A stretch of 64,000 bases of DNA from an uncultured Eubacteriales bacterium (GTDB lineage: Bacteria > Bacillota > Clostridia > Peptostreptococcales > Anaerovoracaceae). Position numbers and translations under genes: made by a program. The first letter of the stretch is position 1. Every line of letters starts with the position of its first letter. Positions 1-64,000 of the stretch are shown in pieces. The notes under the pieces are model-generated. The model searched no databases and was not told where the DNA came from. It saw only the letters and a list, made by a program, of their open reading frames with translations. Location of the stretch: contig CACWSO010000004.1 in the NCBI GenBank assembly GCA_902763505.1, positions 1 to 64,000 of the forward strand. The letters run 5' to 3'.

Positions 1-20
1 CTGCAGCCGCGCTACAATAC

Positions 21-57
21 AAAAGCCCCATTCAGTTCAAACATGAACGGGGCTTTT
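21..57. terminator. Hairpin terminator downstream of the NhaC-type gene
   Basis: The arms AAAAGCCCC (21-29) and GGGGCTTTT (49-57) are perfectly complementary. An inner GTTC/GAAC pair extends the structure. Because A and T runs flank both arms it could work in both directions. It lies past the 3' end of the minus-strand antiporter gene, so it most likely ends that transcript. Confidence 0.6.
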
Positions 58-146
58 GATGTTTCTTTTTGCTGTCTACTTTTAGTTGACAGGTTCAGCC
101 GCATTCCACGACAGCATTTTTCTTTTGTCTTTATGATGCCTTTTCT

Positions 147-1466
147 TTATGCTTCTTCTCTTTTGACTCCGATGCCGAAGATAATCGAGATGATGACACT
201 GATCAGCAGGAAGCCTTGGTAGAACAGGAACGGCACGATCGTAATGCTCCCGATTCCGGCGATGCCTGCTGCGATGAGCAACTGTGCTCCGTAAGGAATG
301 ATTCCCTGCCAGATGCAGGAGAAGATGTCCAGTATGGAAGCGGTTCTTGCCGGGGAAACATCGAAGTGCTCACTGACGTTCTTTGCCAGAGGTCCGGCCA
401 TAACGATTGCAACTGTATTGTTCGCCGTTGCGATATCCATGATGGAAACCAGAAGACCGATGCCGAACTCTCCTCCTCTGCGGCTCTTGAATCCGCGCTG
501 AATCAGCTGAAGGATGAATTCAAATCCGCCGAACTCTCTCATGAGTGCGCCGATGGATGCAACCAGAATCGTAACGATCATTGTCTCGAACATTCCGGTT
601 GTTCCCTCGCCCATGGCAGACATTGCAGTGCTCATAGTCAGAGAACCGGTAATCAGTCCCATGATCATGCTGAGGATCGCGCCGCAGCCGAGAACGATGA
701 ACACATTGATACCGCAAAGTGCTGCGATGAGAACTGCGAAGTACGGCAGTGCCTGCAGGAAGTTGAAATCGAAGTGACCGATTTCTGCACCGCTGCTTCT
801 CATGCACAGGATGATCAGCAGAATCAGCGTAGCGATCGCTGCCGGAAGTGCGATGCGGAAGTTCGCCTTGAACTTCTCTTTCATTGCGATGCCCTGTGTC
901 TTTGTAGCCGCGATTGTCGTGTCACTGATAAAGGAAAGGTTGTCGCCGAACATTGCGCCGCCGACGATGGTGCCGATGCAAAGCGGCAGACTGAGGTTTG
1001 CTGTCTCTGCAACACTCATTGCGATTGGTGCAAGAACGGTGATTGTTCCGCAGGAAGTACCCATGGCCATTGAGATGATGCAGGCGATGATAAAGAGTCC
1101 CGGTACTGCAAATCCGGATGGGATAACATCCAGAAGCATGTAAGCCGTACTGTCAGCCCCGCCGGAAGCCTTTGCAACGCCTGAGAAAGCGCCTGCCAGA
1201 AGGAAGATGAACAGCATAATGGTAATGTTGTCATCGCCGATTCCTCTGGCGCATGCCGTGATTTTCTCATCAAAAGGCAGTTCTTTGTTCTGTACAAAAG
1301 CAACGGCCAATGCAATCATGAATGCAACAACTACAGATGTTACGTAGAAACCCATTCCGCCCTCGACCGGATTGATGTACTCATAGTAGATACCACTGCC
1401 CAGATAGACGATCAGGAAGATGATGATCGGCAGCAGTGCTAGTCCATTTGGTTTTTTCTGTTCCAT
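147..1466 (-). CDS. nhaC: NhaC-family Na+/H+ antiporter-like membrane transporter
   Basis: This 439-residue, very hydrophobic protein has about ten or more predicted membrane segments and should sit in the cytoplasmic membrane. The stretch near residues 172-191 (MFGDNLSFISDTTIAATKTQ) is the typical signature of the NhaC branch of the ion-transporter superfamily. NhaC proteins exchange protons for sodium, but some relatives carry organic solutes (malate/lactate or amino-acid exchange), so the substrate is not certain. The start ATG is preceded by GGAGAG at a 9-nt gap. The gene stands alone: a minus-strand terminator (1501-1529) separates it from the isochorismatase gene upstream and a hairpin at 21-57 follows it. 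Confidence 0.85.
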   Translation of the reverse strand: MEQKKPNGLALLPIIIFLIVYLGSGIYYEYINPVEGGMGFYVTSVVVAFMIALAVAFVQNKELPFDEKITACARGIGDDNITIMLFIFLLAGAFSGVAKASGGADSTAYMLLDVIPSGFAVPGLFIIACIISMAMGTSCGTITVLAPIAMSVAETANLSLPLCIGTIVGGAMFGDNLSFISDTTIAATKTQGIAMKEKFKANFRIALPAAIATLILLIILCMRSSGAEIGHFDFNFLQALPYFAVLIAALCGINVFIVLGCGAILSMIMGLITGSLTMSTAMSAMGEGTTGMFETMIVTILVASIGALMREFGGFEFILQLIQRGFKSRRGGEFGIGLLVSIMDIATANNTVAIVMAGPLAKNVSEHFDVSPARTASILDIFSCIWQGIIPYGAQLLIAAGIAGIGSITIVPFLFYQGFLLISVIISIIFGIGVKREEA

Positions 1467-1500
1467 TTTAAGTCACTCTCCAATGATAGAAATATAATGT

Positions 1501-1529
1501 AAAAAACTCGCAGGCTGAAAGCCCGCGAG
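1501..1529 (-). terminator. Rho-independent terminator of the HD/isochorismatase operon
   Basis: On the minus strand a CTCGCGGGCT / AGCCTGCGAG stem (one mismatch) with a 3-nt loop is followed by a run of T (seen as AAAAAA at 1501-1506 on the plus strand). It lies directly after the isochorismatase-like gene and before the antiporter gene. Confidence 0.8.
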
Positions 1530-1581
1530 CACGATTATAACATATCAAAAATTCTTGTCAATGAACGATTCGCATATGCCG

Positions 1582-2100
1582 CTAAACCGTCTGAATCTGA
1601 CAGCACCGCATAGCAGCAAGTGCATTTTCATGGGTTTCCGGCGTCACCCCTGCGCAGCATTGTGAATCGACGATGATCGGCACTTCCGGCAGAAAAGCCT
1701 TCACGATCATGGCGTTGGAAATGACACAGATATCCGTACAGAGTCCAATCAGGGTGATGGCTCCGATCGGTTCTTCTTCGTTCATTGCCTTGAGCATTGG
1801 TCCAAGCTCTGATGAACCGAAGGTCACTTTATCCAAAGGCTTTGTGGTTCTGAGCGCATCCAGTTCCGGCCTGATTTGCCATCCATCGGTTCCCTCGATG
1901 CAGTGCGGAACAGGCAGGTTCCGTCCCTCCTGTGTCTGCATATACTCCGGTCCGTGGGTGTCTCTCGTGAAAATCACCGTTCCTTCAAACTGTTCTATTT
2001 TTTCTTTGACTTTCGGAACAATTGCGACTGCCTCTTTCGTTCCGAGGGCGCCGTCGATAAAGTCGTTCTGCATATCGACGACGATCAATACATCACGCAT
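1582..2100 (-). CDS. Isochorismatase-family cysteine hydrolase (nicotinamidase-like)
   Basis: The 172-residue protein has the isochorismatase/nicotinamidase fold signature. The Asp of VVDMQNDF (D9), K91 and the Cys of LCTDICV (C125) form the expected Asp-Lys-Cys triad. Family members hydrolyse nicotinamide, N-carbamoyl compounds or similar amides. The closest textbook activity is nicotinamide to nicotinate in NAD salvage, but family membership alone does not fix the substrate. Its start overlaps the end of the upstream HD-domain gene by 8 nt, so the two are translationally coupled and probably transcribed together. A terminator follows at 1501-1529. Confidence 0.85.
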   Translation of the reverse strand: MRDVLIVVDMQNDFIDGALGTKEAVAIVPKVKEKIEQFEGTVIFTRDTHGPEYMQTQEGRNLPVPHCIEGTDGWQIRPELDALRTTKPLDKVTFGSSELGPMLKAMNEEEPIGAITLIGLCTDICVISNAMIVKAFLPEVPIIVDSQCCAGVTPETHENALAAMRCCQIQTV

Positions 2101-2665
2101 CCTGCACCTCTCCGTCCAGCTCGATCTCGGCGGCGAATTCTTCCATACCGCGTACGCAGATCTCTGCTACGTCACGCACCTCCATGCCAAGCATCTCGCA
2201 TCCCTGTTCAATGACTTCTCTGTCGCATCCGGCCGCGAATTTCTTGTCTTTGTACTTCTTCATAAGACTCTTCATCTTGAAGTTGTGAATTCCTTCCGGG
2301 CGCATGCGGGCATAAGCCTGAATGATTCCCGTCAGTTCATCGACCGTGAAGAGACTCTTTTCCAGATTCGACTCAGGTTTCACATCCGTACACAGGCCAT
2401 AACCGTGGGCCATAATAGCGCGTACATCTTCCGGATCGACGCCTTCCGCCAGCAGCTCCTTCTCTGTGTGCTGCAGATGCTCTTCCGGGTATTTCTCATA
2501 ATCGTAATCGTGGAGATATCCAATTGCCTGCCAGTGTTCCTTGTCTTCTCCGAAATGTTCTGCCATCGCTCCCATTGCAGCCATGACATTTGTTGCATGG
2601 ATGATCAGCGCATGATCCGTCACCATCGTGCCGTTCAACTCTTTCGCTCTTTCAAGTGTAAGCAT
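2093..2665 (-). CDS. HD-domain metal-dependent phosphohydrolase
   Basis: The protein (190 residues from the chosen start) belongs to the short HD-domain family. It has an early His (DHALIIHA), the HD pair in LHDYDYEKYPEEH and later conserved residues in IMAHGYG. Such proteins are usually nucleotide or phosphate-ester hydrolases; no specific substrate can be assigned. I chose the ATG at 2665 (MLTLERAKEL) because GGAGG lies 7 nt before it; upstream in-frame ATGs are too close to, or far from, that site. The 3' end overlaps the isochorismatase gene by 8 nt. The gene is divergent from the DUF2804 gene, with about 105 bp between the starts. Confidence 0.8.
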   Translation of the reverse strand: MLTLERAKELNGTMVTDHALIIHATNVMAAMGAMAEHFGEDKEHWQAIGYLHDYDYEKYPEEHLQHTEKELLAEGVDPEDVRAIMAHGYGLCTDVKPESNLEKSLFTVDELTGIIQAYARMRPEGIHNFKMKSLMKKYKDKKFAAGCDREVIEQGCEMLGMEVRDVAEICVRGMEEFAAEIELDGEVQDA

Positions 2666-2770
2666 ACTCATTCCTCCCTTTTGGTATACAGAAAGTTTAA
2701 CACCTGCTGTACTGATTATGCAATCTCGTTTATAATTATAGTACACTTCATTTAAGGGAGGAACATGATT

Positions 2771-3934
2771 ATGTCAAACCAGATCAGAGGGGAATACAGC
2801 AAGTATATAAATGAAACCAGGCGGGCGGTTCCAACGCCTGAAAACATCTGCAGGGCAGACGGGACCTGCGAATTCGGAACCTTCGAAAGCGAGTTTGAGA
2901 AGATGGATTTCCTGAAACTCAAAGGGCCGACATCAATGCCAAACATTTTTAACCGCCTTAAACTGACGTTGTGGGAAGCGACGGAAGTCCACTTCAAAAA
3001 CGGCGTGTTGCTTGCAGTAGTCTGCGATATGGGCATCTTCGGTAAGACGCTGAATGTCTTTTATGACAAACGCACCCACAAGACCTACTGCTGGGATACG
3101 AATCTCAAAAGCAAGAAAACCCAGATTGCGCCGAACCTCATCAACGGCGCAGTCGCTTATGCGGAAACAGATGTCAGCTTCGTGAGATATGAAAACACGT
3201 TGAATGAAGGACGCGTAGATTTATCCGGCGCCCACAAAGGCAAGTGCCTGATTACTGATCCGAAAGCTGACAAAACAGCCGTCGCGGCGATGAAGGAAAA
3301 TACTGGCGAGGCGGAGATTTTCTATGATCTTCATCTGACTAGATTGTCGAATCCGAGCATCGCGAGCATTCCGTTCTCAGAAACGAAACCGCGGCCTCTG
3401 TATTCGCAGAAGGATTTCTTCAAGGCGGAAGGTTTCCTGATTCTCAACGGAGAGAAGATGGAATGCGACGAAGATACTGTCGCCGTTGTCGATGACCACA
3501 GAGGATATTATCCACGTCATGCCCATTACGATTGGGTCACCACTTTGGGAAGATATGATTTCAACGGTGAGAAAAAATACCTCGCCTTCAACCTGACCCG
3601 CAATCAGTCGATCGATCAGGACAAATATAATGAAAACATTCTGTGGCTGGAAGGCGCGTCAAGCCTGCTCCCGCCGGTAACATTCACCAGAAATCCGGAA
3701 ACTGCGGACTTCAAAGACTACGCCGAATGGCTCGTGAAAGATGAGTATGGCATGGTGAATCTGAAGTTCAAGGTCTACAGCCTGAATCCGATGATAGTGC
3801 ATGCAGGTGTTGTGAACATCGACTACTACATCACCTTCGGCGAACTGGAGGGATTTCTCCTCGACGAAGCCGGCAACAAATACGATCTGACCGGCTGCGT
3901 GGGAATGGGCGAAGACAAGACACTGCTTCTGTAA
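2771..3934 (+). CDS. DUF2804 family protein
   Basis: The 387-residue protein matches the DUF2804 pattern as I know it: an N-terminal half with strand-rich sequence, then a conserved core around YDLHLTRLSNPS and a later DDHRGYYPRHAHYDW segment. No signal peptide or membrane segment is visible, so it is probably cytoplasmic. The family has no established function; predicted structures resemble lipocalin-like or glycosyl-hydrolase-like beta folds, which is only a hint. The ATG at 2771 is preferred over 2765 because GGGAGG (2756-2761) gives a normal 9-nt gap to it. It is divergent from the HD/isochorismatase pair. Confidence 0.75.
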   Translation: MSNQIRGEYSKYINETRRAVPTPENICRADGTCEFGTFESEFEKMDFLKLKGPTSMPNIFNRLKLTLWEATEVHFKNGVLLAVVCDMGIFGKTLNVFYDKRTHKTYCWDTNLKSKKTQIAPNLINGAVAYAETDVSFVRYENTLNEGRVDLSGAHKGKCLITDPKADKTAVAAMKENTGEAEIFYDLHLTRLSNPSIASIPFSETKPRPLYSQKDFFKAEGFLILNGEKMECDEDTVAVVDDHRGYYPRHAHYDWVTTLGRYDFNGEKKYLAFNLTRNQSIDQDKYNENILWLEGASSLLPPVTFTRNPETADFKDYAEWLVKDEYGMVNLKFKVYSLNPMIVHAGVVNIDYYITFGELEGFLLDEAGNKYDLTGCVGMGEDKTLLL

Positions 3935-3949
3935 TCAGCGAGGGAAAAA

Positions 3950-4162
3950 ATGAACCGACCATATGTCATCTGCCATATGCAGGCTTCCATCGACGGAAAC
4001 ACCGCTTCAGCAGGTCTTTTCGATCGTCCCCTTTCCGATGGAAACAGCGGCAAGCAGGATGCTTCTGCCTTTGCATTTTCACAATTCAGGCTTACGGAAA
4101 TAAATCAGCTTCCGGAGGACAGTCTTTGGCTGAAATATGTTCCGCTCAAGTCTTCTTTGTGA
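3950..4162 (+). pseudogene. Internally deleted RibD_C / dihydrofolate-reductase-like remnant
   Basis: This 70-codon ORF starts like a RibD C-terminal-domain protein (RPYVICHMQASIDG) and ends like one (FRLTEINQLPEDSLWLKY). The ~150-200 residues that should lie between are missing. Intact relatives are about 220-250 residues long. The join is in frame at roughly residue 20-24. A GAGGG ribosome site precedes it. It sits between the DUF2804 gene and ilvE. The most likely reading is a decayed reductase gene shortened by an internal deletion. A functional microprotein cannot be ruled out. The family assignment is from memory of the two end motifs. Confidence 0.5.
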
Positions 4163-4206
4163 TAAAATACTAAACAGTTAATAATTTCTGAAAGGAGAAT
4201 AAATAT

Positions 4207-5238
4207 ATGACTAAGAACATTGATTGGGGCAGCCTCAGCTTCAAGTATCAGCCAACGGATTACCGTGTTACTGCATCTTACGAAGATGGGAAGTGGAGCG
4301 AGCTGGAGCTTACTACTGATCCTACCGTACACATTTCAGAGTGCGCATGCGTCCTGCAGTATGCACAGACTGTTTTTGAAGGGCTGAAAGCCTACAGAAC
4401 AGAAGACGGTAAGATCGTTACCTTCCGTCCTGATCTGAACGCTCAGAGAATGATCGACTCAGCGGTAAGACTGGCAATGCCGCCAGTACCTGAAGATATG
4501 TTCATGAAGGCTCTCGACATGCTGGTAAAAGCAAATGCAGATTGGGTGCCTCCATACGGCAGCGGCGCTACACTGTACATCCGTCCGTTCATCTATGGAA
4601 GCGGACCGATGATTGGCGTTGCACCTGCTCCTTCATTTGAATTCCGCATGATGTGCATGCCGGTTGGTCCTTATTTCAAGGAAGGCATCAAGCCAATCGT
4701 CATCAAGGTATCCGACTTTGACAGAGCAGCTCCTCACGGAACAGGCAACATCAAAGCAGGTCTGAACTATGCAATGAGCCTCTATGCTGGTGAACTCGCT
4801 CATGCAGAAGGTTTTGCAGAGAACATGTATCTGGATGCAGGTACGAGAACATGCGTGGAAGAGACAGGCGGAGCAAACTTCATCTTCATCACGAAAGACG
4901 GCAAGGTCGTAACACCGAAGTCACATTCTGATTCCATTCTTCCATCTGTAACGAGAAGAAGTCTGATGGTCGTTGCGAGCGATGTCCTTGGGATGGAAAC
5001 AGAAACAAGAGAAGTGAAGTTCGAAGAGGTTCCTGAATTCGCAGAATGCGGGCTCTGCGGAACGGCGGCTGTTATCTCACCAGTTGGTAAGATCAATGAC
5101 CACGGCAGAGAGATCGCTTTCCCAAGCGGCATGGACGAAATGGGACCTACTCTCAAGAAGCTCTACGATACACTGACCGGAATCCAGATGGGAAGAATCG
5201 AAGGACCGGAAGGCTGGATCCACGAGATCGAACTCTAA
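4207..5238 (+). CDS. ilvE: Branched-chain-amino-acid aminotransferase
   Basis: The 343-residue fold-type IV PLP enzyme interconverts Leu/Ile/Val and their 2-oxo acids with 2-oxoglutarate/glutamate. The catalytic Lys is K183 in GNIKAGLNYAMS. The EETGGANFIFI and LCGTAAVISPVG motifs that shape the cofactor phosphate site and the substrate loop are present. Length fits the long bacterial/eukaryotic-type BCAT group. AAAGGAG lies about 9 nt before the ATG. In an amino-acid fermenter the enzyme may serve branched-chain degradation as much as synthesis; no ilv or leu biosynthesis genes are near. A strong terminator follows. Confidence 0.95.
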   Translation: MTKNIDWGSLSFKYQPTDYRVTASYEDGKWSELELTTDPTVHISECACVLQYAQTVFEGLKAYRTEDGKIVTFRPDLNAQRMIDSAVRLAMPPVPEDMFMKALDMLVKANADWVPPYGSGATLYIRPFIYGSGPMIGVAPAPSFEFRMMCMPVGPYFKEGIKPIVIKVSDFDRAAPHGTGNIKAGLNYAMSLYAGELAHAEGFAENMYLDAGTRTCVEETGGANFIFITKDGKVVTPKSHSDSILPSVTRRSLMVVASDVLGMETETREVKFEEVPEFAECGLCGTAAVISPVGKINDHGREIAFPSGMDEMGPTLKKLYDTLTGIQMGRIEGPEGWIHEIEL

Positions 5239-5267
5239 TCGAATTCTAAATGCAAAAGCAATAAATA

Positions 5268-5300
5268 ATGGAGCTGCATCACGCAGCTCCATTTTGTTTT
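5268..5300 (+). terminator. Rho-independent terminator after ilvE
   Basis: ATGGAGCTGC (5268-5277) and GCAGCTCCAT (5283-5292) form a perfect 10-bp stem with a 5-nt loop, followed by TTTTGTTTTC. It ends the ilvE transcript and may also limit the convergent zincin gene. Confidence 0.9.
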
Positions 5301-5330
5301 CTGTTTCTATTATCTTTTATCTTTTCGTTA

Positions 5331-5705
5331 CTATCTTTTCGTTCTTTTGCTTTTGCGTTCCAGATACTCCCGGATCTGTTCTTCGTCCTTGATCTCCAAT
5401 CCCCTCTCTCCTGCCAGGGATTCAATGTGGTGTGTGAACTCATGCCGAAGCACTTCCCGCAGCTGCTCGGTCATCTGTTCTTCCGACATCCATCCGTAAA
5501 CACTGTTGATGGAACCGCCGTATATCTTAATGCCCCGCCCCAGATTTGAGCGGACATACTCGCCCATGATCGTCATGTCATCACCATAGGGACTCTTCTT
5601 GATTTCCGGCGTCAGGACGATCCCCGCGCTTAAATCTCTATAGAACTCCTCCGGAATCTCTTCCGCCAGATCATCCAGTATCTCTCCCATCCGGTTCAAA
5701 TCCAT
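5331..5705 (-). CDS. Minimal zincin-type metallopeptidase family protein
   Basis: The 124-residue protein has the single-domain zincin signature HEFTHHIE: H88, E89 and H92 form HExxH and E95 is the likely third zinc ligand. This fits the small possible-metallopeptidase family (PF06262, from memory), whose members are 110-130 residues and mostly uncharacterised. No signal peptide is seen, so it should be cytoplasmic. I chose the ATG at 5705 (MDLNRMGEIL) because a GAGGAG site lies 7 nt upstream. The longer reading from 5846 would add a 47-residue tail not typical of the family. Confidence 0.75.
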   Translation of the reverse strand: MDLNRMGEILDDLAEEIPEEFYRDLSAGIVLTPEIKKSPYGDDMTIMGEYVRSNLGRGIKIYGGSINSVYGWMSEEQMTEQLREVLRHEFTHHIESLAGERGLEIKDEEQIREYLERKSKRTKR

Positions 5706-5865
5706 CTCGTTTCTCCTCACTGCAATTACTGCCCTTTTTACTGTATTTTGTGCTTCTCCAACACGCAGACACATTATATCATACTCTTCACTTTCGCGCG
5801 CGAATGCATTGTTTTCCGGTGTATTTTCAGTACATAAAAACAACAAAAGACATGCCCCAAACCTA

Positions 5866-5894
5866 TTGACTTGTTTAGCGTAGTAATGTATTTT
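5866..5894 (+). promoter_or_regulatory. Sigma-A-like promoter for the repeat RNA locus
   Basis: TTGACT (5866-5871), a 17-bp spacer and TATTTT (5889-5894) form a plausible vegetative promoter. It fires into the gene-free repeat region and predicts transcription starting near 5901. Confidence 0.5.
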
Positions 5895-6003
5895 AATGTC
5901 AACAGAAGGAAGACAGAAATGTAAGAATTCTGATCAACAAATAAATACCTTACAGCTTTGAAAAGCGGCAACGGATGCAGGGGTTGGCGAGCGGAACTAG
6001 CAA

Positions 6004-6355
6004 AGAATCGTAGAATTAGCGAAACCCGTGAAAGAATTCATAGCCAGCAAAGAATCGAAGAATTGGCCGAGCACCGAAGCGCACTGTACAATCTCGCGAG
6101 TGGAACCAGCAGAGAATCGAAGAATTGGCGAAGCAAGGATGCAGGATCTAAGGTACGGAACTAGCAAAGAATCGTAGAATTAGCGAAGCACAGATGCATC
6201 GACTAACGTACGGAACTAACCAAGAATCGTAGAATTAGCGAAGCACAGATGCAAGATCCTATGTACGGAACTAGCAAAGAATCGTAGAATTGGCGAAGCA
6301 CATTTGCACATCGTAAGAATTACCGAACTAACGGAAGAATCGAAGAATTAGCAAG
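6004..6355 (+). repeat. Seven degenerate tandem repeats, 47-65 bp period
   Basis: The core AGAATCGTAGAATTAGCGAA, or near variants, recurs seven times with steps of 47, 62, 55, 55, 65 and 48 bp. The linkers are also related, often containing GTACGGAACTA(G/A)C just before the next core. Linker conservation and irregular steps argue against CRISPR. Stop codons in every frame argue against a repetitive protein. Confidence 0.85.
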
Positions 6356-6465
6356 GTTTGCCGGGATGTGGACAGCGTAGCGGAAGCGAGGATTCGATGA
6401 GAAGCCCGACCGGGGGAAGTGGAAGCCCGGAGCACGATCAGCCGCAGGAAAAGGAGGTAAAAGAA

Positions 6466-6492
6466 ATGAGGGTGTTACAAGTTGACAGATAA
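6466..6492 (+). CDS. Eight-codon ORF (MRVLQVDR) at the 3' end of the repeat RNA
   Basis: A perfect AAGGAGGT (6451-6458) lies 7 nt before this ATG, making it one of the best ribosome sites in the window. The ORF ends with TAA at 6490-6492, touching the base of the terminator stem that starts at 6491. It may be a leader-type or regulatory peptide, or the SD may have another role in the RNA. No gene on the same strand follows before 7849. Confidence 0.35.
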   Translation: MRVLQVDR

Positions 6493-6537
6493 TGGGCTGC
6501 GTAGTACAGAGAGTAGGACGCAGCCCATTATTTTTTT
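6491..6537 (+). terminator. Strong terminator of the repeat RNA locus
   Basis: AATGGGCTGCG (6491-6501) pairs perfectly with CGCAGCCCATT (6519-6529) across a 17-nt loop, followed by ATTTTTTT. Confidence 0.9.
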
Positions 6538-6560
6538 ATTTTTAAACGAACGATCTGGTT

Positions 6561-6767
6561 AAAAGGGTAAAAGTATCCATAATCAAATAACTATTGATCG
6601 GAATGGATATTTTGAGAAAACAAAGTGGGTTTCTACTGACTTAAGTATCCAAAAAAAGTGGATATGAATCAATAATGGTTACTTTGCAAAGTGCATACCC
6701 GCCAAAGTGGTGAAATAATATCCAATTCTGTTTCATTTCACGAAATAATGGATACATTTACCCCCTT
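6561..6767. mobile_element. MITE-like element, possibly an IS21-type end remnant
   Basis: The left end AAAAGGGTAAAAGTATCCAT (6561-6580) and the right end ATGGATACATTTACCCCCTT (6748-6767) are inverted copies matching at 17 of 20 positions. Inside, TATCCA/TGGATA inverted pairs occur three times with a 72-73 bp period (6574/6604, 6646/6659, 6719/6749). CAAAGTG recurs at 6621, 6687 and 6703. Repeated CAAAGTGG-type boxes near the termini are, from memory, common in IS21-family elements, where the transposase binds several end repeats. No transposase ORF is present. No clear target duplication is seen. Confidence 0.45.
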
Positions 6768-6775
6768 GATATTTT

Positions 6776-7714
6776 TTAGATCTGAAGATCTTCCCACCTT
6801 GTCTGAAGATCAATCCAGGACTCTTGCCGGACATCATTGATTTTGTCATCGCTTTCATAATTGCCAATCAGGAACGGTGATTGCGGGTCATGTTTTCTGT
6901 AGTTTACAGCCACCGCTGCAGCATCATTATTGGCATAGCAGTATCTGCACAAGTGCCGACAGCTGTCATATGCGCCAATATCGCACGATAGATAACACGC
7001 GCATTCTTTGCGGTTCGGTTTGTTCCAAGGTGCGATGAGTCTTCTGCCGATTGCTTTTTCATAGGTTTTGATCGTCATGCATCCTGAGCAGTCTGCTCCG
7101 AATACAGCAAGCTCATCTCCTTCTCCGCACGGTTTCACTGTCATTCCATGTTCAGCAGCAATGTTGATCAGTCTTTCACCAAGCCAAAGTCTGTCTGCTT
7201 TTGCAACTGCTTTGACTTCAGGGAAATTACGCCGTACTTTCTGGAACAGATCAATAAAACTAATGACGACTGTATCTGTATAACCTTCCAGCTGCGAAGC
7301 CATTTTCTCAAACGCTCTGATGTGATACTCCTTTGTATATTTGTCGTTCAGGAGAATCGGGTCATACCGCCAGCCTATTGCCTTTGCGCCCACTATGCTC
7401 GACAGTTTTTTGAAATCCTCAAGAAGCCTGTGCTTGTCGGGAACATTCGGCTCGATATCTTTCCCATAGGATGTAATGGTTACAAACCAATACTGACCGT
7501 AATCCTGCAGAAGATCCATGTATTGGAACATTGGAGCAGGATTTTTGGTGCAGAAACCGATCACATCTACAACGGAAGGATCGAGTCTGTATCTGCTGAC
7601 CTGCTGAGGATTATAAGGATTACGCACGCAAACATAACCCTCTTTGAGACGGTTGGCGAACCATTCTGAATAGAATGCAGGTATGTCAGTTCTTTGTCCG
7701 GTGTTGATGATCAT
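6776..7714 (-). CDS. DUF1848 family protein (cysteine-rich, radical-SAM-like cluster motif)
   Basis: The 312-residue protein begins with the DUF1848 hallmark RTDIPAFYSEWFANRL and carries the conserved FCTKNPAPMFQYMDLL segment. Its C-terminal part has clustered cysteines (CACYLSC, then CRHLCRYCYANN). The CxxxCxxC arrangement resembles an Fe-S cluster site of radical-SAM type, although it sits at the wrong end for a classic radical-SAM enzyme. The family is widespread in anaerobes and has no established function. The gene is apparently complete and is divergent from proB. Its 3' end lies only 9 bp from the inverted-repeat element. Confidence 0.75.
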   Translation of the reverse strand: MIINTGQRTDIPAFYSEWFANRLKEGYVCVRNPYNPQQVSRYRLDPSVVDVIGFCTKNPAPMFQYMDLLQDYGQYWFVTITSYGKDIEPNVPDKHRLLEDFKKLSSIVGAKAIGWRYDPILLNDKYTKEYHIRAFEKMASQLEGYTDTVVISFIDLFQKVRRNFPEVKAVAKADRLWLGERLINIAAEHGMTVKPCGEGDELAVFGADCSGCMTIKTYEKAIGRRLIAPWNKPNRKECACYLSCDIGAYDSCRHLCRYCYANNDAAAVAVNYRKHDPQSPFLIGNYESDDKINDVRQESWIDLQTRWEDLQI

Positions 7715-7779
7715 ATCGGAATTGTAGCCTCCTGTTCCATAAGTATTATAATATTATGCACGGACAAAAGTCATTATCT

Positions 7780-7808
7780 TTGACGCATATCCCCTGCAGT
7801 GCTAAAAT
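7780..7808 (+). promoter_or_regulatory. Promoter of proBA
   Basis: TTGACG (7780-7785), a 17-bp spacer and TAAAAT (7803-7808) lie 41 bp before the proB start codon. Confidence 0.6.
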
Positions 7809-7848
7809 CTGAACAAAGAAACAGTATCTGAAATAAGAAGGTAAACAA

Positions 7849-8625
7849 ATGAGAATCGTAGTAAAAATCGGAACGTCTACTCTGGCCCACCCGGGCGGCA
7901 GACTGAACATCAGAAATGTAGAAGAACTGGTCAAGGTCCTGGCTGACCTGAAGAACGCCGGCCATGAAATCATACTCGTCTCATCCGGCGCCATCGGAAT
8001 GGGTATCGGCAAGCTCAACATGGACCGGGCTCATATGGACATCCCGGCGAAACAGGCCGCGGCAGCTGTCGGCCAGTGCGAACTCATGCACACATATGAC
8101 ACATTGTTCCTCAAATACAGCCACACTGTCGGACAGATTCTCATCACGAGCGAGGACATCGAGGATCCGGAGCGCCGGGCAAATTTTGAGAACACCATGA
8201 AGACGCTCCTCGCATTCGGTGCGCTGCCAATCGTGAATGAAAATGACACTGTCGCCACGACAGAGATCAACAGCGTTGGTGATAACGATACTCTCGGCGC
8301 CATCGTAGCCAAAACGATTGGAGCGGATATTCTCATTCTCATGTCGGATATCGACGGGCTGTTCACTGCGGATCCTAATAAAGACCCTTCCGCACGGCTC
8401 ATTGAAACCGTCGAAGAAATCACCAAAGAAATTGAAGCCTTTGCAGGAGGCGCGGGCTCCAGCCTGGGTACCGGCGGAATGGCGACGAAGATCGGCGCAG
8501 CGCAGATGGTGACGGAATCAGGCTGTGATATGGTGATCATCAACGGCAACGATCCATACAAGCTCTACGATATCGTCGAAGGCAAAAGCGCCGGAACGTT
8601 ATTCAAAGGAAATAAATCAAGATAG
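7849..8625 (+). CDS. proB: Glutamate 5-kinase
   Basis: This 258-residue amino-acid kinase phosphorylates glutamate to gamma-glutamyl phosphate, the first step of proline synthesis. The ATP/phosphate site KIGTSTL at the N-terminus, LVSSGAIGMG, the NENDTVAT substrate motif and GTGGMATKI are all clear. It lacks the C-terminal PUA domain of the E. coli enzyme, as in many short Firmicutes forms. It precedes proA by 31 bp and shares the promoter at 7780. Confidence 0.95.
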   Translation: MRIVVKIGTSTLAHPGGRLNIRNVEELVKVLADLKNAGHEIILVSSGAIGMGIGKLNMDRAHMDIPAKQAAAAVGQCELMHTYDTLFLKYSHTVGQILITSEDIEDPERRANFENTMKTLLAFGALPIVNENDTVATTEINSVGDNDTLGAIVAKTIGADILILMSDIDGLFTADPNKDPSARLIETVEEITKEIEAFAGGAGSSLGTGGMATKIGAAQMVTESGCDMVIINGNDPYKLYDIVEGKSAGTLFKGNKSR

Positions 8626-8656
8626 ATTCACAGGATAGATTCAGGAGAACAATCAG

Positions 8657-9913
8657 ATGAATACACAGGAACTGATGAAAGGCGCGCGCAGCGCACGTAC
8701 CGCATTGGCTTCAGCTAGTACAGAAACCAAAAACCATGCGCTGAACTGCATGGCAGACGCTTTAGAAAGAAACACCGCTCCGATTCTTGCCGCGAATGCG
8801 GAAGATATGGAATCTCAGAGGGGGATCATTTCAGATGTCATGCTGGATCGGCTCGCACTCACGGAAGACCGAATCAAAGGTATGGCTGAAGGCATCCGTC
8901 AGGTAGCGGCGCTGCCTGATCCTGTCGGCAAAGTGTTGTCGGAACACGAACGCCCGAATGGAATCAAAATCACCAAAGTTCTCGTCCCGATGGGCGTCAT
9001 CGCCATCATCTATGAGAGCAGACCAAACGTCACTTCAGATGCAGCTGCCCTGGCAATCAAAGCAGGTTCCGCCTGCGTGCTCAGATGCGGCAAAGAAGCG
9101 CACCGCTCCGCAGCGGAAATCGTGAAGGCACTGAAAAGCGGTCTTGCAGAGGCTGGTCTTCCGGAGAACTCCATCGAGCTGATCGAAGATACCACCCGCC
9201 AGTCCGCCGCTGAGATCATGGAAGCGCGGGGCGTCATCGACCTGCTCATTCCGCGCGGCGGCAAAGGGCTCATCAAATCCTGTGTGGACAATGCGAAGGT
9301 CCCTGTCCTTGAAACCGGAACCGGGATCTGCCACATCTACGTCGATAAAGACACCGACCAGGAAATCGCCCTCAACATCCTTGAGAACGCGAAGACAAGC
9401 CGCCCTTCCGTCTGCAATGCAGCGGAGGTCTGCATCGTGCACAAGGATATCGCGAAGGAATTTCTACCGAAGTACTACAACAGACTGGTTGCAGACCGTG
9501 CAAAGGCAGGAGAAACACCGGTTGAACTGAGGCTCGATGAAACCGCTGCCGGCATCATAGATGGAACGGCTGCCGGACCTGATGACTTTGATACGGAATT
9601 TCTGAATTACATCATGGGCGTGAAAGTCGTAGATTCTGTGGAAGAGGCCATCGCTCATATCGACGCCCACTCCACCGGTCATTCAGACTGCATCATTACG
9701 GAAAACGAGGACGCGGCGCGGCTCTTCACTTCGCTTGTCGACTCTGCAGCAGTATACGTCAACGCATCGACCCGTTTCACCGACGGCGGCGAGTTCGGAC
9801 AAGGATGTGAGATGGGCATCTCAACACAGAAGCTGCATGCCCGCGGACCTCTTGGACTCGAAGAGATCTGCACATTTAAGTACATTATATGGGGAAACGG
9901 CCAGATCAGATAA
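8657..9913 (+). CDS. proA: Gamma-glutamyl phosphate reductase
   Basis: The 418-residue enzyme is an aldehyde-dehydrogenase-fold protein that reduces gamma-glutamyl phosphate with NADPH to glutamate semialdehyde. Hallmarks are [27 protein letters not shown], the active-site Cys region [11 protein letters not shown] (near residue 255) and the C-terminal [19 protein letters not shown]. Length is normal. AGGAG lies 8 nt before the ATG. It forms a two-gene operon with proB; proC is not in the window. Confidence 0.96.
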
Positions 9914-9968
9914 TACAAGGACTGAATATCAGGCCAAAATACATTCTTAATACAATTTTTACATTTAT

Positions 9969-9997
9969 TTTACACCTCCTCAGTGGTATGATATAAT
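9969..9997 (+). promoter_or_regulatory. Promoter of the yfcC-pepD operon
   Basis: TTTACA (9969-9974), a 17-bp spacer and a consensus TATAAT (9992-9997) predict a start near 10004 and a 5' leader of about 36 nt. Confidence 0.65.
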
Positions 9998-10039
9998 TCG
10001 TGCGCAATTATGGTATTTGCACCAGAGGAGGTATTTTTT

Positions 10040-11590
10040 ATGGTAAACAAATTAAAGAAGAAAGAAAAGAAAAAAAGAGGTTTTCTGTCTTCATTCTCAA
10101 TCTGCTTCCTCGTAGTTCTTCTGGCAGCAATCCTGTCATGGATCATCCCTGCCGGCAATTACGATACATTGGTATATGATGAAGGTTCAAACGAATTTAT
10201 CGTATACTCCGCAGATTATGATGAAGAAGCCGGAACAGGCACAGAGACTGCTTATCCGGCAACCCAGGAGACACTGGATGAATTCGGCATCACTGCCGGA
10301 CTCGACAACTTCACAAACGGCAACATCTACAAGCCAATGTCGATTCCTGGCACATACCAGAAAGTCGAAGCACATCATCAGGGCATCAAAGAATTTCTGG
10401 CATCTCCGGTACAGGGTACCGCAGATGGTTTTGACATCATATTCTTTATCCTGATGCTCGGTGGTACCATCGGTGTCATCAACTACATCGGCGCATTCAA
10501 CGCGGGAATCGGCGCTTTGGCGAAATCCTGCAAGGGCCGCGAGCAGATCATCCTGATCGCAGTTACTGCGCTGATCGCTCTGGCAGGAACAGTTGAAGGT
10601 TTCTGCGAAGAGACAATCGCACTTTATCCGGTACTTGTTCCGGTGTTCCTGGCAGCAGGCTATGATGCCATCACTGCCGTAGGTGCCATCTACATGGGAT
10701 CAACCATCGGCTGCATGTTCAGTACGATCAACCCATTCTCCGTAGGTATCGCATCCTATGCTGCAGGAACTTCCATGAATGCCGGCCTTGGCTTCAGAGT
10801 CGTCGGTCTGCTGATTGGAACAATCATCACAATTCTCTACCTGATGAGATATGCGCAGAAGATCAAGAAGGACCCAGAGAAGTCACTGGTTTATGACCAG
10901 AGAGAACTGGTTCACGAGAAATTCTCTGCCATCGACATGGAGAATATTCCGGAATTTACAACAAGAAGAAAGCTCGCTCTGCTGGCATTCGTTCTGACAT
11001 TTGCCATCATGATCCTCGGCATCATGAAGCTCGGATGGTGGTTTGAAGAACTGTCAATCCTGTTCATGTGCTCAGGCGTTGCCATCGGTATCATCGGCGG
11101 CATCGGCGAGAAGAACATCGTTCGTGAATTCGTAAACGGCGCAGCTGACTTGGTAGGCGTAGCCCTGATCCTGGGTGTTGCAAGAGCTGTTACGATCCTG
11201 CTGGACAACGGAAACATTTCCGGAACCATTCTGGAAGGACTGTCCACTGCAGTATCCGGCATGCCTCCTGCAGTATTCCTCGTTCTGCTGATGCTGGTTT
11301 ATGTAATTCTCGGATTCTTCATCAACTCATCATCAGGACTGGCTGTACTGTCCATTCCTATCATGGCGCCTCTTGCTGATATCGTAGGTATCCCAAGAGA
11401 ACTGATCGTATCCGCTTACGTATACGGTCTGGGCATCATCACTTTCATCACTCCGACAGGTATCGTAATGCCTTCACTGGAAGTTGTTGAAACTACTTAT
11501 GACAGATGGCTGAGACTGGCAATGCCGCTCGTTATCATACTGACTGTATGGGGCGCAATCATGCTCGTCGCTCAGCTGATGTTCACCTAA
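10040..11590 (+). CDS. yfcC: YfcC-family membrane carrier (C4-dicarboxylate/basic amino acid carrier superfamily)
   Basis: The 516-residue protein has a basic N-terminus (KKKEKKKRG), then a first membrane helix, a roughly 90-residue external loop and about eleven further hydrophobic segments. This is the layout of the YfcC/DcuC-like family. Motifs include GTVEGFCEETIALYPVLVP and INSSSGLAVLSIPIMAPLAD. Relatives are annotated as putative basic amino-acid antiporters or short-peptide carriers, with little direct proof. I chose the ATG at 10040 because GAGGAGGT is 7 nt upstream. The dipeptidase pepD follows after 15 bp, which suggests that small peptides or their products are the cargo. Confidence 0.85.
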   Translation: MVNKLKKKEKKKRGFLSSFSICFLVVLLAAILSWIIPAGNYDTLVYDEGSNEFIVYSADYDEEAGTGTETAYPATQETLDEFGITAGLDNFTNGNIYKPMSIPGTYQKVEAHHQGIKEFLASPVQGTADGFDIIFFILMLGGTIGVINYIGAFNAGIGALAKSCKGREQIILIAVTALIALAGTVEGFCEETIALYPVLVPVFLAAGYDAITAVGAIYMGSTIGCMFSTINPFSVGIASYAAGTSMNAGLGFRVVGLLIGTIITILYLMRYAQKIKKDPEKSLVYDQRELVHEKFSAIDMENIPEFTTRRKLALLAFVLTFAIMILGIMKLGWWFEELSILFMCSGVAIGIIGGIGEKNIVREFVNGAADLVGVALILGVARAVTILLDNGNISGTILEGLSTAVSGMPPAVFLVLLMLVYVILGFFINSSSGLAVLSIPIMAPLADIVGIPRELIVSAYVYGLGIITFITPTGIVMPSLEVVETTYDRWLRLAMPLVIILTVWGAIMLVAQLMFT

Positions 11591-11605
11591 AAAGGAGAAC
11601 CCGAT

Positions 11606-13072
11606 ATGGCTGTATTAGAAGGATTAAAACCTGAAAAAGTTTTTCAGTACTTCGAAGCAATCTGCCAGATTCCGCACGGATCCGGCAACACAAAACAGCT
11701 CAGCGACTGGCTTGTTGATTTTGCAAAAGCCAGAGATCTGGAGTTCTACCAGGATGAGCTGAACAACGTGATCATTATCAAGGAAGCTTCTGCAGGATAT
11801 GAGGACAGCGAACCTGTTATCCTGCAGGGCCATATCGATATGGTCTGCAATCAGGAAGATTCCTGCACGAAGGACATGGCCAAGGAAGGCCTGGATCTGG
11901 TCTTAGAGGGTGACACCCTCTATGCAGAAGGTACGACCCTCGGCGGAGATGACGGCATTGCCGCTGCATTCATGCTGGCGATCCTTGACGACGAAGATCT
12001 CCCTCATCCAAGAGTTGAGATGGTCTTCACCACAGAGGAAGAAACCGGTCTCTACGGCGCGGAAGCCATCGACGTTTCACCGCTGAAAGGCAGACGTTTC
12101 ATCAATATCGACTCCGAAGACGAAGGTATCCTGACAGTGGGATGCGCCGGCGGTGTAACCGGCATCGGATGCATTCCTTTCACCAGAGAATCCTATGAAG
12201 GACAATCCTTCGAAATCAAGCTCTTCGGATTCAGAGGAGGCCACTCCGGCACAGAGATCATTCTCGGTCAGGAAAATGCTGCGAAAGTGCTGGGCAGACT
12301 GCTCTACGAACTGCAGGACGTTGCGGACGCCCGTATCGTAACTTTGGAAAGCGGTGTTGCGGACAACGTCATTCCAACATCCGCTTCCGCAGTCATCGTG
12401 ACGCCGTCTGCTGAGAAAGCACGTGAAGTATTCGAATCCTGTAAGGCTATCTTCACTCATGAATTCAAAGTCGATACGGACTTCGATATGACGCTTGCTG
12501 AAACTGACAACAGCCTCGATCCAATGGACGAAGCATCCTGCGAAAAAGTGCTGGCTTATCTGATCGGTACACCGAACGGCATCGAAAAGATGACCATCGG
12601 TATCGAAGGTCTGCCGCAGACATCTCTCAACCTGGGTGTTTTGAAAACAATCGACGCCTGCGATGACTGTTGTGCTGACGCTGCCGGTTGTGTGGAATAC
12701 ACATTCTGCATCCGCAGTTCTGTTGATTCCGAGTGTGAGATGCTGGCACGCCGTTTGGAATGCCAGATCAAACCGCTCGGCGGCAGTCTCAGAAGAGAAG
12801 GCCCTTATCCTGGATGGGAGTACTCCCCTGTTTCACCGCTTCGCGACTTGATTTGCGAAGTCTACAAGGAACAGTGCGGCAAGGACATGGTCATCGAAGC
12901 CATCCACGCCGGTCTGGAATGCGGATACTTCTCCGGCAAGATTCCTGGTCTGGACTGTGTTTCTATCGGACCTGATGTACGCGACGTACACACGCCGAAT
13001 GAAACTCTGAGCATCAGCTCAACCCAGAGAACTTGGGCGCTCGTCACAGAAGTGCTGGCAAGAATGAAATAA
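11606..13072 (+). CDS. pepD: Cytosol non-specific dipeptidase (aminoacyl-histidine dipeptidase, M20C)
   Basis: This 488-residue M20-family zinc peptidase hydrolyses dipeptides in the cytoplasm. The metal-binding motifs are visible in order: QGHIDMVC (first His ligand), TLGGDDGI (bridging Asp), TTEEETG (catalytic Glu and metal ligand) and a C-terminal HAGLECG segment with the last His. A lid/dimerisation domain lies between them (FRGGHSGTEI, near residue 210). Length is typical of PepD. Co-transcription with the YfcC-type carrier points to uptake or exchange of peptides for amino-acid fermentation. Confidence 0.94.
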   Translation: MAVLEGLKPEKVFQYFEAICQIPHGSGNTKQLSDWLVDFAKARDLEFYQDELNNVIIIKEASAGYEDSEPVILQGHIDMVCNQEDSCTKDMAKEGLDLVLEGDTLYAEGTTLGGDDGIAAAFMLAILDDEDLPHPRVEMVFTTEEETGLYGAEAIDVSPLKGRRFINIDSEDEGILTVGCAGGVTGIGCIPFTRESYEGQSFEIKLFGFRGGHSGTEIILGQENAAKVLGRLLYELQDVADARIVTLESGVADNVIPTSASAVIVTPSAEKAREVFESCKAIFTHEFKVDTDFDMTLAETDNSLDPMDEASCEKVLAYLIGTPNGIEKMTIGIEGLPQTSLNLGVLKTIDACDDCCADAAGCVEYTFCIRSSVDSECEMLARRLECQIKPLGGSLRREGPYPGWEYSPVSPLRDLICEVYKEQCGKDMVIEAIHAGLECGYFSGKIPGLDCVSIGPDVRDVHTPNETLSISSTQRTWALVTEVLARMK

Positions 13073-13106
13073 TCGATTGCGTGAACAACGCGATACAACA
13101 AAGCAA

Positions 13107-13139
13107 TAAAAGACTGCTGCATGATGCAGCAGTCTTTTT
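13107..13139. terminator. Bidirectional terminator between pepD and the amidohydrolase gene
   Basis: AAAGACTGCTGCA and TGCAGCAGTCTTT form a 13-bp stem around a 3-nt loop, with A's before and T's after. It therefore serves both convergent genes. Confidence 0.9.
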
Positions 13140-13164
13140 CGTTTTTGATCGTATCGATTCAGTC

Positions 13165-14817
13165 TTACCCTTTGTATGTCACTTCGCCATCCGCAATGGT
13201 CATGAATACCTTCACATCATGCAAGTCTTTGACAGGAACATCGAAGAGATCCTGCTCGAGGATGACGATGTCTGCATATTTACCGACTTCCAGTGATCCG
13301 GTGATTTTTTCATCACGTAGGAAGTACGCATTGTTGCAGGTGAAGGTATCGATCATCTGCTGCAGACTGACTCTCTGATCCGGACCGAGTACCAGATCCG
13401 GATCGACTGCATCCGGATCGACCGTCTCCACCAGTCTCGTCATGCCGATCTGCATACCCTTCGGTGGGAATGGATCCGGCGTAACAGAGTAGTCACTGGC
13501 TGCACCGACGACGAGTCCTGCATCGAAGAGATCCTTCATCGGATACTCCCGGAATGCACGTTCACCCAGATACGGTCTCTCCAGTCCCTCAAAATAACCT
13601 TGTTCCTTAAAGAACCAGTATGGGTTGGAGATACAGATGACGTTATGGGCTATCATACGAGGCATATCCGCAGGATCGACGAGCTGCAAGTGGGTCATGC
13701 TGACGCGTCTGTCCGGATTCTCCGGATTGAGTGCGTCCACTTGATCCATGCAGTCGAGGGCCATTTCGCAGGCTGCATCTCCGATGACATGGAAGTGGAT
13801 ATCGAATTTGTCTCTATCCGCCATCCGGCAGAAATCCACGAGATTATCCATCTTCCAAATCGGGTCTCCGTAATAATTCGGGTCATCCTCATAAGGTTCC
13901 TTCAGCATGCCGGTCTTCCCTTCGATGACGCCGTCCGTCAGAATCTTGACCATTTCGAAGCTGACCTGATCGCCCGCTTCACGCCCTTTCTCCCTGTATT
14001 CCAAATACTTTTCATAGTGCTTGAACGGCTCATCTTCTGATACTTCAAAGGCCGCCCTGACTCTACACTTGAGCTCCCCTGCCTTCTGCATTTCCAGCAG
14101 CGTCTCGTTGAAATCATTGTAGACAGGATTCAAGGCATCCATGATGGTCGTTACGCCGAACTTCGCGTAGAAGTCCTGCATGTATTGGATAACAGCCTTG
14201 TACTCTTCTTTTCCAAAAGCAAGACGTGCTTTGTCGAGCAGCTTGATGGCGGCGAATTCTCTGAAGGCGCCGCTCGGATATCCGTCCGCTTCCCTTTCGA
14301 TGACGTTTCCTTCCGGTACAGTCGTCTCCGCCGTGATACCGCAAAGCTCTATCGCCTTTGTATTGGCCCACATGGTGTGGTGATCTCCGGAGTCGACGAT
14401 AATCGGCTTATCCGGGCATACAGAATCCAGTGCCTGTCTCGTCGGACCGTTTGGACCGAAGGCGGGGTTGATCCACCCCGCTCCTTCGTATTTCTCCATC
14501 TCAGGATGACTGTCAACGTATTCTTTGATCCGCTTCAGGTAGTCTTCTTCGTTGTCGAGATCATGAAGTACGACTTTGTACAGCATCTCAGGACCTGCGA
14601 TGGACAGATGCATGTGGGAATCGATGAACCCCGGAAGCATCATTCTGCCTTCGAGATCAATGACCTTTGCAGCTTCTGCCTTCAGGGCTTCCGCTTCCGC
14701 ATTGCTCCCGACGAAGGCAATCTTATTGCCGCTTATGGCCAGCGCCTCCGCGCAGCTTCTCTCCTCATCCTGCGTGTGAATTCTACCGTTCACGAATAAC
14801 GTGTCATATTTACTCAT
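13165..14817 (-). CDS. YtcJ-type amidohydrolase
   Basis: The 550-residue protein belongs to the amidohydrolase_3 / YtcJ group. An N-terminal beta-sandwich is followed by the first metal-site motif GFIDSHMHL (near residues 63-71), FHVIGDAACEMAL in the barrel, SDYSVTPDPFP with the late catalytic Asp, and a C-terminal GKYADIVILEQDLF segment. These enzymes are metal-dependent hydrolases of amide or ester bonds with mostly unknown substrates. It is the last gene of a minus-strand operon whose previous gene is an NCS1 permease (45 bp apart), so its substrate is probably what that permease imports. AAGGAG precedes the ATG. Confidence 0.88.
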   Translation of the reverse strand: MSKYDTLFVNGRIHTQDEERSCAEALAISGNKIAFVGSNAEAEALKAEAAKVIDLEGRMMLPGFIDSHMHLSIAGPEMLYKVVLHDLDNEEDYLKRIKEYVDSHPEMEKYEGAGWINPAFGPNGPTRQALDSVCPDKPIIVDSGDHHTMWANTKAIELCGITAETTVPEGNVIEREADGYPSGAFREFAAIKLLDKARLAFGKEEYKAVIQYMQDFYAKFGVTTIMDALNPVYNDFNETLLEMQKAGELKCRVRAAFEVSEDEPFKHYEKYLEYREKGREAGDQVSFEMVKILTDGVIEGKTGMLKEPYEDDPNYYGDPIWKMDNLVDFCRMADRDKFDIHFHVIGDAACEMALDCMDQVDALNPENPDRRVSMTHLQLVDPADMPRMIAHNVICISNPYWFFKEQGYFEGLERPYLGERAFREYPMKDLFDAGLVVGAASDYSVTPDPFPPKGMQIGMTRLVETVDPDAVDPDLVLGPDQRVSLQQMIDTFTCNNAYFLRDEKITGSLEVGKYADIVILEQDLFDVPVKDLHDVKVFMTIADGEVTYKG

Positions 14818-14861
14818 ATTGAGCTCCTTGTTCCTTTTGCTGTCTTTGTTGTTTTTGCATC

Positions 14862-16286
14862 CTATGCTTTTGCTTTTACTGCCGCTTCATACTCATCCGC
14901 ATAGCCGAATCCGCCGACACCGTGCTTCTGCATCCACTTGCCGTAGAGGAAATACGCCACGAGGGCGAATACGCATGATGGAATGAACGCCGATGTGTAA
15001 CCGAAGCATGCTGCGTATCTCCAAGTTGCAGGGTCCAGTATTATGATGTAGATGACAACGGAAATCGCCAGGATGATGATGCCGCCCCAGTTTCCGCCGC
15101 CCTGATATCTCATACCGGACGTAGCGGTAACATCATACAGATCACGAAGATTGACATGACCTCTTCTGAAGTAGAAGTAGTCAAGAATCTGAATGACTGA
15201 CATCGGTCCGAAGATCGCTGCGCTGTAGTTCATGAGCAGCTGGTAATGGGTGTACATGAAGTCCTGGAAGAACGAGAAGATGATGACCGGAACCAGGAAC
15301 AACGCAACTGGCCAGATCCACTTCCTGTTCGCGAAGAAGTTGTAGTTCTTCAACCCAAGACAGGTGTTATAGAATGCGTAGGATCCTGAAGTCAGGTTCG
15401 CCAGGATGACGAAGAACAGTGCCAGACAGCCGAATCCGATGCCGCCGAGCGGAACCATCCACTCCGTCGGATCGGAACTTCCTACGGTGTAAGCGGATGC
15501 TGCGGAGAGCATTGCTACGACAACAGGCATTATCGCCAGTCCAACCATGTTGCCCCACAGGGCAGATGACTTCGTCTTGTTCAGTCTACCCAGAGCACCG
15601 ATGCCAGGCCACCACGAGATACCGGCGCCGATGCCCAGCTCCAGTGAGAGCAGGACGTTGATCTTCTGATCCGGATACGGCCACAGCGGCTGCGCATTCC
15701 AGATGTCATGCCATGTCGTCTTCATAATGAGTGCAACGATCATGATTAGCAGGCAGGCGCAGAGTCCCGGAACCATGATTCTGTTCATGATCTTCAGGGC
15801 TGCCGGGCCCTTCCATGTGATAAATCCCATGATCAGCGCTGCGATAATTGTGCAGAAGATGACGCCGCCGGATGCCAGTGTGTGTCCGGTCAGTGCCGTC
15901 ATCAGACTGTTGGATGAACGTGCGCACATGGAGGACAGTATGATCGCCCAGCCTACGTTCAGGAAGATGAAGATGCCGAATACGATCTTCATACCTATTT
16001 TTCCAAAGAAAATACCGATTGCTGTGTAGGAGTCAACGCCGTACTTATGTGCGATGATCGATACCGCGACCGCTACCAGCAGTGTGCCGATCAGGTTTCC
16101 AGCCAGGGCCGTAATCAGCGCCATTTTGAAACTGAGGATGCCTGCGAGCAATCCGCCCGTCAGGAAGCACCACGTTGCAACACCGTATCCGGTGTTTGCA
16201 AACAGGGAGTCTCCCATTCCATACATTCTCTCTTCTTTGAGCAAAGGCATGGAACTGAATTTCGCTTCTCTTGCATAATTATCCAT
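14862..16286 (-). CDS. NCS1-family nucleobase/hydantoin-type permease
   Basis: The 474-residue, twelve-segment membrane protein has the NCS1 layout with an early NTGYGVATWCFLTGG helix and the GISWWPGIGALGRL stretch in the middle. Known NCS1 transporters bring in cytosine, purines, uracil, allantoin, hydantoins or thiamine with H+ or Na+. The C-terminal region (YFYFRRGHVNLRDLYD) is typical of the cytosine/purine branch. It sits 14 bp after a tiny membrane-protein gene and before the amidohydrolase. GGAGG lies 9 nt before the ATG. Context suggests a nitrogen heterocycle or cyclic amide as substrate; this is inference. Confidence 0.88.
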   Translation of the reverse strand: MDNYAREAKFSSMPLLKEERMYGMGDSLFANTGYGVATWCFLTGGLLAGILSFKMALITALAGNLIGTLLVAVAVSIIAHKYGVDSYTAIGIFFGKIGMKIVFGIFIFLNVGWAIILSSMCARSSNSLMTALTGHTLASGGVIFCTIIAALIMGFITWKGPAALKIMNRIMVPGLCACLLIMIVALIMKTTWHDIWNAQPLWPYPDQKINVLLSLELGIGAGISWWPGIGALGRLNKTKSSALWGNMVGLAIMPVVVAMLSAASAYTVGSSDPTEWMVPLGGIGFGCLALFFVILANLTSGSYAFYNTCLGLKNYNFFANRKWIWPVALFLVPVIIFSFFQDFMYTHYQLLMNYSAAIFGPMSVIQILDYFYFRRGHVNLRDLYDVTATSGMRYQGGGNWGGIIILAISVVIYIIILDPATWRYAACFGYTSAFIPSCVFALVAYFLYGKWMQKHGVGGFGYADEYEAAVKAKA

Positions 16287-16300
16287 TGACCTTCACCTCC

Positions 16301-16516
16301 TTACATAACAATGAATGAAATGATCGACAGGATCACACCAAGTATGCCCGTTCCTGCGAGAGCCCACCAGTTGGCCTTCGACAGCGGTTCATAGGTGTCC
16401 TGTTCTAATTCCGCGATCGCCACACGACGAATCAGTTCGTCTTCGACCTCTTTTTCGAAGCCGCTCTTGCCTTCGAGAGCCTCTCGGACCTGGGCTTCGT
16501 TGCCGAGTTCTAACAT
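16301..16516 (-). CDS. Small single-span membrane protein partnered with the NCS1 permease
   Basis: The 71-residue protein has a charged N-terminal half, likely helical (EVEDELIRRVAIAELEQ), and one C-terminal membrane helix (WWALAGTGILGVILSIISFIVM region, residues 50-71). I do not recognise a family. It has a strong AAGGAGG site, 10 nt before the ATG. It lies directly between the YgjV gene and the permease in the same operon, which suggests an accessory subunit of the permease. The layout recalls small partner proteins of other transporters, but no homology is claimed. Confidence 0.7.
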   Translation of the reverse strand: MLELGNEAQVREALEGKSGFEKEVEDELIRRVAIAELEQDTYEPLSKANWWALAGTGILGVILSIISFIVM

Positions 16517-16563
16517 AATGCATGCACCTCCTTAGTATGATAAAACAATTGCAAATAATGAAC

Positions 16564-17097
16564 TTATTTAGAGAAATCCGGATCGTCGAGACCCTTCCAT
16601 CCGAAGCGGATGATCGAGACAACGACCGATCCCAGAATCACCAACTCTGTCAGGACGCCGCCGTATGCGCCCGAGATGAAATCGTAGAGCAGCCACGCCG
16701 GCGATACGCAAATCAACTCTCCAAGCCGCAGCCACTTCGCGCTATTCGTCCAGAAGGTGAGCGTTCCTACTGCAAAAGCAATAAACGGCAGAATGTCCAG
16801 CAGGCTGTTCCAGGTTATGATCATATAAATCAGGCTTGGAATGCAGAAGATCCATGCCACTGCTTTGACCTGCAGCCACTTCCAGTCGTTGTACTTGCAC
16901 AGGAGAATGTTCCGCAGGATCTGCATACCCATGTTGAACAGGCCTCCTCTTGCTCCAAGCAGGAAGAACTGGACGCCGTAGAACACATTTGCGATGGACT
17001 GGATGATGAACAGCCCCTTATTCGATTTTACCTGGAACGAAATGATGAAACACAGTGTGGACAACACTCCGAATCCGTTCGCGATGAGTTTGATCAT
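16564..17097 (-). CDS. ygjV: YgjV-family membrane protein, copy 1
   Basis: The 177-residue protein has about six hydrophobic segments and the sequence CFIISFQVKSNKGLFIIQS near its start, typical of the Imp-YgjV family of inner-membrane proteins with no established role. A second, related copy lies at 47293-47841 and shares the QVKSNKGL motif, the LGA-G segment and the C-terminal PxWLLYD-I-GAY-like block. It appears to be the first gene of the operon that continues with the small membrane protein, NCS1 permease and amidohydrolase. No good ribosome site is seen before the ATG. Confidence 0.8.
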   Translation of the reverse strand: MIKLIANGFGVLSTLCFIISFQVKSNKGLFIIQSIANVFYGVQFFLLGARGGLFNMGMQILRNILLCKYNDWKWLQVKAVAWIFCIPSLIYMIITWNSLLDILPFIAFAVGTLTFWTNSAKWLRLGELICVSPAWLLYDFISGAYGGVLTELVILGSVVVSIIRFGWKGLDDPDFSK

Positions 17098-17282
17098 GGC
17101 TTCGCTATCGTCTGTTTCTTTAATTTGTTTTTCACTTTACTGTAGTTTAATTATAAAGCCGTAAAACATATATTTCAAATAATAGTAAGTCCGAATCGAA
17201 ACCAATTTAAGGTCAACTCTGTACTGTTATGCTGAAGTGAAGTTTTTCCCCTTGTCCGACGGCATACAGACCTAAATGATTC

Positions 17283-17311
17283 TTGAACTTTCTGACCGCC
17301 AAGGGTAAAAT
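17283..17311 (+). promoter_or_regulatory. Promoter of molybdenum hydroxylase 1
   Basis: TTGAAC (17283-17288), a 17-bp spacer and TAAAAT (17306-17311) predict a start near 17318. This is immediately before or inside a large palindrome. Confidence 0.6.
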
Positions 17312-17347
17312 ATTTATAAGTATAATTAGCTAATTATATTCATAAGT
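17312..17347. promoter_or_regulatory. Palindromic operator candidate at the molybdenum hydroxylase 1 start site
   Basis: TATAATTAGCTAATTATA (17321-17338) is a perfect 18-bp palindrome. Extending it to 36 bp gives arms matching at about 15 of 18 positions. It overlaps the predicted transcription start, which is where a repressor would bind. No regulator gene is adjacent. Confidence 0.5.
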
Positions 17348-17377
17348 TAAATAAGTTAATATCAAACGGAGGCAATT

Positions 17378-20300
17378 ATGAATCTGAAAAAAATGACTCT
17401 GAACATCAACGGTGCTGACCGTATGTTCATCTGCGATCCTGAGAAGGATACCCTTGCCGACGTACTGCGCCGTCTCGGCCTGACAGGCACGAAGATCGGT
17501 TGCGGCTATGGCGTCTGCGGAGCCTGCTCTGTCATCCTCGATGGCAAAGTCATCCGCTCCTGCACAAGAAAGATCGCCAAGGTCGAAGAGTACAGCAAGG
17601 TTACAACCATTGAAGGTATCGGCAGTGTCAATTATCCTCACCCACTTCAGTCAATGTGGGTAGCATGCGGTGCCGTACAGTGCGGTTACTGTGTACCTGG
17701 ATTCATCGTTTCTGCTTACCAGCTCCTGCAGGAAAATCCAAGCCCTACAAGAGAAGAAGTCAGAGACTGGTTCACAAAGCACAGAAACGTCTGCAGATGT
17801 ACCGGTTACAAGCAGATTGTTGACGCCGTAATGGCTGCTGCTCAGGTCCTGAGAGGTGAAAAGACTGTTGAAGAATTGAGATACGATTGGACGAAGGACA
17901 TCGGCAACTTCTACGGCAAACCACTCGAAAGACCAAACGCTCTGCCTAAGGCATGCGGTGTATGCGACTACGGTGATGACGTTGAACTGCACATGCCGGC
18001 TGAGACCCTGAAGGTCGAAATGGTTATGCCGAGAATCACCCACCACGCCAAGATCAAGAACATCGACTACAGCGAAGCTGAGAAGATGCCTGGCGTAGTC
18101 AAGGTCATCACAGCCAAGGATGTCAAAGAAATCGGCTGCAAAAACCACTTCATGGCGTTCGGCTTCTCCGAGAGAACTGTAGAACTTCAGGAGCACCACC
18201 ACATCCTCGCGGAAGATGAGATCAAATGGTATGGTGACGTCGTTGCGCTGGTCGTGGCAGACACCAGAGATCACGCAAAGGCAGCAGTACCTTATGTCAA
18301 GGTAGAAATCGAGGAACTGGAAGCGCACATGAACTTCCTGGAATCTGTTGCTCCGGGCGCCAGCCAGATCTACGACTGGATGCCGGACACTTACGCTCCG
18401 AACACCTACTGCCACCTGCCGGTTCTGAAGGGTGATGACGAGCATGTTCCTGAACTGATCGAGAACGCACCGTTCTCCGTAGAAGGATCCTTCTACTCCT
18501 CCAGAGAGCCGCACATGTCCATCGAGGGCGATGTTGCTCAGACTTACTACGACGAAGACAACAAGCTCTGCGTACACTGCAAGTGCATGACCCTCTACTG
18601 GGATAAGGATGAGATGGCTAACGCTCTTGGTCTGGATTCCGAGACTGAAATCCGTCTTATTGAGAACCCTACCGGCGGAAGCTTCGGATGGGCGATGAAC
18701 GCGCACAACTGGACACTTTGCGCATACGCTACAATGTTAACGAAGATGCCTTGCTCACTGTCCATGGATTACAAGCAGTTCATGGCTGTTACGGGTAAGC
18801 GTTCACCTTCCTATTGTAATGCACGCCTTGCCTGTGATGAAAACGGCAGATTCATTGCCGGTGAATATGACATCGGTCTGGACGCCGGCTGCTTCGGCGA
18901 ATTTACCGATGACAAGCTGACTAAGACTTCCCGCTTCATGTTCTATCCATACTACGTTCCAAACGTAGTCGGCATGAACAGATCGGCTGTTACCAACCAT
19001 CTCTGGACAACTGCTTACAGAGGCTATGGCGCACCACAGGCTTACACCGGTTCAGAAGCAATCGTCGACATGCTGGCCGAGAAGGCTGGAATCGATCCGT
19101 TCGATTTCAGATACATCAACATCGCCAGAACGCCGGAAGAAACAAACATCAACCAGCTTCCATATCTCCACTATCCAATGGAAGAGATGATGGATAAACT
19201 GAGACCGGTTTATGACGAGAAGAAGGCCGAAGTAGAAGCATGGAACAAGGATCACGAAGACGTCAAGAAGGGCATTGGTGTCGCATGGGGAGGCTACAAC
19301 GTAGGTCTGGGCGGTATCGACGAAGCACACGTTGCTCTCGAACTGATGCCGGATGGCACATTCAGAAAGTATGACACCTGGCAGGATCAGGGTCAGGGCG
19401 GCGACCAGGGTTCACTGATCTGTACTCTGGAAGCTCTGAAGCCTTACTTCCCTAATATCACTCCGAATGACATCAAGCTCGTTCAGGATGACTCCAAGTA
19501 TTGTCCGAACACCGGTGAGTCCGCAGGTTCAAGATCACACTACGCTAACGGTAAAGCTTCCATCGTTGCTGCGAAGAACATCGCTGACGCAATGAGAAAG
19601 GAAGACGGAACATACAGAACATATGATGAGATGGTTGCTGAAGGACTTCCTACAAGATATCCTGGCGACTGGGCTACAGTAGACGAGTACAACTACTTCT
19701 ACGATCTGGATCCTAACGATGGATCAGGTAACCCTACATACACTTACACATACGCTCTGTTCCTGGCAACTGTAGATGTTGAAGTAGCAACCGGTAAGAC
19801 CAAGTGCACAGGCATGACCTGCGTAGAGTGGATCGGCAATCCTGGTAACATTCAGGCAGTTGAAGGTCAGATCTACGGCGGTATGTCACATGCAATCGGC
19901 TTCGCTCTCACTGAGAACTACGAAGATGTTGAAAAGGATTGGAACATGGTCAAGGCTGGTATCCTCTATGCCAACGACATTCCTGACTATCCTGACTTCA
20001 ACTACATCCACACCGACGGCGAAGACCCACGTGGTCCGTTCGGTTCCTCCGGAGCTTCCGAGGCGTTCCAGTCAGCTGACCACATGGCAGTAATCAACGC
20101 CATCAACAACGCTGTCGGCGTAAGAATCTACGAGATTCCTGCTACGCCTGACAAGATCAAGGCAGGTATCGAAGCGAAGGCTAAGGGAGAGCCAAATCCA
20201 AACAAGCCTGAGAAGTACTTCCTCGGTTCCGATCTGTATGATGCAGTCGCCCAGATCAAGGCAAATCCAATGCAGCCAACACTGCCGGACGACATCGAAT

Positions 20301-20386
20301 TCGGTGAACTCGGTAAAGAAGGCGTACGTTGGAAGGCAAGTCAGGAAGACCAGTATCTCAACTACAGAGCTAAGATCAGAAAGTAA
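17378..20386 (+). CDS. Fused [2Fe-2S]/molybdopterin hydroxylase, MOP-type aldehyde oxidoreductase family (copy 1)
   Basis: The 1002-residue protein joins both [2Fe-2S] domains and the molybdopterin domains in one chain, like Desulfovibrio MOP (about 907 residues). Cluster motifs are CGYGVCGACSVILDG with a following C (near residues 42-64) and CGAVQCGYC with CRCTGYKQI (near 105-150). In the large domain NPTGGSFGW, AYRGYGAPQ and FGSSGASEAFQS are seen; the Glu of GASE corresponds to the catalytic Glu in GVGE of MOP. No FAD domain is present. It hydroxylates an aldehyde or aromatic N-heterocycle using water; the true substrate is unknown. It carries a ~70-residue C-terminal extension. A paralog lies convergently at 21962-24841. 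Confidence 0.9.
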   Translation: MNLKKMTLNINGADRMFICDPEKDTLADVLRRLGLTGTKIGCGYGVCGACSVILDGKVIRSCTRKIAKVEEYSKVTTIEGIGSVNYPHPLQSMWVACGAVQCGYCVPGFIVSAYQLLQENPSPTREEVRDWFTKHRNVCRCTGYKQIVDAVMAAAQVLRGEKTVEELRYDWTKDIGNFYGKPLERPNALPKACGVCDYGDDVELHMPAETLKVEMVMPRITHHAKIKNIDYSEAEKMPGVVKVITAKDVKEIGCKNHFMAFGFSERTVELQEHHHILAEDEIKWYGDVVALVVADTRDHAKAAVPYVKVEIEELEAHMNFLESVAPGASQIYDWMPDTYAPNTYCHLPVLKGDDEHVPELIENAPFSVEGSFYSSREPHMSIEGDVAQTYYDEDNKLCVHCKCMTLYWDKDEMANALGLDSETEIRLIENPTGGSFGWAMNAHNWTLCAYATMLTKMPCSLSMDYKQFMAVTGKRSPSYCNARLACDENGRFIAGEYDIGLDAGCFGEFTDDKLTKTSRFMFYPYYVPNVVGMNRSAVTNHLWTTAYRGYGAPQAYTGSEAIVDMLAEKAGIDPFDFRYINIARTPEETNINQLPYLHYPMEEMMDKLRPVYDEKKAEVEAWNKDHEDVKKGIGVAWGGYNVGLGGIDEAHVALELMPDGTFRKYDTWQDQGQGGDQGSLICTLEALKPYFPNITPNDIKLVQDDSKYCPNTGESAGSRSHYANGKASIVAAKNIADAMRKEDGTYRTYDEMVAEGLPTRYPGDWATVDEYNYFYDLDPNDGSGNPTYTYTYALFLATVDVEVATGKTKCTGMTCVEWIGNPGNIQAVEGQIYGGMSHAIGFALTENYEDVEKDWNMVKAGILYANDIPDYPDFNYIHTDGEDPRGPFGSSGASEAFQSADHMAVINAINNAVGVRIYEIPATPDKIKAGIEAKAKGEPNPNKPEKYFLGSDLYDAVAQIKANPMQPTLPDDIEFGELGKEGVRWKASQEDQYLNYRAKIRK

Positions 20387-20402
20387 TAATCTGACACACC
20401 AG

Positions 20403-20430
20403 GAGGTGCCGCTGAGCGGCACCTCTTTTT
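20403..20430 (+). terminator. Terminator of molybdenum hydroxylase 1
   Basis: GAGGTGCCGC (20403-20412) and GCGGCACCTC (20416-20425) form a perfect 10-bp stem with a 3-nt loop, followed by TTTTT. Confidence 0.92.
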
Positions 20431-20447
20431 ATATCCTTTTGGACAAA

Positions 20448-20477
20448 TAAAAAAAGCCGCATGCACAATGTGCAGCG
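20448..20477 (-). terminator. Terminator of the minus-strand hydroxylase-2/E1/MoaD operon
   Basis: Read on the minus strand, a GCCGC/GCGGC outer stem with an inner GCAC/GTGC pair is followed by TTTTTTT. It lies 25 bp beyond the MoaD-like stop codon. Confidence 0.75.
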
Positions 20478-20501
20478 GCAGCAAATCTTTACACTGTGAA
20501 A

Positions 20502-20744
20502 TCAGCCCCCTGACGTCTTGCCATTGACCTTGATGGTCTCGCCGTCGTGGAGTTCCTCTTCCTCTTTAATCTTCTTACCATCGCGGATCAGGAAGCCATA
20601 CAGTCTGGTTTTGCCCGGAATGATGTTGAAGTAATCACAAAGATCGTAGCCGGTCGCTCCATCTGGAAGCTCGATGTTGGCTACATTCTTCCACCCATTC
20701 AATTGTCTTACTGGTCCATTGAACAATATCTTGATTTTAATCAT
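20502..20744 (-). CDS. MoaD/ThiS-like ubiquitin-fold sulfur carrier
   Basis: The 80-residue protein has the beta-grasp pattern of MoaD (MIKIKILFNGPVRQLNG at the start and GETIKVNGKTSGG at the end). The C-terminal Gly-Gly is the site that an E1-like enzyme adenylates and then loads with sulfur. MoaD carries sulfur for molybdopterin synthase, ThiS for thiazole. The E1-like gene lies 64 bp upstream in the same operon and the molybdenum hydroxylase before that, so a role in molybdopterin or another sulfur transfer to these enzymes is the most natural reading. GGAG precedes the ATG. No MoaE is present in the window. Confidence 0.85.
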   Translation of the reverse strand: MIKIKILFNGPVRQLNGWKNVANIELPDGATGYDLCDYFNIIPGKTRLYGFLIRDGKKIKEEEELHDGETIKVNGKTSGG

Positions 20745-20808
20745 AGCTGTTCTCCGTAACGAATTCTATTATTATTGATTTATGTGATGTGTCACATTAT
20801 CTATCGAT

Positions 20809-21825
20809 TTAGCAATCGATGTACTTGGCGAAAATTTTCTGTGCTTCGTCCCCACTTGGAACTTCATTTATTATAGCACGTCCGTCAGGGAAAAGCTTGA
20901 AATCCGCCTCATCATTTTTAAAGGTGGTGAAGAATTTGTTCTTCTTCACTTCTCCCTCACCTTTCAAGGCCTGCACGACGGCTTCATAGTCGAAGGACCC
21001 GTCATCCTCAGGGGTGACCTGATAAGCATCATGTCCGCACAGAGATGCAGTATAACTCTTCTGTCTGTGTTCCAAGCGGGTGTACTGATGTTTGCCGCAT
21101 ACAGGACATTCCGGATCTTTGTCCACATCGAAGAACTCTGTATAGCTGTCCCAGGCATCCATGGATATCGCCTGTCTGCAGACAGATTCAGAGTCAAGCA
21201 AAAGCTTCATTGTCTCTGCTGCTTCATAGGAAGCAACGATATTGGTGATTGGGCTGATGACACCGACTGTATCGCAGGTATCGTAACTGCCCTCTTCCGG
21301 AAGCGGACCAAGCAGACATTCCAGACATGGCCCTTCTCCCGGCAGCACATTCATCACCATGCCGCCGCTGCCGACGACGCCGCCGTAGACATAGCGGATA
21401 CCATTTTTATCGCATGCTTCGTTGAGCAGGTATCTGGTTTCCAGATTGTCCAATCCATCCACGACAATATCTACATCAGTTATCAGCTTTTCGATATTGT
21501 ATGGGTTCACGTCAACGATCTTCGCTTCGATCTCGATTTCGGAATTCATCTGGGCAATGTGAGCGCGAGCTGCCTCTGCCTTTGGCAGCTGCTGTTCCAC
21601 GTCTGCCTCCGTAAACAAAGCCTGTCGCTGGAGATTTGTCAGCTCAACGATATCACGGTCGATAAGCCTGAGATATCCCACGCCGGCCTGTGCCAGCATA
21701 TTGGCCACCGAGGCGCCGAGCGCTCCGATGCCGATGATGCAGACCCTCGCCTGCTGCAGTTTTTTCTGCCCTTCCGGGCCGATCGGATAAAAGATCTCCT
21801 GTCTGTGATATCTTCCGACTGCCAT
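20809..21825 (-). CDS. ThiF/MoeB/HesA-family E1-like adenylyltransferase
   Basis: The 338-residue protein has the E1 nucleotide fold (IIGIGALGASVANMLAQAGVG, near residues 30-50) and the DRDIVELTNLQRQ motif that positions ATP. The Cys pairs CLEC and CPVC form the usual structural zinc site, and a candidate catalytic Cys lies in DTCDTVGV. After the zinc site a ~90-residue C-terminal part ends in LFPDGRAIINEVPSGDE, seen in many MoeB-like proteins. The enzyme adenylates the C-terminal Gly of a MoaD/ThiS-like protein. The cognate partner is the next gene. It is placed between two molybdenum hydroxylases, which favours a cofactor role over thiamine. Confidence 0.88.
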   Translation of the reverse strand: MAVGRYHRQEIFYPIGPEGQKKLQQARVCIIGIGALGASVANMLAQAGVGYLRLIDRDIVELTNLQRQALFTEADVEQQLPKAEAARAHIAQMNSEIEIEAKIVDVNPYNIEKLITDVDIVVDGLDNLETRYLLNEACDKNGIRYVYGGVVGSGGMVMNVLPGEGPCLECLLGPLPEEGSYDTCDTVGVISPITNIVASYEAAETMKLLLDSESVCRQAISMDAWDSYTEFFDVDKDPECPVCGKHQYTRLEHRQKSYTASLCGHDAYQVTPEDDGSFDYEAVVQALKGEGEVKKNKFFTTFKNDEADFKLFPDGRAIINEVPSGDEAQKIFAKYIDC

Positions 21826-21961
21826 AGTTTCCTCTTTTCTTCCTGCTGTGGAATCTTATTTTGCAGTTATTGTGCAAAGGCAGGGAATCTGTATCGACTC
21901 CCTGCCTCATTCTACCATCATTCATCAACTGATACCAGTTGATTGGATTCTGTAATATGAT

Positions 21962-24841
21962 TTATTCCTCATCTTCCGGAATGGCCGGGTTCAGACGGAT
22001 GTCTTCCATGGTTTCCTTGAAGTCTGATCCGAGGAAGTACTTCTCCGGAACATTCGGATTCGGTTCTCCCTTAGCCAGTGCTTCGATACCTGCCTTGACC
22101 TTTTCAGGACGTGCCGGCAGTTCATGGATTCTGACGCCTGTCGCATTGTTGATTGCGTTGATGACAGCCATGTGGTCGCCTGACTGGAATGCTTCAGAAC
22201 CGCCGGAGGAACCAAACGGATTGGTGTCTCTCGGCGTGCACAGGTGAATCAGTTCGATGTCGTCCGGCAGCATGTTCGCTGTTGCGATACCCATGCCTGC
22301 CAGGTTGTTGTGTTTCTTGACATCATCGTAATCTTCCCAAAGAGCATAGCCGATGGAGTGTGCGATGCCGCTGTAAGCCTGTCCATCCAGACATACCGGA
22401 TTTCCGATGACGCCTACATCATCGATGCCGACGATTCTGTCAACGGTTGTCTTGCCTGTCTTCATGTCGACGGAGACAACTGCCATGTACAGGGAGTACG
22501 TGAACGCAGGAGTTGGTTCGCCGACACCAGTATCAGGATTCAAATCGGACAGCGTCTCGTCATCTGAGTTCGTGTACTGTGCGTCATATCTAAGCGGAAT
22601 GCCTTCTGCAACCATCTCATCGTATGTTCTGTATGTTCCGTCTTCTTTTCTCATGGCGTTCTTCAGTTTCTCTACCGCCAGAACAAGAGCCTTACTGTTC
22701 ATGTAGTGCTGACGGGATGATGCAGATGAACCAGAGTCTACGCCGTAGATACTGTCATTCTGACGGAGGATGATGTCATCGCTCGTAACACCGAATTCCT
22801 TCAGTGCTTCCAGTGTGATGATCAGAGAGCCTACGTCACCGCCCTGGCCGACATCCTGCCATGTATCATACTTGATGAATTTATTGCCAGGTGCCAGTTC
22901 GATGCCCAATGTACACTGGTCAGCAGCACCTTCTGTTACGTTGTAGCCGCCCCATGCGATACCGACGCCCTTCTTGACGTCCTCATGAGTCTCGTTCCAC
23001 TCCGCGACCTGTGCCTTTGCTTCTTCATAAAGCGGTTTCAGCGTATCCATCATGCCTTCCATTGGATACTCTCTGTACGGCTTCTGGTTGACATTCAAGT
23101 CACCTTCTCTGGCTACATTGACATATCTGATATCGAATGGATCCATGCCGATCTTCTCAGCCATCATATCCATCATTGCCTCAGAGCAAGTATAGGACTG
23201 CGGAGAACCGTATCCTCTGTATGCCGTTCCATAGTTATGGTTCGTACAAGCAACTCTGGCCAGACCCTTAACGTTCGGTACATTATAAGGGAAGTATGTG
23301 AATCTTGCAGGTCTCCAAGTCAGATCGTCGCCCAGCTCGTTGTAGGAACCGTGGTCTAGTCCGAAGTCCCATTCAGCAGCGATGATCTTGCCGTTCTCAT
23401 CACAGGCCAATCTGGAGTTGGAGAAGGATGGAGCTCTCTTTCCAGTGTAAGCCAGGTGTTCCTGATAGGTCATGGAAATGGCTACCGGCATATTGTCGCA
23501 AGCCATGCAGACTTCTGCTGCCAGCGCGTAGGACTGTCCAAAGGTGGACCATCCGAAGGATGCGCCTGTCGGATTTGCGATGACACGAATCTTTTCCTGC
23601 GGGATTCCAGTTGCCTCTGCGATGTCCGCCAGGTGGGCGCCGATGGCCATGGCTTTGCAGTGAACACATAGCATACCATCCGCTGAGAAATATGCCTGGA
23701 TCGTATCAGATTCAATCTGTCCATGTGGTTCTCTTGGTGAGTAGAAACTTCCTTCTACGACGTATGGTGCCTCGTCAAAGAGCTTGTCGATATCGTGACC
23801 GGCACCCTTGATTGTCGGCTGGATGCACCACATGTTCGGGTGATCATCATGGATGCGGATGGCATCCGGCTTGACAGCATCCAGATAATTTCTGTATTCC
23901 GGAAGCTGTTCATATTCAAATGTGACCTTAGCTGCTGCTTCTCTTGCGTGCTGCTTTGTATCAGCAACTGCAACTGCAATGCAGTCACCGTAGTTCATGA
24001 TTTTGTCTTCTGCAATAACGAAATGTGATTTCTCTGTTGCCAGCGTTCTCGGTGAGAAGCTGAAGAAAGCAACGCGGTTGTCGCATCCAACTGCTTTGAC
24101 ATCCTTCGCCGTAACAATCTTGTATACGCCCGGCATCTTCTCTGCTTCTGATGTGTCGATGCTCTTGATCTTAGCATGGAATGTGACCCTCGGCTGAACC
24201 ATGACACCATGAAGCGTGCCGGAAGGCATCTTCAGTTCGATGTCATCACCATAGTCTTCCACACCGCAGACTCTTGCCAGATTGCAAGGACGCAGGAGCG
24301 GCTTGCCGTACTGCTCGCCGGCCGGTGCTTCCGGAATTTCAAGATCCTTGACTGTAATCTCGCCGCGCAGGCACTTCGCTGCCAGCATGACAGAGTCGAC
24401 GATCTGCTTGTATCCTGTGCATCTGCAGATGTTTCTGTGCTTTGTGAACCAGTCTCTTACTTCTTCTCTCGTCGGATCCGGGTTCTCTTTCAGAAGCTGA
24501 TATGTTGAAACGATGAATCCAGGGATGCAGAATCCGCACTGCACTGCACCATGATGCATGAACGCAACCTGGATTGGATGCAGAAAGTTCGGCTGTCCGA
24601 TTCCTTCGATTGTGGTAACTTCGCTGTACTCTTCCACCTTTGAAATCTTTCTTGTACAGGAACGGATGACTTTGCCATCGAGGATCACAGAGCATGCTCC
24701 GCATACACCTGTTCCGCATCCTACTTTAGTTCCGGTAAGACCAAGACGACGGATAACATCTGCCAGTGTATCCTTCTCAGGATTGCAGATGAACATCCTA
24801 TCAGCGCCGTTGATCTTCAGGGTCATTTTCTGTAAATTCAT
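21962..24841 (-). CDS. Fused [2Fe-2S]/molybdopterin hydroxylase, MOP-type (copy 2)
   Basis: This 959-residue paralog of the gene at 17378 has the same order: [2Fe-2S] motifs CGTGVCGACSVILDG with C, and CGFCIPGF with CRCTGYKQI. The large-domain motifs NPTGASFGW, AYRGYGSPQ and FGSSGGSEAFQS (with the catalytic Glu) follow. I chose the ATG at 24841 (MNLQKMTLKING) because GGAGG lies 5 nt upstream and it aligns with copy 1; the TTG 12 bp earlier is unlikely. Copy 2 has HHGAVQCGFC where copy 1 has ACGAVQCGYC. It lacks most of the extra C-terminal tail of copy 1. It is the first gene of an operon with the E1-like and MoaD-like genes. Confidence 0.9.
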   Translation of the reverse strand: MNLQKMTLKINGADRMFICNPEKDTLADVIRRLGLTGTKVGCGTGVCGACSVILDGKVIRSCTRKISKVEEYSEVTTIEGIGQPNFLHPIQVAFMHHGAVQCGFCIPGFIVSTYQLLKENPDPTREEVRDWFTKHRNICRCTGYKQIVDSVMLAAKCLRGEITVKDLEIPEAPAGEQYGKPLLRPCNLARVCGVEDYGDDIELKMPSGTLHGVMVQPRVTFHAKIKSIDTSEAEKMPGVYKIVTAKDVKAVGCDNRVAFFSFSPRTLATEKSHFVIAEDKIMNYGDCIAVAVADTKQHAREAAAKVTFEYEQLPEYRNYLDAVKPDAIRIHDDHPNMWCIQPTIKGAGHDIDKLFDEAPYVVEGSFYSPREPHGQIESDTIQAYFSADGMLCVHCKAMAIGAHLADIAEATGIPQEKIRVIANPTGASFGWSTFGQSYALAAEVCMACDNMPVAISMTYQEHLAYTGKRAPSFSNSRLACDENGKIIAAEWDFGLDHGSYNELGDDLTWRPARFTYFPYNVPNVKGLARVACTNHNYGTAYRGYGSPQSYTCSEAMMDMMAEKIGMDPFDIRYVNVAREGDLNVNQKPYREYPMEGMMDTLKPLYEEAKAQVAEWNETHEDVKKGVGIAWGGYNVTEGAADQCTLGIELAPGNKFIKYDTWQDVGQGGDVGSLIITLEALKEFGVTSDDIILRQNDSIYGVDSGSSASSRQHYMNSKALVLAVEKLKNAMRKEDGTYRTYDEMVAEGIPLRYDAQYTNSDDETLSDLNPDTGVGEPTPAFTYSLYMAVVSVDMKTGKTTVDRIVGIDDVGVIGNPVCLDGQAYSGIAHSIGYALWEDYDDVKKHNNLAGMGIATANMLPDDIELIHLCTPRDTNPFGSSGGSEAFQSGDHMAVINAINNATGVRIHELPARPEKVKAGIEALAKGEPNPNVPEKYFLGSDFKETMEDIRLNPAIPEDEE

Positions 24842-24860
24842 GATTTCCTCCAATTGATCA

Positions 24861-24887
24861 TTGACTCATTTGACTTGCTTGACTTTA
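24861..24887 (-). repeat. Three tandem 9-bp repeats in the 5' leader of hydroxylase 2
   Basis: TTGACT begins at 24861, 24870 and 24879 (plus strand), giving an exact 9-bp period. On the transcript strand this reads as three AGTCAA boxes between the promoter and the ribosome site. Confidence 0.6.
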
Positions 24888-24903
24888 TTACATATATACA
24901 AAA

Positions 24904-24932
24904 AGTTTATCAGTTAACCAAAATATCGTCAA
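24904..24932 (-). promoter_or_regulatory. Promoter of the hydroxylase-2 operon
   Basis: On the minus strand TTGACG (24932-24927), a 17-bp spacer and TAAACT (24909-24904) lie about 60 bp before the start codon. Confidence 0.55.
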
Positions 24933-25090
24933 TTACAAGTTTGCTGTTATCATCTCACTTTCCATGCTTCATTACGCTTTGCATAATTGATTTTCCAATT
25001 TGATAGTAAGAATTATAAAGCAAATTAATACAGCCGATAATCTGTTGTTTTATGGTATACTAAAGCAGTAATAATAGAGGAGTAACAATC

Positions 25091-26230
25091 ATGCTTTACC
25101 TTGATAACGCAGCCACCTCCTGGCCAAAACCCGAGGAGGTCTATGATGCTGTATCAAACGCCATAAAGAGAAGCGGCAATCCGGGCCGTTCCAATTCGGA
25201 GGAAGCCCGTGCTGCTGCTACGGATATCATAGAAGCGCGCACTGCATTGGCAGATCTGTTCAATATTTCAGATTCAAACCGCATCGTGTTCGCTCTTAAC
25301 GCGACCGATGCCATCAATCTGGGTCTGCAGGGCATGCTCAAACCAGGGGACCATGTCATCACCAGCCAGATGGAACACAATGCGGTCACCCGCCCTCTCG
25401 CTTATCTGGAGGATGCCGGGGTCATGGTGACAAAGGTCAGGACAGATCCTGCCAAAGGCGCCGATTTGGATGAGATTCGTCAGGCATTCCGTCCTGAGAC
25501 CAAACTTGTCATCATGACGCATGCTTCCAACGTGACAGGCGCCCTCAATCCAATCGAAGAAATCGGTGCAATCTGTCATGGGCACAATGTGCCGTTCATG
25601 GTGGACGCTTCCCAGTCTGCGGGTGCCATTCCAATCGATGTTGTGAAGATGAACATCGATCTGCTGGCGTTCCCGGGCCACAAGTCCCTTCTGGGGCCGA
25701 CAGGCACAGGAGCGCTCTATGTTTCCGAAACCGTTTCACCGAGACCAATCCGGTCCGGCGGCACAGGCGTTTTCTCGGAAGTCAGACTGCAGCCTGAGCA
25801 GCTCCCATATTACTATGAAGCAGGTACGCAGAATACAGTCGGCATCGCCGGTCTCTGCGCTGCGGCGCATTATATTCTGGAGCGCTCTGTGAACAATATC
25901 TATCATGAAGAACAGAAACTGGTGCAGCTGTTGATCGACGGCCTGACTTCCATTCCGGGCGTCACAGTCTATGGGCCTCTGACTGCTCCGCGTGCAGCGG
26001 CAGTTTCCTTTAATATCGAGGGAATGGACTGCGCTGACGTGGCGATGATTCTGGAATCCTATTATGATATTTCCGTCAGATCCGGTCTGCAGTGCGCACC
26101 GGACACCCATCGTATGCTTGGGACGATCGATATGGGCGGCACGGTCAGAGTCAGCCCGGGTCTGTTCACAACAGCCGATGAAATTGACGAATTCTTATGG
26201 GCAGTAAGGGAGATTTCTGAAGGTGAGTAA
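25091..26230 (+). CDS. Cysteine desulfurase-like class V aminotransferase-fold enzyme
   Basis: The 379-residue PLP enzyme begins MLYLDNAATSWPKPEEV. The Schiff-base Lys is in LAFPGHKSLLGPTGTG (near residue 200). A Cys in SGLQCAPDTHRMLGT is in the position of the persulfide-forming Cys of group II cysteine desulfurases. It resembles the family TIGR01977 (from memory), often found near molybdenum hydroxylases. Such an enzyme takes sulfur from cysteine; here it may serve the MoaD/E1 pair or the terminal sulfido ligand of the Mo centre. An extended -10 (TGGTATACT, 25053-25061) and GAGGAG precede it. It overlaps the next gene by 8 nt. Confidence 0.85.
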   Translation: MLYLDNAATSWPKPEEVYDAVSNAIKRSGNPGRSNSEEARAAATDIIEARTALADLFNISDSNRIVFALNATDAINLGLQGMLKPGDHVITSQMEHNAVTRPLAYLEDAGVMVTKVRTDPAKGADLDEIRQAFRPETKLVIMTHASNVTGALNPIEEIGAICHGHNVPFMVDASQSAGAIPIDVVKMNIDLLAFPGHKSLLGPTGTGALYVSETVSPRPIRSGGTGVFSEVRLQPEQLPYYYEAGTQNTVGIAGLCAAAHYILERSVNNIYHEEQKLVQLLIDGLTSIPGVTVYGPLTAPRAAAVSFNIEGMDCADVAMILESYYDISVRSGLQCAPDTHRMLGTIDMGGTVRVSPGLFTTADEIDEFLWAVREISEGE

Positions 26231-27041
26231 TCAGTTATTGAATGAATCTTTTTCTATTGTACGCACACCCGTAGATCAAACTACGGGTGAAGCTTTTGCA
26301 TCCTGCAAATATGCACTTTATCCGGGCATCACTCTGGCACAATCAGAGCCGGAGCTGGTGGTTTTGCTTTATGATTCACTGCTCCACCAGTATCCGGATA
26401 CGGGTATGTTTTTATACCAGGGCTACGGATTTGATCCGCTGCTCAACCGCAAATACCAACAGCGTCTTCTGACCAGATGGCGAGCCCTCGGCAAACCGAC
26501 TGTCGTCCTCGTCACGCCGGAAGACAGACGTTTCTTCCGCGGTAACCTGGGCGAGATCCCGACCGTTTCCCTCTACGAGCTGCTGATCAAAAACAGCGTC
26601 AGCGGCGGATGCAACCGGGAACTCTATCGTCTGCTCGAACCGGAGCAGTACGGTTTCGAGGATTCACTTCGTGAACTTGGGGAAATGATGGGCGTGACGT
26701 TCTACGACCCTTCCGTACACACGGAGATCAAATCTGCTGACGTTTCTCGCATCCCTTTTCTGACCAGCAGTATGGAGATGCGGAATTCCATGAAGAAGAA
26801 CGGGTTCGACGCCGTCCATATTCTGGAACTCATCTTCGGTATGGGAAAATCCAACCAGCATCTGGCCCACATTCATGAAGAGGGGCACGACCACAGCCAC
26901 AGTGAGGCCCCGCAGGTGCGCGACACGAAGATGAGCGACGAAGAACTGCGTGCGAAAGAAGCCCTCTTTGATAATGATACAAAAAAGAAGAATCTGCAGG
27001 ATCTGCACGACACCCTGCTTTCCTTCTTCTGGGGAGAATAG
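26223..27041 (+). CDS. Unrecognised protein with a histidine-rich metal-binding-like segment
   Basis: I do not recognise a family for this 272-residue protein. It starts at a GTG inside the end of the cysteine desulfurase-like gene and is followed after 6 bp by a CoA-transferase gene, so it is clearly part of an operon. No signal peptide or membrane helix is seen. Residues near 217-231 (HIHEEGHDHSHSEAP) are rich in His and acidic residues, like metal-binding tails of nickel or zinc chaperones. The early part contains PELVVLLYDSLL and PTVVLVTPEDRRFF, which look like core strands of an alpha/beta domain. Function unknown. Confidence 0.75.
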   Translation: MSNQLLNESFSIVRTPVDQTTGEAFASCKYALYPGITLAQSEPELVVLLYDSLLHQYPDTGMFLYQGYGFDPLLNRKYQQRLLTRWRALGKPTVVLVTPEDRRFFRGNLGEIPTVSLYELLIKNSVSGGCNRELYRLLEPEQYGFEDSLRELGEMMGVTFYDPSVHTEIKSADVSRIPFLTSSMEMRNSMKKNGFDAVHILELIFGMGKSNQHLAHIHEEGHDHSHSEAPQVRDTKMSDEELRAKEALFDNDTKKKNLQDLHDTLLSFFWGE

Positions 27042-27047
27042 ATAACC

Positions 27048-28379
27048 ATGACTAACAGCAAAAGCATCACAGCCGCCGAGGCTGCCAAACACGTTCAATC
27101 AGGAGACCGCGTCTATGTAGGGACAAGCAGCAGCTTTGCCTACACCTTTCTCGACGCTCTCTATGACAGAAAAGACGAACTGGAAAACGTAACTCTTCTC
27201 TGCTCCATGTCCATCACGCCGTGCCGCATGTTTGACACGGATTGGCCATCTGACATTTCACCGGGATGCAAAGGCAATCCATTTATTTTTGATACTTTCT
27301 TCCTGGGCGCCGGCGAACGACGCGCCCACAGGAGACACAATATGGCATTCGAATACACATCCTTCCATCTGAGCCAGATCGATCTCTGGATGCAGGAAAT
27401 CGGCAAGCCTGACATCAGTTTCCTGCAGGTGTCGAGGCCGGATGAGGACGGATATTTCTCCTATGGTTCCTCCGGAATCTGCGATCACAAATATGTCGTG
27501 GAAGAAACGAAACGCGAAGTGTTCCTGGAAAGCAATACCGGAAGTCCATACATCTTCGGACAGGACAATCTCATCAGCCCTGACCATAAAAAGGTCGCCG
27601 GCATCCTCTATACGACGGGCAACGCACCCGAGCTCATGCCCGATGAGATCGATGATACGTCACGGCAGATTGCGGACATCGTATTGGAGGAAGTGCCGGA
27701 CGGCGCAACCCTTCAGCTTGGACTCGGCAAGCTCTCGACGGCAATTGGTTATGACCTGAAGCAGCGCAACGATATGGGAATCTTCTCCGAGCTGTTCAGT
27801 CAGCCTATGATGGAACTCATGAAGGAAGGCAATGTCACCAACGCCCACAAAGGCTTTATGGACGGGATGAGCGTCTTCTCCTTCTCCGCCGGTACGCAGG
27901 AAATGTACGATTTCATGGATCACAATCCTCAAATCTACGGAGCGCCATTCCCATTTGTTAACGACGCACGCAACATCGCAAAGAACAAGAACATGATTTC
28001 CATCAACAATGCAATGGCAGTTAACCTCTACGGTGAGGTTGCCGCTGATGCCATCGGATATTCTCAGCAGAGCGCTGTCGGCGGACAACTGGACTTCGTC
28101 AAGGGCGCCCAGTGGTCTGAAGGTGGTAAGTCTATCATCGTTCTGCCGTCTTCCTTTGTAAAAGACGGCAAGCGGCAAAGCAAGATTTCCCTGCAGTTCG
28201 CGCCGGGCACGCCGGTGACCACACCGAGGTCGGAAGTCCAGTACGTGGCGACGGAATATGGATGCGTCAATCTGAAAATACGCAATATGTCAGACCGGGT
28301 TCGCGCCATGATCAGTCTGGCCCACCCGGATTTCAGAGACCAACTTACACAGGAAGCAAAAGACTGCGGACTTATCTAG
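27048..28379 (+). CDS. Acetyl-CoA hydrolase/transferase-family CoA-transferase (butyryl/4-hydroxybutyrate type)
   Basis: The 443-residue protein belongs to the class I CoA-transferase group that includes butyryl-CoA:acetate and 4-hydroxybutyrate CoA-transferases. The catalytic Glu is in MGIFSELFSQ (near residue 248), which forms the glutamyl-CoA thioester. LQLGLGKLSTAIG and the late GGQLDFVKGA segments match the family. It probably swaps CoA between an acyl-CoA and acetate during fermentation. It ends the three-gene operon starting at 25091. Its stop codon is inside the loop/stem of the terminator. Confidence 0.88.
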   Translation: MTNSKSITAAEAAKHVQSGDRVYVGTSSSFAYTFLDALYDRKDELENVTLLCSMSITPCRMFDTDWPSDISPGCKGNPFIFDTFFLGAGERRAHRRHNMAFEYTSFHLSQIDLWMQEIGKPDISFLQVSRPDEDGYFSYGSSGICDHKYVVEETKREVFLESNTGSPYIFGQDNLISPDHKKVAGILYTTGNAPELMPDEIDDTSRQIADIVLEEVPDGATLQLGLGKLSTAIGYDLKQRNDMGIFSELFSQPMMELMKEGNVTNAHKGFMDGMSVFSFSAGTQEMYDFMDHNPQIYGAPFPFVNDARNIAKNKNMISINNAMAVNLYGEVAADAIGYSQQSAVGGQLDFVKGAQWSEGGKSIIVLPSSFVKDGKRQSKISLQFAPGTPVTTPRSEVQYVATEYGCVNLKIRNMSDRVRAMISLAHPDFRDQLTQEAKDCGLI

Positions 28380-28394
28380 TCCGCAGTCTTCTTT
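28360..28394 (+). terminator. Terminator overlapping the CoA-transferase stop codon
   Basis: AAGACTGCGGACT (28360-28372) and AGTCCGCAGTCTT (28378-28390) form a perfect 13-bp stem with a 5-nt loop, then CTTTT. The TAG stop (28377-28379) lies at the loop-stem junction. Confidence 0.88.
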
Positions 28395-28419
28395 TGCAGT
28401 CAATGTAAAGGAGGATATT

Positions 28420-28458
28420 ATGCTTCTTTTTTATTCTGTAAATAGTGGTGTGGAGTAA
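28420..28458 (+). other. Perfect ribosome site with a 12-codon ORF after the terminator
   Basis: AAGGAGG (28408-28414) lies 5 nt before an ATG that opens the ORF MLLFYSVNSGVE, which then stops inside the antisense 3' end of cysK. It is downstream of a strong terminator. It may be the fossil start of a lost gene. Confidence 0.3.
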
Positions 28459-29363
28459 TATCTGTCTCCGCTGTCCGGCAGGAGCGCTACGATAGTCTTG
28501 CCTTTGTTCTCCGGCTTCTTCGCGTACTCGATGGCCGCATGCAGTGCCGCGCCTGCGGAAATACCTACGGAGATACCTTCCTTCTTCGCCAGATACTTCG
28601 CCGCGTTAAATGCATCGTCGCTGGCTGCACGGAACACTTCATCATAAACCGCTGTGTTCAGTACATCCGGAACAAATCCCGCGCCGATACCCTGGATCTT
28701 ATGTGGGCCCGCTTTACCTTCTGACAGTACCGGTGAATCGTCCGGCTCCAAAGCTACGATTTTGACTTCCGGCTTCTGCTCCTTCAAGTACTCGCCGGTT
28801 CCTGTCAGCGTGCCGCCGGTGCCGACGCCGGAGATGAAGATATCGACGGCGCCATCTGTGTCTTTCCAGATTTCCGGTCCTGTCGTCTCTCTGTGCGCCT
28901 TTGGATTTGCCGGATTGACGAACTGTCCCGGAATGAATCCGCCTGGGATTTCCTTCGCCAGTTCTTCTGCCTTTTCGATGGCACCCTTCATGCCCTTAGC
29001 CCCTTCTGTCAGAACGATTTCAGCACCGTAAGCTTTTAGGATATTTCTTCTCTCCACGCTCATGGTTTCCGGCATGGTCAAGATTGCCCTATAGCCCTTT
29101 GATGCGGCGATGACCGCCAGGCCGATGCCTGTGTTGCCTGATGTCGGTTCTATGATGACGGACCCTTCCTTCAGAATTCCCTTTTCTTCAGCATCTTCAA
29201 TCATGGATTTGGCGATTCTGTCCTTTACGCTGCCTGCCGGATTGAAGTATTCCAGCTTGACCAGCAGTGTCGCTTCCAGTCCAAGATCCTTTTCGATATT
29301 CACCAGCTCTACGAGTGGTGTGTTTCCAATAAGTTGCAGTATTCCTTTGTAAATGTTTGCCAT
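28431..29363 (-). CDS. cysK: Cysteine synthase A (O-acetylserine sulfhydrylase)
   Basis: The 310-residue fold-type II PLP enzyme makes cysteine from O-acetylserine and sulfide. The Schiff-base Lys is in NPAGSVKDRIAKSM (near residue 46). TSGNTGIGLA binds the substrate carboxylate, and SGVGTGGTLTGTGEYL binds the PLP phosphate. Length is standard. GGAGG lies 8 nt before the ATG. It follows metY by 65 bp and appears to be under the same leader-peptide attenuator and Rrf2-type operators. Confidence 0.96.
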   Translation of the reverse strand: MANIYKGILQLIGNTPLVELVNIEKDLGLEATLLVKLEYFNPAGSVKDRIAKSMIEDAEEKGILKEGSVIIEPTSGNTGIGLAVIAASKGYRAILTMPETMSVERRNILKAYGAEIVLTEGAKGMKGAIEKAEELAKEIPGGFIPGQFVNPANPKAHRETTGPEIWKDTDGAVDIFISGVGTGGTLTGTGEYLKEQKPEVKIVALEPDDSPVLSEGKAGPHKIQGIGAGFVPDVLNTAVYDEVFRAASDDAFNAAKYLAKKEGISVGISAGAALHAAIEYAKKPENKGKTIVALLPDSGDRYYSTPLFTE

Positions 29364-29428
29364 GTGTCTTACCTCCTAATGTTCTCTATTTATTATAACA
29401 CTGATATTATGTTGATTTTGATTTAATA

Positions 29429-30712
29429 TTACTTCGCTGCTGCGAATCCCTTCTCCAGATCTTCGATGATATCATCGACATGCTCTGTTCCGATGGACAG
29501 TCTGATGGTTCCCGGATAGATGTCCTGGTCTGCCAGTTCCTCTTCTGTCAGCTGAGAATGAGTCGTTGTCGCCGGATGGATGACCAGACTCTTAACGTCC
29601 GCTACATTTGCCAGCAGTGAGAAGATTTCCAGGCCGTCGATGAACTTCCACGCTTCTTCCTGTCCTCCGTCTATTTCGAAGGTGAAGATGGAACCTCCGC
29701 CGTTTGGGAAATACTTCTCATAGAGCGCATGCTGCGGATGATCCGGCAGCGATGGGTGGTTGACTTTTCTTACCTGCGGATGGTTCGACAGATATTCAAT
29801 GACTTTCTTCGTGTTTTCAACGTGCCTGTCCAATCTCAGTGACAGTGTTTCCACTCCCTGCAAAAGCAGGAATGCGCTGAATGGTGAAATCGTCGCGCCC
29901 GTGTCTCTCAGAAGAATCGCACGGATGTAAGTGACGAAGGCTGCCGGTCCAACTGCATCATAGAATGATACCCCGTGATAGCTTGGATTCGGATCAGCGA
30001 TGTTGCCAAATTTGCCGCTCGCCTTCCAGTCGAACTTTCCGGACTCGACGATGATGCCGCCGAGCGTTGTTCCGTGTCCTCCAAGGAACTTCGTCGCGGA
30101 ATGAACAACGATGTCTGCGCCATGCTCGATTGGTCTGATGAGGTAAGGCGTGCCGAAGGTGTTGTCTATGACCAGCGGCAGACCATGCTTGTGCGCGATT
30201 TCAGCAACGGCGTCAATATCCGGAATATCGCTGTTTGGATTGCCCAGAGTTTCCAGGAAAATCGCTCTGGTGTTTTCCTGAATTGCGCCTTCAACTTCCT
30301 CAAGATTGTGTGCGTCTACGAATGTCGTTTCGATTCCGTACTGCGGAAGTGTGTGCTCCAATAGGTTGAAGGTTCCTCCGTAGATTGTCTTCTGGGCGAC
30401 GATGTGTCCGCCGTTTGCGGCCAGCGCCTGCACCGTGTATGTGATGGCTGCCGCTCCCGACGCCAGAGCCAGAGCTGCGCTGCCGCCTTCCAGTGCTGCG
30501 ACTCTCTCTTCCAGAACGCCCTGAGTGGAGTTGGTCAGTCTGCCGTAGATATTGCCTGCATCCGCCAAACCGAATCTGTCTGCCGCGTGCTGCGCATCGT
30601 GGAATACGTAAGCGGTTGTTGCGTAAATCGGAACCGCTCTCGCGTCAGTTGCCGGATCCGGCTGTTCCTGTCCTACATGTAACTGTAATGTTTCAAATCT
30701 GTAATTACTCAT
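29429..30712 (-). CDS. metY: O-acetylhomoserine/O-acetylserine sulfhydrylase (Cys/Met metabolism PLP enzyme)
   Basis: The 427-residue protein is a gamma-family PLP enzyme that adds sulfide to O-acetylhomoserine, giving homocysteine. It starts NYRFETLQLHVGQEQPDPATDARAVP, which is typical of MetY. The Schiff-base Lys lies in DIVVHSATKFLGGHG, and the long C-terminal part (SIFTFEIDGG and SLVIHPATTTHSQLT) is characteristic. I chose the ATG at 30712 (MSNYRFETL) over an upstream ATG at 30778 that lies inside the attenuator hairpin. It is preceded by a ~250-nt leader with a Cys/Met-rich peptide and a terminator. Confidence 0.94.
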   Translation of the reverse strand: MSNYRFETLQLHVGQEQPDPATDARAVPIYATTAYVFHDAQHAADRFGLADAGNIYGRLTNSTQGVLEERVAALEGGSAALALASGAAAITYTVQALAANGGHIVAQKTIYGGTFNLLEHTLPQYGIETTFVDAHNLEEVEGAIQENTRAIFLETLGNPNSDIPDIDAVAEIAHKHGLPLVIDNTFGTPYLIRPIEHGADIVVHSATKFLGGHGTTLGGIIVESGKFDWKASGKFGNIADPNPSYHGVSFYDAVGPAAFVTYIRAILLRDTGATISPFSAFLLLQGVETLSLRLDRHVENTKKVIEYLSNHPQVRKVNHPSLPDHPQHALYEKYFPNGGGSIFTFEIDGGQEEAWKFIDGLEIFSLLANVADVKSLVIHPATTTHSQLTEEELADQDIYPGTIRLSIGTEHVDDIIEDLEKGFAAAK

Positions 30713-30743
30713 ATATATCAATTCCCTTTCTTTGCCTTTGCAT

Positions 30744-30775
30744 AAAAAATTGCCTGAGGTTTTACTCCCGGGCAA
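30744..30775 (-). terminator. Leader attenuator terminator upstream of metY
   Basis: On the minus strand TTGCC...GGCAA, with an inner GAG/CTC pair, forms a hairpin followed by TTTTTT (plus-strand A's 30744-30749). It lies between the leader peptide and metY. Its 5' arm overlaps a segment (30764-30774) that can instead pair perfectly with 30852-30862. Confidence 0.7.
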
Positions 30776-30862
30776 CATGATGGTTCGGCTTCTTTGTGAC
30801 CTTTATTCAAGACGCACGCAAAGGCTGCTGCGCGTCTCCCATCATATCATCTGCCCGGGAGT
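30764..30862 (-). promoter_or_regulatory. Antiterminator pairing of the metY leader
   Basis: TGCCCGGGAGT (30852-30862, plus strand) and ACTCCCGGGCA (30764-30774) are perfectly complementary over 11 bp. An additional ATGATGG/CCATCAT pair lies inside. Forming this long-range stem uses up the 5' arm of the terminator at 30744-30775, so the two structures exclude each other. The distal arm lies just downstream of the tandem Cys codons of the leader peptide. Confidence 0.65.
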
Positions 30863-30920
30863 TCGGCATCAGACAACACATCATCCAATACATTGTTGTT
30901 TTCGATGTTGTTCTTCTCAT
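30807..30920 (-). CDS. Cys/Met-rich leader peptide of the metY-cysK operon
   Basis: This 37-codon ORF starts at 30920 with an AAAGGAGG site 8 nt upstream and reads MRRTTSKTTMYWMMCC... to TGA at 30807. It has two adjacent Cys codons (TGT TGT, codons 15-16) and seven Met codons, five of them within codons 10-27 apart from the start. This is a striking match to the products of the sulfur operon it precedes. The reading frame runs through one arm of the antiterminator. Ribosome stalling at Cys or Met codons would decide which hairpin forms. It is too short for ordinary gene finders. Confidence 0.7.
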   Translation of the reverse strand: MRRTTSKTTMYWMMCCLMPNSRADDMMGDAQQPLRAS

Positions 30921-30966
30921 TGCTTGCGCCTCCTTTCTTCTAAAATCTTTGTCTTTTGTCAATGCC

Positions 30967-30995
30967 ATATTAATACTATTTACCTACTGTGTCAA
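30967..30995 (-). promoter_or_regulatory. Promoter of metY-cysK
   Basis: On the minus strand TTGACA (30995-30990), a 17-bp spacer and TAATAT (30972-30967) form a near-consensus promoter; transcription would start near 30960. The -35 box lies inside the first Rrf2-type operator. Confidence 0.75.
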
Positions 30996-31050
30996 TAGGT
31001 ATTTTGAAAAAAGTTGAAAATTCTATTTACCCTGTAGTAAAATAGGTGAT
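30977..31050. promoter_or_regulatory. Two Rrf2/CymR-type operators between divergent metY and rrf2
   Basis: TATTTACC occurs at 30977 and again at 31024. Each is followed by a partner AATAGGT (30994-31000 and 31041-31047), giving ACC(T)...AATAGGT inverted pairs 47 bp apart. The first covers the metY -35 region. The second covers the rrf2 promoter (TTGAAA 31014-31019, 18 bp, TAAAAT 31038-31043). One regulator could therefore control both directions, including its own gene. Confidence 0.6.
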
Positions 31051-31092
31051 GCAAAGGCATCCCAATTACTATTTCTCATATTGGAGAACATT

Positions 31093-31515
31093 ATGATATC
31101 AACAAAAGGACGCTATGCGCTGCGCGTTATGATTGATCTGGCGCAGCACGAAGGAGAAGGAAATATCCCTCTGAAAGATATTGCGGAGAGACAGGACATC
31201 TCAAAGAAGTATCTTGAAATCATCGTGAAAGATCTCGTCAAAGGCGGCATGCTGAACGGCGTCAGCGGCAAAGGCGGCGGCTATAGTCTTAGCAGAAAGG
31301 CCGAGGAGTATACCGTTGGTGAAATCATCGAACTCATGGAAGGCACCCTGGCTCCTGTCGCCTGCCTGGTGGACGGTGTGGAGAGCTGCCCTCGCTCTGA
31401 CAGTTGTCTGACGCTGCCGATGTGGAAGGAATACTATGAGATGATCCACCAGTTTTTCTATGGCAAAAAACTGAGCGATCTGCTGGGCGACCGCGATCCG
31501 GTGTATTACATTTGA
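31093..31515 (+). CDS. Rrf2-family transcriptional regulator (CymR/IscR-like)
   Basis: The 140-residue protein opens with the Rrf2 winged-helix signature MISTKGRYALRVMIDLAQHEG, and SGKGGGYSLSR is the wing. Three cysteines in LAPVACLVDGVESCPRSDSC lie where IscR-type members bind a [2Fe-2S] cluster, although the spacing (C-x7-C-x5-C) differs slightly. CymR relatives repress cysteine-metabolism genes together with CysK. I chose the ATG at 31093 because GGAG is 6 nt upstream. It is divergent from metY-cysK with shared operators, which strongly suggests control of sulfur assimilation. Confidence 0.88.
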   Translation: MISTKGRYALRVMIDLAQHEGEGNIPLKDIAERQDISKKYLEIIVKDLVKGGMLNGVSGKGGGYSLSRKAEEYTVGEIIELMEGTLAPVACLVDGVESCPRSDSCLTLPMWKEYYEMIHQFFYGKKLSDLLGDRDPVYYI

Positions 31516-31530
31516 TGCTCTATATAGAAT

Positions 31531-31606
31531 GGTCTGTTAACTCAGCTGGGAGAGTGCTTGGGTCACAACCAAGATGTCGTGGGTTCGAGCCCCGCACAGA
31601 CCACCA
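31531..31606 (+). tRNA. tRNA-Val (anticodon CAC), CCA encoded
   Basis: The cloverleaf is complete: acceptor GGTCTGT (31531-31537) with ACAGACC (31596-31602), D arm ACTC...GAGT, anticodon stem CTTGG/CCAAG with loop GTCACAA (anticodon CAC, decoding GTG), and T arm GTGGG TTCGAGC CCCGC. A terminal ACCA follows. Confidence 0.93.
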
Positions 31607-31610
31607 AATA

Positions 31611-31650
31611 AAAAAGATTCCGAGAAAGTAACTTCTCGGAATCTTTTTTC
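31611..31650 (+). terminator. Terminator after tRNA-Val
   Basis: AGATTCCGAGAA (31615-31626) and TTCTCGGAATCT (31633-31644) form a 12-bp stem, followed by TTTTTC. Confidence 0.9.
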
Positions 31651-31767
31651 TGTCGCAAGATTGTTAATTATATACTTGTTTTTTGTTGTTATTTCTGCGC
31701 TTTGGGAGCTTATTTTGACTAATTTGCGAAGTTTGTTTTTGAAACCGTTTTCATGAATCATTTTCCC

Positions 31768-31796
31768 TTGATGGGCGGTATATTAATATGTATATT
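31768..31796 (+). promoter_or_regulatory. Promoter of the hydrogenase operon
   Basis: TTGATG (31768-31773), a 17-bp spacer and TATATT (31791-31796) lie about 70 bp before the first hydrogenase gene. The rest of 31650-31865 is AT-rich and shows no gene. Confidence 0.5.
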
Positions 31797-31865
31797 ATTC
31801 TTAGTTCAGTTAGTTAAAGTGATAAAAATCTAGTTTTATGCTTTTTGAAATGAGGTAATTTAAGT

Positions 31866-33719
31866 ATGAGCAGATTAGAATTCAAACAGAAGAGCCAGGC
31901 TCAGAAGGAAGTCGAAGCTCTGTATGGAGATATCCAGCGCAGAGTCATCGCCAGCCCTCCGAGCCAGTGTCAGGTGGACATGACTTGTTCATTCCTGAAG
32001 CTTTGCCAGGCTCAGTCCTGCGGCAAGTGCGTCCCTTGCAGAGTCGGCGTGTATCAGATGATTCAGATTCTGGAGAGCATCCTGGACATCGATACAGACA
32101 GTTCGACAGATGATCTGGTGCTTTTGCAGAAGACCGCGGAAACGGTCCGCGATTCTTCAGACTGCGCCATCGGATGGGAAACAGCGGAAATCGTTCTGAA
32201 GTCCCTCCAGAGCTTCAGCGAAGACTACATGTCCCATATTGAGAGAAAGCGCTGTTCCGACAGCGTAACAGATCTGAGAAACACAGTCCCATGTGTTTCC
32301 AAGTGCCCTGCCGAAGTCGATATTCCTGGCTACATTTCATTAATAAAAGCCGGACGGTATGATGACGCAGTGAAGCTCATCAGAAAAGACAATCCGTTCC
32401 CTACTGTATGTGCGCTCATCTGCGAGCATCCGTGCGAGGGACACTGCAGAAGAAACATTCTCGATGCTTCCATCAACATCAGAGGTCTCAAGATGTTTGC
32501 TGTTGACAACTGCTCCGATGTTGTCCCGATTCCGGACAAGATGGAAGAGACCGGCAAGAAAATCGCCATCATCGGCGGCGGTCCAAGCGGACTGACTGCC
32601 GCATACTTCCTGTCACTGATGGGACACAAGTGTAAGATTTTCGAGAGAAGAGCGCAGCTCGGCGGCATGCTCAGATACGGCATCCCGAGCTATCGTCTGC
32701 CGAGACACAGACTCGACTGGGACATCAAGTCCATCCTGTCTGCCGGCGTTGACGTTGAGCTTAATGCAGATATCAATACAGAAGAAGCCATCAACGAACT
32801 GATGGCAGAATACGATGCTGTTTACGTAGCCATCGGAGCGCACAACTACAAGATGATCGGCATCGAAGGCGAGGAGAGCAAAGGTGTTATCTCCGCCGTT
32901 GATATGCTCCGCGGAATCGGCGATGAGAAGATGCCTGACTTCAAAGGCAAGAGAGTCGTCGTCGTAGGCGGCGGCAACGTAGCAATGGACGTTGCTCGTA
33001 CTGCAATGCGTCTCGGCGCTGCACATGTAGACATCGCCTATAGAAGACGTAAGGTCGACATGACAGCGCTCCCTGAAGAAATCGACGGTGCCATCGCAGA
33101 AGGATGCCGTCTGCTCGAGCTGAGAACACCAGTCAGAATCGAGTCTGACGAAGGCGGAAACGTCAAGGCTCTAGTCGTACAGCCGCAGAAGGTTGGTCCG
33201 TATGATTCATCCGGACGTCCGAAATCCTTCCCTGCTCAAAAGGATGAACAGGTTCTTGAGTGCGACATCGTCGTTGGAGCGATCGGCCAGGAAATCGACT
33301 CTGAAGTATTCGAAAAGGCCGGCGTCTCCGTACTTTGGAAGAAGCTGAATACAGACGAATCCATGGCTGTAGAAGGCATGGAAGGCGTCTTTGCAGGAGG
33401 CGACAGCGTAACCGGTCCATCCACTGTTATCAACGCCATCGCCCAAGGCAGAGTTGCCGCTGCAAATATTGATAATTACCTCGGATATAACCATGAAATC
33501 AAGGTTGAACTTGATATCCCGGAACCGGATCTGGACGACTACATCCCGTGCGGAAGATCCGAACTCACAAGCCGTTATCCTGATGAAAGAAACCGCGACT
33601 TTGACGGATTCGAAAACGGTCTTCTCCTCGAGGAGGCCATTCAGGAAGCAAGTCGCTGTCTGAGATGTGACTGCAACAATCTCGGCGCATTCAGAGGAGG
33701 GAGGCACACATCATGGTAA
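31866..33719 (+). CDS. GltD-like NAD(P)/FAD oxidoreductase with an N-terminal NuoF-type [4Fe-4S] domain
   Basis: The 617-residue protein has an N-terminal segment CQAQSCGKCVPCRVGVYQM (near residue 50), matching the C-terminal cluster domain of NuoF/HoxF. Next come CVSKCPAEVDIPGYISLI and CALICEHPCEGHC (Fer4_20-type, binding two [4Fe-4S] clusters). Finally there is a GltD-like FAD/NAD(P)H module (IIGGGPSGLTAAYFLS, VVVGGGNVAMDVART, and GVFAGGDSVTGPSTVINAI). It moves electrons between NAD(P)H, flavin and Fe-S centres. Its stop overlaps the hydrogenase start by 7 nt. This pairing fits the glutamate-synthase-linked group A2 of [FeFe]-hydrogenases, whose physiological role is not settled. Confidence 0.85.
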   Translation: MSRLEFKQKSQAQKEVEALYGDIQRRVIASPPSQCQVDMTCSFLKLCQAQSCGKCVPCRVGVYQMIQILESILDIDTDSSTDDLVLLQKTAETVRDSSDCAIGWETAEIVLKSLQSFSEDYMSHIERKRCSDSVTDLRNTVPCVSKCPAEVDIPGYISLIKAGRYDDAVKLIRKDNPFPTVCALICEHPCEGHCRRNILDASINIRGLKMFAVDNCSDVVPIPDKMEETGKKIAIIGGGPSGLTAAYFLSLMGHKCKIFERRAQLGGMLRYGIPSYRLPRHRLDWDIKSILSAGVDVELNADINTEEAINELMAEYDAVYVAIGAHNYKMIGIEGEESKGVISAVDMLRGIGDEKMPDFKGKRVVVVGGGNVAMDVARTAMRLGAAHVDIAYRRRKVDMTALPEEIDGAIAEGCRLLELRTPVRIESDEGGNVKALVVQPQKVGPYDSSGRPKSFPAQKDEQVLECDIVVGAIGQEIDSEVFEKAGVSVLWKKLNTDESMAVEGMEGVFAGGDSVTGPSTVINAIAQGRVAAANIDNYLGYNHEIKVELDIPEPDLDDYIPCGRSELTSRYPDERNRDFDGFENGLLLEEAIQEASRCLRCDCNNLGAFRGGRHTSW

Positions 33720-35431
33720 ACGTAACAATCAACGGAAGAAAAACTTCAGTGCAGCAGGGAACAACCATCATGAATGCTGCAAAGGCAATCGGCATCGAGA
33801 TTCCTCACATCTGTTACTGGGAGGGTCTCAACGACATCGGCGCCTGCCGTATCTGTGTTGTGGAACTGGAAGGGAAAGACAAACTCGTCTCCTCCTGCAA
33901 TACGGAAGTAGAAGAAGGCATGATCATCTACACCAACAGCCCGAAAGTAAGGCAGGCTAGAAAGATCAACGTCCAGCTGGTACTGGCAGAGCACGACTGC
34001 AAGTGTGCGACCTGCCCGAGAAGCGGCAACTGCGCATTGCAGACCATCGCGAGAGACCTTGGTATCGTCGGCACTTCCTTTGTGGAAAACCCTGATGAAT
34101 TCAGATGGGACGAATCCTTCCCTCTCATCAGAAATGCGACAAAGTGCGTTACTTGTCTGCGTTGCGTTCAGGTCTGCGATAAAATCCAGAACATGAACGT
34201 CTGGGAAAAGCTCGGTTCCTCATTCAGAACGACGGTAGGCGTTACGGACGGCGTACAGATCAGAAACGCCAACTGCAGCCTTTGCGGTCAGTGCATCACC
34301 CACTGCCCTGTCGGAGCGCTCAGTGAACGAAACGATACTGACAAGGTACTGGATGCTCTTGCGGATCCTGAAATCGTTACAATGGTGCAGTTCGCGCCGG
34401 CAGTCAGAGTTGCCTGGGGCGAAAAGATCGGCATGAACAGAGTAGAACAGACAACCGGCAAACTGGTCGCTGCGCTCAAGCAGATTGGTTTCGACTACGT
34501 ATTCGATACGGTATATACTGCTGACATGACCATCATGGAAGAAGGCAGCGAACTGATCGCCCGCATTGGGGACAAAGATAATCATCCATGGCCGATGTTC
34601 ACATCATGCTGCCCGGGCTGGCTCAGATTCGTGCAGCTCGAGTATCCTGAACTCATTCCGAATCTCTCTACTGCAAAATCACCGCAGCAGATGTTCGGTG
34701 CCATCAGTAAGACATACATGGCTGAAAAGCTCGGTGTGGATCCTGCGAAGATCGTCTGCGTATCCATCATGCCTTGCACTGCCAAAAAATATGAGTGTGA
34801 TGAACACACACTCCGCGATTCCGGATTCAAGGATGTCGATGTTGTTCTCACTACAAGAGAACTGGACAATCTGATTTCCATGGACGGAATCAAGGCCGCA
34901 CAGCTTCCGGAAGCGCCATTTGACAGCTTCTTCGGCGAAGGAACCGGAGCCGGCGTCATCTTCGGAGCAACCGGCGGCGTTATGGAGGCAGCACTGCGTT
35001 CCGCATACTTCCTGATCACAGGAGAGAATCCTCCTGTCGATGCATTCCAGAATGTCCGCGGCATGGAAGGTTGGAAGGAAGCGACATTCACCGTTGCGGG
35101 AATCAAGCTGCGCGTTGCAGTTGCCAACGGACTGGGCAACACCAGGAAGCTGATCGAAGCCATCAAGCGCGGCGAAGTTGCCTATGATTTTGTAGAGATC
35201 ATGGCATGTCCTGGCGGATGTTCCGGCGGCGGCGGACAGCCGATCCACGATGGAATGGAAATGGCCTCCCTCAGAGGAAGTGAACTCTACAACATCGACA
35301 ACACACTGGAAATCAGATTCTCACACGAGAATCCGACCGTCACGATGAGTTATGAGGAGTACTTCGGCGCACCGAACTCAGAAAAAGCGCACCACCTGCT
35401 CCATACAGATGTATCACAATGGAGACTGTAA
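33713..35431 (+). CDS. hydA: [FeFe]-hydrogenase catalytic subunit (M3-type)
   Basis: The 572-residue enzyme catalyses H2 formation or uptake at the H-cluster. The N-terminus has a [2Fe-2S] domain (CYWEGLNDIGACRIC), then HDCKCATCPRSGNC for the His-ligated [4Fe-4S] cluster. Two ferredoxin-like clusters follow (CVTCLRCVQVC, CSLCGQCITHC). The three H-cluster signatures are intact: FTSCCPGW, IMPCTAKKYEC and EIMACPGGCSGGGGQP. The start ATG lies inside the upstream diaphorase gene behind GGAGGGAGG. It forms one operon with its likely electron partner upstream and the maturases HydG, HydE and HydF downstream. Confidence 0.96.
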   Translation: MVNVTINGRKTSVQQGTTIMNAAKAIGIEIPHICYWEGLNDIGACRICVVELEGKDKLVSSCNTEVEEGMIIYTNSPKVRQARKINVQLVLAEHDCKCATCPRSGNCALQTIARDLGIVGTSFVENPDEFRWDESFPLIRNATKCVTCLRCVQVCDKIQNMNVWEKLGSSFRTTVGVTDGVQIRNANCSLCGQCITHCPVGALSERNDTDKVLDALADPEIVTMVQFAPAVRVAWGEKIGMNRVEQTTGKLVAALKQIGFDYVFDTVYTADMTIMEEGSELIARIGDKDNHPWPMFTSCCPGWLRFVQLEYPELIPNLSTAKSPQQMFGAISKTYMAEKLGVDPAKIVCVSIMPCTAKKYECDEHTLRDSGFKDVDVVLTTRELDNLISMDGIKAAQLPEAPFDSFFGEGTGAGVIFGATGGVMEAALRSAYFLITGENPPVDAFQNVRGMEGWKEATFTVAGIKLRVAVANGLGNTRKLIEAIKRGEVAYDFVEIMACPGGCSGGGGQPIHDGMEMASLRGSELYNIDNTLEIRFSHENPTVTMSYEEYFGAPNSEKAHHLLHTDVSQWRL

Positions 35432-35449
35432 AACCAACAGAGGTAAGAC

Positions 35450-36889
35450 ATGGCTGAATATAACAGCACATCAAAAAAAGCAGAAGAATTTATCAACGAT
35501 GCGAAGATCAAGCAGACGCTTGCTTTTGCGCAGGCACACAAGGATGACCTGGAGTTAATGCAGGTCATCCTTGATAAAGGAAGAGAATACAAAGGTCTTT
35601 CTTATGCAGAAGCCGCCACTCTGCTCGAGTGCGAAGATCCGGATATCATCCAGCAGATCTTCGACCTGGGCAAAGAAATCAAAGAGCACTTCTACGGCAA
35701 CCGCATCGTTATGTTCGCACCTTTGTACCTGTCGAATTACTGCGTCAATGGATGTGTGTACTGCCCTTACCACGGACAGAATAAAACCATTCCGCGTAAG
35801 AAGCTGACTCAGGATGAGATTCGTGATGAGGTCATCGCGCTGCAGGATATGGGTCACAAGAGACTCGCCATCGAAGCCGGTGAACACCCGAAGGAGAACC
35901 CGATTGAGTACATCCTTGAGAGCATCCAGACCATTTACAGCATCAAGCACAAGAATGGTGCCATCCGCAGAGTCAATGTGAATATCGCTGCGACAACGGT
36001 TGAGAATTACCGCAAGCTCAAGGAAGCAGGCATCGGAACCTACATCCTGTTCCAGGAGACTTACAACAAAGAAGCCTACGAGCAGCTCCACCCCACTGGA
36101 CCGAAGAGCGACTATGCTTATCATACGGAAGCGATGGACCGCGCCATGGAAGCAGGCATCGATGACGTCGGCTGCGGCGTGCTCTACGGGCTCAATAATT
36201 ACAAGTATGATTTCGTCGGTATGCTCATGCATGCGCACCACCTTGAGAAGACCTACGGCTGCGGACCGCATACCATCAGTGTTCCGCGCGTACGCCCAGC
36301 AGACGATATCGATCCGGATGAGTTCGACAACGGCGTACCTGACGATGTCTTCAAGAGAATCGTGGCAGTACTACGCATTGCAGTACCTTACACCGGTATG
36401 ATCATGTCTACCCGTGAGAGCGCGAAGACAAGGCGCGAATGTCTGGAAATCGGCATCACGCAGATCAGCGGCGGAAGCAGAACGAGCGTAGGCGGCTACG
36501 CGGACGAACTGGATGAACAAGGCAAGTTTAATTCTGAAGATACCGCCCAGTTTGACGTAGAAGACAGACGCACCCTTGCGGAAGTCGTCGACTGGCTCAT
36601 CGACCTGGGGTACGTGCCGAGCTTCTGCACTGCATGTTACCGGGAAGGCCGCACGGGTGACCGCTTCATGAGTCTGCTCAAGTCCGGCCAGATCGCAAAC
36701 TGCTGTCAGCCGAACGCCATGATGACGCTCAAAGAGTTCCTCATGGACTACGCCAGCGAAGAAACAAAGGTCAAGGGCGACGCACTGATCGAAGAGAAAC
36801 TGTCGCTGATTCCGAGTGACAAGGTTCGGGAAGTCTGCCGCCAGCACCTGAAGGAAATCGAACATGGCAATCGAGATTTCAGATTCTAA
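35450..36889 (+). CDS. hydG: [FeFe]-hydrogenase maturase HydG (radical SAM tyrosine lyase)
   Basis: The 479-residue radical SAM enzyme cleaves tyrosine to deliver the CO and CN ligands of the H-cluster. NYCVNGCVYCPY (near residues 97-108) is the CxxxCxxC SAM-cluster motif. The C-terminal FCTACYREGRTG with the later ANCCQPNA supplies the CxxC-x22-C site for the second cluster that holds the dangler iron. Length is normal. It lies 18 bp after hydA and its end overlaps hydE by 26 nt. Confidence 0.95.
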   Translation: MAEYNSTSKKAEEFINDAKIKQTLAFAQAHKDDLELMQVILDKGREYKGLSYAEAATLLECEDPDIIQQIFDLGKEIKEHFYGNRIVMFAPLYLSNYCVNGCVYCPYHGQNKTIPRKKLTQDEIRDEVIALQDMGHKRLAIEAGEHPKENPIEYILESIQTIYSIKHKNGAIRRVNVNIAATTVENYRKLKEAGIGTYILFQETYNKEAYEQLHPTGPKSDYAYHTEAMDRAMEAGIDDVGCGVLYGLNNYKYDFVGMLMHAHHLEKTYGCGPHTISVPRVRPADDIDPDEFDNGVPDDVFKRIVAVLRIAVPYTGMIMSTRESAKTRRECLEIGITQISGGSRTSVGGYADELDEQGKFNSEDTAQFDVEDRRTLAEVVDWLIDLGYVPSFCTACYREGRTGDRFMSLLKSGQIANCCQPNAMMTLKEFLMDYASEETKVKGDALIEEKLSLIPSDKVREVCRQHLKEIEHGNRDFRF

Positions 36890-37949
36890 ATTTCGTCCTA
36901 TGGACGACAACACTATCATAGCGCTTCTTTCCGGCAAAGGCCCGGACGAGGCTTTGTATGAAGAAGCCGACCGCATTCGCAGAGAAATCTATGGCGATGC
37001 GGTCTATTTACGCGGTTTGATTGAGATTTCCAACTACTGCAGAAATAACTGCTACTACTGCGGCATCCGCAAAGGCAACACAAAGCTTGATCGCTATCGT
37101 CTGGATAAAGACACGATTCTCGCATGCTGCAGGGACGGCTATGCGCTCGGTTTCCGCACCTTCGTGCTGCAGGGCGGCGAGGATCCATACTATGGAGATG
37201 AGCCGTACGGCAGTACAGATGGCGATGAGCGTCTCTGCGATATCGTCTCGGAGATTCATACACGTTACCCGGATTGCGCCGTCACGTTATCTATGGGCGA
37301 ACGCACGCGGGAAAGTTATCAACGTCTTTTTGATGCCGGTGCCCGAAGATATCTGCTGCGTCACGAATCTGCGTCACCGGATTTATACAGAACGCTGCAT
37401 CCGGCGGAAATGAGTCTTGAAAACCGCATGCGCTGCCTCTATGATTTAAAAGAGATCGGCTATCAGGTCGGCGCAGGGCTGATGGTCGGCGCGCCTGGAC
37501 AGACCCTCGATCATCTTTTGTATGACATCCATTTCATGCAAAGGCTGCAGCCTGATATGATCGGCATCGGACCGTATCTGCGTCATTCGGATACCCCATT
37601 TGGAAGGAGCAGCGCCCAGTGCGCGCAGGGACTTCACAGAGAACAGAAACTGAATCTGACTTTACGACTTCTGGCTGTTCTCCGCATCCTGTTCCCATAC
37701 GCTCTGCTCCCTTCGACCACAGCGCTGGGAACCATTGATCCAGAAGGAAGAACTCTGGGGCTCAAAGCCGGCGCCAATGTTATTATGCCGAACCTCTCTC
37801 CCGCCGAAGTTCGGGATCAATATGCAATCTACGAAAACAAACTGAGTACCGGCGCGGAATCCGCGCAGCAGGTAGCGCTCCTGAAGCAGCAAGTATCTGA
37901 CGCCGGTTACCAAATCGTTACAGATATAGGAGACGTGAAGTGTCACTGA
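36864..37949 (+). CDS. hydE: [FeFe]-hydrogenase maturase HydE (radical SAM)
   Basis: The 361-residue radical SAM protein helps build the dithiomethylamine-bridged diiron precursor of the H-cluster. ISNYCRNNCYYCGIRKGN (near residues 52-69) is the CxxxCxxC site, followed by FVLQGGEDPYY and GLMVGAPGQT, typical of HydE/BioB-like barrels. It starts inside the end of hydG (26-nt overlap) and overlaps hydF by 10 nt, so translation is coupled through the operon. Confidence 0.94.
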   Translation: MAIEISDSKFRPMDDNTIIALLSGKGPDEALYEEADRIRREIYGDAVYLRGLIEISNYCRNNCYYCGIRKGNTKLDRYRLDKDTILACCRDGYALGFRTFVLQGGEDPYYGDEPYGSTDGDERLCDIVSEIHTRYPDCAVTLSMGERTRESYQRLFDAGARRYLLRHESASPDLYRTLHPAEMSLENRMRCLYDLKEIGYQVGAGLMVGAPGQTLDHLLYDIHFMQRLQPDMIGIGPYLRHSDTPFGRSSAQCAQGLHREQKLNLTLRLLAVLRILFPYALLPSTTALGTIDPEGRTLGLKAGANVIMPNLSPAEVRDQYAIYENKLSTGAESAQQVALLKQQVSDAGYQIVTDIGDVKCH

Positions 37950-39130
37950 ATAACACCCCGAGGGCCAACAGATTACACATCGGAATATTCGGCCGCAGAA
38001 ACGCGGGCAAATCCTCTCTGATCAATGCTCTGACCGGACAGGATCTAGCCATTGTTTCTGATACGCCGGGAACGACAGCGGACCCAGTCTACAAGTCCAT
38101 GGAGCTCCACCCTATCGGACCTGTCGTGTTTATCGATACAGCCGGTTTCGACGATGAAGGCGAACTCGGTCAGCTTCGCGTTGCCAGAACGGAAGACATC
38201 ATCAAGCGGACGGACATTGCTGTTCTGGTGATCGACGGCTGTGTCCCGACACCGCAGGATCTTACCTGGCAAAAGCAGCTGAATGACACGGGGATTCCGA
38301 CGATTACCGTCATCAGCAAAAGCGACACACTCACGGAAGCCCAACGCGGCGCCGCCGCCCAAACGATGGAAGACGCCATTTTCGTAAGCGCGAAGACGGG
38401 CGAAGGCATCGACCTTCTCCGCACAGCGATCATCAATGCAGTCCCGGAAGAATATATGCAAGAACAGCTCCTGGATGGACTGATTGAAGATGGCAGTCTT
38501 GTGCTCCTCGTCATGCCGCAGGATATCCAGGCACCGAAAGGCCGTCTGATCCTGCCGCAGGTGCAGACGATCCGTGAACTGCTGGACCGCAGGTGTACCG
38601 TGGTCTCCACAACGGCCGATGGATATGAAACCGCTCTTGATCGACTGAACTGCCCGCCGGACCTCATCATCACAGATTCCCAGTGTTTCTCTCAAGTTTA
38701 TGAAAAGAAACCAGATACCAGCGCATTGACATCTTTTTCGATCCTCATGGCTGCTGCCAAGGGAGATCTCAGTGTTTTTATCGACGGCGTCTCCGCCATC
38801 GATCAGGCACGCGGCACCTTCCGCGTCCTCATTGCGGAAGCCTGCACTCACGTGCCGCTTCAGGAAGATATCGGTACCGTTAAGATACCGATGCTTTTGC
38901 GTAAGCAATTTGGTGATCAAGTCGAAATCACTAACGTTCGCGGAAACGATTTTCCGAAAGTTGAGGAACTGAAGCAGTATGATCTCATCATCCACTGCGG
39001 CGCCTGTATGTTCAATCGCAGGCACGTCTTAAGCCGCATCGCCGCTGCACAGGAAGCCGGCGTACCAATCACCAACTACGGCATTTTCCTGGCCTTTGCA
39101 GCCGGAATTCTCGACAAAATTCAATTCTAA
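37940..39130 (+). CDS. hydF: [FeFe]-hydrogenase maturation GTPase HydF
   Basis: The 396-residue scaffold GTPase receives the diiron subcluster and passes it to HydA. The G-domain motifs are GRRNAGKSSLINALTGQ (P-loop, near residue 15), DTPGTTADP, DTAGFDDEGELG and SKSD. The C-terminal metal site is a CTH plus HCGACMFNRR pattern (C-x-H ... H-C-x-x-C), which binds the [4Fe-4S] cluster. It ends the five-gene hydrogenase operon; I see no clear terminator after it. Confidence 0.95.
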   Translation: MSLNNTPRANRLHIGIFGRRNAGKSSLINALTGQDLAIVSDTPGTTADPVYKSMELHPIGPVVFIDTAGFDDEGELGQLRVARTEDIIKRTDIAVLVIDGCVPTPQDLTWQKQLNDTGIPTITVISKSDTLTEAQRGAAAQTMEDAIFVSAKTGEGIDLLRTAIINAVPEEYMQEQLLDGLIEDGSLVLLVMPQDIQAPKGRLILPQVQTIRELLDRRCTVVSTTADGYETALDRLNCPPDLIITDSQCFSQVYEKKPDTSALTSFSILMAAAKGDLSVFIDGVSAIDQARGTFRVLIAEACTHVPLQEDIGTVKIPMLLRKQFGDQVEITNVRGNDFPKVEELKQYDLIIHCGACMFNRRHVLSRIAAAQEAGVPITNYGIFLAFAAGILDKIQF

Positions 39131-39167
39131 AAGGCTCTCCTATTAAATACCAAAAATGAACAATATG

Positions 39168-39205
39168 TTTCATAAATTGATTGAAAACAAATCCTATTTA
39201 TGAAA
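39168..39205. promoter_or_regulatory. Inverted-repeat operator candidate upstream of pckA
   Basis: TTTCATAAAT (39168-39177) and ATTTATGAAA (39196-39205) are perfect inverted copies 28 bp apart, about 70-107 bp before the pckA start. An Lrp-family regulator is the gene after pckA and would be a natural candidate to bind here. Confidence 0.45.
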
Positions 39206-39274
39206 AAATGAAATAGTAAACAAGCTTATTCGTACACTGCATTCAGACGAATCGATCTGGTCAGGAGGCATTCA

Positions 39275-40951
39275 ATGATCAACAGAGACGAACAGAAAAG
39301 CTTCTTTATGATTGATCCCGCAATTGTTGAGGACAACAAGAAGTCTTACGCGATTCAGGAGAGTTACAAGGAAACATACGGCCTTGACGCTCTCGGTATC
39401 AACCCGTCCATTGTCCACCGCAATCTCAGCCCTACTGTTCTGATTGAGAAAGCCATCAGAAACGGCGAAGGTATCCTGACTGATACAGGTGCTTTGGCCG
39501 TCACCACGGGCAAATTCACAGGCAGATCCCCGCATGATAAATACATCGTCGATACAGACGGCGTGCATGATCTGATCAGCTGGGGCGATGTCAATCATCC
39601 GATCAGCAGAGCCGTTTTCAATGCGCTGCGGGATGAGATGTGCCAGTTCCTGAGCGGCAAGGAGATCTATATTTTCGACGGATACGCCGGAGCTGATCCA
39701 CAGCACAGGCGCAAGTTCCGCATCATCAATGAACTGCCGTCGCAGAATCTGTTCATTCGCGACCTGCTCATCAGACCGACATCCAGCGAAAAGGAAAACT
39801 TCGGAGAAGCGGACTACACGATTCTCGTCGCACCGGGTTACAAATGCAATGCCAAACGCTACGGCATCAACTCGGAAGCCGCTATCATCATCGACTATGA
39901 AGCACACTTTGCAATCATCGCAGGTTCCCAGTATTCCGGAGAAATCAAGAAGACGGTATTCTCGATTATGAACTTCGCGATGCCGCTTGAAGAAAATGTT
40001 CTGCCGATGCATTGCTCTGCGAACATGGATCCGGAAACAGGGGACACCGCCATTTTCTTCGGCCTGTCCGGTACGGGAAAGACAACTCTTTCCGCTGATC
40101 CGAACCGCGATCTGATTGGTGACGATGAACACGGCTGGTCTGACAGAGGCGTGTTCAATTTCGAAGGCGGTTGTTACGCGAAGTGCATCGACCTTGATAA
40201 GGCCAAGGAACCTGAAATCTATCATGCCATACATTTCGGCTCAGTCCTCGAAAACGTTGTGACAGATGATGAGCACGTTCCTGACTACTCAGACAGATCC
40301 CTGACGGAGAACACAAGAGTCGGATATCCGATTGACTTCATCCCGAATGCCAGTGAAAACGGCAGAGGCGGTATCCCTAAGGTCGTACTCTTCCTGACCG
40401 CGGATGCCTTTGGAGTATTCCCTCCAATTTCGAAGCTGACCCGCAATGCGGCCATATACCACTTTGTAACCGGCTTTACTGCGAAACTCGCGGGAACGGA
40501 GCGCGGCATCAAAGAACCGCAGCCTACCTTCTCCACCCTCTTCGGTGAGCCGTTCATGCCTTTGCGCACGGAACGCTACGCAGAGATGTTTGGAGAACGT
40601 CTGGACACTTATGGAACACAAGTGTACCTCGTAAACACTGGTTGGTCGGGCGGCGCATTCGGAACAGGCAGCCGCATCAAACTTGCATACACACGGGCAA
40701 TGGTCACAGCTGCAATCAACGGAGACCTTGAGCACGCAGAGTATATTCACGATGACAGATTCAACCTTGAGATCCCATTGAACATTGAGGGCGTTCCTCC
40801 TGAGATCATGATTCCGAAAAACACCTGGGCAGATCCGGAAGCTTATGAAAAACAGGCTGACGAGCTTGCTGAGATGTTCATTGAAAACTTTGAGAAGAAA
40901 TATCCGGACATGCCTGCAGAAATTGCAGCCGCAGGTCCAAAGGGGAAATAA
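39275..40951 (+). CDS. pckA: Phosphoenolpyruvate carboxykinase (ATP)
   Basis: The 558-residue enzyme interconverts oxaloacetate + ATP and PEP + CO2 + ADP. Visible motifs are TGKFTGRSPHDKYIVD (oxaloacetate/phosphate site), the GLSGTGKTTLSADP P-loop (near residues 264-277), DDEHGWSDRGVFNFEGGCYAK (metal and substrate site) and the late NTGWSGGAFGTGSRI. It is slightly longer than usual, with about 15-20 extra N-terminal residues. In fermenters it can run in the ATP-forming carboxylation direction. AGGAGG precedes the ATG. The lrp-like gene follows after 26 bp. Confidence 0.96.
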   Translation: MINRDEQKSFFMIDPAIVEDNKKSYAIQESYKETYGLDALGINPSIVHRNLSPTVLIEKAIRNGEGILTDTGALAVTTGKFTGRSPHDKYIVDTDGVHDLISWGDVNHPISRAVFNALRDEMCQFLSGKEIYIFDGYAGADPQHRRKFRIINELPSQNLFIRDLLIRPTSSEKENFGEADYTILVAPGYKCNAKRYGINSEAAIIIDYEAHFAIIAGSQYSGEIKKTVFSIMNFAMPLEENVLPMHCSANMDPETGDTAIFFGLSGTGKTTLSADPNRDLIGDDEHGWSDRGVFNFEGGCYAKCIDLDKAKEPEIYHAIHFGSVLENVVTDDEHVPDYSDRSLTENTRVGYPIDFIPNASENGRGGIPKVVLFLTADAFGVFPPISKLTRNAAIYHFVTGFTAKLAGTERGIKEPQPTFSTLFGEPFMPLRTERYAEMFGERLDTYGTQVYLVNTGWSGGAFGTGSRIKLAYTRAMVTAAINGDLEHAEYIHDDRFNLEIPLNIEGVPPEIMIPKNTWADPEAYEKQADELAEMFIENFEKKYPDMPAEIAAAGPKGK

Positions 40952-40977
40952 GCATATAAAAGCAGAAAGGAACCATT

Positions 40978-41406
40978 ATGTATAACATTGACAATATCGA
41001 CATTCAAATCTTGAATCTTCTGAAGATGGACGCGCGTACGCCGCTTGATGAGCTCGCTTCGCAGACGGGGCTTACGACTTCTGTTATTTCAGAGCGCCTC
41101 ACGAACCTTGAAAACTCAGGCTATATCAAAGGCTACCATGCAGACATCGACTTAGAGAAAATCGGTTACAAGATCAAAGCGTTTGTTCTGATGTCAGTGC
41201 TTCCTGATGATCAGCGCAGATTTTATGATTTCGTCCAGAAAAAAGACTGCATCCTTGAATGCAGCCATATCACCGGTCAGTTCTCAATGCTTCTGAAGGT
41301 CATCTTCCCTACCACATCAGAGCTTGACACATTCATTGGCGAACTGCAGGAATTCGGCAAGACGGAAACGCAGGTTGTATTCTCAACGGTTCTTGAGAGA
41401 TTCTAA
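40978..41406 (+). CDS. Lrp/AsnC-family transcriptional regulator
   Basis: The 142-residue protein has the AsnC-type helix-turn-helix at the N-terminus (IDIQILNLLKMDARTPLDELASQTGLTTSVISERL, described here in parts: IDIQILNLLKMDARTP then LDELASQTGLTTSVIS). A C-terminal RAM ligand-binding domain follows (from about residue 65, KAFVLMSVLPDD). These regulators sense amino acids and act as dimers to octamers. It follows pckA closely and is probably cotranscribed, ending at a terminator at 41452-41482. A perfect inverted repeat upstream of pckA is a possible target. Confidence 0.9.
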   Translation: MYNIDNIDIQILNLLKMDARTPLDELASQTGLTTSVISERLTNLENSGYIKGYHADIDLEKIGYKIKAFVLMSVLPDDQRRFYDFVQKKDCILECSHITGQFSMLLKVIFPTTSELDTFIGELQEFGKTETQVVFSTVLERF

Positions 41407-41451
41407 CTGGTTCTTGAACGATTTAAACAGAACCTGCTACGGCAAGAAAAC

Positions 41452-41482
41452 AAAAACGCAGCTTCACAAGCTGCGTTTTTTG
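41452..41482. terminator. Terminator between the lrp-like gene and the MalY-type gene
   Basis: AAAAACGCAGCTT and AAGCTGCGTTTTT form a 13-bp stem around CAC, with A and T runs on both sides. It can serve both convergent transcripts. Confidence 0.9.
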
Positions 41483-41510
41483 GTTTCATGATCCATGTTA
41501 TTTCAATGTG

Positions 41511-42722
41511 CTATACGAACGCATACTGTTTCAGCCGTGCAAAGGCTTCCTGTACTCTCGACAGCGGCAGGGCCAGATTCATCCGGATGGAATCTTCCCG
41601 GTTGAACTGCCGCCCATCCTGCCAGAGCACGCCCACTTCTACACCGGCAAGCAGTAGCTCGTCCAGTGTCTCGTTATGCTCCTTCAGCCACTGCCCGCAG
41701 TCCAAAAGCAGCATGTAGGTGCCTTCCGGTTTTGAAACTTCTACACCCTTGAAATTGTTCTTGATAAACTCATATGCAAAATCAACATTCTCCGTCAGAA
41801 CAGTCCTCAGTTCATCCACCCATTCCATACCTTCATCCTTGTAGGCGCCAATCAGCGCATGCATGGACAGAACATTCATAGCATTGTAAACGCTTAGGGC
41901 GGACTGTCTTTTGATTCTTGCTCTGAGGTAATCATTGTAGATGATGTGATAGCTCCCGACCAGCCCGGCAAGATTGAACGTCTTGGACGGCGCATAGAAT
42001 GCGACCGTTCTATTGCGGGCATCCTCTGAAACAGACTGAAGAGGAATGTGTTTGTGCCCTTCCAGAATCAAATCGGACCATATCTCATCGGATACAACGT
42101 AAACATTGTTTCTCTCAAATATCTCAAAGGCTCTTTCCAGCTCTTCTCTTTCCCATACGCGTCCTGTCGGATTGTGCGGTGAACAGAATATCGTCGTGTG
42201 GATATGGTACTGGCGAATCTTCTTCTCCATATCATCGTAGTCCATTCTCCAGACACCATTCTTATCCCTCACCAGCTCGGTGCCGATCAGATGGTATCCC
42301 ATCTGTCCGACTTCCTCCAGGAAGCCAACATACGTCGGCGCATGGACAAGCACATTGTCCCCCGGAGAACACAGAACCGCCAACGCACTGAGTACGCCGC
42401 CGAGCACGCCATTCTGGTAACCGATGTGTTTCTGCTCCAGCCCTGTTACGCCGTTGCGCACTTCCTGCCAACGGATGATGCTGTCATAATACTCTTTTCT
42501 CGGGCCGAAGTAGCCGAAGGCCGGATGCTTCGCCCGCTCAATCATCGCTTCGCAAATGGTCGGTGCCGTAGGAAAATTCATGTCGGCGACCCACATTGGG
42601 ATAAGGTCAAATCCTTCTTTTATTTTTCCTACCGGCGCGATGCCGTATGGATCTTCATCCGGCGCAACCGCGATGGAATCCATCCCGGTCCTGTCAAGAA
42701 TGCTGGTAAAATCGTATTTCAT
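41511..42722 (-). CDS. MalY/PatB-type aminotransferase (cystathionine beta-lyase family)
   Basis: The 403-residue fold-type I PLP enzyme belongs to the MalY/PatB group of C-S lyases. WVADMNFPTAPTICEAM, IFCSPHNPTGRVW, VVSDEIWSDLIL and the PLP-Lys region YAPSKTFNLAGL are all clear. Members split cystathionine or cysteine conjugates to pyruvate, ammonia and a thiol. It lies 12 bp after the aspartokinase-like gene in one operon, which places it in methionine/cysteine metabolism. GGGGAG precedes the ATG. Confidence 0.9.
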   Translation of the reverse strand: MKYDFTSILDRTGMDSIAVAPDEDPYGIAPVGKIKEGFDLIPMWVADMNFPTAPTICEAMIERAKHPAFGYFGPRKEYYDSIIRWQEVRNGVTGLEQKHIGYQNGVLGGVLSALAVLCSPGDNVLVHAPTYVGFLEEVGQMGYHLIGTELVRDKNGVWRMDYDDMEKKIRQYHIHTTIFCSPHNPTGRVWEREELERAFEIFERNNVYVVSDEIWSDLILEGHKHIPLQSVSEDARNRTVAFYAPSKTFNLAGLVGSYHIIYNDYLRARIKRQSALSVYNAMNVLSMHALIGAYKDEGMEWVDELRTVLTENVDFAYEFIKNNFKGVEVSKPEGTYMLLLDCGQWLKEHNETLDELLLAGVEVGVLWQDGRQFNREDSIRMNLALPLSRVQEAFARLKQYAFV

Positions 42723-42734
42723 GCGTCTTCTCCC

Positions 42735-43937
42735 CTATAGCCCGAATGCTTCCGCAAGGGACACGATTGCCTGTGATTTATCGGCTTCATTGATGGTCGC
42801 CGAAATAGATATTTCAGAAGTTGTGATGTTGTAATGCGGTATGCCCTGTTCTGCCAGAGTCGCGAAAACTTTGCCTGCAACGCCTGTGTGTGTTGCCATA
42901 CCGACGCCTACCAGAGAAATCATGCAGATATCTTCTTTTTTCTCTGTTTCCAAGGTGTTGAATCTTGCATTGATTGCCAATGCTTCATCGATTCTCTTTA
43001 TATCATCGTGCTCACAGCTGAAGGAGACGACACTGGTGTCACCCTGATATGGCTGCTGCGCGACGACATTCAGATTCACCTTCAGATCTCCCAGCAGTTC
43101 GAACAGTTCCGCGATTTCTTCTCCCTTGCTCGGTATGCCTTTGATTGTATATATGACTACATCATCGAATGTGCTGATTCCGCTAACGGCTGCTTCTCCT
43201 ACAATCAGATTTCTGTTCACGATAAATGTCCCTCCGGTTTTTTCTTCTTCGAACGCTGGTCCTACATATATTTTTACATCCAGCATGTGCGCCAGCTCTA
43301 TCGCATCTGCTTCCAGATCCCCTTCTCCGAGCATAATCAGTTCCAGGGCTTCATCATAACTGATGATATCGAATTTCTTTCTTTCCTCTGTGACTCTTGG
43401 ATCGATTACATAAACTTTTTTCGTCAGTCCATACAGTTCGCAGTCACAGCCAAGCGCTCCCGCAATGGCAACTGCTGTCGCAGCAGCTCCAAAACGTCCT
43501 TTCTGGTCACTCATGGTGTATTCACCGATTCCCTGGAATCCGGCGATGACCGGAACGAGTCCCTGCTCAAGAGTTTTGTATATCTCATCGAGGATGATCT
43601 CGTGTTTACCGCTCTCAATATCGAGGGCGCTCAGAGAATGGCCCTTAATATCGCTAATTACTTTTGCCGGAACACCTCTATGCTCCAGTGCGCTGGCCAT
43701 CAAAGCTGCCGTCTGGTATTCGCTCGCAGAAAAGAGAGCGTCCAGCTCCTCTTTGCCGATACCTTTATCGAACTCAGCAGCTCTGTCCATCATTTCACTG
43801 GCGATATCATGCATTGCGGCAGTAACCAAAACCAGCTGCCCCAGCTGTTCGCGATGATTTGCGACATAATCCGCGATCCTCGTCAGATCTTCATTGTTTT
43901 TCAGGTAATCGCCGCCATATTTCTGTACGAGATACAT
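42735..43937 (-). CDS. Aspartokinase-like protein with degenerate kinase site and intact ACT domains
   Basis: The 400-residue protein has aspartokinase length and layout, but key catalytic motifs are altered. KFGGTSV reads KYGGDYL, the GRGGSDTTA segment reads GRFGAAATA, and the LHPRA motif reads DLEADAIELA. VSAMGK is VTAAMHDIAS. The C-terminal ACT tandem is normal, with VGMATHTGVAGKVFATLA and YNITTSEISISATI, the effector-site pattern. I chose the ATG at 43937 because GGAGG is 8 nt upstream; the longer frame would add a hydrophobic tail. It may be a pseudokinase that senses amino acids or pairs with a true aspartokinase. It heads a two-gene operon with the MalY-type gene. Confidence 0.8.
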   Translation of the reverse strand: MYLVQKYGGDYLKNNEDLTRIADYVANHREQLGQLVLVTAAMHDIASEMMDRAAEFDKGIGKEELDALFSASEYQTAALMASALEHRGVPAKVISDIKGHSLSALDIESGKHEIILDEIYKTLEQGLVPVIAGFQGIGEYTMSDQKGRFGAAATAVAIAGALGCDCELYGLTKKVYVIDPRVTEERKKFDIISYDEALELIMLGEGDLEADAIELAHMLDVKIYVGPAFEEEKTGGTFIVNRNLIVGEAAVSGISTFDDVVIYTIKGIPSKGEEIAELFELLGDLKVNLNVVAQQPYQGDTSVVSFSCEHDDIKRIDEALAINARFNTLETEKKEDICMISLVGVGMATHTGVAGKVFATLAEQGIPHYNITTSEISISATINEADKSQAIVSLAEAFGL

Positions 43938-43998
43938 CTGTCTATCCTCCGTCTTGTTATTGTTGTATAATTTTAACATGATGAAGGAGGCAAAGACA

Positions 43999-44490
43999 AT
44001 GGCAAAGCTTAAGAAGACGAACGTAATGCGCCTTTTAGACCAGGCGAAGATCCCATACACAGCACACACTTACTCAGACACGGAAGCCATCAGCGGCGTT
44101 GAAGTCGCATCCGTCCTCGGTCAGAATGTCGCCTGTGTATTCAAAACACTGGTAACAGAAGGCGCCGGCAAAGTACCTGAGCATTATGTCTTCATGGTGC
44201 CTGTTGCCGAGGAGCTCGACCTCAAGAAGGCTGCCTCTGCTGTTGGTGAGAAGAGCATTCAGATGATCAAATCAAAAGAGCTTCTCCCTCTGACCGGATA
44301 TGTCCACGGAGGATGCTCTCCCATCGGAATGAAGAAGCCTTTCAAGACTGTCATTCATCAAACAGCTGCCGATAAAGAAATCTGCCCGACCATATTCTTT
44401 AGCGCGGGCAGAATCGGATTTCAAATCGAATGTGAAGTCGGTGATCTGGAGAAGATCATACCGCTTCAGTTTTCAGATATCATTATTTAG
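43999..44490 (+). CDS. ybaK: YbaK-type Cys-tRNA(Pro)/Cys-tRNA(Cys) deacylase
   Basis: The 163-residue single-domain protein starts KLKKTNVMRLLDQAKIPY and has the conserved VFKTLV Lys, GEKSIQ and GYVHGGCSPIGMKK motifs of YbaK. It removes cysteine wrongly attached to tRNA(Pro). I chose the ATG at 43999 because AAGGAGG lies 8 nt upstream. It is divergent from the aspartokinase-like gene and its stop overlaps the end of the convergent CPBP gene by a few bases. Confidence 0.92.
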   Translation: MAKLKKTNVMRLLDQAKIPYTAHTYSDTEAISGVEVASVLGQNVACVFKTLVTEGAGKVPEHYVFMVPVAEELDLKKAASAVGEKSIQMIKSKELLPLTGYVHGGCSPIGMKKPFKTVIHQTAADKEICPTIFFSAGRIGFQIECEVGDLEKIIPLQFSDIII

Positions 44491-45455
44491 TTTTCCATCA
44501 TTTTCGCTTTTTCTTTTTCGGAAATATATCTGTGCTGTTCAGGATGCAGTTCGTCGTAGGTCATCTTCAGCTCCTGTAGACGGCCTTTTTTAGCTGCCAG
44601 AATCAGACATATGATACCGAGCAGCGCGTCAGCTAAAACTGCAGGGATTGCCCCTTCCACACCGAACTCATAGTTGTAGATCAGATTGCTCTGGGAATTC
44701 ATTGCGTCCATCTTAAAAACGGACGCCTCTGAAACCAGACCGCTGTTCGGCAGACCGAACAGAAAGTTCTGAGTGAAATTCCATGCTGTATGGATCCCCA
44801 TCGGGAACCAGATGCTCTTTGTATACCATTTCGCAATGGAGAAACCGAGTCCGCAGATGAAAATGTCGAGAATCGGCAGGAATGTCGCACCCGGATTGAA
44901 CACATGGAGCGCTGCGAAAAATGCTCCGTTGACAAAGATTGCAACCCAAAGAGGATAATGGACATTGATTCTCTCATAGATAAAACCTCTGCACCACAGT
45001 TCTTCGGATGTGCTCTGGATGAAGACACAGACAAGTGCAAAGACCATAAACGGTATCTCCGCAAGGGCAAAATCCAAATAGAGCTTGATGTCACCATGGA
45101 CGAGTGCGCAGACGATGCAGCCAAAGTTCATGATGAAACCGACCAGCAGTCCCTGCATCAATGTCTTCATACCATTGTTCTCATAAGTGGGGAGGAACGA
45201 TTTGAAAACAAAGCGATTGCGTTTCGTTACCGCTGTATAAACAAGAATGCCCACAAATGGGATAATCGTGCTAAGATACAGCTCAATGACGAACATCATT
45301 TCATTTGATAGATCCAGTCCTGCCAACTCCAAGAGGCTGCGGTTTGAAAACACTCCCTCCAGAGTCGAAAAGATGAATATGTACCATATGATTGTGATCA
45401 GCAATATCCAGATGATTCTATTGTTGATTACCGTTTTTTTCATAATGTCCCGCAT
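44487..45455 (-). CDS. CPBP-family intramembrane glutamic endopeptidase
   Basis: The 322-residue protein has about eight membrane helices and the CPBP (Abi, CAAX protease-like) motifs in order: STSEELWCRGFIYER (catalytic Glu pair and Arg), FFAALHVFNPG (first His) and GIHTAWNFTQN (second His). Family members cleave substrates within the membrane and are often linked to prenylated-protein processing, bacteriocin immunity or sigma-factor control. No peptide or bacteriocin gene is near, so the substrate is unknown. The start is not well supported by a ribosome site; 45443 is the alternative. Confidence 0.85.
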   Translation of the reverse strand: MRDIMKKTVINNRIIWILLITIIWYIFIFSTLEGVFSNRSLLELAGLDLSNEMMFVIELYLSTIIPFVGILVYTAVTKRNRFVFKSFLPTYENNGMKTLMQGLLVGFIMNFGCIVCALVHGDIKLYLDFALAEIPFMVFALVCVFIQSTSEELWCRGFIYERINVHYPLWVAIFVNGAFFAALHVFNPGATFLPILDIFICGLGFSIAKWYTKSIWFPMGIHTAWNFTQNFLFGLPNSGLVSEASVFKMDAMNSQSNLIYNYEFGVEGAIPAVLADALLGIICLILAAKKGRLQELKMTYDELHPEQHRYISEKEKAKMMEN

Positions 45456-45470
45456 CTGCCTTTCGGTGTA

Positions 45471-46577
45471 TTACTTCAATTTCGCATTATCTACGACAAA
45501 CTTGAGGACCTTATCCCTAAGAACTTGTATGTCAAAGTAATTGGTTTCCACGTAATCTTCTACGCTCATGCCGGCTGCCTTTTCGAATTCTTTCGCCGTC
45601 ATATCATTGGATTCAAGAATTTCGTTGTAGAAGTCTTCCATGTCGCTCTTCTTGACCTTTATACCTTCCTTCTTGGCAATAGCATGGAGAGCCAGTTTTT
45701 CTTTCAGCGATTCCTTGGCCATCGACTTATACTGATCTTCCGTAATGCCCATGGCTTCCGGAGACATGCCGTATTGGTCTGCCATACGCTGATACTGCGC
45801 TTTCTGAATCTCGATCTCGTCTTTGATCATGCCCTTCGGGTACTTCTTAACCTTGGTCTTACCGAGGACCTTCGCCCACAGTTCTTCCTGAAGCTGTGTT
45901 TCCCCATCTTCTTTAGCTTTCTTTGTCAGTTCCTTCTTGACGGATTTCTCATAATCCTTCTTGTTGTCATATTTGGAGACGGACTTGATAAATTTCTCGT
46001 CATAAGCAGGAGCATTCAACTGCTGTTTGCTGTTTATAGTAACATCGAATTCCGCATCTTTTCCCGCTAGTTCAGCTTTCTGATAGTCTTCCGGGAATGT
46101 CACATTGATGGTGCAAGTCTCTCCGACCTGCTGACCGATCAGTGAATCTTCAAAGCCCGGAATCATGGAACCGGATCCTATCTCAAGATCCTGATTCTCC
46201 GCTGTGCCGCCTTCAAAGGTTTCACCATCTACTCTTCCGGTGTAGTTGATGTTGATGGTGTCGCCGTCCTTGACCTTACCTTTCTTGACAGTCTTGGTCT
46301 CACCAGCCGCTTCAAGACGGCTCTGGATTTCCTCTTGCACGTCCTTGTCGCTGATCGATACCTTGACCTTTTCGCCTTTCAGCTCTTTATACTTACCGAC
46401 CTTTATTACCTTGTCGTAATTGATTTTGCTATAAGGATCCGCTTGATCATAGATGATGATACCGGCACTGGCTATTACCATAGCGACGATGATGGCCGTC
46501 ATGATCCAGGTGCTCTTCTTGACCTTCTGATACCACGGAATTTTAACTTCTTCGATGACTTTTCTCTTCTTTGACAT
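45471..46577 (-). CDS. Membrane-anchored FKBP-type prolyl isomerase with trigger-factor-like C-terminal domain
   Basis: The 368-residue protein has a basic cytoplasmic start (MSKKRKVIEEVKIPWYQKVKK), one membrane helix (about residues 24-43) and then an outside part. This contains an FKBP domain (TININYTGRVDGETFEGGTA, FEDSLIGQQVGETCTINVTFPEDY) followed by a helical, Lys/Glu-rich region like the trigger factor C-terminal chaperone domain. The ribosome-binding N-terminal domain of trigger factor is absent. It is probably an extracytoplasmic foldase. I chose the ATG at 46577 because GGAGG is 7 nt upstream. Confidence 0.82.
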   Translation of the reverse strand: MSKKRKVIEEVKIPWYQKVKKSTWIMTAIIVAMVIASAGIIIYDQADPYSKINYDKVIKVGKYKELKGEKVKVSISDKDVQEEIQSRLEAAGETKTVKKGKVKDGDTININYTGRVDGETFEGGTAENQDLEIGSGSMIPGFEDSLIGQQVGETCTINVTFPEDYQKAELAGKDAEFDVTINSKQQLNAPAYDEKFIKSVSKYDNKKDYEKSVKKELTKKAKEDGETQLQEELWAKVLGKTKVKKYPKGMIKDEIEIQKAQYQRMADQYGMSPEAMGITEDQYKSMAKESLKEKLALHAIAKKEGIKVKKSDMEDFYNEILESNDMTAKEFEKAAGMSVEDYVETNYFDIQVLRDKVLKFVVDNAKLK

Positions 46578-46720
46578 AATAAAACCTCCAGAGCCTATTT
46601 TACTTGTTGTCCCAAGGATTTGCAACCTGCCGAAAGTATCTTCGCAGCAGTTGATTCCTAAGGGCGAATATGCTTTAATATATTCATAATACTGACAGAG
46701 AATGAAAAAGGAGATATGAA

Positions 46721-47188
46721 ATGAATAGACTCAAAGAAGGAATCGTGGAAGTTGATGGGGTTGTACTGGGTCCTGAAACGAAACTTACAGATATGGAAAA
46801 CATCGGCATTGATAAGGCTGTTCAGAGATTTCATGGAAATCAGTTTCTGGAAGTCATCTTCAATCAGCCAATTGAAGATGACGGGGTGACCTTCCAAGTC
46901 TCCGTCAAAGCATCTCAGGCCAACGACAGCAAAGTCATTCTTCTCGATCCGAAACTGAATGTTCCGATCAGTAACATTGTTGATGAGAGCCGCGCCAAGC
47001 AGGAAATCTGCGAAGAGTGGCTGAAGCGTAACATGGACGTTGAGCCGGCGAGGGACACGGACGATGGCATCGTTTATTCTTTCCCTTGGGGACATATCAC
47101 CAGCACAGCTGCAGAGCACATCAACTTCGGTCACATCGACGGTTGCATTCTGCTTACATACGACGATCTTCCAATGAGAGCCCTGTAG
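46721..47188 (+). CDS. Hypothetical protein, about 155 residues
   Basis: I do not recognise a family. The protein is soluble and acidic, with no signal peptide or membrane helix. It has conserved-looking segments GIVEVDGVVLGPETKLTDM, GVTFQVSVKAS and WGHITSTAAEHINFGHIDG. AGGAG lies 7 nt before the ATG and a strong terminator follows, so it is very likely a real single-gene unit. It is divergent from the FKBP-type gene. Confidence 0.75.
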   Translation: MNRLKEGIVEVDGVVLGPETKLTDMENIGIDKAVQRFHGNQFLEVIFNQPIEDDGVTFQVSVKASQANDSKVILLDPKLNVPISNIVDESRAKQEICEEWLKRNMDVEPARDTDDGIVYSFPWGHITSTAAEHINFGHIDGCILLTYDDLPMRAL

Positions 47189-47213
47189 CTGATTCATTCA
47201 TTTAAAAGTAATG

Positions 47214-47241
47214 AGACTCCGGCAAGCCGGAGTCTTTTTTA
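47214..47241 (+). terminator. Terminator after the hypothetical gene at 46721
   Basis: AGACTCCGG (47214-47222) and CCGGAGTCT (47227-47235) pair perfectly around CAAG, followed by TTTTT. Confidence 0.92.
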
Positions 47242-47292
47242 TTGCTTTTAGAATCCCATTCCTCACTTCCTATGTTCATACTTCCTCTGCTC

Positions 47293-47841
47293 TCATTTCT
47301 TCTGAAAGTCTGACTCAGGATCAATCATCTGCCTCCACCCAAATCGTTTGATGGAGAGCAGGACGGATACAATGATAATGACCTCATTGATGATTGCCGA
47401 GTAAGCACCTACTAGGATGTCGTAAATGATCCATGGCGGTGAGATGCAAGTCAGTCCAGCCAGACGTATGATACCTGCGTTGTTCGTATACATACCGATC
47501 GTTCCGAAAACCATGATGAACAGAGGAATCAGACTGATCGGACCATCCCAGGTGTAATAAGTGATTGCCGCAGCAGCCGCAATAAAAACAACGATCCACC
47601 CTTTGAATCTGACCCATGCCCACTGATTGTATCTGCTCAGCATCAGATTTCTGGTGATGACAAAGATCTGGCTGATACAGCCGCTGTAGGCACCCAGAAG
47701 CAGATACTGAATTGCAAAGGCTGCGCAACCTGCTGACTGCAGAAGATATAATCCTTTATTCGATTTTACCTGATACGAGAGCAGAAAGCATATGGTTGCT
47801 ATAATTCCGAAGCTCTGTACAAATAAAAAATGAAAACTCAT
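47293..47841 (-). CDS. ygjV: YgjV-family membrane protein, copy 2
   Basis: The ~182-residue protein (start chosen at MSFHFLFVQSFG) has about six membrane segments and shares FGIIATICFLLSYQVKSNKG and the PPWIIYDILVGAY block with the copy at 16564-17097. The family function is unknown. It is apparently a single gene, divergent from the EamA-type transporter with about 77 bp between starts. No clear ribosome site supports the start; a longer reading to 47874 is possible. Confidence 0.75.
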   Translation of the reverse strand: MSFHFLFVQSFGIIATICFLLSYQVKSNKGLYLLQSAGCAAFAIQYLLLGAYSGCISQIFVITRNLMLSRYNQWAWVRFKGWIVVFIAAAAAITYYTWDGPISLIPLFIMVFGTIGMYTNNAGIIRLAGLTCISPPWIIYDILVGAYSAIINEVIIIVSVLLSIKRFGWRQMIDPESDFQKK

Positions 47842-47917
47842 AATGTGATTTCTGTTCTGTAATTTATGATACAATGACTATTGGCATAGTGCATTCAATC
47901 ATCAGACAAGAGGTTTT

Positions 47918-48820
47918 ATGAAACAACAGCTAAAAGGAGAAGGTTTATTATTTCTCGCTGCTCTCATCTGGGGCGTGTCATTTGTCTTTCAGAAAGTGGG
48001 AATGGATTACGTCGGTCCAATGACATTCGGGCTGATGCGCTTCTCTATTGGTTCAATTGCGCTGTTTCCGTTTATCGTCGCATACGATCGCTATACTGCA
48101 TCGAAGGGTCGCATCCCGATGCACTTCAATAACCGCACTTTGCTCAAAGCCGGCATTCTGACGGGTCTCGCCAACTTTGGTCTCAGTTCTTTTCAGCAGA
48201 TTGGTCTAGTCTATACAACAGCCGGCAAAGCCGGCTTCATCTCCGTCATGTATGTGGCGCTGGTTCCTGTGTTTATGATTTTCCTGCGGCGAAAAGTGCG
48301 CCGTTTGACCTGGCTTTGCATTGCATTCGCTCTGGTCGGTCTGTACCTTCTGTGCATGAGCGGATCTGCCGGTCAGTTTCTCCATCTCCAGCTTGGTGAT
48401 GGTCTGGTGCTGCTCAGTTCGGTCTTTTCCGCTTGTGAAATCATTCTGATCGATCACTATGTGGACCGAGTCGATCCTTTCAAACTTTCTTTCATGCAGT
48501 TTGTCATAGCAGCGCTTCTGTCAGGAGTTTGTGCTTTTGCATTCGAGACTGTCAATGTGGATGCAATCATCGACTGCCGCATCCCTATCTTATACACGGG
48601 TCTTCTGGAAATCGGCGCGGCCTATACGCTGCAGATCTTCGGCCAGCGTACTGCGCCGCCTGTGATGGCTACCATCATCATGAGCCTGGAGTCTGTGTTC
48701 GCTGTCCTAAGCGGCGCTGTATTTCTTCATGAGGTCATGAGCGGCCGTGAAATCACCGGGTGTGTCATCATGTTCATCGCCCTGCTCCTCGTTCAGATTT
48801 CCGATGCTCCTAAGAAATAA
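47918..48820 (+). CDS. EamA/DMT-superfamily transporter
   Basis: The 300-residue protein has ten predicted membrane helices arranged as two EamA repeats. The first begins at LLFLAALIWGVSFVFQKVG and the second near GDGLVLLSSVFSACEIILID. The late QIFGQRTAPPVMATIIMSLESVFA segment is typical of this group. Such proteins usually export amino acids or other metabolites. AGAGG precedes the ATG. Its end overlaps the end of the convergent PHP gene by 11 bp. Confidence 0.9.
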   Translation: MKQQLKGEGLLFLAALIWGVSFVFQKVGMDYVGPMTFGLMRFSIGSIALFPFIVAYDRYTASKGRIPMHFNNRTLLKAGILTGLANFGLSSFQQIGLVYTTAGKAGFISVMYVALVPVFMIFLRRKVRRLTWLCIAFALVGLYLLCMSGSAGQFLHLQLGDGLVLLSSVFSACEIILIDHYVDRVDPFKLSFMQFVIAALLSGVCAFAFETVNVDAIIDCRIPILYTGLLEIGAAYTLQIFGQRTAPPVMATIIMSLESVFAVLSGAVFLHEVMSGREITGCVIMFIALLLVQISDAPKK

Positions 48821-49679
48821 TATCCACATCCTGCAGGAAGCGCAGCAATCCCGGAGGCGCTTCTGCCATATCTTCAAGATTCGTCCAGCCAATCTCGATC
48901 ATCTTGTTGCCGCCGTGATAATCGCTGCCGGCAGTAACATACAAGTCAAATTGATCTGCAAAAGCAAGACATTCACTCTGAATCTTTGGAGAGAAACCAG
49001 AGTAATACGCCTCCACGCCTTCAAGTCCGAAGCTTATCAGATGCTGCAGCCTCTTCTCCATCTCTTCGCCTAGAATCAAATCATCCCCATCCCCATATGT
49101 CGGGTGTGCCAGGACCGGAATTCCGCCGCTCTTCAAGATGCCGCGGATGGCGTCTTCCGGGCGGACATGTTCGTTTTGGAATTCTTTCTTGTTGATATAA
49201 TGATTGATGGCGTCTTTGATATCTTCCGCATAGCCGTGCTTGATCATCAGATTTGCAATGTGCGGCTTTCCCGGGTTGTCTTTTGACAACAACTCGTGGA
49301 TCTCTTCCTCTGTAAACTGGAATTGAAACTCATTCTGCAGGAACTGCAGGCGCGCCTTTGTTTTTCTCATGCGCATCCTATGTCCATCTTCTACGACTTC
49401 GGCAATGCCGGGAACAGCAGGATCATAACCATATCCCAGAATATGATACTTGCCCAGTTCATCTTCACAGGAAAACTCAATGCCGCGCACGAAGGCTGTT
49501 CTCTGTTCCGGTTCTATTGTCTCCAGCATCGGCGGAATCATGATGCCCGCCTTGATGGAATCGTGATCCGTAACGGAGAACAAGTCAAGTTCAGCCTTTC
49601 GGACATTCTCTATAATCTCCTCTAGGCTGTCTGTTCCATCTGATATTAGTGTATGTAAGTGTAAATCTACTTTATTCAT
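48810..49679 (-). CDS. PHP-domain phosphoesterase (TrpH/YciV-like)
   Basis: The 289-residue protein begins with the PHP metal motif KVDLHLHTLISDG and continues with SVTDHDSIKAG, then GIEFSCEDE, PVLAHPTYG and a C-terminal VTAGSDYHGG. These are the His/Asp ligands of the trinuclear metal site. TrpH/YciV-type members hydrolyse 3',5'-nucleoside bisphosphates or the 5' ends of short RNAs. It follows the acetolactate decarboxylase gene by 10 bp, probably in one transcript. Confidence 0.88.
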   Translation of the reverse strand: MNKVDLHLHTLISDGTDSLEEIIENVRKAELDLFSVTDHDSIKAGIMIPPMLETIEPEQRTAFVRGIEFSCEDELGKYHILGYGYDPAVPGIAEVVEDGHRMRMRKTKARLQFLQNEFQFQFTEEEIHELLSKDNPGKPHIANLMIKHGYAEDIKDAINHYINKKEFQNEHVRPEDAIRGILKSGGIPVLAHPTYGDGDDLILGEEMEKRLQHLISFGLEGVEAYYSGFSPKIQSECLAFADQFDLYVTAGSDYHGGNKMIEIGWTNLEDMAEAPPGLLRFLQDVDIIS

Positions 49680-49689
49680 GTTTTTGCTG

Positions 49690-50415
49690 TTACTTTGATT
49701 GCTCTACTTCTTTGATGTCTTGCTGCGACGCTTCTTTTAGCGAATATGTATCAAAGGCAGGTTCACTCGGCAGCTGTATTTCGATGCGACTGATTTTGTC
49801 CAGGAAAACTTCCCCTCTTCTCATCTGCAGATCGAAGACATGTCCTCCCCATTTGCGGTCTTCCGAAATGAAATGCAGGTGCCATCCCGGCGCATTGATT
49901 CCATCCATGTAGTCCGGATAATAAATGCACACCATGGTTCCGCGGATCTGTTCGAAACAGAAAGACTTCTGCGTCTTCCCTAAAATGTCCTTCAGCTCAA
50001 CATGGTGGGAGCGGTACGCAGATTCCGATCTGGCATCGACGCGCTCGAAATCACCTTCGATCTTCGCGATATGCATGCTGTTCAGACCGAAGTCCTCCTC
50101 GATCTTCAGATTGAGTTCCATTTTAAGATGCTCTATATCCGGGATTTCAGACAAAGTGAAAACCCTGTCTCCCTGCAGATTTGCAACGGAGGCAAATGGA
50201 ACACCTGTGTCCGGTGGCATTTCTGTGACGGAGCCTTTTTCCGCTGCCTGATAACAATGACGATCTATAACGATCATCTCTCCATTCACATCTTCGAAGG
50301 TCCCAAGTCCGGTATTACCATGGGACAGCAGCTCGTCCGTACGCACCACCGAGCGGGTATATCCAAGGGCCAGCGCCTGTAATGTTGATACCTGATACAT
50401 ACAATTGTTATCCAT
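49690..50415 (-). CDS. budA: Alpha-acetolactate decarboxylase
   Basis: The ~241-residue enzyme converts 2-acetolactate to acetoin. The N-terminal VSTLQALALGYTRSVVRTDELLSHG, GLGTFEDVNGEMIVIDRHCYQ and the zinc-site region GWHLHFISEDRKWGGHV (three His) are diagnostic. The ATG at 50415 is a best guess; 50433 and 50400 are alternatives. It is upstream of the PHP gene in the same direction. Acetolactate synthase is not in the window, so the role is either acetoin formation or relief of branched-chain intermediates. Confidence 0.9.
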   Translation of the reverse strand: MDNNCMYQVSTLQALALGYTRSVVRTDELLSHGNTGLGTFEDVNGEMIVIDRHCYQAAEKGSVTEMPPDTGVPFASVANLQGDRVFTLSEIPDIEHLKMELNLKIEEDFGLNSMHIAKIEGDFERVDARSESAYRSHHVELKDILGKTQKSFCFEQIRGTMVCIYYPDYMDGINAPGWHLHFISEDRKWGGHVFDLQMRRGEVFLDKISRIEIQLPSEPAFDTYSLKEASQQDIKEVEQSK

Positions 50416-50448
50416 GTTCCTATTGTAGCACAACGCCCTGCTCAGTTG

Positions 50449-50477
50449 TTGTTTATTCTGCCCGCCTATATTATACT
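50449..50477 (+). promoter_or_regulatory. Promoter predicted to give a leaderless mutY mRNA
   Basis: TTGTTT (50449-50454), a 17-bp spacer and TATACT (50472-50477) end 6 bp before the mutY ATG at 50484. Transcription would start at or next to the start codon. Confidence 0.5.
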
Positions 50478-50483
50478 TTTTCT

Positions 50484-51578
50484 ATGACAACTACAAACCT
50501 TACTAGAACTGAATCATTCTCCGACGCGCTGCTGGACTGGTATGACCAAAACCGGAGAATCCTGCCCTGGCGCGAGGATCCTTCTCCCTACCATGTCTGG
50601 CTGTCGGAAATCATGCTGCAGCAGACGCGTGTAGAGGCAGTCCGCGATTATTACGCACGGTTTTTGGACGCTCTTCCTACCATCGAGGCCCTCGCAAAAG
50701 CGGACGAAGATCTATGTACGAAGCTCTGGCAGGGACTTGGCTACTATAGCCGCGTCCGCAATCTGCACAAAGCCGCGGTACAGATCATGGAAGAGTACGG
50801 CGGAGACATGCCGCGTTCATCCAGAGAACTGCAGAAACTATCCGGCATCGGGCCTTACACGGCTGCAGCCATCGCATCGATCTGTTTCGATGAGCGGATT
50901 CCTGCCATTGACGGCAATTTGCTGCGCGTCTTCGCAAGGATGACCGGTTACGATAACGACATCAAAAGCAACAGTGCAAAAGCAGCCGCGATGGCGTTTT
51001 ATGATACTGTGTTTCCGCAGGAGCGCTGCGGCGATTTCAATCAGGCACTGATGGATCTGGGCGCAACGGTCTGTCTGCCAAACGGCACACCGCACTGTGA
51101 AGTATGTCCATGGGCAGAGCACTGTCGCGCAAGGGCAGACGGAACCTGGCAGCAGCTTCCTGTCATCCTTCCTAAGGCCAAGCGGAACGTTGAACACAAA
51201 ACCGTTTTTCTGATTTACTATCAGGGAAAGCTCGCACTGCGCAGGCGTCCCGACAAAGGTCTTCTGGCGGGTCTCTATGAATATCCCAACACGGAAGGTA
51301 CACTCCATTCCTCGGAACTCTCCGAATACCTCCGCACGCTGGGTTTTTCTGCAATTCAGACCCGTTCATTGGGAGATGCGAAACACATCTTCACACATAA
51401 AGAATGGCATATGACAGGATGGGAAATATTGGCCGATGAGTGGGAGGAGTTCTCCTCCGGCAAACCACGTCAACACGAACTGTTTCTGGCTTCCGCCGCT
51501 GAACTTCAAGACGTTTATTCAATCCCGTCTGCGTTCGCGAAATACACCAAGCAGATCCGTACAGATTATCTGGACTGA
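50484..51578 (+). CDS. mutY: A/G-specific adenine glycosylase
   Basis: The 364-residue DNA repair enzyme removes adenine mispaired with 8-oxoguanine. ILPWREDPSPYHVWLSEIMLQQTR (in parts LPWREDPSPY and WLSEIMLQQTRV) is the MutY start. The helix-hairpin-helix LSGIGPYTAAAIASI and the catalytic Asp in PAIDGNLLRV follow. The [4Fe-4S] ligands C-x6-C-x2-C-x5-C lie in CLPNGTPHCEVCPWAEHC, with a Nudix-like C-terminal domain after. I chose the ATG at 50484; upstream frame to 50382 is antisense to budA's start. No Shine-Dalgarno is seen. Confidence 0.93.
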   Translation: MTTTNLTRTESFSDALLDWYDQNRRILPWREDPSPYHVWLSEIMLQQTRVEAVRDYYARFLDALPTIEALAKADEDLCTKLWQGLGYYSRVRNLHKAAVQIMEEYGGDMPRSSRELQKLSGIGPYTAAAIASICFDERIPAIDGNLLRVFARMTGYDNDIKSNSAKAAAMAFYDTVFPQERCGDFNQALMDLGATVCLPNGTPHCEVCPWAEHCRARADGTWQQLPVILPKAKRNVEHKTVFLIYYQGKLALRRRPDKGLLAGLYEYPNTEGTLHSSELSEYLRTLGFSAIQTRSLGDAKHIFTHKEWHMTGWEILADEWEEFSSGKPRQHELFLASAAELQDVYSIPSAFAKYTKQIRTDYLD

Positions 51579-51592
51579 ATATACAAAAAACG

Positions 51593-51632
51593 ATGACAGG
51601 CAGTACAAGTACTGCCTGTCATTATTGTTTTT
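51593..51632 (+). terminator. Terminator after mutY
   Basis: ATGACAGGCAGTAC (51593-51606) and GTACTGCCTGTCAT (51609-51622) form a long perfect hairpin, followed by TATTGTTTTTCT. Confidence 0.85.
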
Positions 51633-51661
51633 CTAAAGGTGGTGTTTTAAGATTAAACTCA

Positions 51662-52537
51662 TTATTCTTTCATTGTAACTGCGCCGCGAGGAAGTCCGGG
51701 GCCGGTTACATTCCAGGCTTTGTCTGTGCTGCCGGTGATATCGATCTGTTGCTTCACAGAATCGCGCAGTGTATCAGCGATGATCGGCCAGAAATCATAG
51801 ACCTGATTTCCGACGAGTTCCGTTCCGCTGACCTTCGTATACGCTGCTTTCAGCAGGTCATTGCAGACATTCACCTTATTGATTCCGCTGCGGCATGCGC
51901 GGCGGATATTCTCTTCTCCCGTACCGGAACTGCCGTGCAGAACCAGCGGGAACTGTGTCATTGCCTTGATTTTCTCAAGCCGTTCAAAATCAAGATGCGG
52001 CGTGCCTTTGTATGCTCCGTGCGCCGTACCGATGGAAACGGCACATGCGTCGATTCCCGTCTCTTTGATAAACTGAAATGCTTCTTCCGGATCCGTCAGT
52101 CCTTTGCCGGCTTCGTAATCCTCGCCGGAACCGACATGACCGATTTCTGCTTCCACTGAGATTCCCAGCGGATGAACCATATCCACGACTTCCTTCACGC
52201 GGGCAACATTCTCTTCATACGCCAGCATAGAACAATCAATCATAACAGAGGTGAATCCTCCGCGGACTGCTTCTGCCACCTGCACAATATCTGCGCCGTG
52301 ATCCAGATTGATCGCAATCGGTACTCTTGACTGCTGTGCCAGCATCACTGTGATCCTGCCGAGAAAGCTCAGATCATTGGTCGTCGGATATGCCACCCCG
52401 AGAATCAGAGGCGCGTTCATATCTTCTGCTGCCTCAATAAAGGCTCTGGCATCGATTTCAGAAAAGATGTCCGGAGCCAATACTGCATAGTTTGCAGCAT
52501 TGGCTCTTTCCAATATTTGTTTCATGGAAACTAGCAT
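51662..52537 (-). CDS. Class II ketose-bisphosphate aldolase-family enzyme
   Basis: The 291-residue protein has the zinc aldolase signatures INLDHGAD (catalytic Asp and zinc His), VEAEIGHVGSGED, SIGTAHGAYKG (zinc His) and LHGSSGTGEENIRRA (phosphate binding). Class II relatives cleave fructose-, tagatose- or other ketose-1-phosphates/bisphosphates to DHAP plus an aldehyde. I chose the ATG at 52537 because GGAG is 7 nt upstream; the longer frame overlaps dhaK. It is the last gene of the APC-aminotransferase-DhaL-DhaK operon, which suggests an aldol cleavage after phosphorylation by DhaKL. Confidence 0.88.
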   Translation of the reverse strand: MLVSMKQILERANAANYAVLAPDIFSEIDARAFIEAAEDMNAPLILGVAYPTTNDLSFLGRITVMLAQQSRVPIAINLDHGADIVQVAEAVRGGFTSVMIDCSMLAYEENVARVKEVVDMVHPLGISVEAEIGHVGSGEDYEAGKGLTDPEEAFQFIKETGIDACAVSIGTAHGAYKGTPHLDFERLEKIKAMTQFPLVLHGSSGTGEENIRRACRSGINKVNVCNDLLKAAYTKVSGTELVGNQVYDFWPIIADTLRDSVKQQIDITGSTDKAWNVTGPGLPRGAVTMKE

Positions 52538-52547
52538 GGTGTTTCTC

Positions 52548-53546
52548 CTATAAGTTGGAATAAATCGGGGACTTGCACGGAGCATCCCAGAGGCGCTTGA
52601 TTTCATCATTCGCCTTGCAGATTGAAATGGTGATTCCACACGCTTCCTGCGCGGTAACCAAATCGAATGCAGTTCCGGAATAAACGGATACACCCCTTGA
52701 CGCCAGATACTTGCAGGCATCTCCGTAAGCAATGGACATCTCCATCATAGTCGTTCCGCCCATTCCAGTGACCAAGAGGAGTGCTTCTTCGCCCTCCTCA
52801 AACGGCATATCTTCCAACAGCATTTCTGTGACTTTGCTGACCATTTCATAGGAAGTTGTAAATGGGATATTGGTCGTTCCGCCTTCACCGTGGGAACCTG
52901 CTCCGATGTTCGCGATATCATCCGGCAGATCCATCATCGTCAGACCTGTCTGCGGATGTGTGCCGCCGCCGAGTGCGATAGAAATCGATCTGGTTCTGTC
53001 TCTTGTTTCGTTGAAGAGCTTTACGCAGGTCTCCAGAGAAGCTCCTTCTTCCGCAGCTGCTCCAACGACTTTCGTCGGGAAGAAAATACCGTTGACACCT
53101 CTGCGTTCTTCCGGTGTTTCTTTCGGTGCGGACATAATATCATCGTAATGGATCACTCCTTCGATATTGATACCGGCTGCCTTTGCTTTCCTAATGGCAA
53201 GATTGCCGTTCATGACATCACCTGCGTGATTTGCAATCAACAGCATGATCGGGCTGCCGTCGTCAAACTCTTTGATTGCCTGGAACAGTTTCCTACCGGA
53301 CTGGGCTGCAAATACATCACCAACCGAAACCAAATCGAAAAGGCCGTATCCAATCTGACCAGGTGTACCCGGCTCGTGGCCGCCGCCATTACCGATGACC
53401 AACTTTACCTTTCCCTGCTCCTTCGGGGTCGCTCTGGTGATATTGTGCGTCCCCTCTTCCAGTGACAAGTAGTGTTTATTCGCCAGGACATACCCTTCTA
53501 TAGTCTCCTGCATGATGTCTTCTGTTTTGTTCAAAAATTTCTTCAC
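52548..53546 (-). CDS. dhaK: DhaK-like dihydroxyacetone kinase substrate-binding subunit
   Basis: The 332-residue protein has the DhaK fold. GNGGGHEPGTPGQIG carries the His of the GHEP motif, NHAGDVMNG holds the catalytic Asp, and GAGSHGEGG holds the His that binds the carbonyl of the substrate covalently. All three key residues are kept, but the surrounding sequence (GGGSGHEPAH in E. coli) is different, so the substrate may not be dihydroxyacetone. I chose the GTG at 53546 (MKKFLNKTEDIM) with GAGG 8 nt upstream. DhaL is 30 bp upstream; no DhaM or PTS gene is in the window. Confidence 0.85.
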   Translation of the reverse strand: MKKFLNKTEDIMQETIEGYVLANKHYLSLEEGTHNITRATPKEQGKVKLVIGNGGGHEPGTPGQIGYGLFDLVSVGDVFAAQSGRKLFQAIKEFDDGSPIMLLIANHAGDVMNGNLAIRKAKAAGINIEGVIHYDDIMSAPKETPEERRGVNGIFFPTKVVGAAAEEGASLETCVKLFNETRDRTRSISIALGGGTHPQTGLTMMDLPDDIANIGAGSHGEGGTTNIPFTTSYEMVSKVTEMLLEDMPFEEGEEALLLVTGMGGTTMMEMSIAYGDACKYLASRGVSVYSGTAFDLVTAQEACGITISICKANDEIKRLWDAPCKSPIYSNL

Positions 53547-53576
53547 GACAGTCACCTCGTTTACTGATTGATAGTA

Positions 53577-54203
53577 TTACTGATTGATATAGTCGCTCAT
53601 CGCTCTGATGATCTTGGACATGGTTACTGCACCAGCGTCCACATAGCCTTTGGACTCTTCCTGCAGGAATTTCGCTCTTCCTTTTTTCGCAACCATGTCA
53701 GCGGTTGCCTTTGCGCCGGCTTCCGCAGCATCTGCTGCATCGCTGATGCATTCACCGACAGCTTTTCCTTCGTCCAAAGCCGCCTTGAACGCGTCGCATG
53801 CCGGTGAAAGGGCGTCGATCAGTGTCCTGTCGCCTTCCTTAGCGCCGCCGATCAGTTTGATTTCTTCCAGCCCAGCGCTTAGCAGTGTATAGATGTCCTC
53901 CGCTTCGAGATCATCTTTGTCTTCCATGGCTTCTGCTCCGCCTGAGAAGAGTCCGCCGATGATGAGTCCGATGGCTCCGCCCATTGTGTCTGCCAGTTCG
54001 TCGCCGGCTGCCTCCAGGGCTTCCTTCGGGGAGGCGAATTCCGCCTCTTCCAGCAAGGCCTTTACTGCGGAGAATCCTCTCTCTACAGTGAATCCATGAT
54101 CTCCATCCCCTACGAAACTATCCAGTTTGCAGAGTTCTTCTTTGGCGTCGATTGCCGTTGTGCTGACTGCATTCAGCATATCGATGATTTCTGCTGTTTT
54201 CAT
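53577..54203 (-). CDS. dhaL: DhaL-like kinase nucleotide-binding subunit
   Basis: The 208-residue helical protein binds ADP/ATP and magnesium and phosphorylates the substrate held by DhaK. The FVGDGDHGFTVERGF motif (near residues 30-44) supplies the Asp ligands for two magnesium ions. ADTMGGAIGLIIGGLFSGGAEAM and GDRTLIDAL match the family. AAGGAG precedes the ATG. Without a DhaM in the neighbourhood the phosphate donor (PEP via PTS, or ATP) is open. Confidence 0.9.
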   Translation of the reverse strand: MKTAEIIDMLNAVSTTAIDAKEELCKLDSFVGDGDHGFTVERGFSAVKALLEEAEFASPKEALEAAGDELADTMGGAIGLIIGGLFSGGAEAMEDKDDLEAEDIYTLLSAGLEEIKLIGGAKEGDRTLIDALSPACDAFKAALDEGKAVGECISDAADAAEAGAKATADMVAKKGRAKFLQEESKGYVDAGAVTMSKIIRAMSDYINQ

Positions 54204-54233
54204 AGTTCTACTCCTTATCTATCAGATCTGTGA

Positions 54234-55589
54234 TTATGCCAGACCCTCTTCTACCATCTGCTTCATTGCTTCTTCCGCTGCTTCCAGTGTCCACTGTACG
54301 TCTTCATCTGTCAGGACGAAGCACATGAGCCAGCGGTTTTCCGGAAGGATGAGAACGCCGTTGTTTTCCATCAATGTACGGAATCTTGCGTTCTGCGCTT
54401 CGCTCTTGTCTGCAATTTCATCGAAGGTGTAAACCGGCTTACGTCCGCCTTCTACGCCGAAAATCGTGTAGAAGCAACCAGGGTTCTCTGTAATTCTTAC
54501 CTTGAATCCATACTTGTCAGCCAGATCTACGATACCGTCCATGATCTTCTCCTGCTTCGCATACATGTCTTTGTACAGCTGTCCGTCGTTTCTCGTCAGG
54601 ATATCGATTGCTGTCGCTGCTGCTCTCTGTGCCAGAGGCCATCCGTTAAAGGTTCCTGCGGAAAGAACGTTCTGCTCCGGAAGAACTCTCATAACTTCGT
54701 CAACGCCCGCCACAAATGCTGATGCAACACCACCTGCGAACATCTTGCCGAAGGTTGCCAGATCAGGCTTCACGCCGAACAGTTCCTGTGCACCGCCAGG
54801 GCCAACTCTGAATCCTGTCAGTACTTCGTCCATGCTCATGACAACGTTGTACTTTGTGCAAAGCTCTCTGATCTTCTCAATGAAACCAGGCTTCGGCTGG
54901 ATGGAGTATCCATTGATTGGAACCGCTTCGAAGTGGCAGATTGCAATCAGGTGTCCGTAGTTTTTGAATGTATCCTCAAGGATGTCGAAGTCATTGAACG
55001 GGATAACCAGTGTCTCTTCTCTGGCGATTTCGCTCAGTCCAGGGCACCATGAGTGATCATCTTCTTTGACGGTCATGACTGGCATACCGCTTGGTGAAGG
55101 ATCATAGTCACCGCCGAATACGTTATCGATCCATCCGTGGAAGCATTCAGCAAACTTCAGGATCATCTTCTTACCCGTGTATGCTCTTGCGATTCTGATT
55201 GCCACCTGTACAGCTTCCGTTCCTGTCATAGCCATCTTGATGCGGTCTGCATTCGGAACATTCTTTCTGATCAGCTTACCCAGCTTGATGTCATCTTCTG
55301 AGAAGAAGAAGCTGGAGGTAGGCTGTGTTCTGATCAGGTCAACCAGGGCCTCTGACAGTTCCGGATGAACTGCACCAAGTGCTGTTGGGCCGTAGGAAAT
55401 GCAGTAATCGATATATTCATTGCCGTCTACGTCGTAGAGCCTTGCGCCTTCACCGTGATCGATAAACATTCTGTAGTTCTGTGCGCTGACTTTGATTCTC
55501 ATATTTGAGTGGGCAACTGGGAAGTAATCCAGGAATTCTTCTGTCATAGCTCTGCTCTTAGGGCAATCATTTTTCTTTTTCATAATCAT
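54234..55589 (-). CDS. Class III aminotransferase, glutamate-1-semialdehyde aminomutase-like
   Basis: The 451-residue PLP enzyme starts like the GSAM-related group (FPVAHSNMRIKV, GARLYDVDGNEYIDYCISYGP). MAMTGTEAVQVAIRIAR and MDEVLTGFRVGPGG (PLP Asp) are seen, and the Schiff-base Lys is in FGKMFAGG. Heme synthesis genes are absent, so a catabolic aminotransferase or aminomutase is more likely than HemL. GGAGG lies 9 nt before the ATG. It lies between an APC permease and the DhaL/DhaK genes; removal of an amino group before phosphorylation would fit. Confidence 0.85.
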   Translation of the reverse strand: MIMKKKNDCPKSRAMTEEFLDYFPVAHSNMRIKVSAQNYRMFIDHGEGARLYDVDGNEYIDYCISYGPTALGAVHPELSEALVDLIRTQPTSSFFFSEDDIKLGKLIRKNVPNADRIKMAMTGTEAVQVAIRIARAYTGKKMILKFAECFHGWIDNVFGGDYDPSPSGMPVMTVKEDDHSWCPGLSEIAREETLVIPFNDFDILEDTFKNYGHLIAICHFEAVPINGYSIQPKPGFIEKIRELCTKYNVVMSMDEVLTGFRVGPGGAQELFGVKPDLATFGKMFAGGVASAFVAGVDEVMRVLPEQNVLSAGTFNGWPLAQRAAATAIDILTRNDGQLYKDMYAKQEKIMDGIVDLADKYGFKVRITENPGCFYTIFGVEGGRKPVYTFDEIADKSEAQNARFRTLMENNGVLILPENRWLMCFVLTDEDVQWTLEAAEEAMKQMVEEGLA

Positions 55590-55618
55590 TGTAGTGTTCC
55601 TCCGTGAGTTATTCTATC

Positions 55619-55654
55619 CGGGGTCAGTCATGATTGATTACTGACCCCGTTTTT
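55619..55654 (+). terminator. Terminator-like hairpin inside the permease-aminotransferase gap, oriented against the operon
   Basis: CGGGGTCAGT (55619-55628) and ACTGACCCCG (55640-55649) form a perfect 10-bp stem; the T run (55650-55654) follows on the plus strand only. Relative to the minus-strand operon it is therefore backward. It may stop antisense transcription or stabilise a processed mRNA end. Confidence 0.55.
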
Positions 55655-55682
55655 CTGTCTTTGCGTATTGTGAATGCTGTGT

Positions 55683-57041
55683 TTAGCCTTCCATCTCGAT
55701 GCTTCCGGAATCGATGCTCTCTCTGAAGTCCTTGTTGAACTTGTAGTTGAACAGCAGATACAGGATTCCGATGATTGTCCAGATAATACCTACTGTCAGT
55801 GTGATCTTAGCAAGACTGCAGATGACGACCGCGATACTGATTGCTGCGAGAGCAGGGATAATCAGGTTGCGGAAGACTTTCTTCTCCTTCTTTCTGACCC
55901 AGAAGTATGAAATCATGGAGATATTTACGAAGAGGAATGCTACGCATCCGCCGTAGGAAATCAGTTCAGCCGTTACTTCCCAAGGGATGAACAGCGCGCC
56001 TGCAGTACATACTACGAAGACGAAGAGAATTGCGAAAATCGGTGTCTCTGTCTTCGGATTCAGCTTCGCGAACGCCTTCGGAAGAGCTCCGTTTCTGCCC
56101 ATGCTGAACAGGATACGGCTGGAGATCGTAAAGAAGGACATGATACAAGCCAGGATACTGATGTTGTTGATGACAACCAAGATTGCTGCGAATGTCGGAT
56201 TTGTGAACAGCTCGAGCATGTACATGTAAGCAGTATCGATCTTCGCTTCCGGAATTGTCTGCCAATCCATAACTGCACCCATCAGATAAGTACTTGTGAT
56301 CAGGAAGAATTCCTGAATAAGTACAGCGATCAGAACCGCTCTGCTCATCTTCTTCGGTGTCATCGTTGTTTCTTCTGACAGTGTGGTCATACCATCGAAT
56401 CCCAGCATAGCCATGAATGCGATTGCTGTGCCGTTGAGTACGCCGCCCCAAATGATTTTGTCAGAATCATAGACTGCATCTGCGTGGAACAGGTTGACTC
56501 CGTTTGCAAACATATCCTGTACTGCACCGAATTCGAGAACCAGTACAACCAGGAATGCGGCGATACCGATGATAATCTGGATTGCAGTACTGAGTTTCAG
56601 GCCGATGATACATGCTGCTGTGATCAGTATGGAGAACAAGAGAACCCATACAGGTTCAGGAATTCCAAAGATCTCTGTAAAATACATTGCATTCAGATAC
56701 AGTGTGAACATCGGAACAACGCCGTAGTCGATCAGCAGGACCCAACCGACGATGAATCCGATTTTAGGACCAAGTCCCTTTGATGTATAAGCATACGCAC
56801 TTCCTGTCTCCGGGAAGGTCTGTACCATCTTCATATATGACAGTACTGACAGGAACATGATGCATGCTGCAATAAAGAATGAAATCCAGCAATATCCATT
56901 GGACATTGGCTGAAGGATTGGGAAGTAAGTCATTCCACCGCCTGGACCCATTGCCAGTACGCCGAAGAATACGACCGGCCAGAAGCCAATGGTTCTTTTC
57001 AGACCGACTTCACCATTGAGTGTAACGTTATTGTCGTTCAT
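55683..57041 (-). CDS. APC-superfamily amino-acid permease
   Basis: The 452-residue protein has about twelve membrane helices with the APC signature at the first (GPGGGMTYFPILQPM) and later FMAMLGFDGMTTLSEETTMTPKKMSRAV, typical of transporters for amino acids or amines. It ends with a charged tail after the last helix. GGAGG lies 7 nt before the ATG. It is the first gene of the operon with the class III aminotransferase, DhaL, DhaK and aldolase, and it is divergent from the large activator gene (about 224 bp between starts). Confidence 0.9.
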   Translation of the reverse strand: MNDNNVTLNGEVGLKRTIGFWPVVFFGVLAMGPGGGMTYFPILQPMSNGYCWISFFIAACIMFLSVLSYMKMVQTFPETGSAYAYTSKGLGPKIGFIVGWVLLIDYGVVPMFTLYLNAMYFTEIFGIPEPVWVLLFSILITAACIIGLKLSTAIQIIIGIAAFLVVLVLEFGAVQDMFANGVNLFHADAVYDSDKIIWGGVLNGTAIAFMAMLGFDGMTTLSEETTMTPKKMSRAVLIAVLIQEFFLITSTYLMGAVMDWQTIPEAKIDTAYMYMLELFTNPTFAAILVVINNISILACIMSFFTISSRILFSMGRNGALPKAFAKLNPKTETPIFAILFVFVVCTAGALFIPWEVTAELISYGGCVAFLFVNISMISYFWVRKKEKKVFRNLIIPALAAISIAVVICSLAKITLTVGIIWTIIGILYLLFNYKFNKDFRESIDSGSIEMEG

Positions 57042-57265
57042 TGTTTGCCTCCTTTAGATAATTATAACGAGTTTTTTTCTATGGTGCGATGATACAGGAG
57101 CAGGCTTACGAAAAACTTACTGTAAGTGTGTATTTCTTACACATAACTTACACATGGGGTTGCCGACAAAAACTTACATATTAATTTGTAATTGAACTAT
57201 TCCTTGTTTTGAGCTATGATTTAAATAGATTTGAATTGGTGTTTTCATTGTCGGAGGATGAGATT

Positions 57266-59995
57266 ATGCCGGTACGGCTTTTCCCGAATTGCGAAAAACA
57301 GGATGACGAAATCTCTGTGATGCACCGTCCTCGCCTCTATCGGGAGCTTGACGAACACCTCCGCTGCCCTTTGATCGGAATCATCAGCGACAGCGGGTTC
57401 GGTAAAACAGCTCTCTTACAGGGCTATTTGTCATGCAAAGGCATCAAAGCTCTTTGGTGTGACTTCGGCGATGGCGATACAAGCGGCGAAGATATCCGCC
57501 AGACTTATGACTTGATTCACGCAAACACTGATTTTGATGTGATCGTCTTTGACCGTTGTGAAGCGGCTGCAGATGACCCGAAGTTTTCCGAGGCTGTCAC
57601 AGATTTGATGAAAACTGTTCCGGACTGCACAATTATCCTCTCCGGAACTATTCTTCCGAATCTTCCGTACGCCGTCATGCGCGCGAAAGAACAGTATTTC
57701 GAACTTACCTATGAGGATCTGATGCTCGACCGGTCAGAAACAGAGTCCTATTTTAATGATTATCTGGAGATGGATCTGCGCGACTACGAACTGGATTTCA
57801 TCTCGGAGCAGACTCATGGCTGGTTCACCAGTAATCAGCTCATCTATACATACCTGAGAAAAAACCATCTTACCAATCTTGATACGCTGGATTTGAATTT
57901 TCTTTCAGATATTACAGATATTAATGACTATTTCAGTTACAACCTCTATGAGAACCAGACGCCGGAAATGCAGGATTTTATGCTGCGTATCAGTCCTTTG
58001 ACGGAACTGGATCCTGAAATTATCAATCTGTATCTGCAAATAGAAAACGCTGATCAATACATCGCCGAACTGGAACAGCATCATGGGTTTATTTATTGGG
58101 GGAACAATAGAACGCTCAGACTCCATCCACTGCTTCGACAATTCCTGTTTGAACGATACAATCAACTCCATCACAACGATTATCTGACCGCACATCGGCG
58201 ACTTGCGGAAATATTTGAACAGAAACGCCAGTACGTCAAAGCTTTCGCGCATGCCGTTGCATGTAACGACTATGTTACAGCCATCCGTCTCATGTCCAGA
58301 ATCAGCGACCGGTACAACGCTGTTCAGCTCATGAATATCATCGATGGCCATCTTGAAGAGATATCCCCAAACCTGCTCTTTTCAAACACATCTTTGTTTC
58401 TAATGAGATGTATGCCAGAGGAGTTGTCTGTTCAATTTGTTCAGCCTTTGGCAGAAGCCATCAAGAATGAACCTGATACCCTGCGTCAGGCAAATCTGCA
58501 GCACCGTCTGGGGGCTTTGTATTACCATCTTGGTAATGTAAACATGTCTTTCGAACTTTTGGAAAAGTCCCTGACAAATGCGGAGCTTTTGCATAATGCC
58601 GAAGTGATGGCATTCAATTACCAGCTCCTTGCAGACTGTCTTATGACGATGGGAGATATTGATCAGGCACTGCGCTGTGCGCGCAACGCACTGTATCTTT
58701 CAGAACAGAATGATATCCCCATTTTGCTGTTCCATACACTGGAGGCATTTGCGAGAGTCCAACTCGCCAAAGGAAACATCCATGCGGCAGAAGATTATAT
58801 CGCACAGGCTCTGGAACTGGCTCGGCCTGACGACTATGAACTGTTCTGGCTGCATGCAGTGGAAAGTATGATTGCTGTTGCAAACGGCGACGCGGAGCAG
58901 GCAATCCAATGCGCAGAGAAATCCGCCGCCATTGTCAAGGACAGTCTATGCGGCTACGACATTGCATATACCAACCTGATTCTGGCTCAGGCACTTGCCT
59001 TCGCAAGCCGTCCGGATGAAGCAATGGAACATCTTGCTTTTGCATTGGAAAAAGCACCGCTTTGCGACCTGCTGCGGTTTGAAATACTGTCAGAGTTCTT
59101 GAAACTGGAAACCTCAGATGAGAAGCTCGCTGCACTGAAAGCAGAACAGCTGGATATTGTCGAGCGAAACAATTATCACTGGATTACTGTAGAATCTGAA
59201 TCAGATGAACCAGAGACGTCTGTAGACGCAAAAGCGAAACCAAAAAGTTCACACATTAATATACACACCCTCGGTGATTTTAGCATCACCTGCAACGGAA
59301 TTCCGGTAAAGCTCAAACGTTCTGCGAGCATCCGGCTCCTGCATCTGTTGATTATCAATCGCGGACGCTTTGTCGGCAAAGACTACATCATTGACCAACT
59401 CTTTCCTGACACCAAAGAATCAGCCGGGAAGAACAACTTCAATGTAGCGTTATCTGTCCTGCGAAAAAGCATTGATTCTGCTGCTGGGCTGCACGGCAGC
59501 GATACCAGTTGTGTCATTCGGGAAAAAGACCGCTATCGTCTGAATCCTGATATGGTCAGTATCGATGCTGAAAACTTTGAAACCGCATATATGCAACTGA
59601 AGAGAAGTGAGTCGCAGGACTTCTCTAAATGGCATAATTTGTCTGTTCTCTACAGCGAACCGTTTATGCAGGATTATCCATATGAAACGCTCCTGGAAAG
59701 TGAACGTGATCGCCTGTCCTCCTACCAGAAGGATGTTGCTGTCACACTCGCACGCATCTATGCAGAGCAGGGCGATTACGATCATTCTCTCACTTATTTC
59801 GACCAGGCTTTAGAAATCGATCCATATGACGAGGACATATACTATGAAGAAATCGAAATGCTGCTGGATGCCGGTTCTCCTGCAAAAGCACAACTGATCG
59901 CCGATAAGATGAAGCTCCACGTAGAAGAGGAGCTCGGTGTCCCATGCAGCGATCAGCTTCAGTCTATGTTTGATTACTACTACAAGAATCCTTAA
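57266..59995 (+). CDS. Large BTAD/SARP-type transcriptional activator with ATPase and TPR domains
   Basis: The 909-residue protein has an N-terminal NTPase domain (IISDSGFGKTALLQGYL P-loop, and VIVFDRCEAAADD Walker B), a MalT/LuxR-like middle, and TPR repeats (about residues 400-620). A C-terminal OmpR-like winged helix follows (LGDFSITCNGIPVKLKRSASIRLLHLL, given here as FSITCNGIPVKLKRSASI), then a BTAD helical domain to the end. Such proteins activate nearby operons after binding a ligand. I chose the ATG at 57266 with GGAGG 8 nt upstream over a TTG at 57209. It very likely controls the divergent APC/aminotransferase/DhaLK/aldolase operon. Confidence 0.87.
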   Translation: MPVRLFPNCEKQDDEISVMHRPRLYRELDEHLRCPLIGIISDSGFGKTALLQGYLSCKGIKALWCDFGDGDTSGEDIRQTYDLIHANTDFDVIVFDRCEAAADDPKFSEAVTDLMKTVPDCTIILSGTILPNLPYAVMRAKEQYFELTYEDLMLDRSETESYFNDYLEMDLRDYELDFISEQTHGWFTSNQLIYTYLRKNHLTNLDTLDLNFLSDITDINDYFSYNLYENQTPEMQDFMLRISPLTELDPEIINLYLQIENADQYIAELEQHHGFIYWGNNRTLRLHPLLRQFLFERYNQLHHNDYLTAHRRLAEIFEQKRQYVKAFAHAVACNDYVTAIRLMSRISDRYNAVQLMNIIDGHLEEISPNLLFSNTSLFLMRCMPEELSVQFVQPLAEAIKNEPDTLRQANLQHRLGALYYHLGNVNMSFELLEKSLTNAELLHNAEVMAFNYQLLADCLMTMGDIDQALRCARNALYLSEQNDIPILLFHTLEAFARVQLAKGNIHAAEDYIAQALELARPDDYELFWLHAVESMIAVANGDAEQAIQCAEKSAAIVKDSLCGYDIAYTNLILAQALAFASRPDEAMEHLAFALEKAPLCDLLRFEILSEFLKLETSDEKLAALKAEQLDIVERNNYHWITVESESDEPETSVDAKAKPKSSHINIHTLGDFSITCNGIPVKLKRSASIRLLHLLIINRGRFVGKDYIIDQLFPDTKESAGKNNFNVALSVLRKSIDSAAGLHGSDTSCVIREKDRYRLNPDMVSIDAENFETAYMQLKRSESQDFSKWHNLSVLYSEPFMQDYPYETLLESERDRLSSYQKDVAVTLARIYAEQGDYDHSLTYFDQALEIDPYDEDIYYEEIEMLLDAGSPAKAQLIADKMKLHVEEELGVPCSDQLQSMFDYYYKNP

Positions 59996-61338
59996 TCCGC
60001 ATACCCATACCGTTTGCGCAGTGTCACGACGAAGATAATGACAGGGATGATCGATCCAACTTCTGCAACGGAGGCGGAAAACCAGACGCCGTTCAATCCG
60101 AAGAAAATCGGAAGAATCATGACCGAACCAATCTCGCAGATGACCACGCGTACGGTCGCGATGAACGCGGATACGACGCCGTTGTTCAGCGCGGTAAACA
60201 TGCCTGTTACGAAGATATTGATACCGCATGTAATGAAGATCAGAGCGTAGATGCGCATTCCGTGGACTGCCATATCGACAAGATCTGCGTCATAGCCAAC
60301 AAAGATAGAAATCAGCGGACGGGCGAATATGACGAGTATGGCAAACATCATCAGCCCACCGCCTTCCATCAGAATCATGCTCTTCTTGAAGAGATTCTTC
60401 ATTTCCACACGATTATCCGCACCGAAATTGTAGCTGAACAGAGGCTGGACACCCATGTTGTAACCGGCGAAAATCGAAAAGAATATAAAAGTGCAGTACT
60501 GCATCACGCCAAAGGCAGCAACGCCGTCAGCACCGGCGAGACGCAGCAGCTGGAAGTTATATAACATAGTAACGACTGATTCGGAAATGGTGGATACAAA
60601 TTCGGACAGTCCGTTTGTACAGGCCTTCCTGAGCGCACGGAACTCCACCCGCGGCCTGCCAATCCGAAGCAGACTATCGTTGGGACGGCTGAAGTAAATC
60701 AGCGGCACAACTCCTCCGACCACTTCACTGATTCCAGTCGCGATAGATGCGCCTGCAACGCCCCAGTGCAGTACTACGATCATGAAGAAATCCAACACGA
60801 TATTTGTAAGGCCTGCGCTCACCGTGATCCAGAATCCCAAGCGCGGTTTTTCGGCGGTGACGAACAGGATCTGAAACAGAAACTGCAGCATGAAGCAAGG
60901 AATCGTGATCATGCCAATGATACCGTACACCATGCAATCCCTGACCATTCGCTCTTCCACGCCGATGATTTCTATCGCCGGCCGCAAAATGAAGACACCA
61001 ACAACAGCCATGACGATGCCGACTGCAATACAAACGTAAACAAAAAACGAGAAGTAACCGTTCGCCTTTTCCTTTTCCTGTTCGCCCAGATTTTTACCGA
61101 TGATCGCCGATCCACCGGTGCCGATCATCAGACCGAAAACGCCCAGTACAGAAAAAATCGGAAATGTGACATTGACCGCTGCAAAGGCAACCTTGCCGAC
61201 GAAATTGGAGATGAACAGCCCATCGACGATACCGTAAATGGACAGAAAAATCATGTTCGCAATTGTCGGCAGAACAAACGTGAACAGTCTTCTGTATGTA
61301 AAGTGATCTGATAATTGTATTCTATCTTTTGTGCTCAT
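59992..61338 (-). CDS. MATE-family multidrug/metabolite exporter
   Basis: The 448-residue protein has twelve membrane helices in two MATE repeats. The N-terminal FVLPTIANMIFLSIYGIVDGLFI and GTGGSAIIGKNLGEQEKEKA, and the internal YNMGVQPLFSYNFGA, are typical. It exports cationic compounds with Na+ or H+. Its last bases overlap the end of the convergent activator gene. It lies 38 bp after the CoA-transferase gene on the same strand. Confidence 0.92.
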   Translation of the reverse strand: MSTKDRIQLSDHFTYRRLFTFVLPTIANMIFLSIYGIVDGLFISNFVGKVAFAAVNVTFPIFSVLGVFGLMIGTGGSAIIGKNLGEQEKEKANGYFSFFVYVCIAVGIVMAVVGVFILRPAIEIIGVEERMVRDCMVYGIIGMITIPCFMLQFLFQILFVTAEKPRLGFWITVSAGLTNIVLDFFMIVVLHWGVAGASIATGISEVVGGVVPLIYFSRPNDSLLRIGRPRVEFRALRKACTNGLSEFVSTISESVVTMLYNFQLLRLAGADGVAAFGVMQYCTFIFFSIFAGYNMGVQPLFSYNFGADNRVEMKNLFKKSMILMEGGGLMMFAILVIFARPLISIFVGYDADLVDMAVHGMRIYALIFITCGINIFVTGMFTALNNGVVSAFIATVRVVICEIGSVMILPIFFGLNGVWFSASVAEVGSIIPVIIFVVTLRKRYGYAD

Positions 61339-61376
61339 ATACTAGTTAAATCTTTTCTGCTAGTTAGTTGTTGTCT

Positions 61377-62576
61377 TCACGTTTTAATCTTTTCAATATC
61401 CTGCTCCGAAAAACCAAGCTCACGGAGTACCTCCTCTGTATGATATCCCGTCGGATAGCCTGTATGTCTGTATTCCGGCGGACATTTCGACAGCTTCAGC
61501 GGACAGCCCGGCTGCTGGATGCTCTGCGCGACAGTCTGTCCGTACGCATCTTCTGGGAACGGCACCTGCGGCAGCATCTGCCGCACCTGAATCTGCTCAT
61601 CTGCCTTTGCTTCCTCTAAGGTCATGACAGGTTCCACACAGGCATCCAGGGACGCGAATATCTCGCACCACTCTCGCTGCGTCTTCTGCGCAAAAGCTAC
61701 CCGCACTCGTTTCTTTGTGTCAGGATCATCCAGTGCTGGTTTCTGTTCTTCTGTAATGCCGAGTCCTTTGCACAGCGCGCTGAAGAATTTCGGTTCCAGC
61801 GAACCGACGCTCATATATCTTCCATCTGCTGTCTCATAAAAATCATATACGGTTCCCCCATTGAGGAGATGTGTCTCTCGTTCCGTCAAGGATCCGCCGC
61901 CCAGGTAGGCCGCCCCATCCATTCCATTGAACGGTACGACGCCGTCCATCATAGAGACATCGATATACTGGCCTCGTCCTGTCCTATCCCGGTAATGGAC
62001 TGCGGCGAGAATGCTGATGATACTGTTCATCGATCCTGCCGCTACGTCTGCAATCTGCACATTCGTGAGAACCGGTCCTGTTTCTTTGCGCCCTGCCTGA
62101 GCCATATTGCCCGAGCGGGACAGATAATTGATATCGTGACCTGCCCTCGCTGCGAGGGGCCCTGTCTGACCATAGCCTGTCAGAGAACAGTAAATCAGAC
62201 ACGGGTTCAAGGCGCTCAGTGCATCATAACCGATGCCGAGCTTCTGCATGACCCCCGGACGAAACTGCTCAAGAATGATATCATATCCGCCTTCTGTGAT
62301 CAGCCTGCGGATTGCCTCAACGCCTTCCGGTTTTTTTAAATTGATAAAAGCCGTCTTTTTGTTGCGGCCGATCCACGCCGCCACTGCAGTCACACCGCCG
62401 GACGGTAGCGTTTGCGTTCCCTCGATCACCGGCGGCCATTCCGTCAGAATGTCTTTGCGGCCCGGTGCCGCAATGCTAAGTACCTCCGCACCCATGTCCG
62501 CCATCACAAGTGTTGCGTACGGCCCTGGAAGGAGTGTTGAAAAATCCAGTATTTTCAGTCCCGTCAATGCGCCCAT
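61377..62576 (-). CDS. CaiB/BaiF (family III) CoA-transferase, alpha-methylacyl-CoA racemase-like
   Basis: The 399-residue protein starts with the CaiB pattern LTGLKILDFSTLLPGPYATLVMADMGAEV. It carries AGHDINYLSRSG (the racemase-type catalytic His) and VQIADVAAGSM (the paired Asp). These residues are hallmarks of alpha-methylacyl-CoA racemases, although some relatives transfer CoA between acids. GAGG lies 8 nt before the ATG. It may epimerise a branched acyl-CoA from amino-acid breakdown or transfer CoA. Its neighbour is a MATE exporter; the divergent gene is an APC permease. Confidence 0.87.
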   Translation of the reverse strand: MGALTGLKILDFSTLLPGPYATLVMADMGAEVLSIAAPGRKDILTEWPPVIEGTQTLPSGGVTAVAAWIGRNKKTAFINLKKPEGVEAIRRLITEGGYDIILEQFRPGVMQKLGIGYDALSALNPCLIYCSLTGYGQTGPLAARAGHDINYLSRSGNMAQAGRKETGPVLTNVQIADVAAGSMNSIISILAAVHYRDRTGRGQYIDVSMMDGVVPFNGMDGAAYLGGGSLTERETHLLNGGTVYDFYETADGRYMSVGSLEPKFFSALCKGLGITEEQKPALDDPDTKKRVRVAFAQKTQREWCEIFASLDACVEPVMTLEEAKADEQIQVRQMLPQVPFPEDAYGQTVAQSIQQPGCPLKLSKCPPEYRHTGYPTGYHTEEVLRELGFSEQDIEKIKT

Positions 62577-62681
62577 GTATCAATCCTCCAGATATCTTTA
62601 CTCCTAAGCATTATCATTGTAACACAATATCAGCCTTGGTTTAGGCGATTCGGAAAAGATTGTTTTTATTTGGGCTTTTTA

Positions 62682-62711
62682 TTGACGCAACAGGAATAAC
62701 AGAGATATCAT
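62682..62711 (+). promoter_or_regulatory. Promoter of the APC permease at the window end
   Basis: TTGACG (62682-62687), an 18-bp spacer and TATCAT (62706-62711) lie about 57 bp before the permease start. A GCCC-TCC-GGGC hairpin lies in the leader. Confidence 0.5.
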
Positions 62712-62767
62712 GCAGAGTGTGCCCTCCGGGCATCCAAAATATACATATTATTTAGGAGATCAATATA

Positions 62768-64000
62768 ATGGAAAATCAACTCGAAAAAAGATACGGCCTG
62801 ATTACCGCAATCTGCGTTGTAGTCGGTATCGTAGTCGGTTCCGGCGTCTTCTTCAAGGCAGAAAAGATTCTTGTCTGCACCGATGGAAGAACGACACTCG
62901 GCATTCTCGCTTGGCTGATTGGCGGTATTATCATGGTTTCATGCGCCTATGTCTTTGGTGTACTTGCGTCACACCATGAAAAGTGCAATGGTATTGTTGA
63001 CTATGCGGAAGAAATGTGCGGAGAAAAATACGGATACATCGTTGGATGGTTCATGGCTACCATCTATTATCCAACACTGACCTCTGTACTTGCTTGGGTT
63101 ACCGCCAGATACTTCAGTGTTCTGGTTGGATGGGACATTGTCGGTCCTCAATGCATGGCAATGGCAGGTTTCCTTTTGATTCTGGCCTATGTCAGCAATT
63201 CGCTCAGCCCAATCATTGCAGGTAAGGTTCAGGTTGCCACAACGGTTATCAAATTCATACCGCTTTTGCTGATGGCAATCGTAGGAACAATTTTCGGACT
63301 CCATAGCGGAATGACATTTGAGAATTTCAGCTATGTGGCTCAAGACGCAGGTCCTGCAGGCCCTGCTCTCTTTACAGCAGTCTGTGCAACCTCATTCGCT
63401 TATGAAGGTTGGATCATCGCAACTTCCATAAATTCTGAAATCAAAGACTCCAAGAAGAACCTTCCACGTGCGCTCTTCTTTGGATCTCTGATTGTTGTAT
63501 TCATTTACATTGTTTACTACATGGGCCTTGCCGGTACTGTCGACAATGAGACTATGATGGCCGGCGGTGAAGAAGGTGCGAAAATCGCCTTCACCACTCT
63601 TTTCTCGAGAATCGGCGGCACAGGCGTATTCGTACTGATCGTTGTATCCTGCTATGGAGTGCTGAACGGTCTGATGATGGCCAATGTCAGGGGCTTCTAC
63701 TCTCTGGCAATCAGAGGCAAAGGCTACAATCCGAAGATGTTCTGCCAGGTCGACCCTGTTACCAACATGCCATCCAATGCATCTATCATGGGACTGCTGA
63801 TCGCCGGGTGGTGGCTGCTGTACTTCTACGGCGCCAATCTCACTGCACCATGGTTCGGCCCATTCTGCTTTGACACATCAGAGCTTCCGATCATCACGAT
63901 CTATGCGATGTACATTCCGCTTTTCCTCGTGTTGATCAAGAAGATCAAGAATTACAATATCACGCCGATCATTCCGGTCATCGCTATACTCGGTTCACTG
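62768..64000 (+). CDS. APC-superfamily amino-acid permease (3' end cut by the window)
   Basis: An open frame of 411 codons runs from the ATG at 62768 to the last base of the window without a stop, so the gene is partial. It starts MENQLEKRYGLITAICVVVG followed by IVVGSGVFFK, the first-helix motif of the APC superfamily, and has FAYEGWIIATSINSEIKDSK in the middle. About eleven membrane helices are visible. GGAG lies 9 nt before the ATG. It resembles the branch of amino-acid permeases with CaiB-type neighbours, but the substrate is open. It is divergent from the CoA-transferase gene. Confidence 0.88.
   Translation, partial: MENQLEKRYGLITAICVVVGIVVGSGVFFKAEKILVCTDGRTTLGILAWLIGGIIMVSCAYVFGVLASHHEKCNGIVDYAEEMCGEKYGYIVGWFMATIYYPTLTSVLAWVTARYFSVLVGWDIVGPQCMAMAGFLLILAYVSNSLSPIIAGKVQVATTVIKFIPLLLMAIVGTIFGLHSGMTFENFSYVAQDAGPAGPALFTAVCATSFAYEGWIIATSINSEIKDSKKNLPRALFFGSLIVVFIYIVYYMGLAGTVDNETMMAGGEEGAKIAFTTLFSRIGGTGVFVLIVVSCYGVLNGLMMANVRGFYSLAIRGKGYNPKMFCQVDPVTNMPSNASIMGLLIAGWWLLYFYGANLTAPWFGPFCFDTSELPIITIYAMYIPLFLVLIKKIKNYNITPIIPVIAILGSL

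Follow-up and report, generated by a model that had tools for sequence, protein, structure and literature searches.

A candidate ribosome-mediated attenuator with conserved cysteine codons upstream of metY-cysK in Clostridia

The window analysed here is a 64,000-nucleotide stretch of DNA from an uncultured Eubacteriales bacterium. On its minus strand it carries metY and cysK, both above the cut-offs of their protein models, with a structured leader directly upstream and a divergent regulator gene beyond the promoter region. The features of the locus are as follows.

28431-29363, minus strand: cysK, cysteine synthase A (TIGR01139, 451.6 bits, cut-off 350.95)
29429-30712, minus strand: metY, O-acetylhomoserine sulfhydrylase family (TIGR01326, 620.3 bits, cut-off 495.1)
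30744-30775, minus strand: intrinsic terminator hairpin (arms B and C) with T6, from folds and sequence reading
30764-30774, minus strand: arm B, common to the antiterminator (with A) and the terminator (with C), from folds and covariation
30777-30783, minus strand: 3' strand of helix 2, CCATCAT, from alignment and covariation
30807-30920, minus strand: leader ORF of 37 codons, from the ORF list, sequence reading and homologous elements
30814-30835, minus strand: hairpin inside the antiterminator, ACGCGCA (30835-30829) with TGCGTGC (30820-30814), from folds
30836-30840, minus strand: GGGAG, candidate anti-antiterminator able to pair with CTCCC of arm A (30861-30857), from the fold of the 5' fragment
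30839-30845, minus strand: 5' strand of helix 2, ATGATGG, from alignment and covariation
30852-30862, minus strand: arm A, the 5' strand of the antiterminator, from covariation, the list of arm types and sequence reading
30873-30878, minus strand: tandem Cys control codons TGT TGT, from sequence reading, alignments and folds
30929-30935, minus strand: Shine-Dalgarno sequence AAGGAGG of the leader ORF, from sequence reading
30967-30995, minus strand: sigma-70 type promoter-like sequence TTGACA-17-TAATAT, 10 of 12 consensus matches
30983-31000, minus strand: palindromic box ACCTATTGACACAGTAGG overlapping the -35 element, from the motif count across elements
31093-31515, plus strand: divergent regulator of the Rrf2 family, scoring under the equivalog cut-offs for IscR and CymR

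A preliminary description of this locus had proposed a 37-codon ORF with a strong ribosome site, a tandem Cys pair and seven Met codons upstream of these two genes, together with a terminator and a perfect 11-bp antiterminator pairing that exclude each other. All of these features were present to the base. AAGGAGG ends 8 nt before the leader ATG, and the ORF (30920-30807) translates as MRRTTSKTTMYWMMCCLMPNSRADDMMGDAQQPLRAS followed by a stop, with seven Met and two Cys. The second TGT begins 14 nt upstream of the CTCCC in arm A. Arm A (30862-30852, ACTCCCGGGCA) is the exact reverse complement of arm B (30774-30764, TGCCCGGGAGT), and arm B is also used by the terminator (30775-30744, TTGCCCGGGAGTAAAACCTCAGGCAATTTTTT), so that the two structures are mutually exclusive. 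We add to that model a second conserved antiterminator helix, 30845-30839 with 30783-30777. The terminator hairpin did not appear in the list from a simple terminator scan; by our reading its stem has 5 pairs and, past a C-A mismatch, 3 more, a build that such a scan may reject. Overall, the leader RNA folded at -73.5 kcal/mol, compared with -50.4 +/- 4.2 for 200 shuffled copies (z = -5.5, none as good). Since the arms and the ORF also recur in relatives, the leader structure goes beyond chance.

The promoter-like sequence came from a region where the scan found 5 matches against 3.2 expected by chance. The box CTATTGAC was found upstream of 119 of 139 homologous elements, and a looser form, CTAYYGAC, in 1 of 139 shuffled copies. 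By its sequence the box would be an operator of the Rrf2 family, to which an Rrf2 protein may bind. The divergent regulator scored 120.7 bits for the Rrf2 superfamily (cut-off 73.3) and is not CymR by NF047409 (94.7 bits, cut-off 195). A repressor of the Rrf2 type, such as is encoded divergently here, is the natural candidate for the ACCTATTGAC box, and CymR of Bacillus, as the text of PMC2940859 describes it, offers a parallel for this kind of promoter control. Just past the regulator gene lies a tRNA-Val (CAC) at 31531-31606.

We asked how far the element extends among relatives with a covariance model, R1, built from 23 elements. At E up to 0.01, R1 matched 54 of the family's 349 genomes, spread over 11 of 92 genera, and 13 of 391 genomes across the class; at E up to 0.001 it matched 35 of 250 genomes, drawn from 249 genera, in f37, another family of the class, and 2 of 299 across the phylum, the second of these matches (L271) lying outside the class. 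The family, class and phylum figures include the window's own genome, and the counts are lower bounds because stricter Infernal filters were applied in the large searches. Scanning named genomes with a DNA pattern yielded at least 117 stretches, of which R1 fitted 115 (79 of 80 and 36 of 37). The two without an R1 match were L217 and L206, the latter a chance pattern match in Paraburkholderia. Among the 80 matches listed, record titles named Lachnospiraceae, Ruminococcaceae, Ruminococcus, Saccharofermentans, Mogibacterium, Eubacterium, Blautia, Parasporobacterium and Christensenella; most of these records were metagenome assemblies whose names point to rumen or gut, and a few were not marked as metagenomic (AC2029, AB2028, YSD2013, KHP2). 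A pattern search of the order matched 26 of 393 genomes. Sixteen matches were leaders of the kind seen in the window, further genera included; a script check showed that L052, L061, L063, L067, L072, L073, L074 and L075 were not such leaders, and L050 and L051 stand outside this tally. L219 and L236 each carried two element matches on one 8-kb stretch, that is, copies near one another.

Within the genus, a MetY search matched 47 of 49 genomes, and R1 found a leader of the same type in 12 (11 whole, plus the one in G001). In all 12 the ORF retains CTCCCGGGCA, and TGCCCGGGAG follows downstream. Reading by eye, we saw the promoter box without such a leader in genomes that include G003, G004, G009, G012 and G032. 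With 12 R1 matches among 49 genomes, many of them incomplete, the element was often lost, never gained or unassembled; absence from a given genome is uncertain because several of the assemblies are incomplete. The element appears to be widespread among many gut and rumen Clostridia while lying outside the RNA-family library. No family of Rfam 15 matched the leader when the window was searched at gathering score, nor, at E up to 1, the interval 30700-31100 or the relative L204. The T-box (RF00230) gave no match in the window at gathering score or in 30700-31100 at E up to 1, and the SAM riboswitch (RF00162) none in the window or in L204. Elsewhere in the genome there are four T-box-like matches below the cut-off and one SAM riboswitch above it (G000:C9:94894-94981). 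The window's leader peptide matched no NCBIfam or Pfam model, and one further leader likewise had no Pfam match.

The genes behind the homologous elements were mostly metY, NlpA-type transporters and cysK, as judged from the 80 loci listed among at least 117 found by the pattern. The first long downstream ORF at these 80 loci was MetY-like in 42, a member of a substrate-binding-protein cluster in 19, cysK in 4 and a permease in 4; it belonged to another gene or a misread frame in 6 (the chance locus L206 included) and was missing in 5. Two representatives of the substrate-binding cluster were NlpA lipoproteins, one of them fused to SBP_bac_3. Other copies include one before metF (L126, above the TIGR00676 cut-off). 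Further copies are followed by genes that scored below the equivalog cut-offs: an ABC ATPase closest to SaoA and to taurine types (L114), an ATPase resembling MetN (L258), cystathionine synthase/lyase-like genes (L259, L265) and, behind the weakest R1 match of the family, a short-chain dehydrogenase (L129). L129 and L297 both lie upstream of short-chain dehydrogenase-like genes with no clear sulfur link, as does L185 before a glutathione-S-transferase-like protein and, by eye, L283. In one genus, second copies with short divergent arms occur near base 1500 of L261 to L265, before a cystathionine synthase/lyase-like gene whose identity comes from a family search on L265.

The reading frame is conserved together with the codons. 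Among the 141 elements with enough upstream sequence, for which Cys or Met at codon -5 was a condition of selection, a Shine-Dalgarno sequence and a start free of stops lay in frame with the control codon in 123; the other frames gave 2 and 5. In 94 of the 123 in-frame leaders the last control codon follows the start by 13 to 15 codons, and the 123 peptides contained 10.1% Cys and 12.5% Met (start Met included). A less biased codon count came from the 98 elements found with R1, although 20 of them had trained the model. Counted relative to arm A, Cys occupied codon -5 in 82 elements, codon -6 in 85 and either one in 95. The three others were L126, which has Met codons, L258, with Cys at -7, and L264, where the alignment is out of register. 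The conserved control codons are those for Cys; those for Met may serve to sense methionine or may not.

The leader could nevertheless sense methionine, or cysteine and methionine together, through the ATG codons beside the Cys codons. Homocysteine, the product of metY, is a precursor of methionine, and Met codons in the R1-found elements occupy -7 in 55 of 98 cases and -8 in 51 of 95, counts that may in part stem from other causes. The copy before metF (L126) reads MGMRM without Cys at -5 or -6, and that before the MetN-like gene (L258) reads TMMYMCMFRM. These examples have to be set against the Cys found at -5 or -6 in nearly all elements. Moreover, the commonest Met is the ATG at -3 (91 of 98), but a ribosome there covers arm A, and the triplet may be constrained as RNA. 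We consider methionine sensing possible but rather unlikely, and keep to cysteine as the signal, perhaps with methionine in addition.

Other codons near arm A were conserved as well: R or L at -4 in 93 of the 98 elements, M at -3 in 91, and the S and R of an S-R pair in 91 and 92. Such conservation would suit a nascent-chain arrest peptide of the TnaC or erm-leader type, where CCRMxxSRA itself rather than codon hunger stops the ribosome. The residues SRA, however, are translated only once the ribosome has reached arm A, and the N-terminal part of the leader, which would fill the tunnel, varies among elements. The arm codons also obey an RNA constraint common to the non-coding arm B. In L252, a stop codon after ICCRMR falls just before arm A, yet the arm is retained except for its first base. 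Arm A is therefore kept as RNA and not as peptide, and a constraint on the SRA peptide as sole cause is ruled out, since L252 stops before it. We regard an arrest peptide as most unlikely and continue with codon hunger at the Cys pair.

Several cysteine leaders of other shapes were seen along the way. Cys was the last residue in 44 of the 141 leaders, many ending R-C-stop (CGA TGT TGA type), and the leader stop codon is a possible second cysteine checkpoint. Within 240 bases upstream of metY in two sister species (L040 and L042) lies another leader ORF ending RINRDDRMCIC-stop, in which no clear terminator was visible by eye; it is perhaps an independent cysteine leader without intrinsic termination. 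Cys leaders unlike the element precede metY in sister species, one that ends MCIC-stop in G018 and G023 and one with MCIWNCHMYM in G036, a finding in favour of cysteine sensing. L037 has a third kind of Cys/Met leader upstream of metY (MEMCIWNCHMYM), with what looks like its own hairpin and T tract.

Next to the codons, the pairing of the two arms recurs with compensatory changes, which the preliminary description had asked of relatives. Alignment A4 (n = 98) comprised 48 of 56 family places (leaving out L055, L056, L059, L085, L089, L095, L112 and L124), 19 class places outside the own genome, L271 and 30 new f37 loci; the f37 search had given 43 places, and L258 is one more. In A4, the number of cells changed on both sides in the A:B pairing and helix 2 was 61, compared with 16.0 +/- 3.3 after shuffling (a level that none of 500 shuffles reached) and 0 to 16 with a slid partner; 11 of 15 pairs had a change on both sides. 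Alignment A3, from pattern-found elements, showed 28 such cells against 6.2 +/- 2.2, in 5 pairs, a number of pairs that 54 of 500 shuffles reached. Both alignments were fitted to the model and kinship alone can lift sequences above shuffles, but the slid control and the non-coding nature of arm B make kinship an unlikely cause. A further alignment, A2, was excluded from all counts because it contains chance matches on the reverse strand. The observed A/B arm pairs include CTCCCGGACA/TGTCCGGGAG, CTCCCAGGCA/TGCCTGGGAG and CACCCGGACA/TGTCCGGGTG, and in genus g230 the second copies carry arms of another type, yet these remain complementary over 5 to 7 bp. The ORF, the Cys codons, the spacing and the arms recur across many genera, so the lack of conservation that could have overturned the earlier interpretation was not found, and that interpretation is supported overall.

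The sequence of the arms is more conserved than pairing alone needs, an excess that the attenuator model leaves unexplained. If A:B and its internal loop formed an aptamer that prevents termination upon binding a metabolite or protein, the ORF being incidental, this near invariance would be accounted for, as would the partial conservation of the stretch between arm A and helix 2. Such a riboswitch-like RNA does not explain why the reading frame and the Cys codons are conserved, helix 2 was not seen by eye in 5 of 7 elements of genus g33, and there was no Rfam match at E up to 1; we find this reading very unlikely. Still less probable, to the point of being scarcely credible, is that the Rrf2-type repressor is the sole regulator and the leader a passive relic. 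The sister species with the promoter box but no leader would fit a relic, in which neither compensatory changes across families nor an in-frame ORF are expected.

We folded the RNA left free by the ribosome with each codon placed in turn in the A site, in order to follow the attenuator along its leader. The ribosome's footprint was set to end 15 nt beyond the first base of the codon in the P site. In 143 elements, preselected for Cys or Met at -5, for a set distance from codon to arm and for an arm B complementary to A, the antiterminator formed in 133 folds when the last control codon occupied the A site, in 96 one codon later and in none two codons later, while the terminator formed at the same positions in 10, 45 and 134, and then in 142. 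Because of this preselection, the A:B count at the control codon is partly by construction and the sharp edge of the switch is another expression of the conserved spacing; what it conveys is a spacing of one ribosome footprint, which agrees with the earlier expectation that a ribosome at the Cys pair leaves arm A just free. In the window, a ribosome waiting at TGT 30875-30873 gave a fold of -52.5 kcal/mol with the antiterminator present. A ribosome on arm A gave the terminator and helix 2, and one at the stop codon the terminator alone.

The full leader RNA of the window without a ribosome also favoured A:B by free energy, and with two more codons free A:B formed in 121 of 143 folds. Default termination therefore needs either kinetics or a hairpin that hides arm A. 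Such a competing hairpin is likely, judging from the modelled folds. In 104 of 143 folds the control-codon segment was paired with sequence downstream of arm A, compared with 56.0 +/- 5.5 after shuffling, and arm A was paired in 118 against 85.1 +/- 3.4. In a column test of this third hairpin, 72.1% of cells were paired against 31-44% when slid; its covariation did not exceed shuffles, a result weakened in part by the control segment being fixed in the search pattern. The segment makes pairings of 8 to 9 bp with single compensations, for example TGTCTGACG with a CGTCAGATA-type partner in L118.

Taken together, the observed anatomy, reading frame, covarying pairing, spacing and gene context make it very probable that the element is a ribosome-mediated transcription attenuator sensing charged tRNA-Cys. 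From these we infer the waiting of the ribosome, the read-through, the signal and the binding of a repressor. Transcription would begin just past 30967, and a ribosome would initiate on the leader ORF. With ample Cys-tRNA it would go beyond TGT TGT and cover or have passed arm A; with arm A unavailable, B would pair with C, the terminator would form and metY-cysK would stay untranscribed. With scarce Cys-tRNA the ribosome would wait at the Cys pair with its front edge on the base before arm A, so that the free arm A could pair with arm B, extended by helix 2, blocking the terminator and allowing read-through. When no ribosome is waiting, the control-codon segment and the sequence right after arm A would probably form a hairpin that hides A. 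The promoter box of the Rrf2-operator type would provide a second layer of control.

The copy before metF (L126, 574-770) has Met codons (MGMRM) in place of Cys, with arms CTCCCGGGTA/TACCCGGGAG, and is possibly a natural change of the sensed amino acid. As a tentative extension, which we think somewhat less likely to hold than to fail, the Clostridia may have a class-wide sulfur regulon, in which the Rrf2-type box and the attenuator module travel together onto biosynthesis and transport genes. The run of hungry codons would be retuned by swaps, with Cys codons before metY, cysK and metB-like genes, Met codons in front of metF (L126) and a Met/Cys mixture in front of the MetN-like gene (L258); arms and spacing would stay alike, and either sulfur amino acid could be read. 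Whatever its extent, a new RNA family of this kind would annotate many leaders that are currently missed, and the element is a concrete, testable proposal of control for many gut and rumen lineages. With the last Cys codon one expected footprint from the antiterminator arm, its members also make a natural series for ribosome geometry.

Classical trp and his attenuators work through hungry control codons and mutually exclusive antiterminator and terminator structures. The window element shares these two traits and likely a third hairpin; it differs in amino acid, sequence and host group, and its antiterminator arm starts at the edge of the footprint. Among the papers listed from the main texts of the open-licence PMC literature, we found no published description of it. 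The closest printed case found, set apart by its description only, is the uORFC-8-2 motif, which the motif's account in PMC8632094 places upstream of cysS in Rhodobacterales, with ribosome-mediated attenuation proposed on scarce Cys-tRNA. As described there, it has a leader ORF, tandem conserved Cys codons, two stems and a U run; it is given for Rhodobacterales and cysS only, and its first stem contains the Cys codons. The window element, by contrast, belongs to Clostridia and to genes of sulfur biosynthesis and transport, and its antiterminator arm comes just after the expected footprint. Cysteine leaders of Actinobacteria, in the text of PMC1262725 that treats them, also have a run of Cys codons in a leader ORF before cysteine genes, but there the run is near the stop, no conserved terminator is described and Rho is suspected, whereas the element studied here has an intrinsic terminator and a covarying antiterminator.

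Control of clostridial sulfur genes by T-boxes, which the preliminary description had mentioned, is in print: in Clostridium perfringens cysK, cysP1, cysP2 and ubiG are described as under cysteine T-box control (PMC2940859). The genes are similar, and the account given there shares the tRNA-Cys charging signal and premature termination with our model (PMC2940859). A T-box, however, binds the tRNA directly without translation, and the window's leader has no T-box match. Later experiments on cysteine leaders in mycobacteria have reportedly been carried out by Canestrari and others. The preliminary description had called leader-peptide attenuation classical for Gram-negatives, but Firmicutes are not new to it, since hisS and hisZ of bacilli have histidine leader peptides according to the portion of PMC2965389 on these genes; they differ from the window element in amino acid, genes and group. 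The mechanism would thus be of a known kind, whereas the RNA family, as far as its sequences tell, appears new and widespread and has an architecture of its own.
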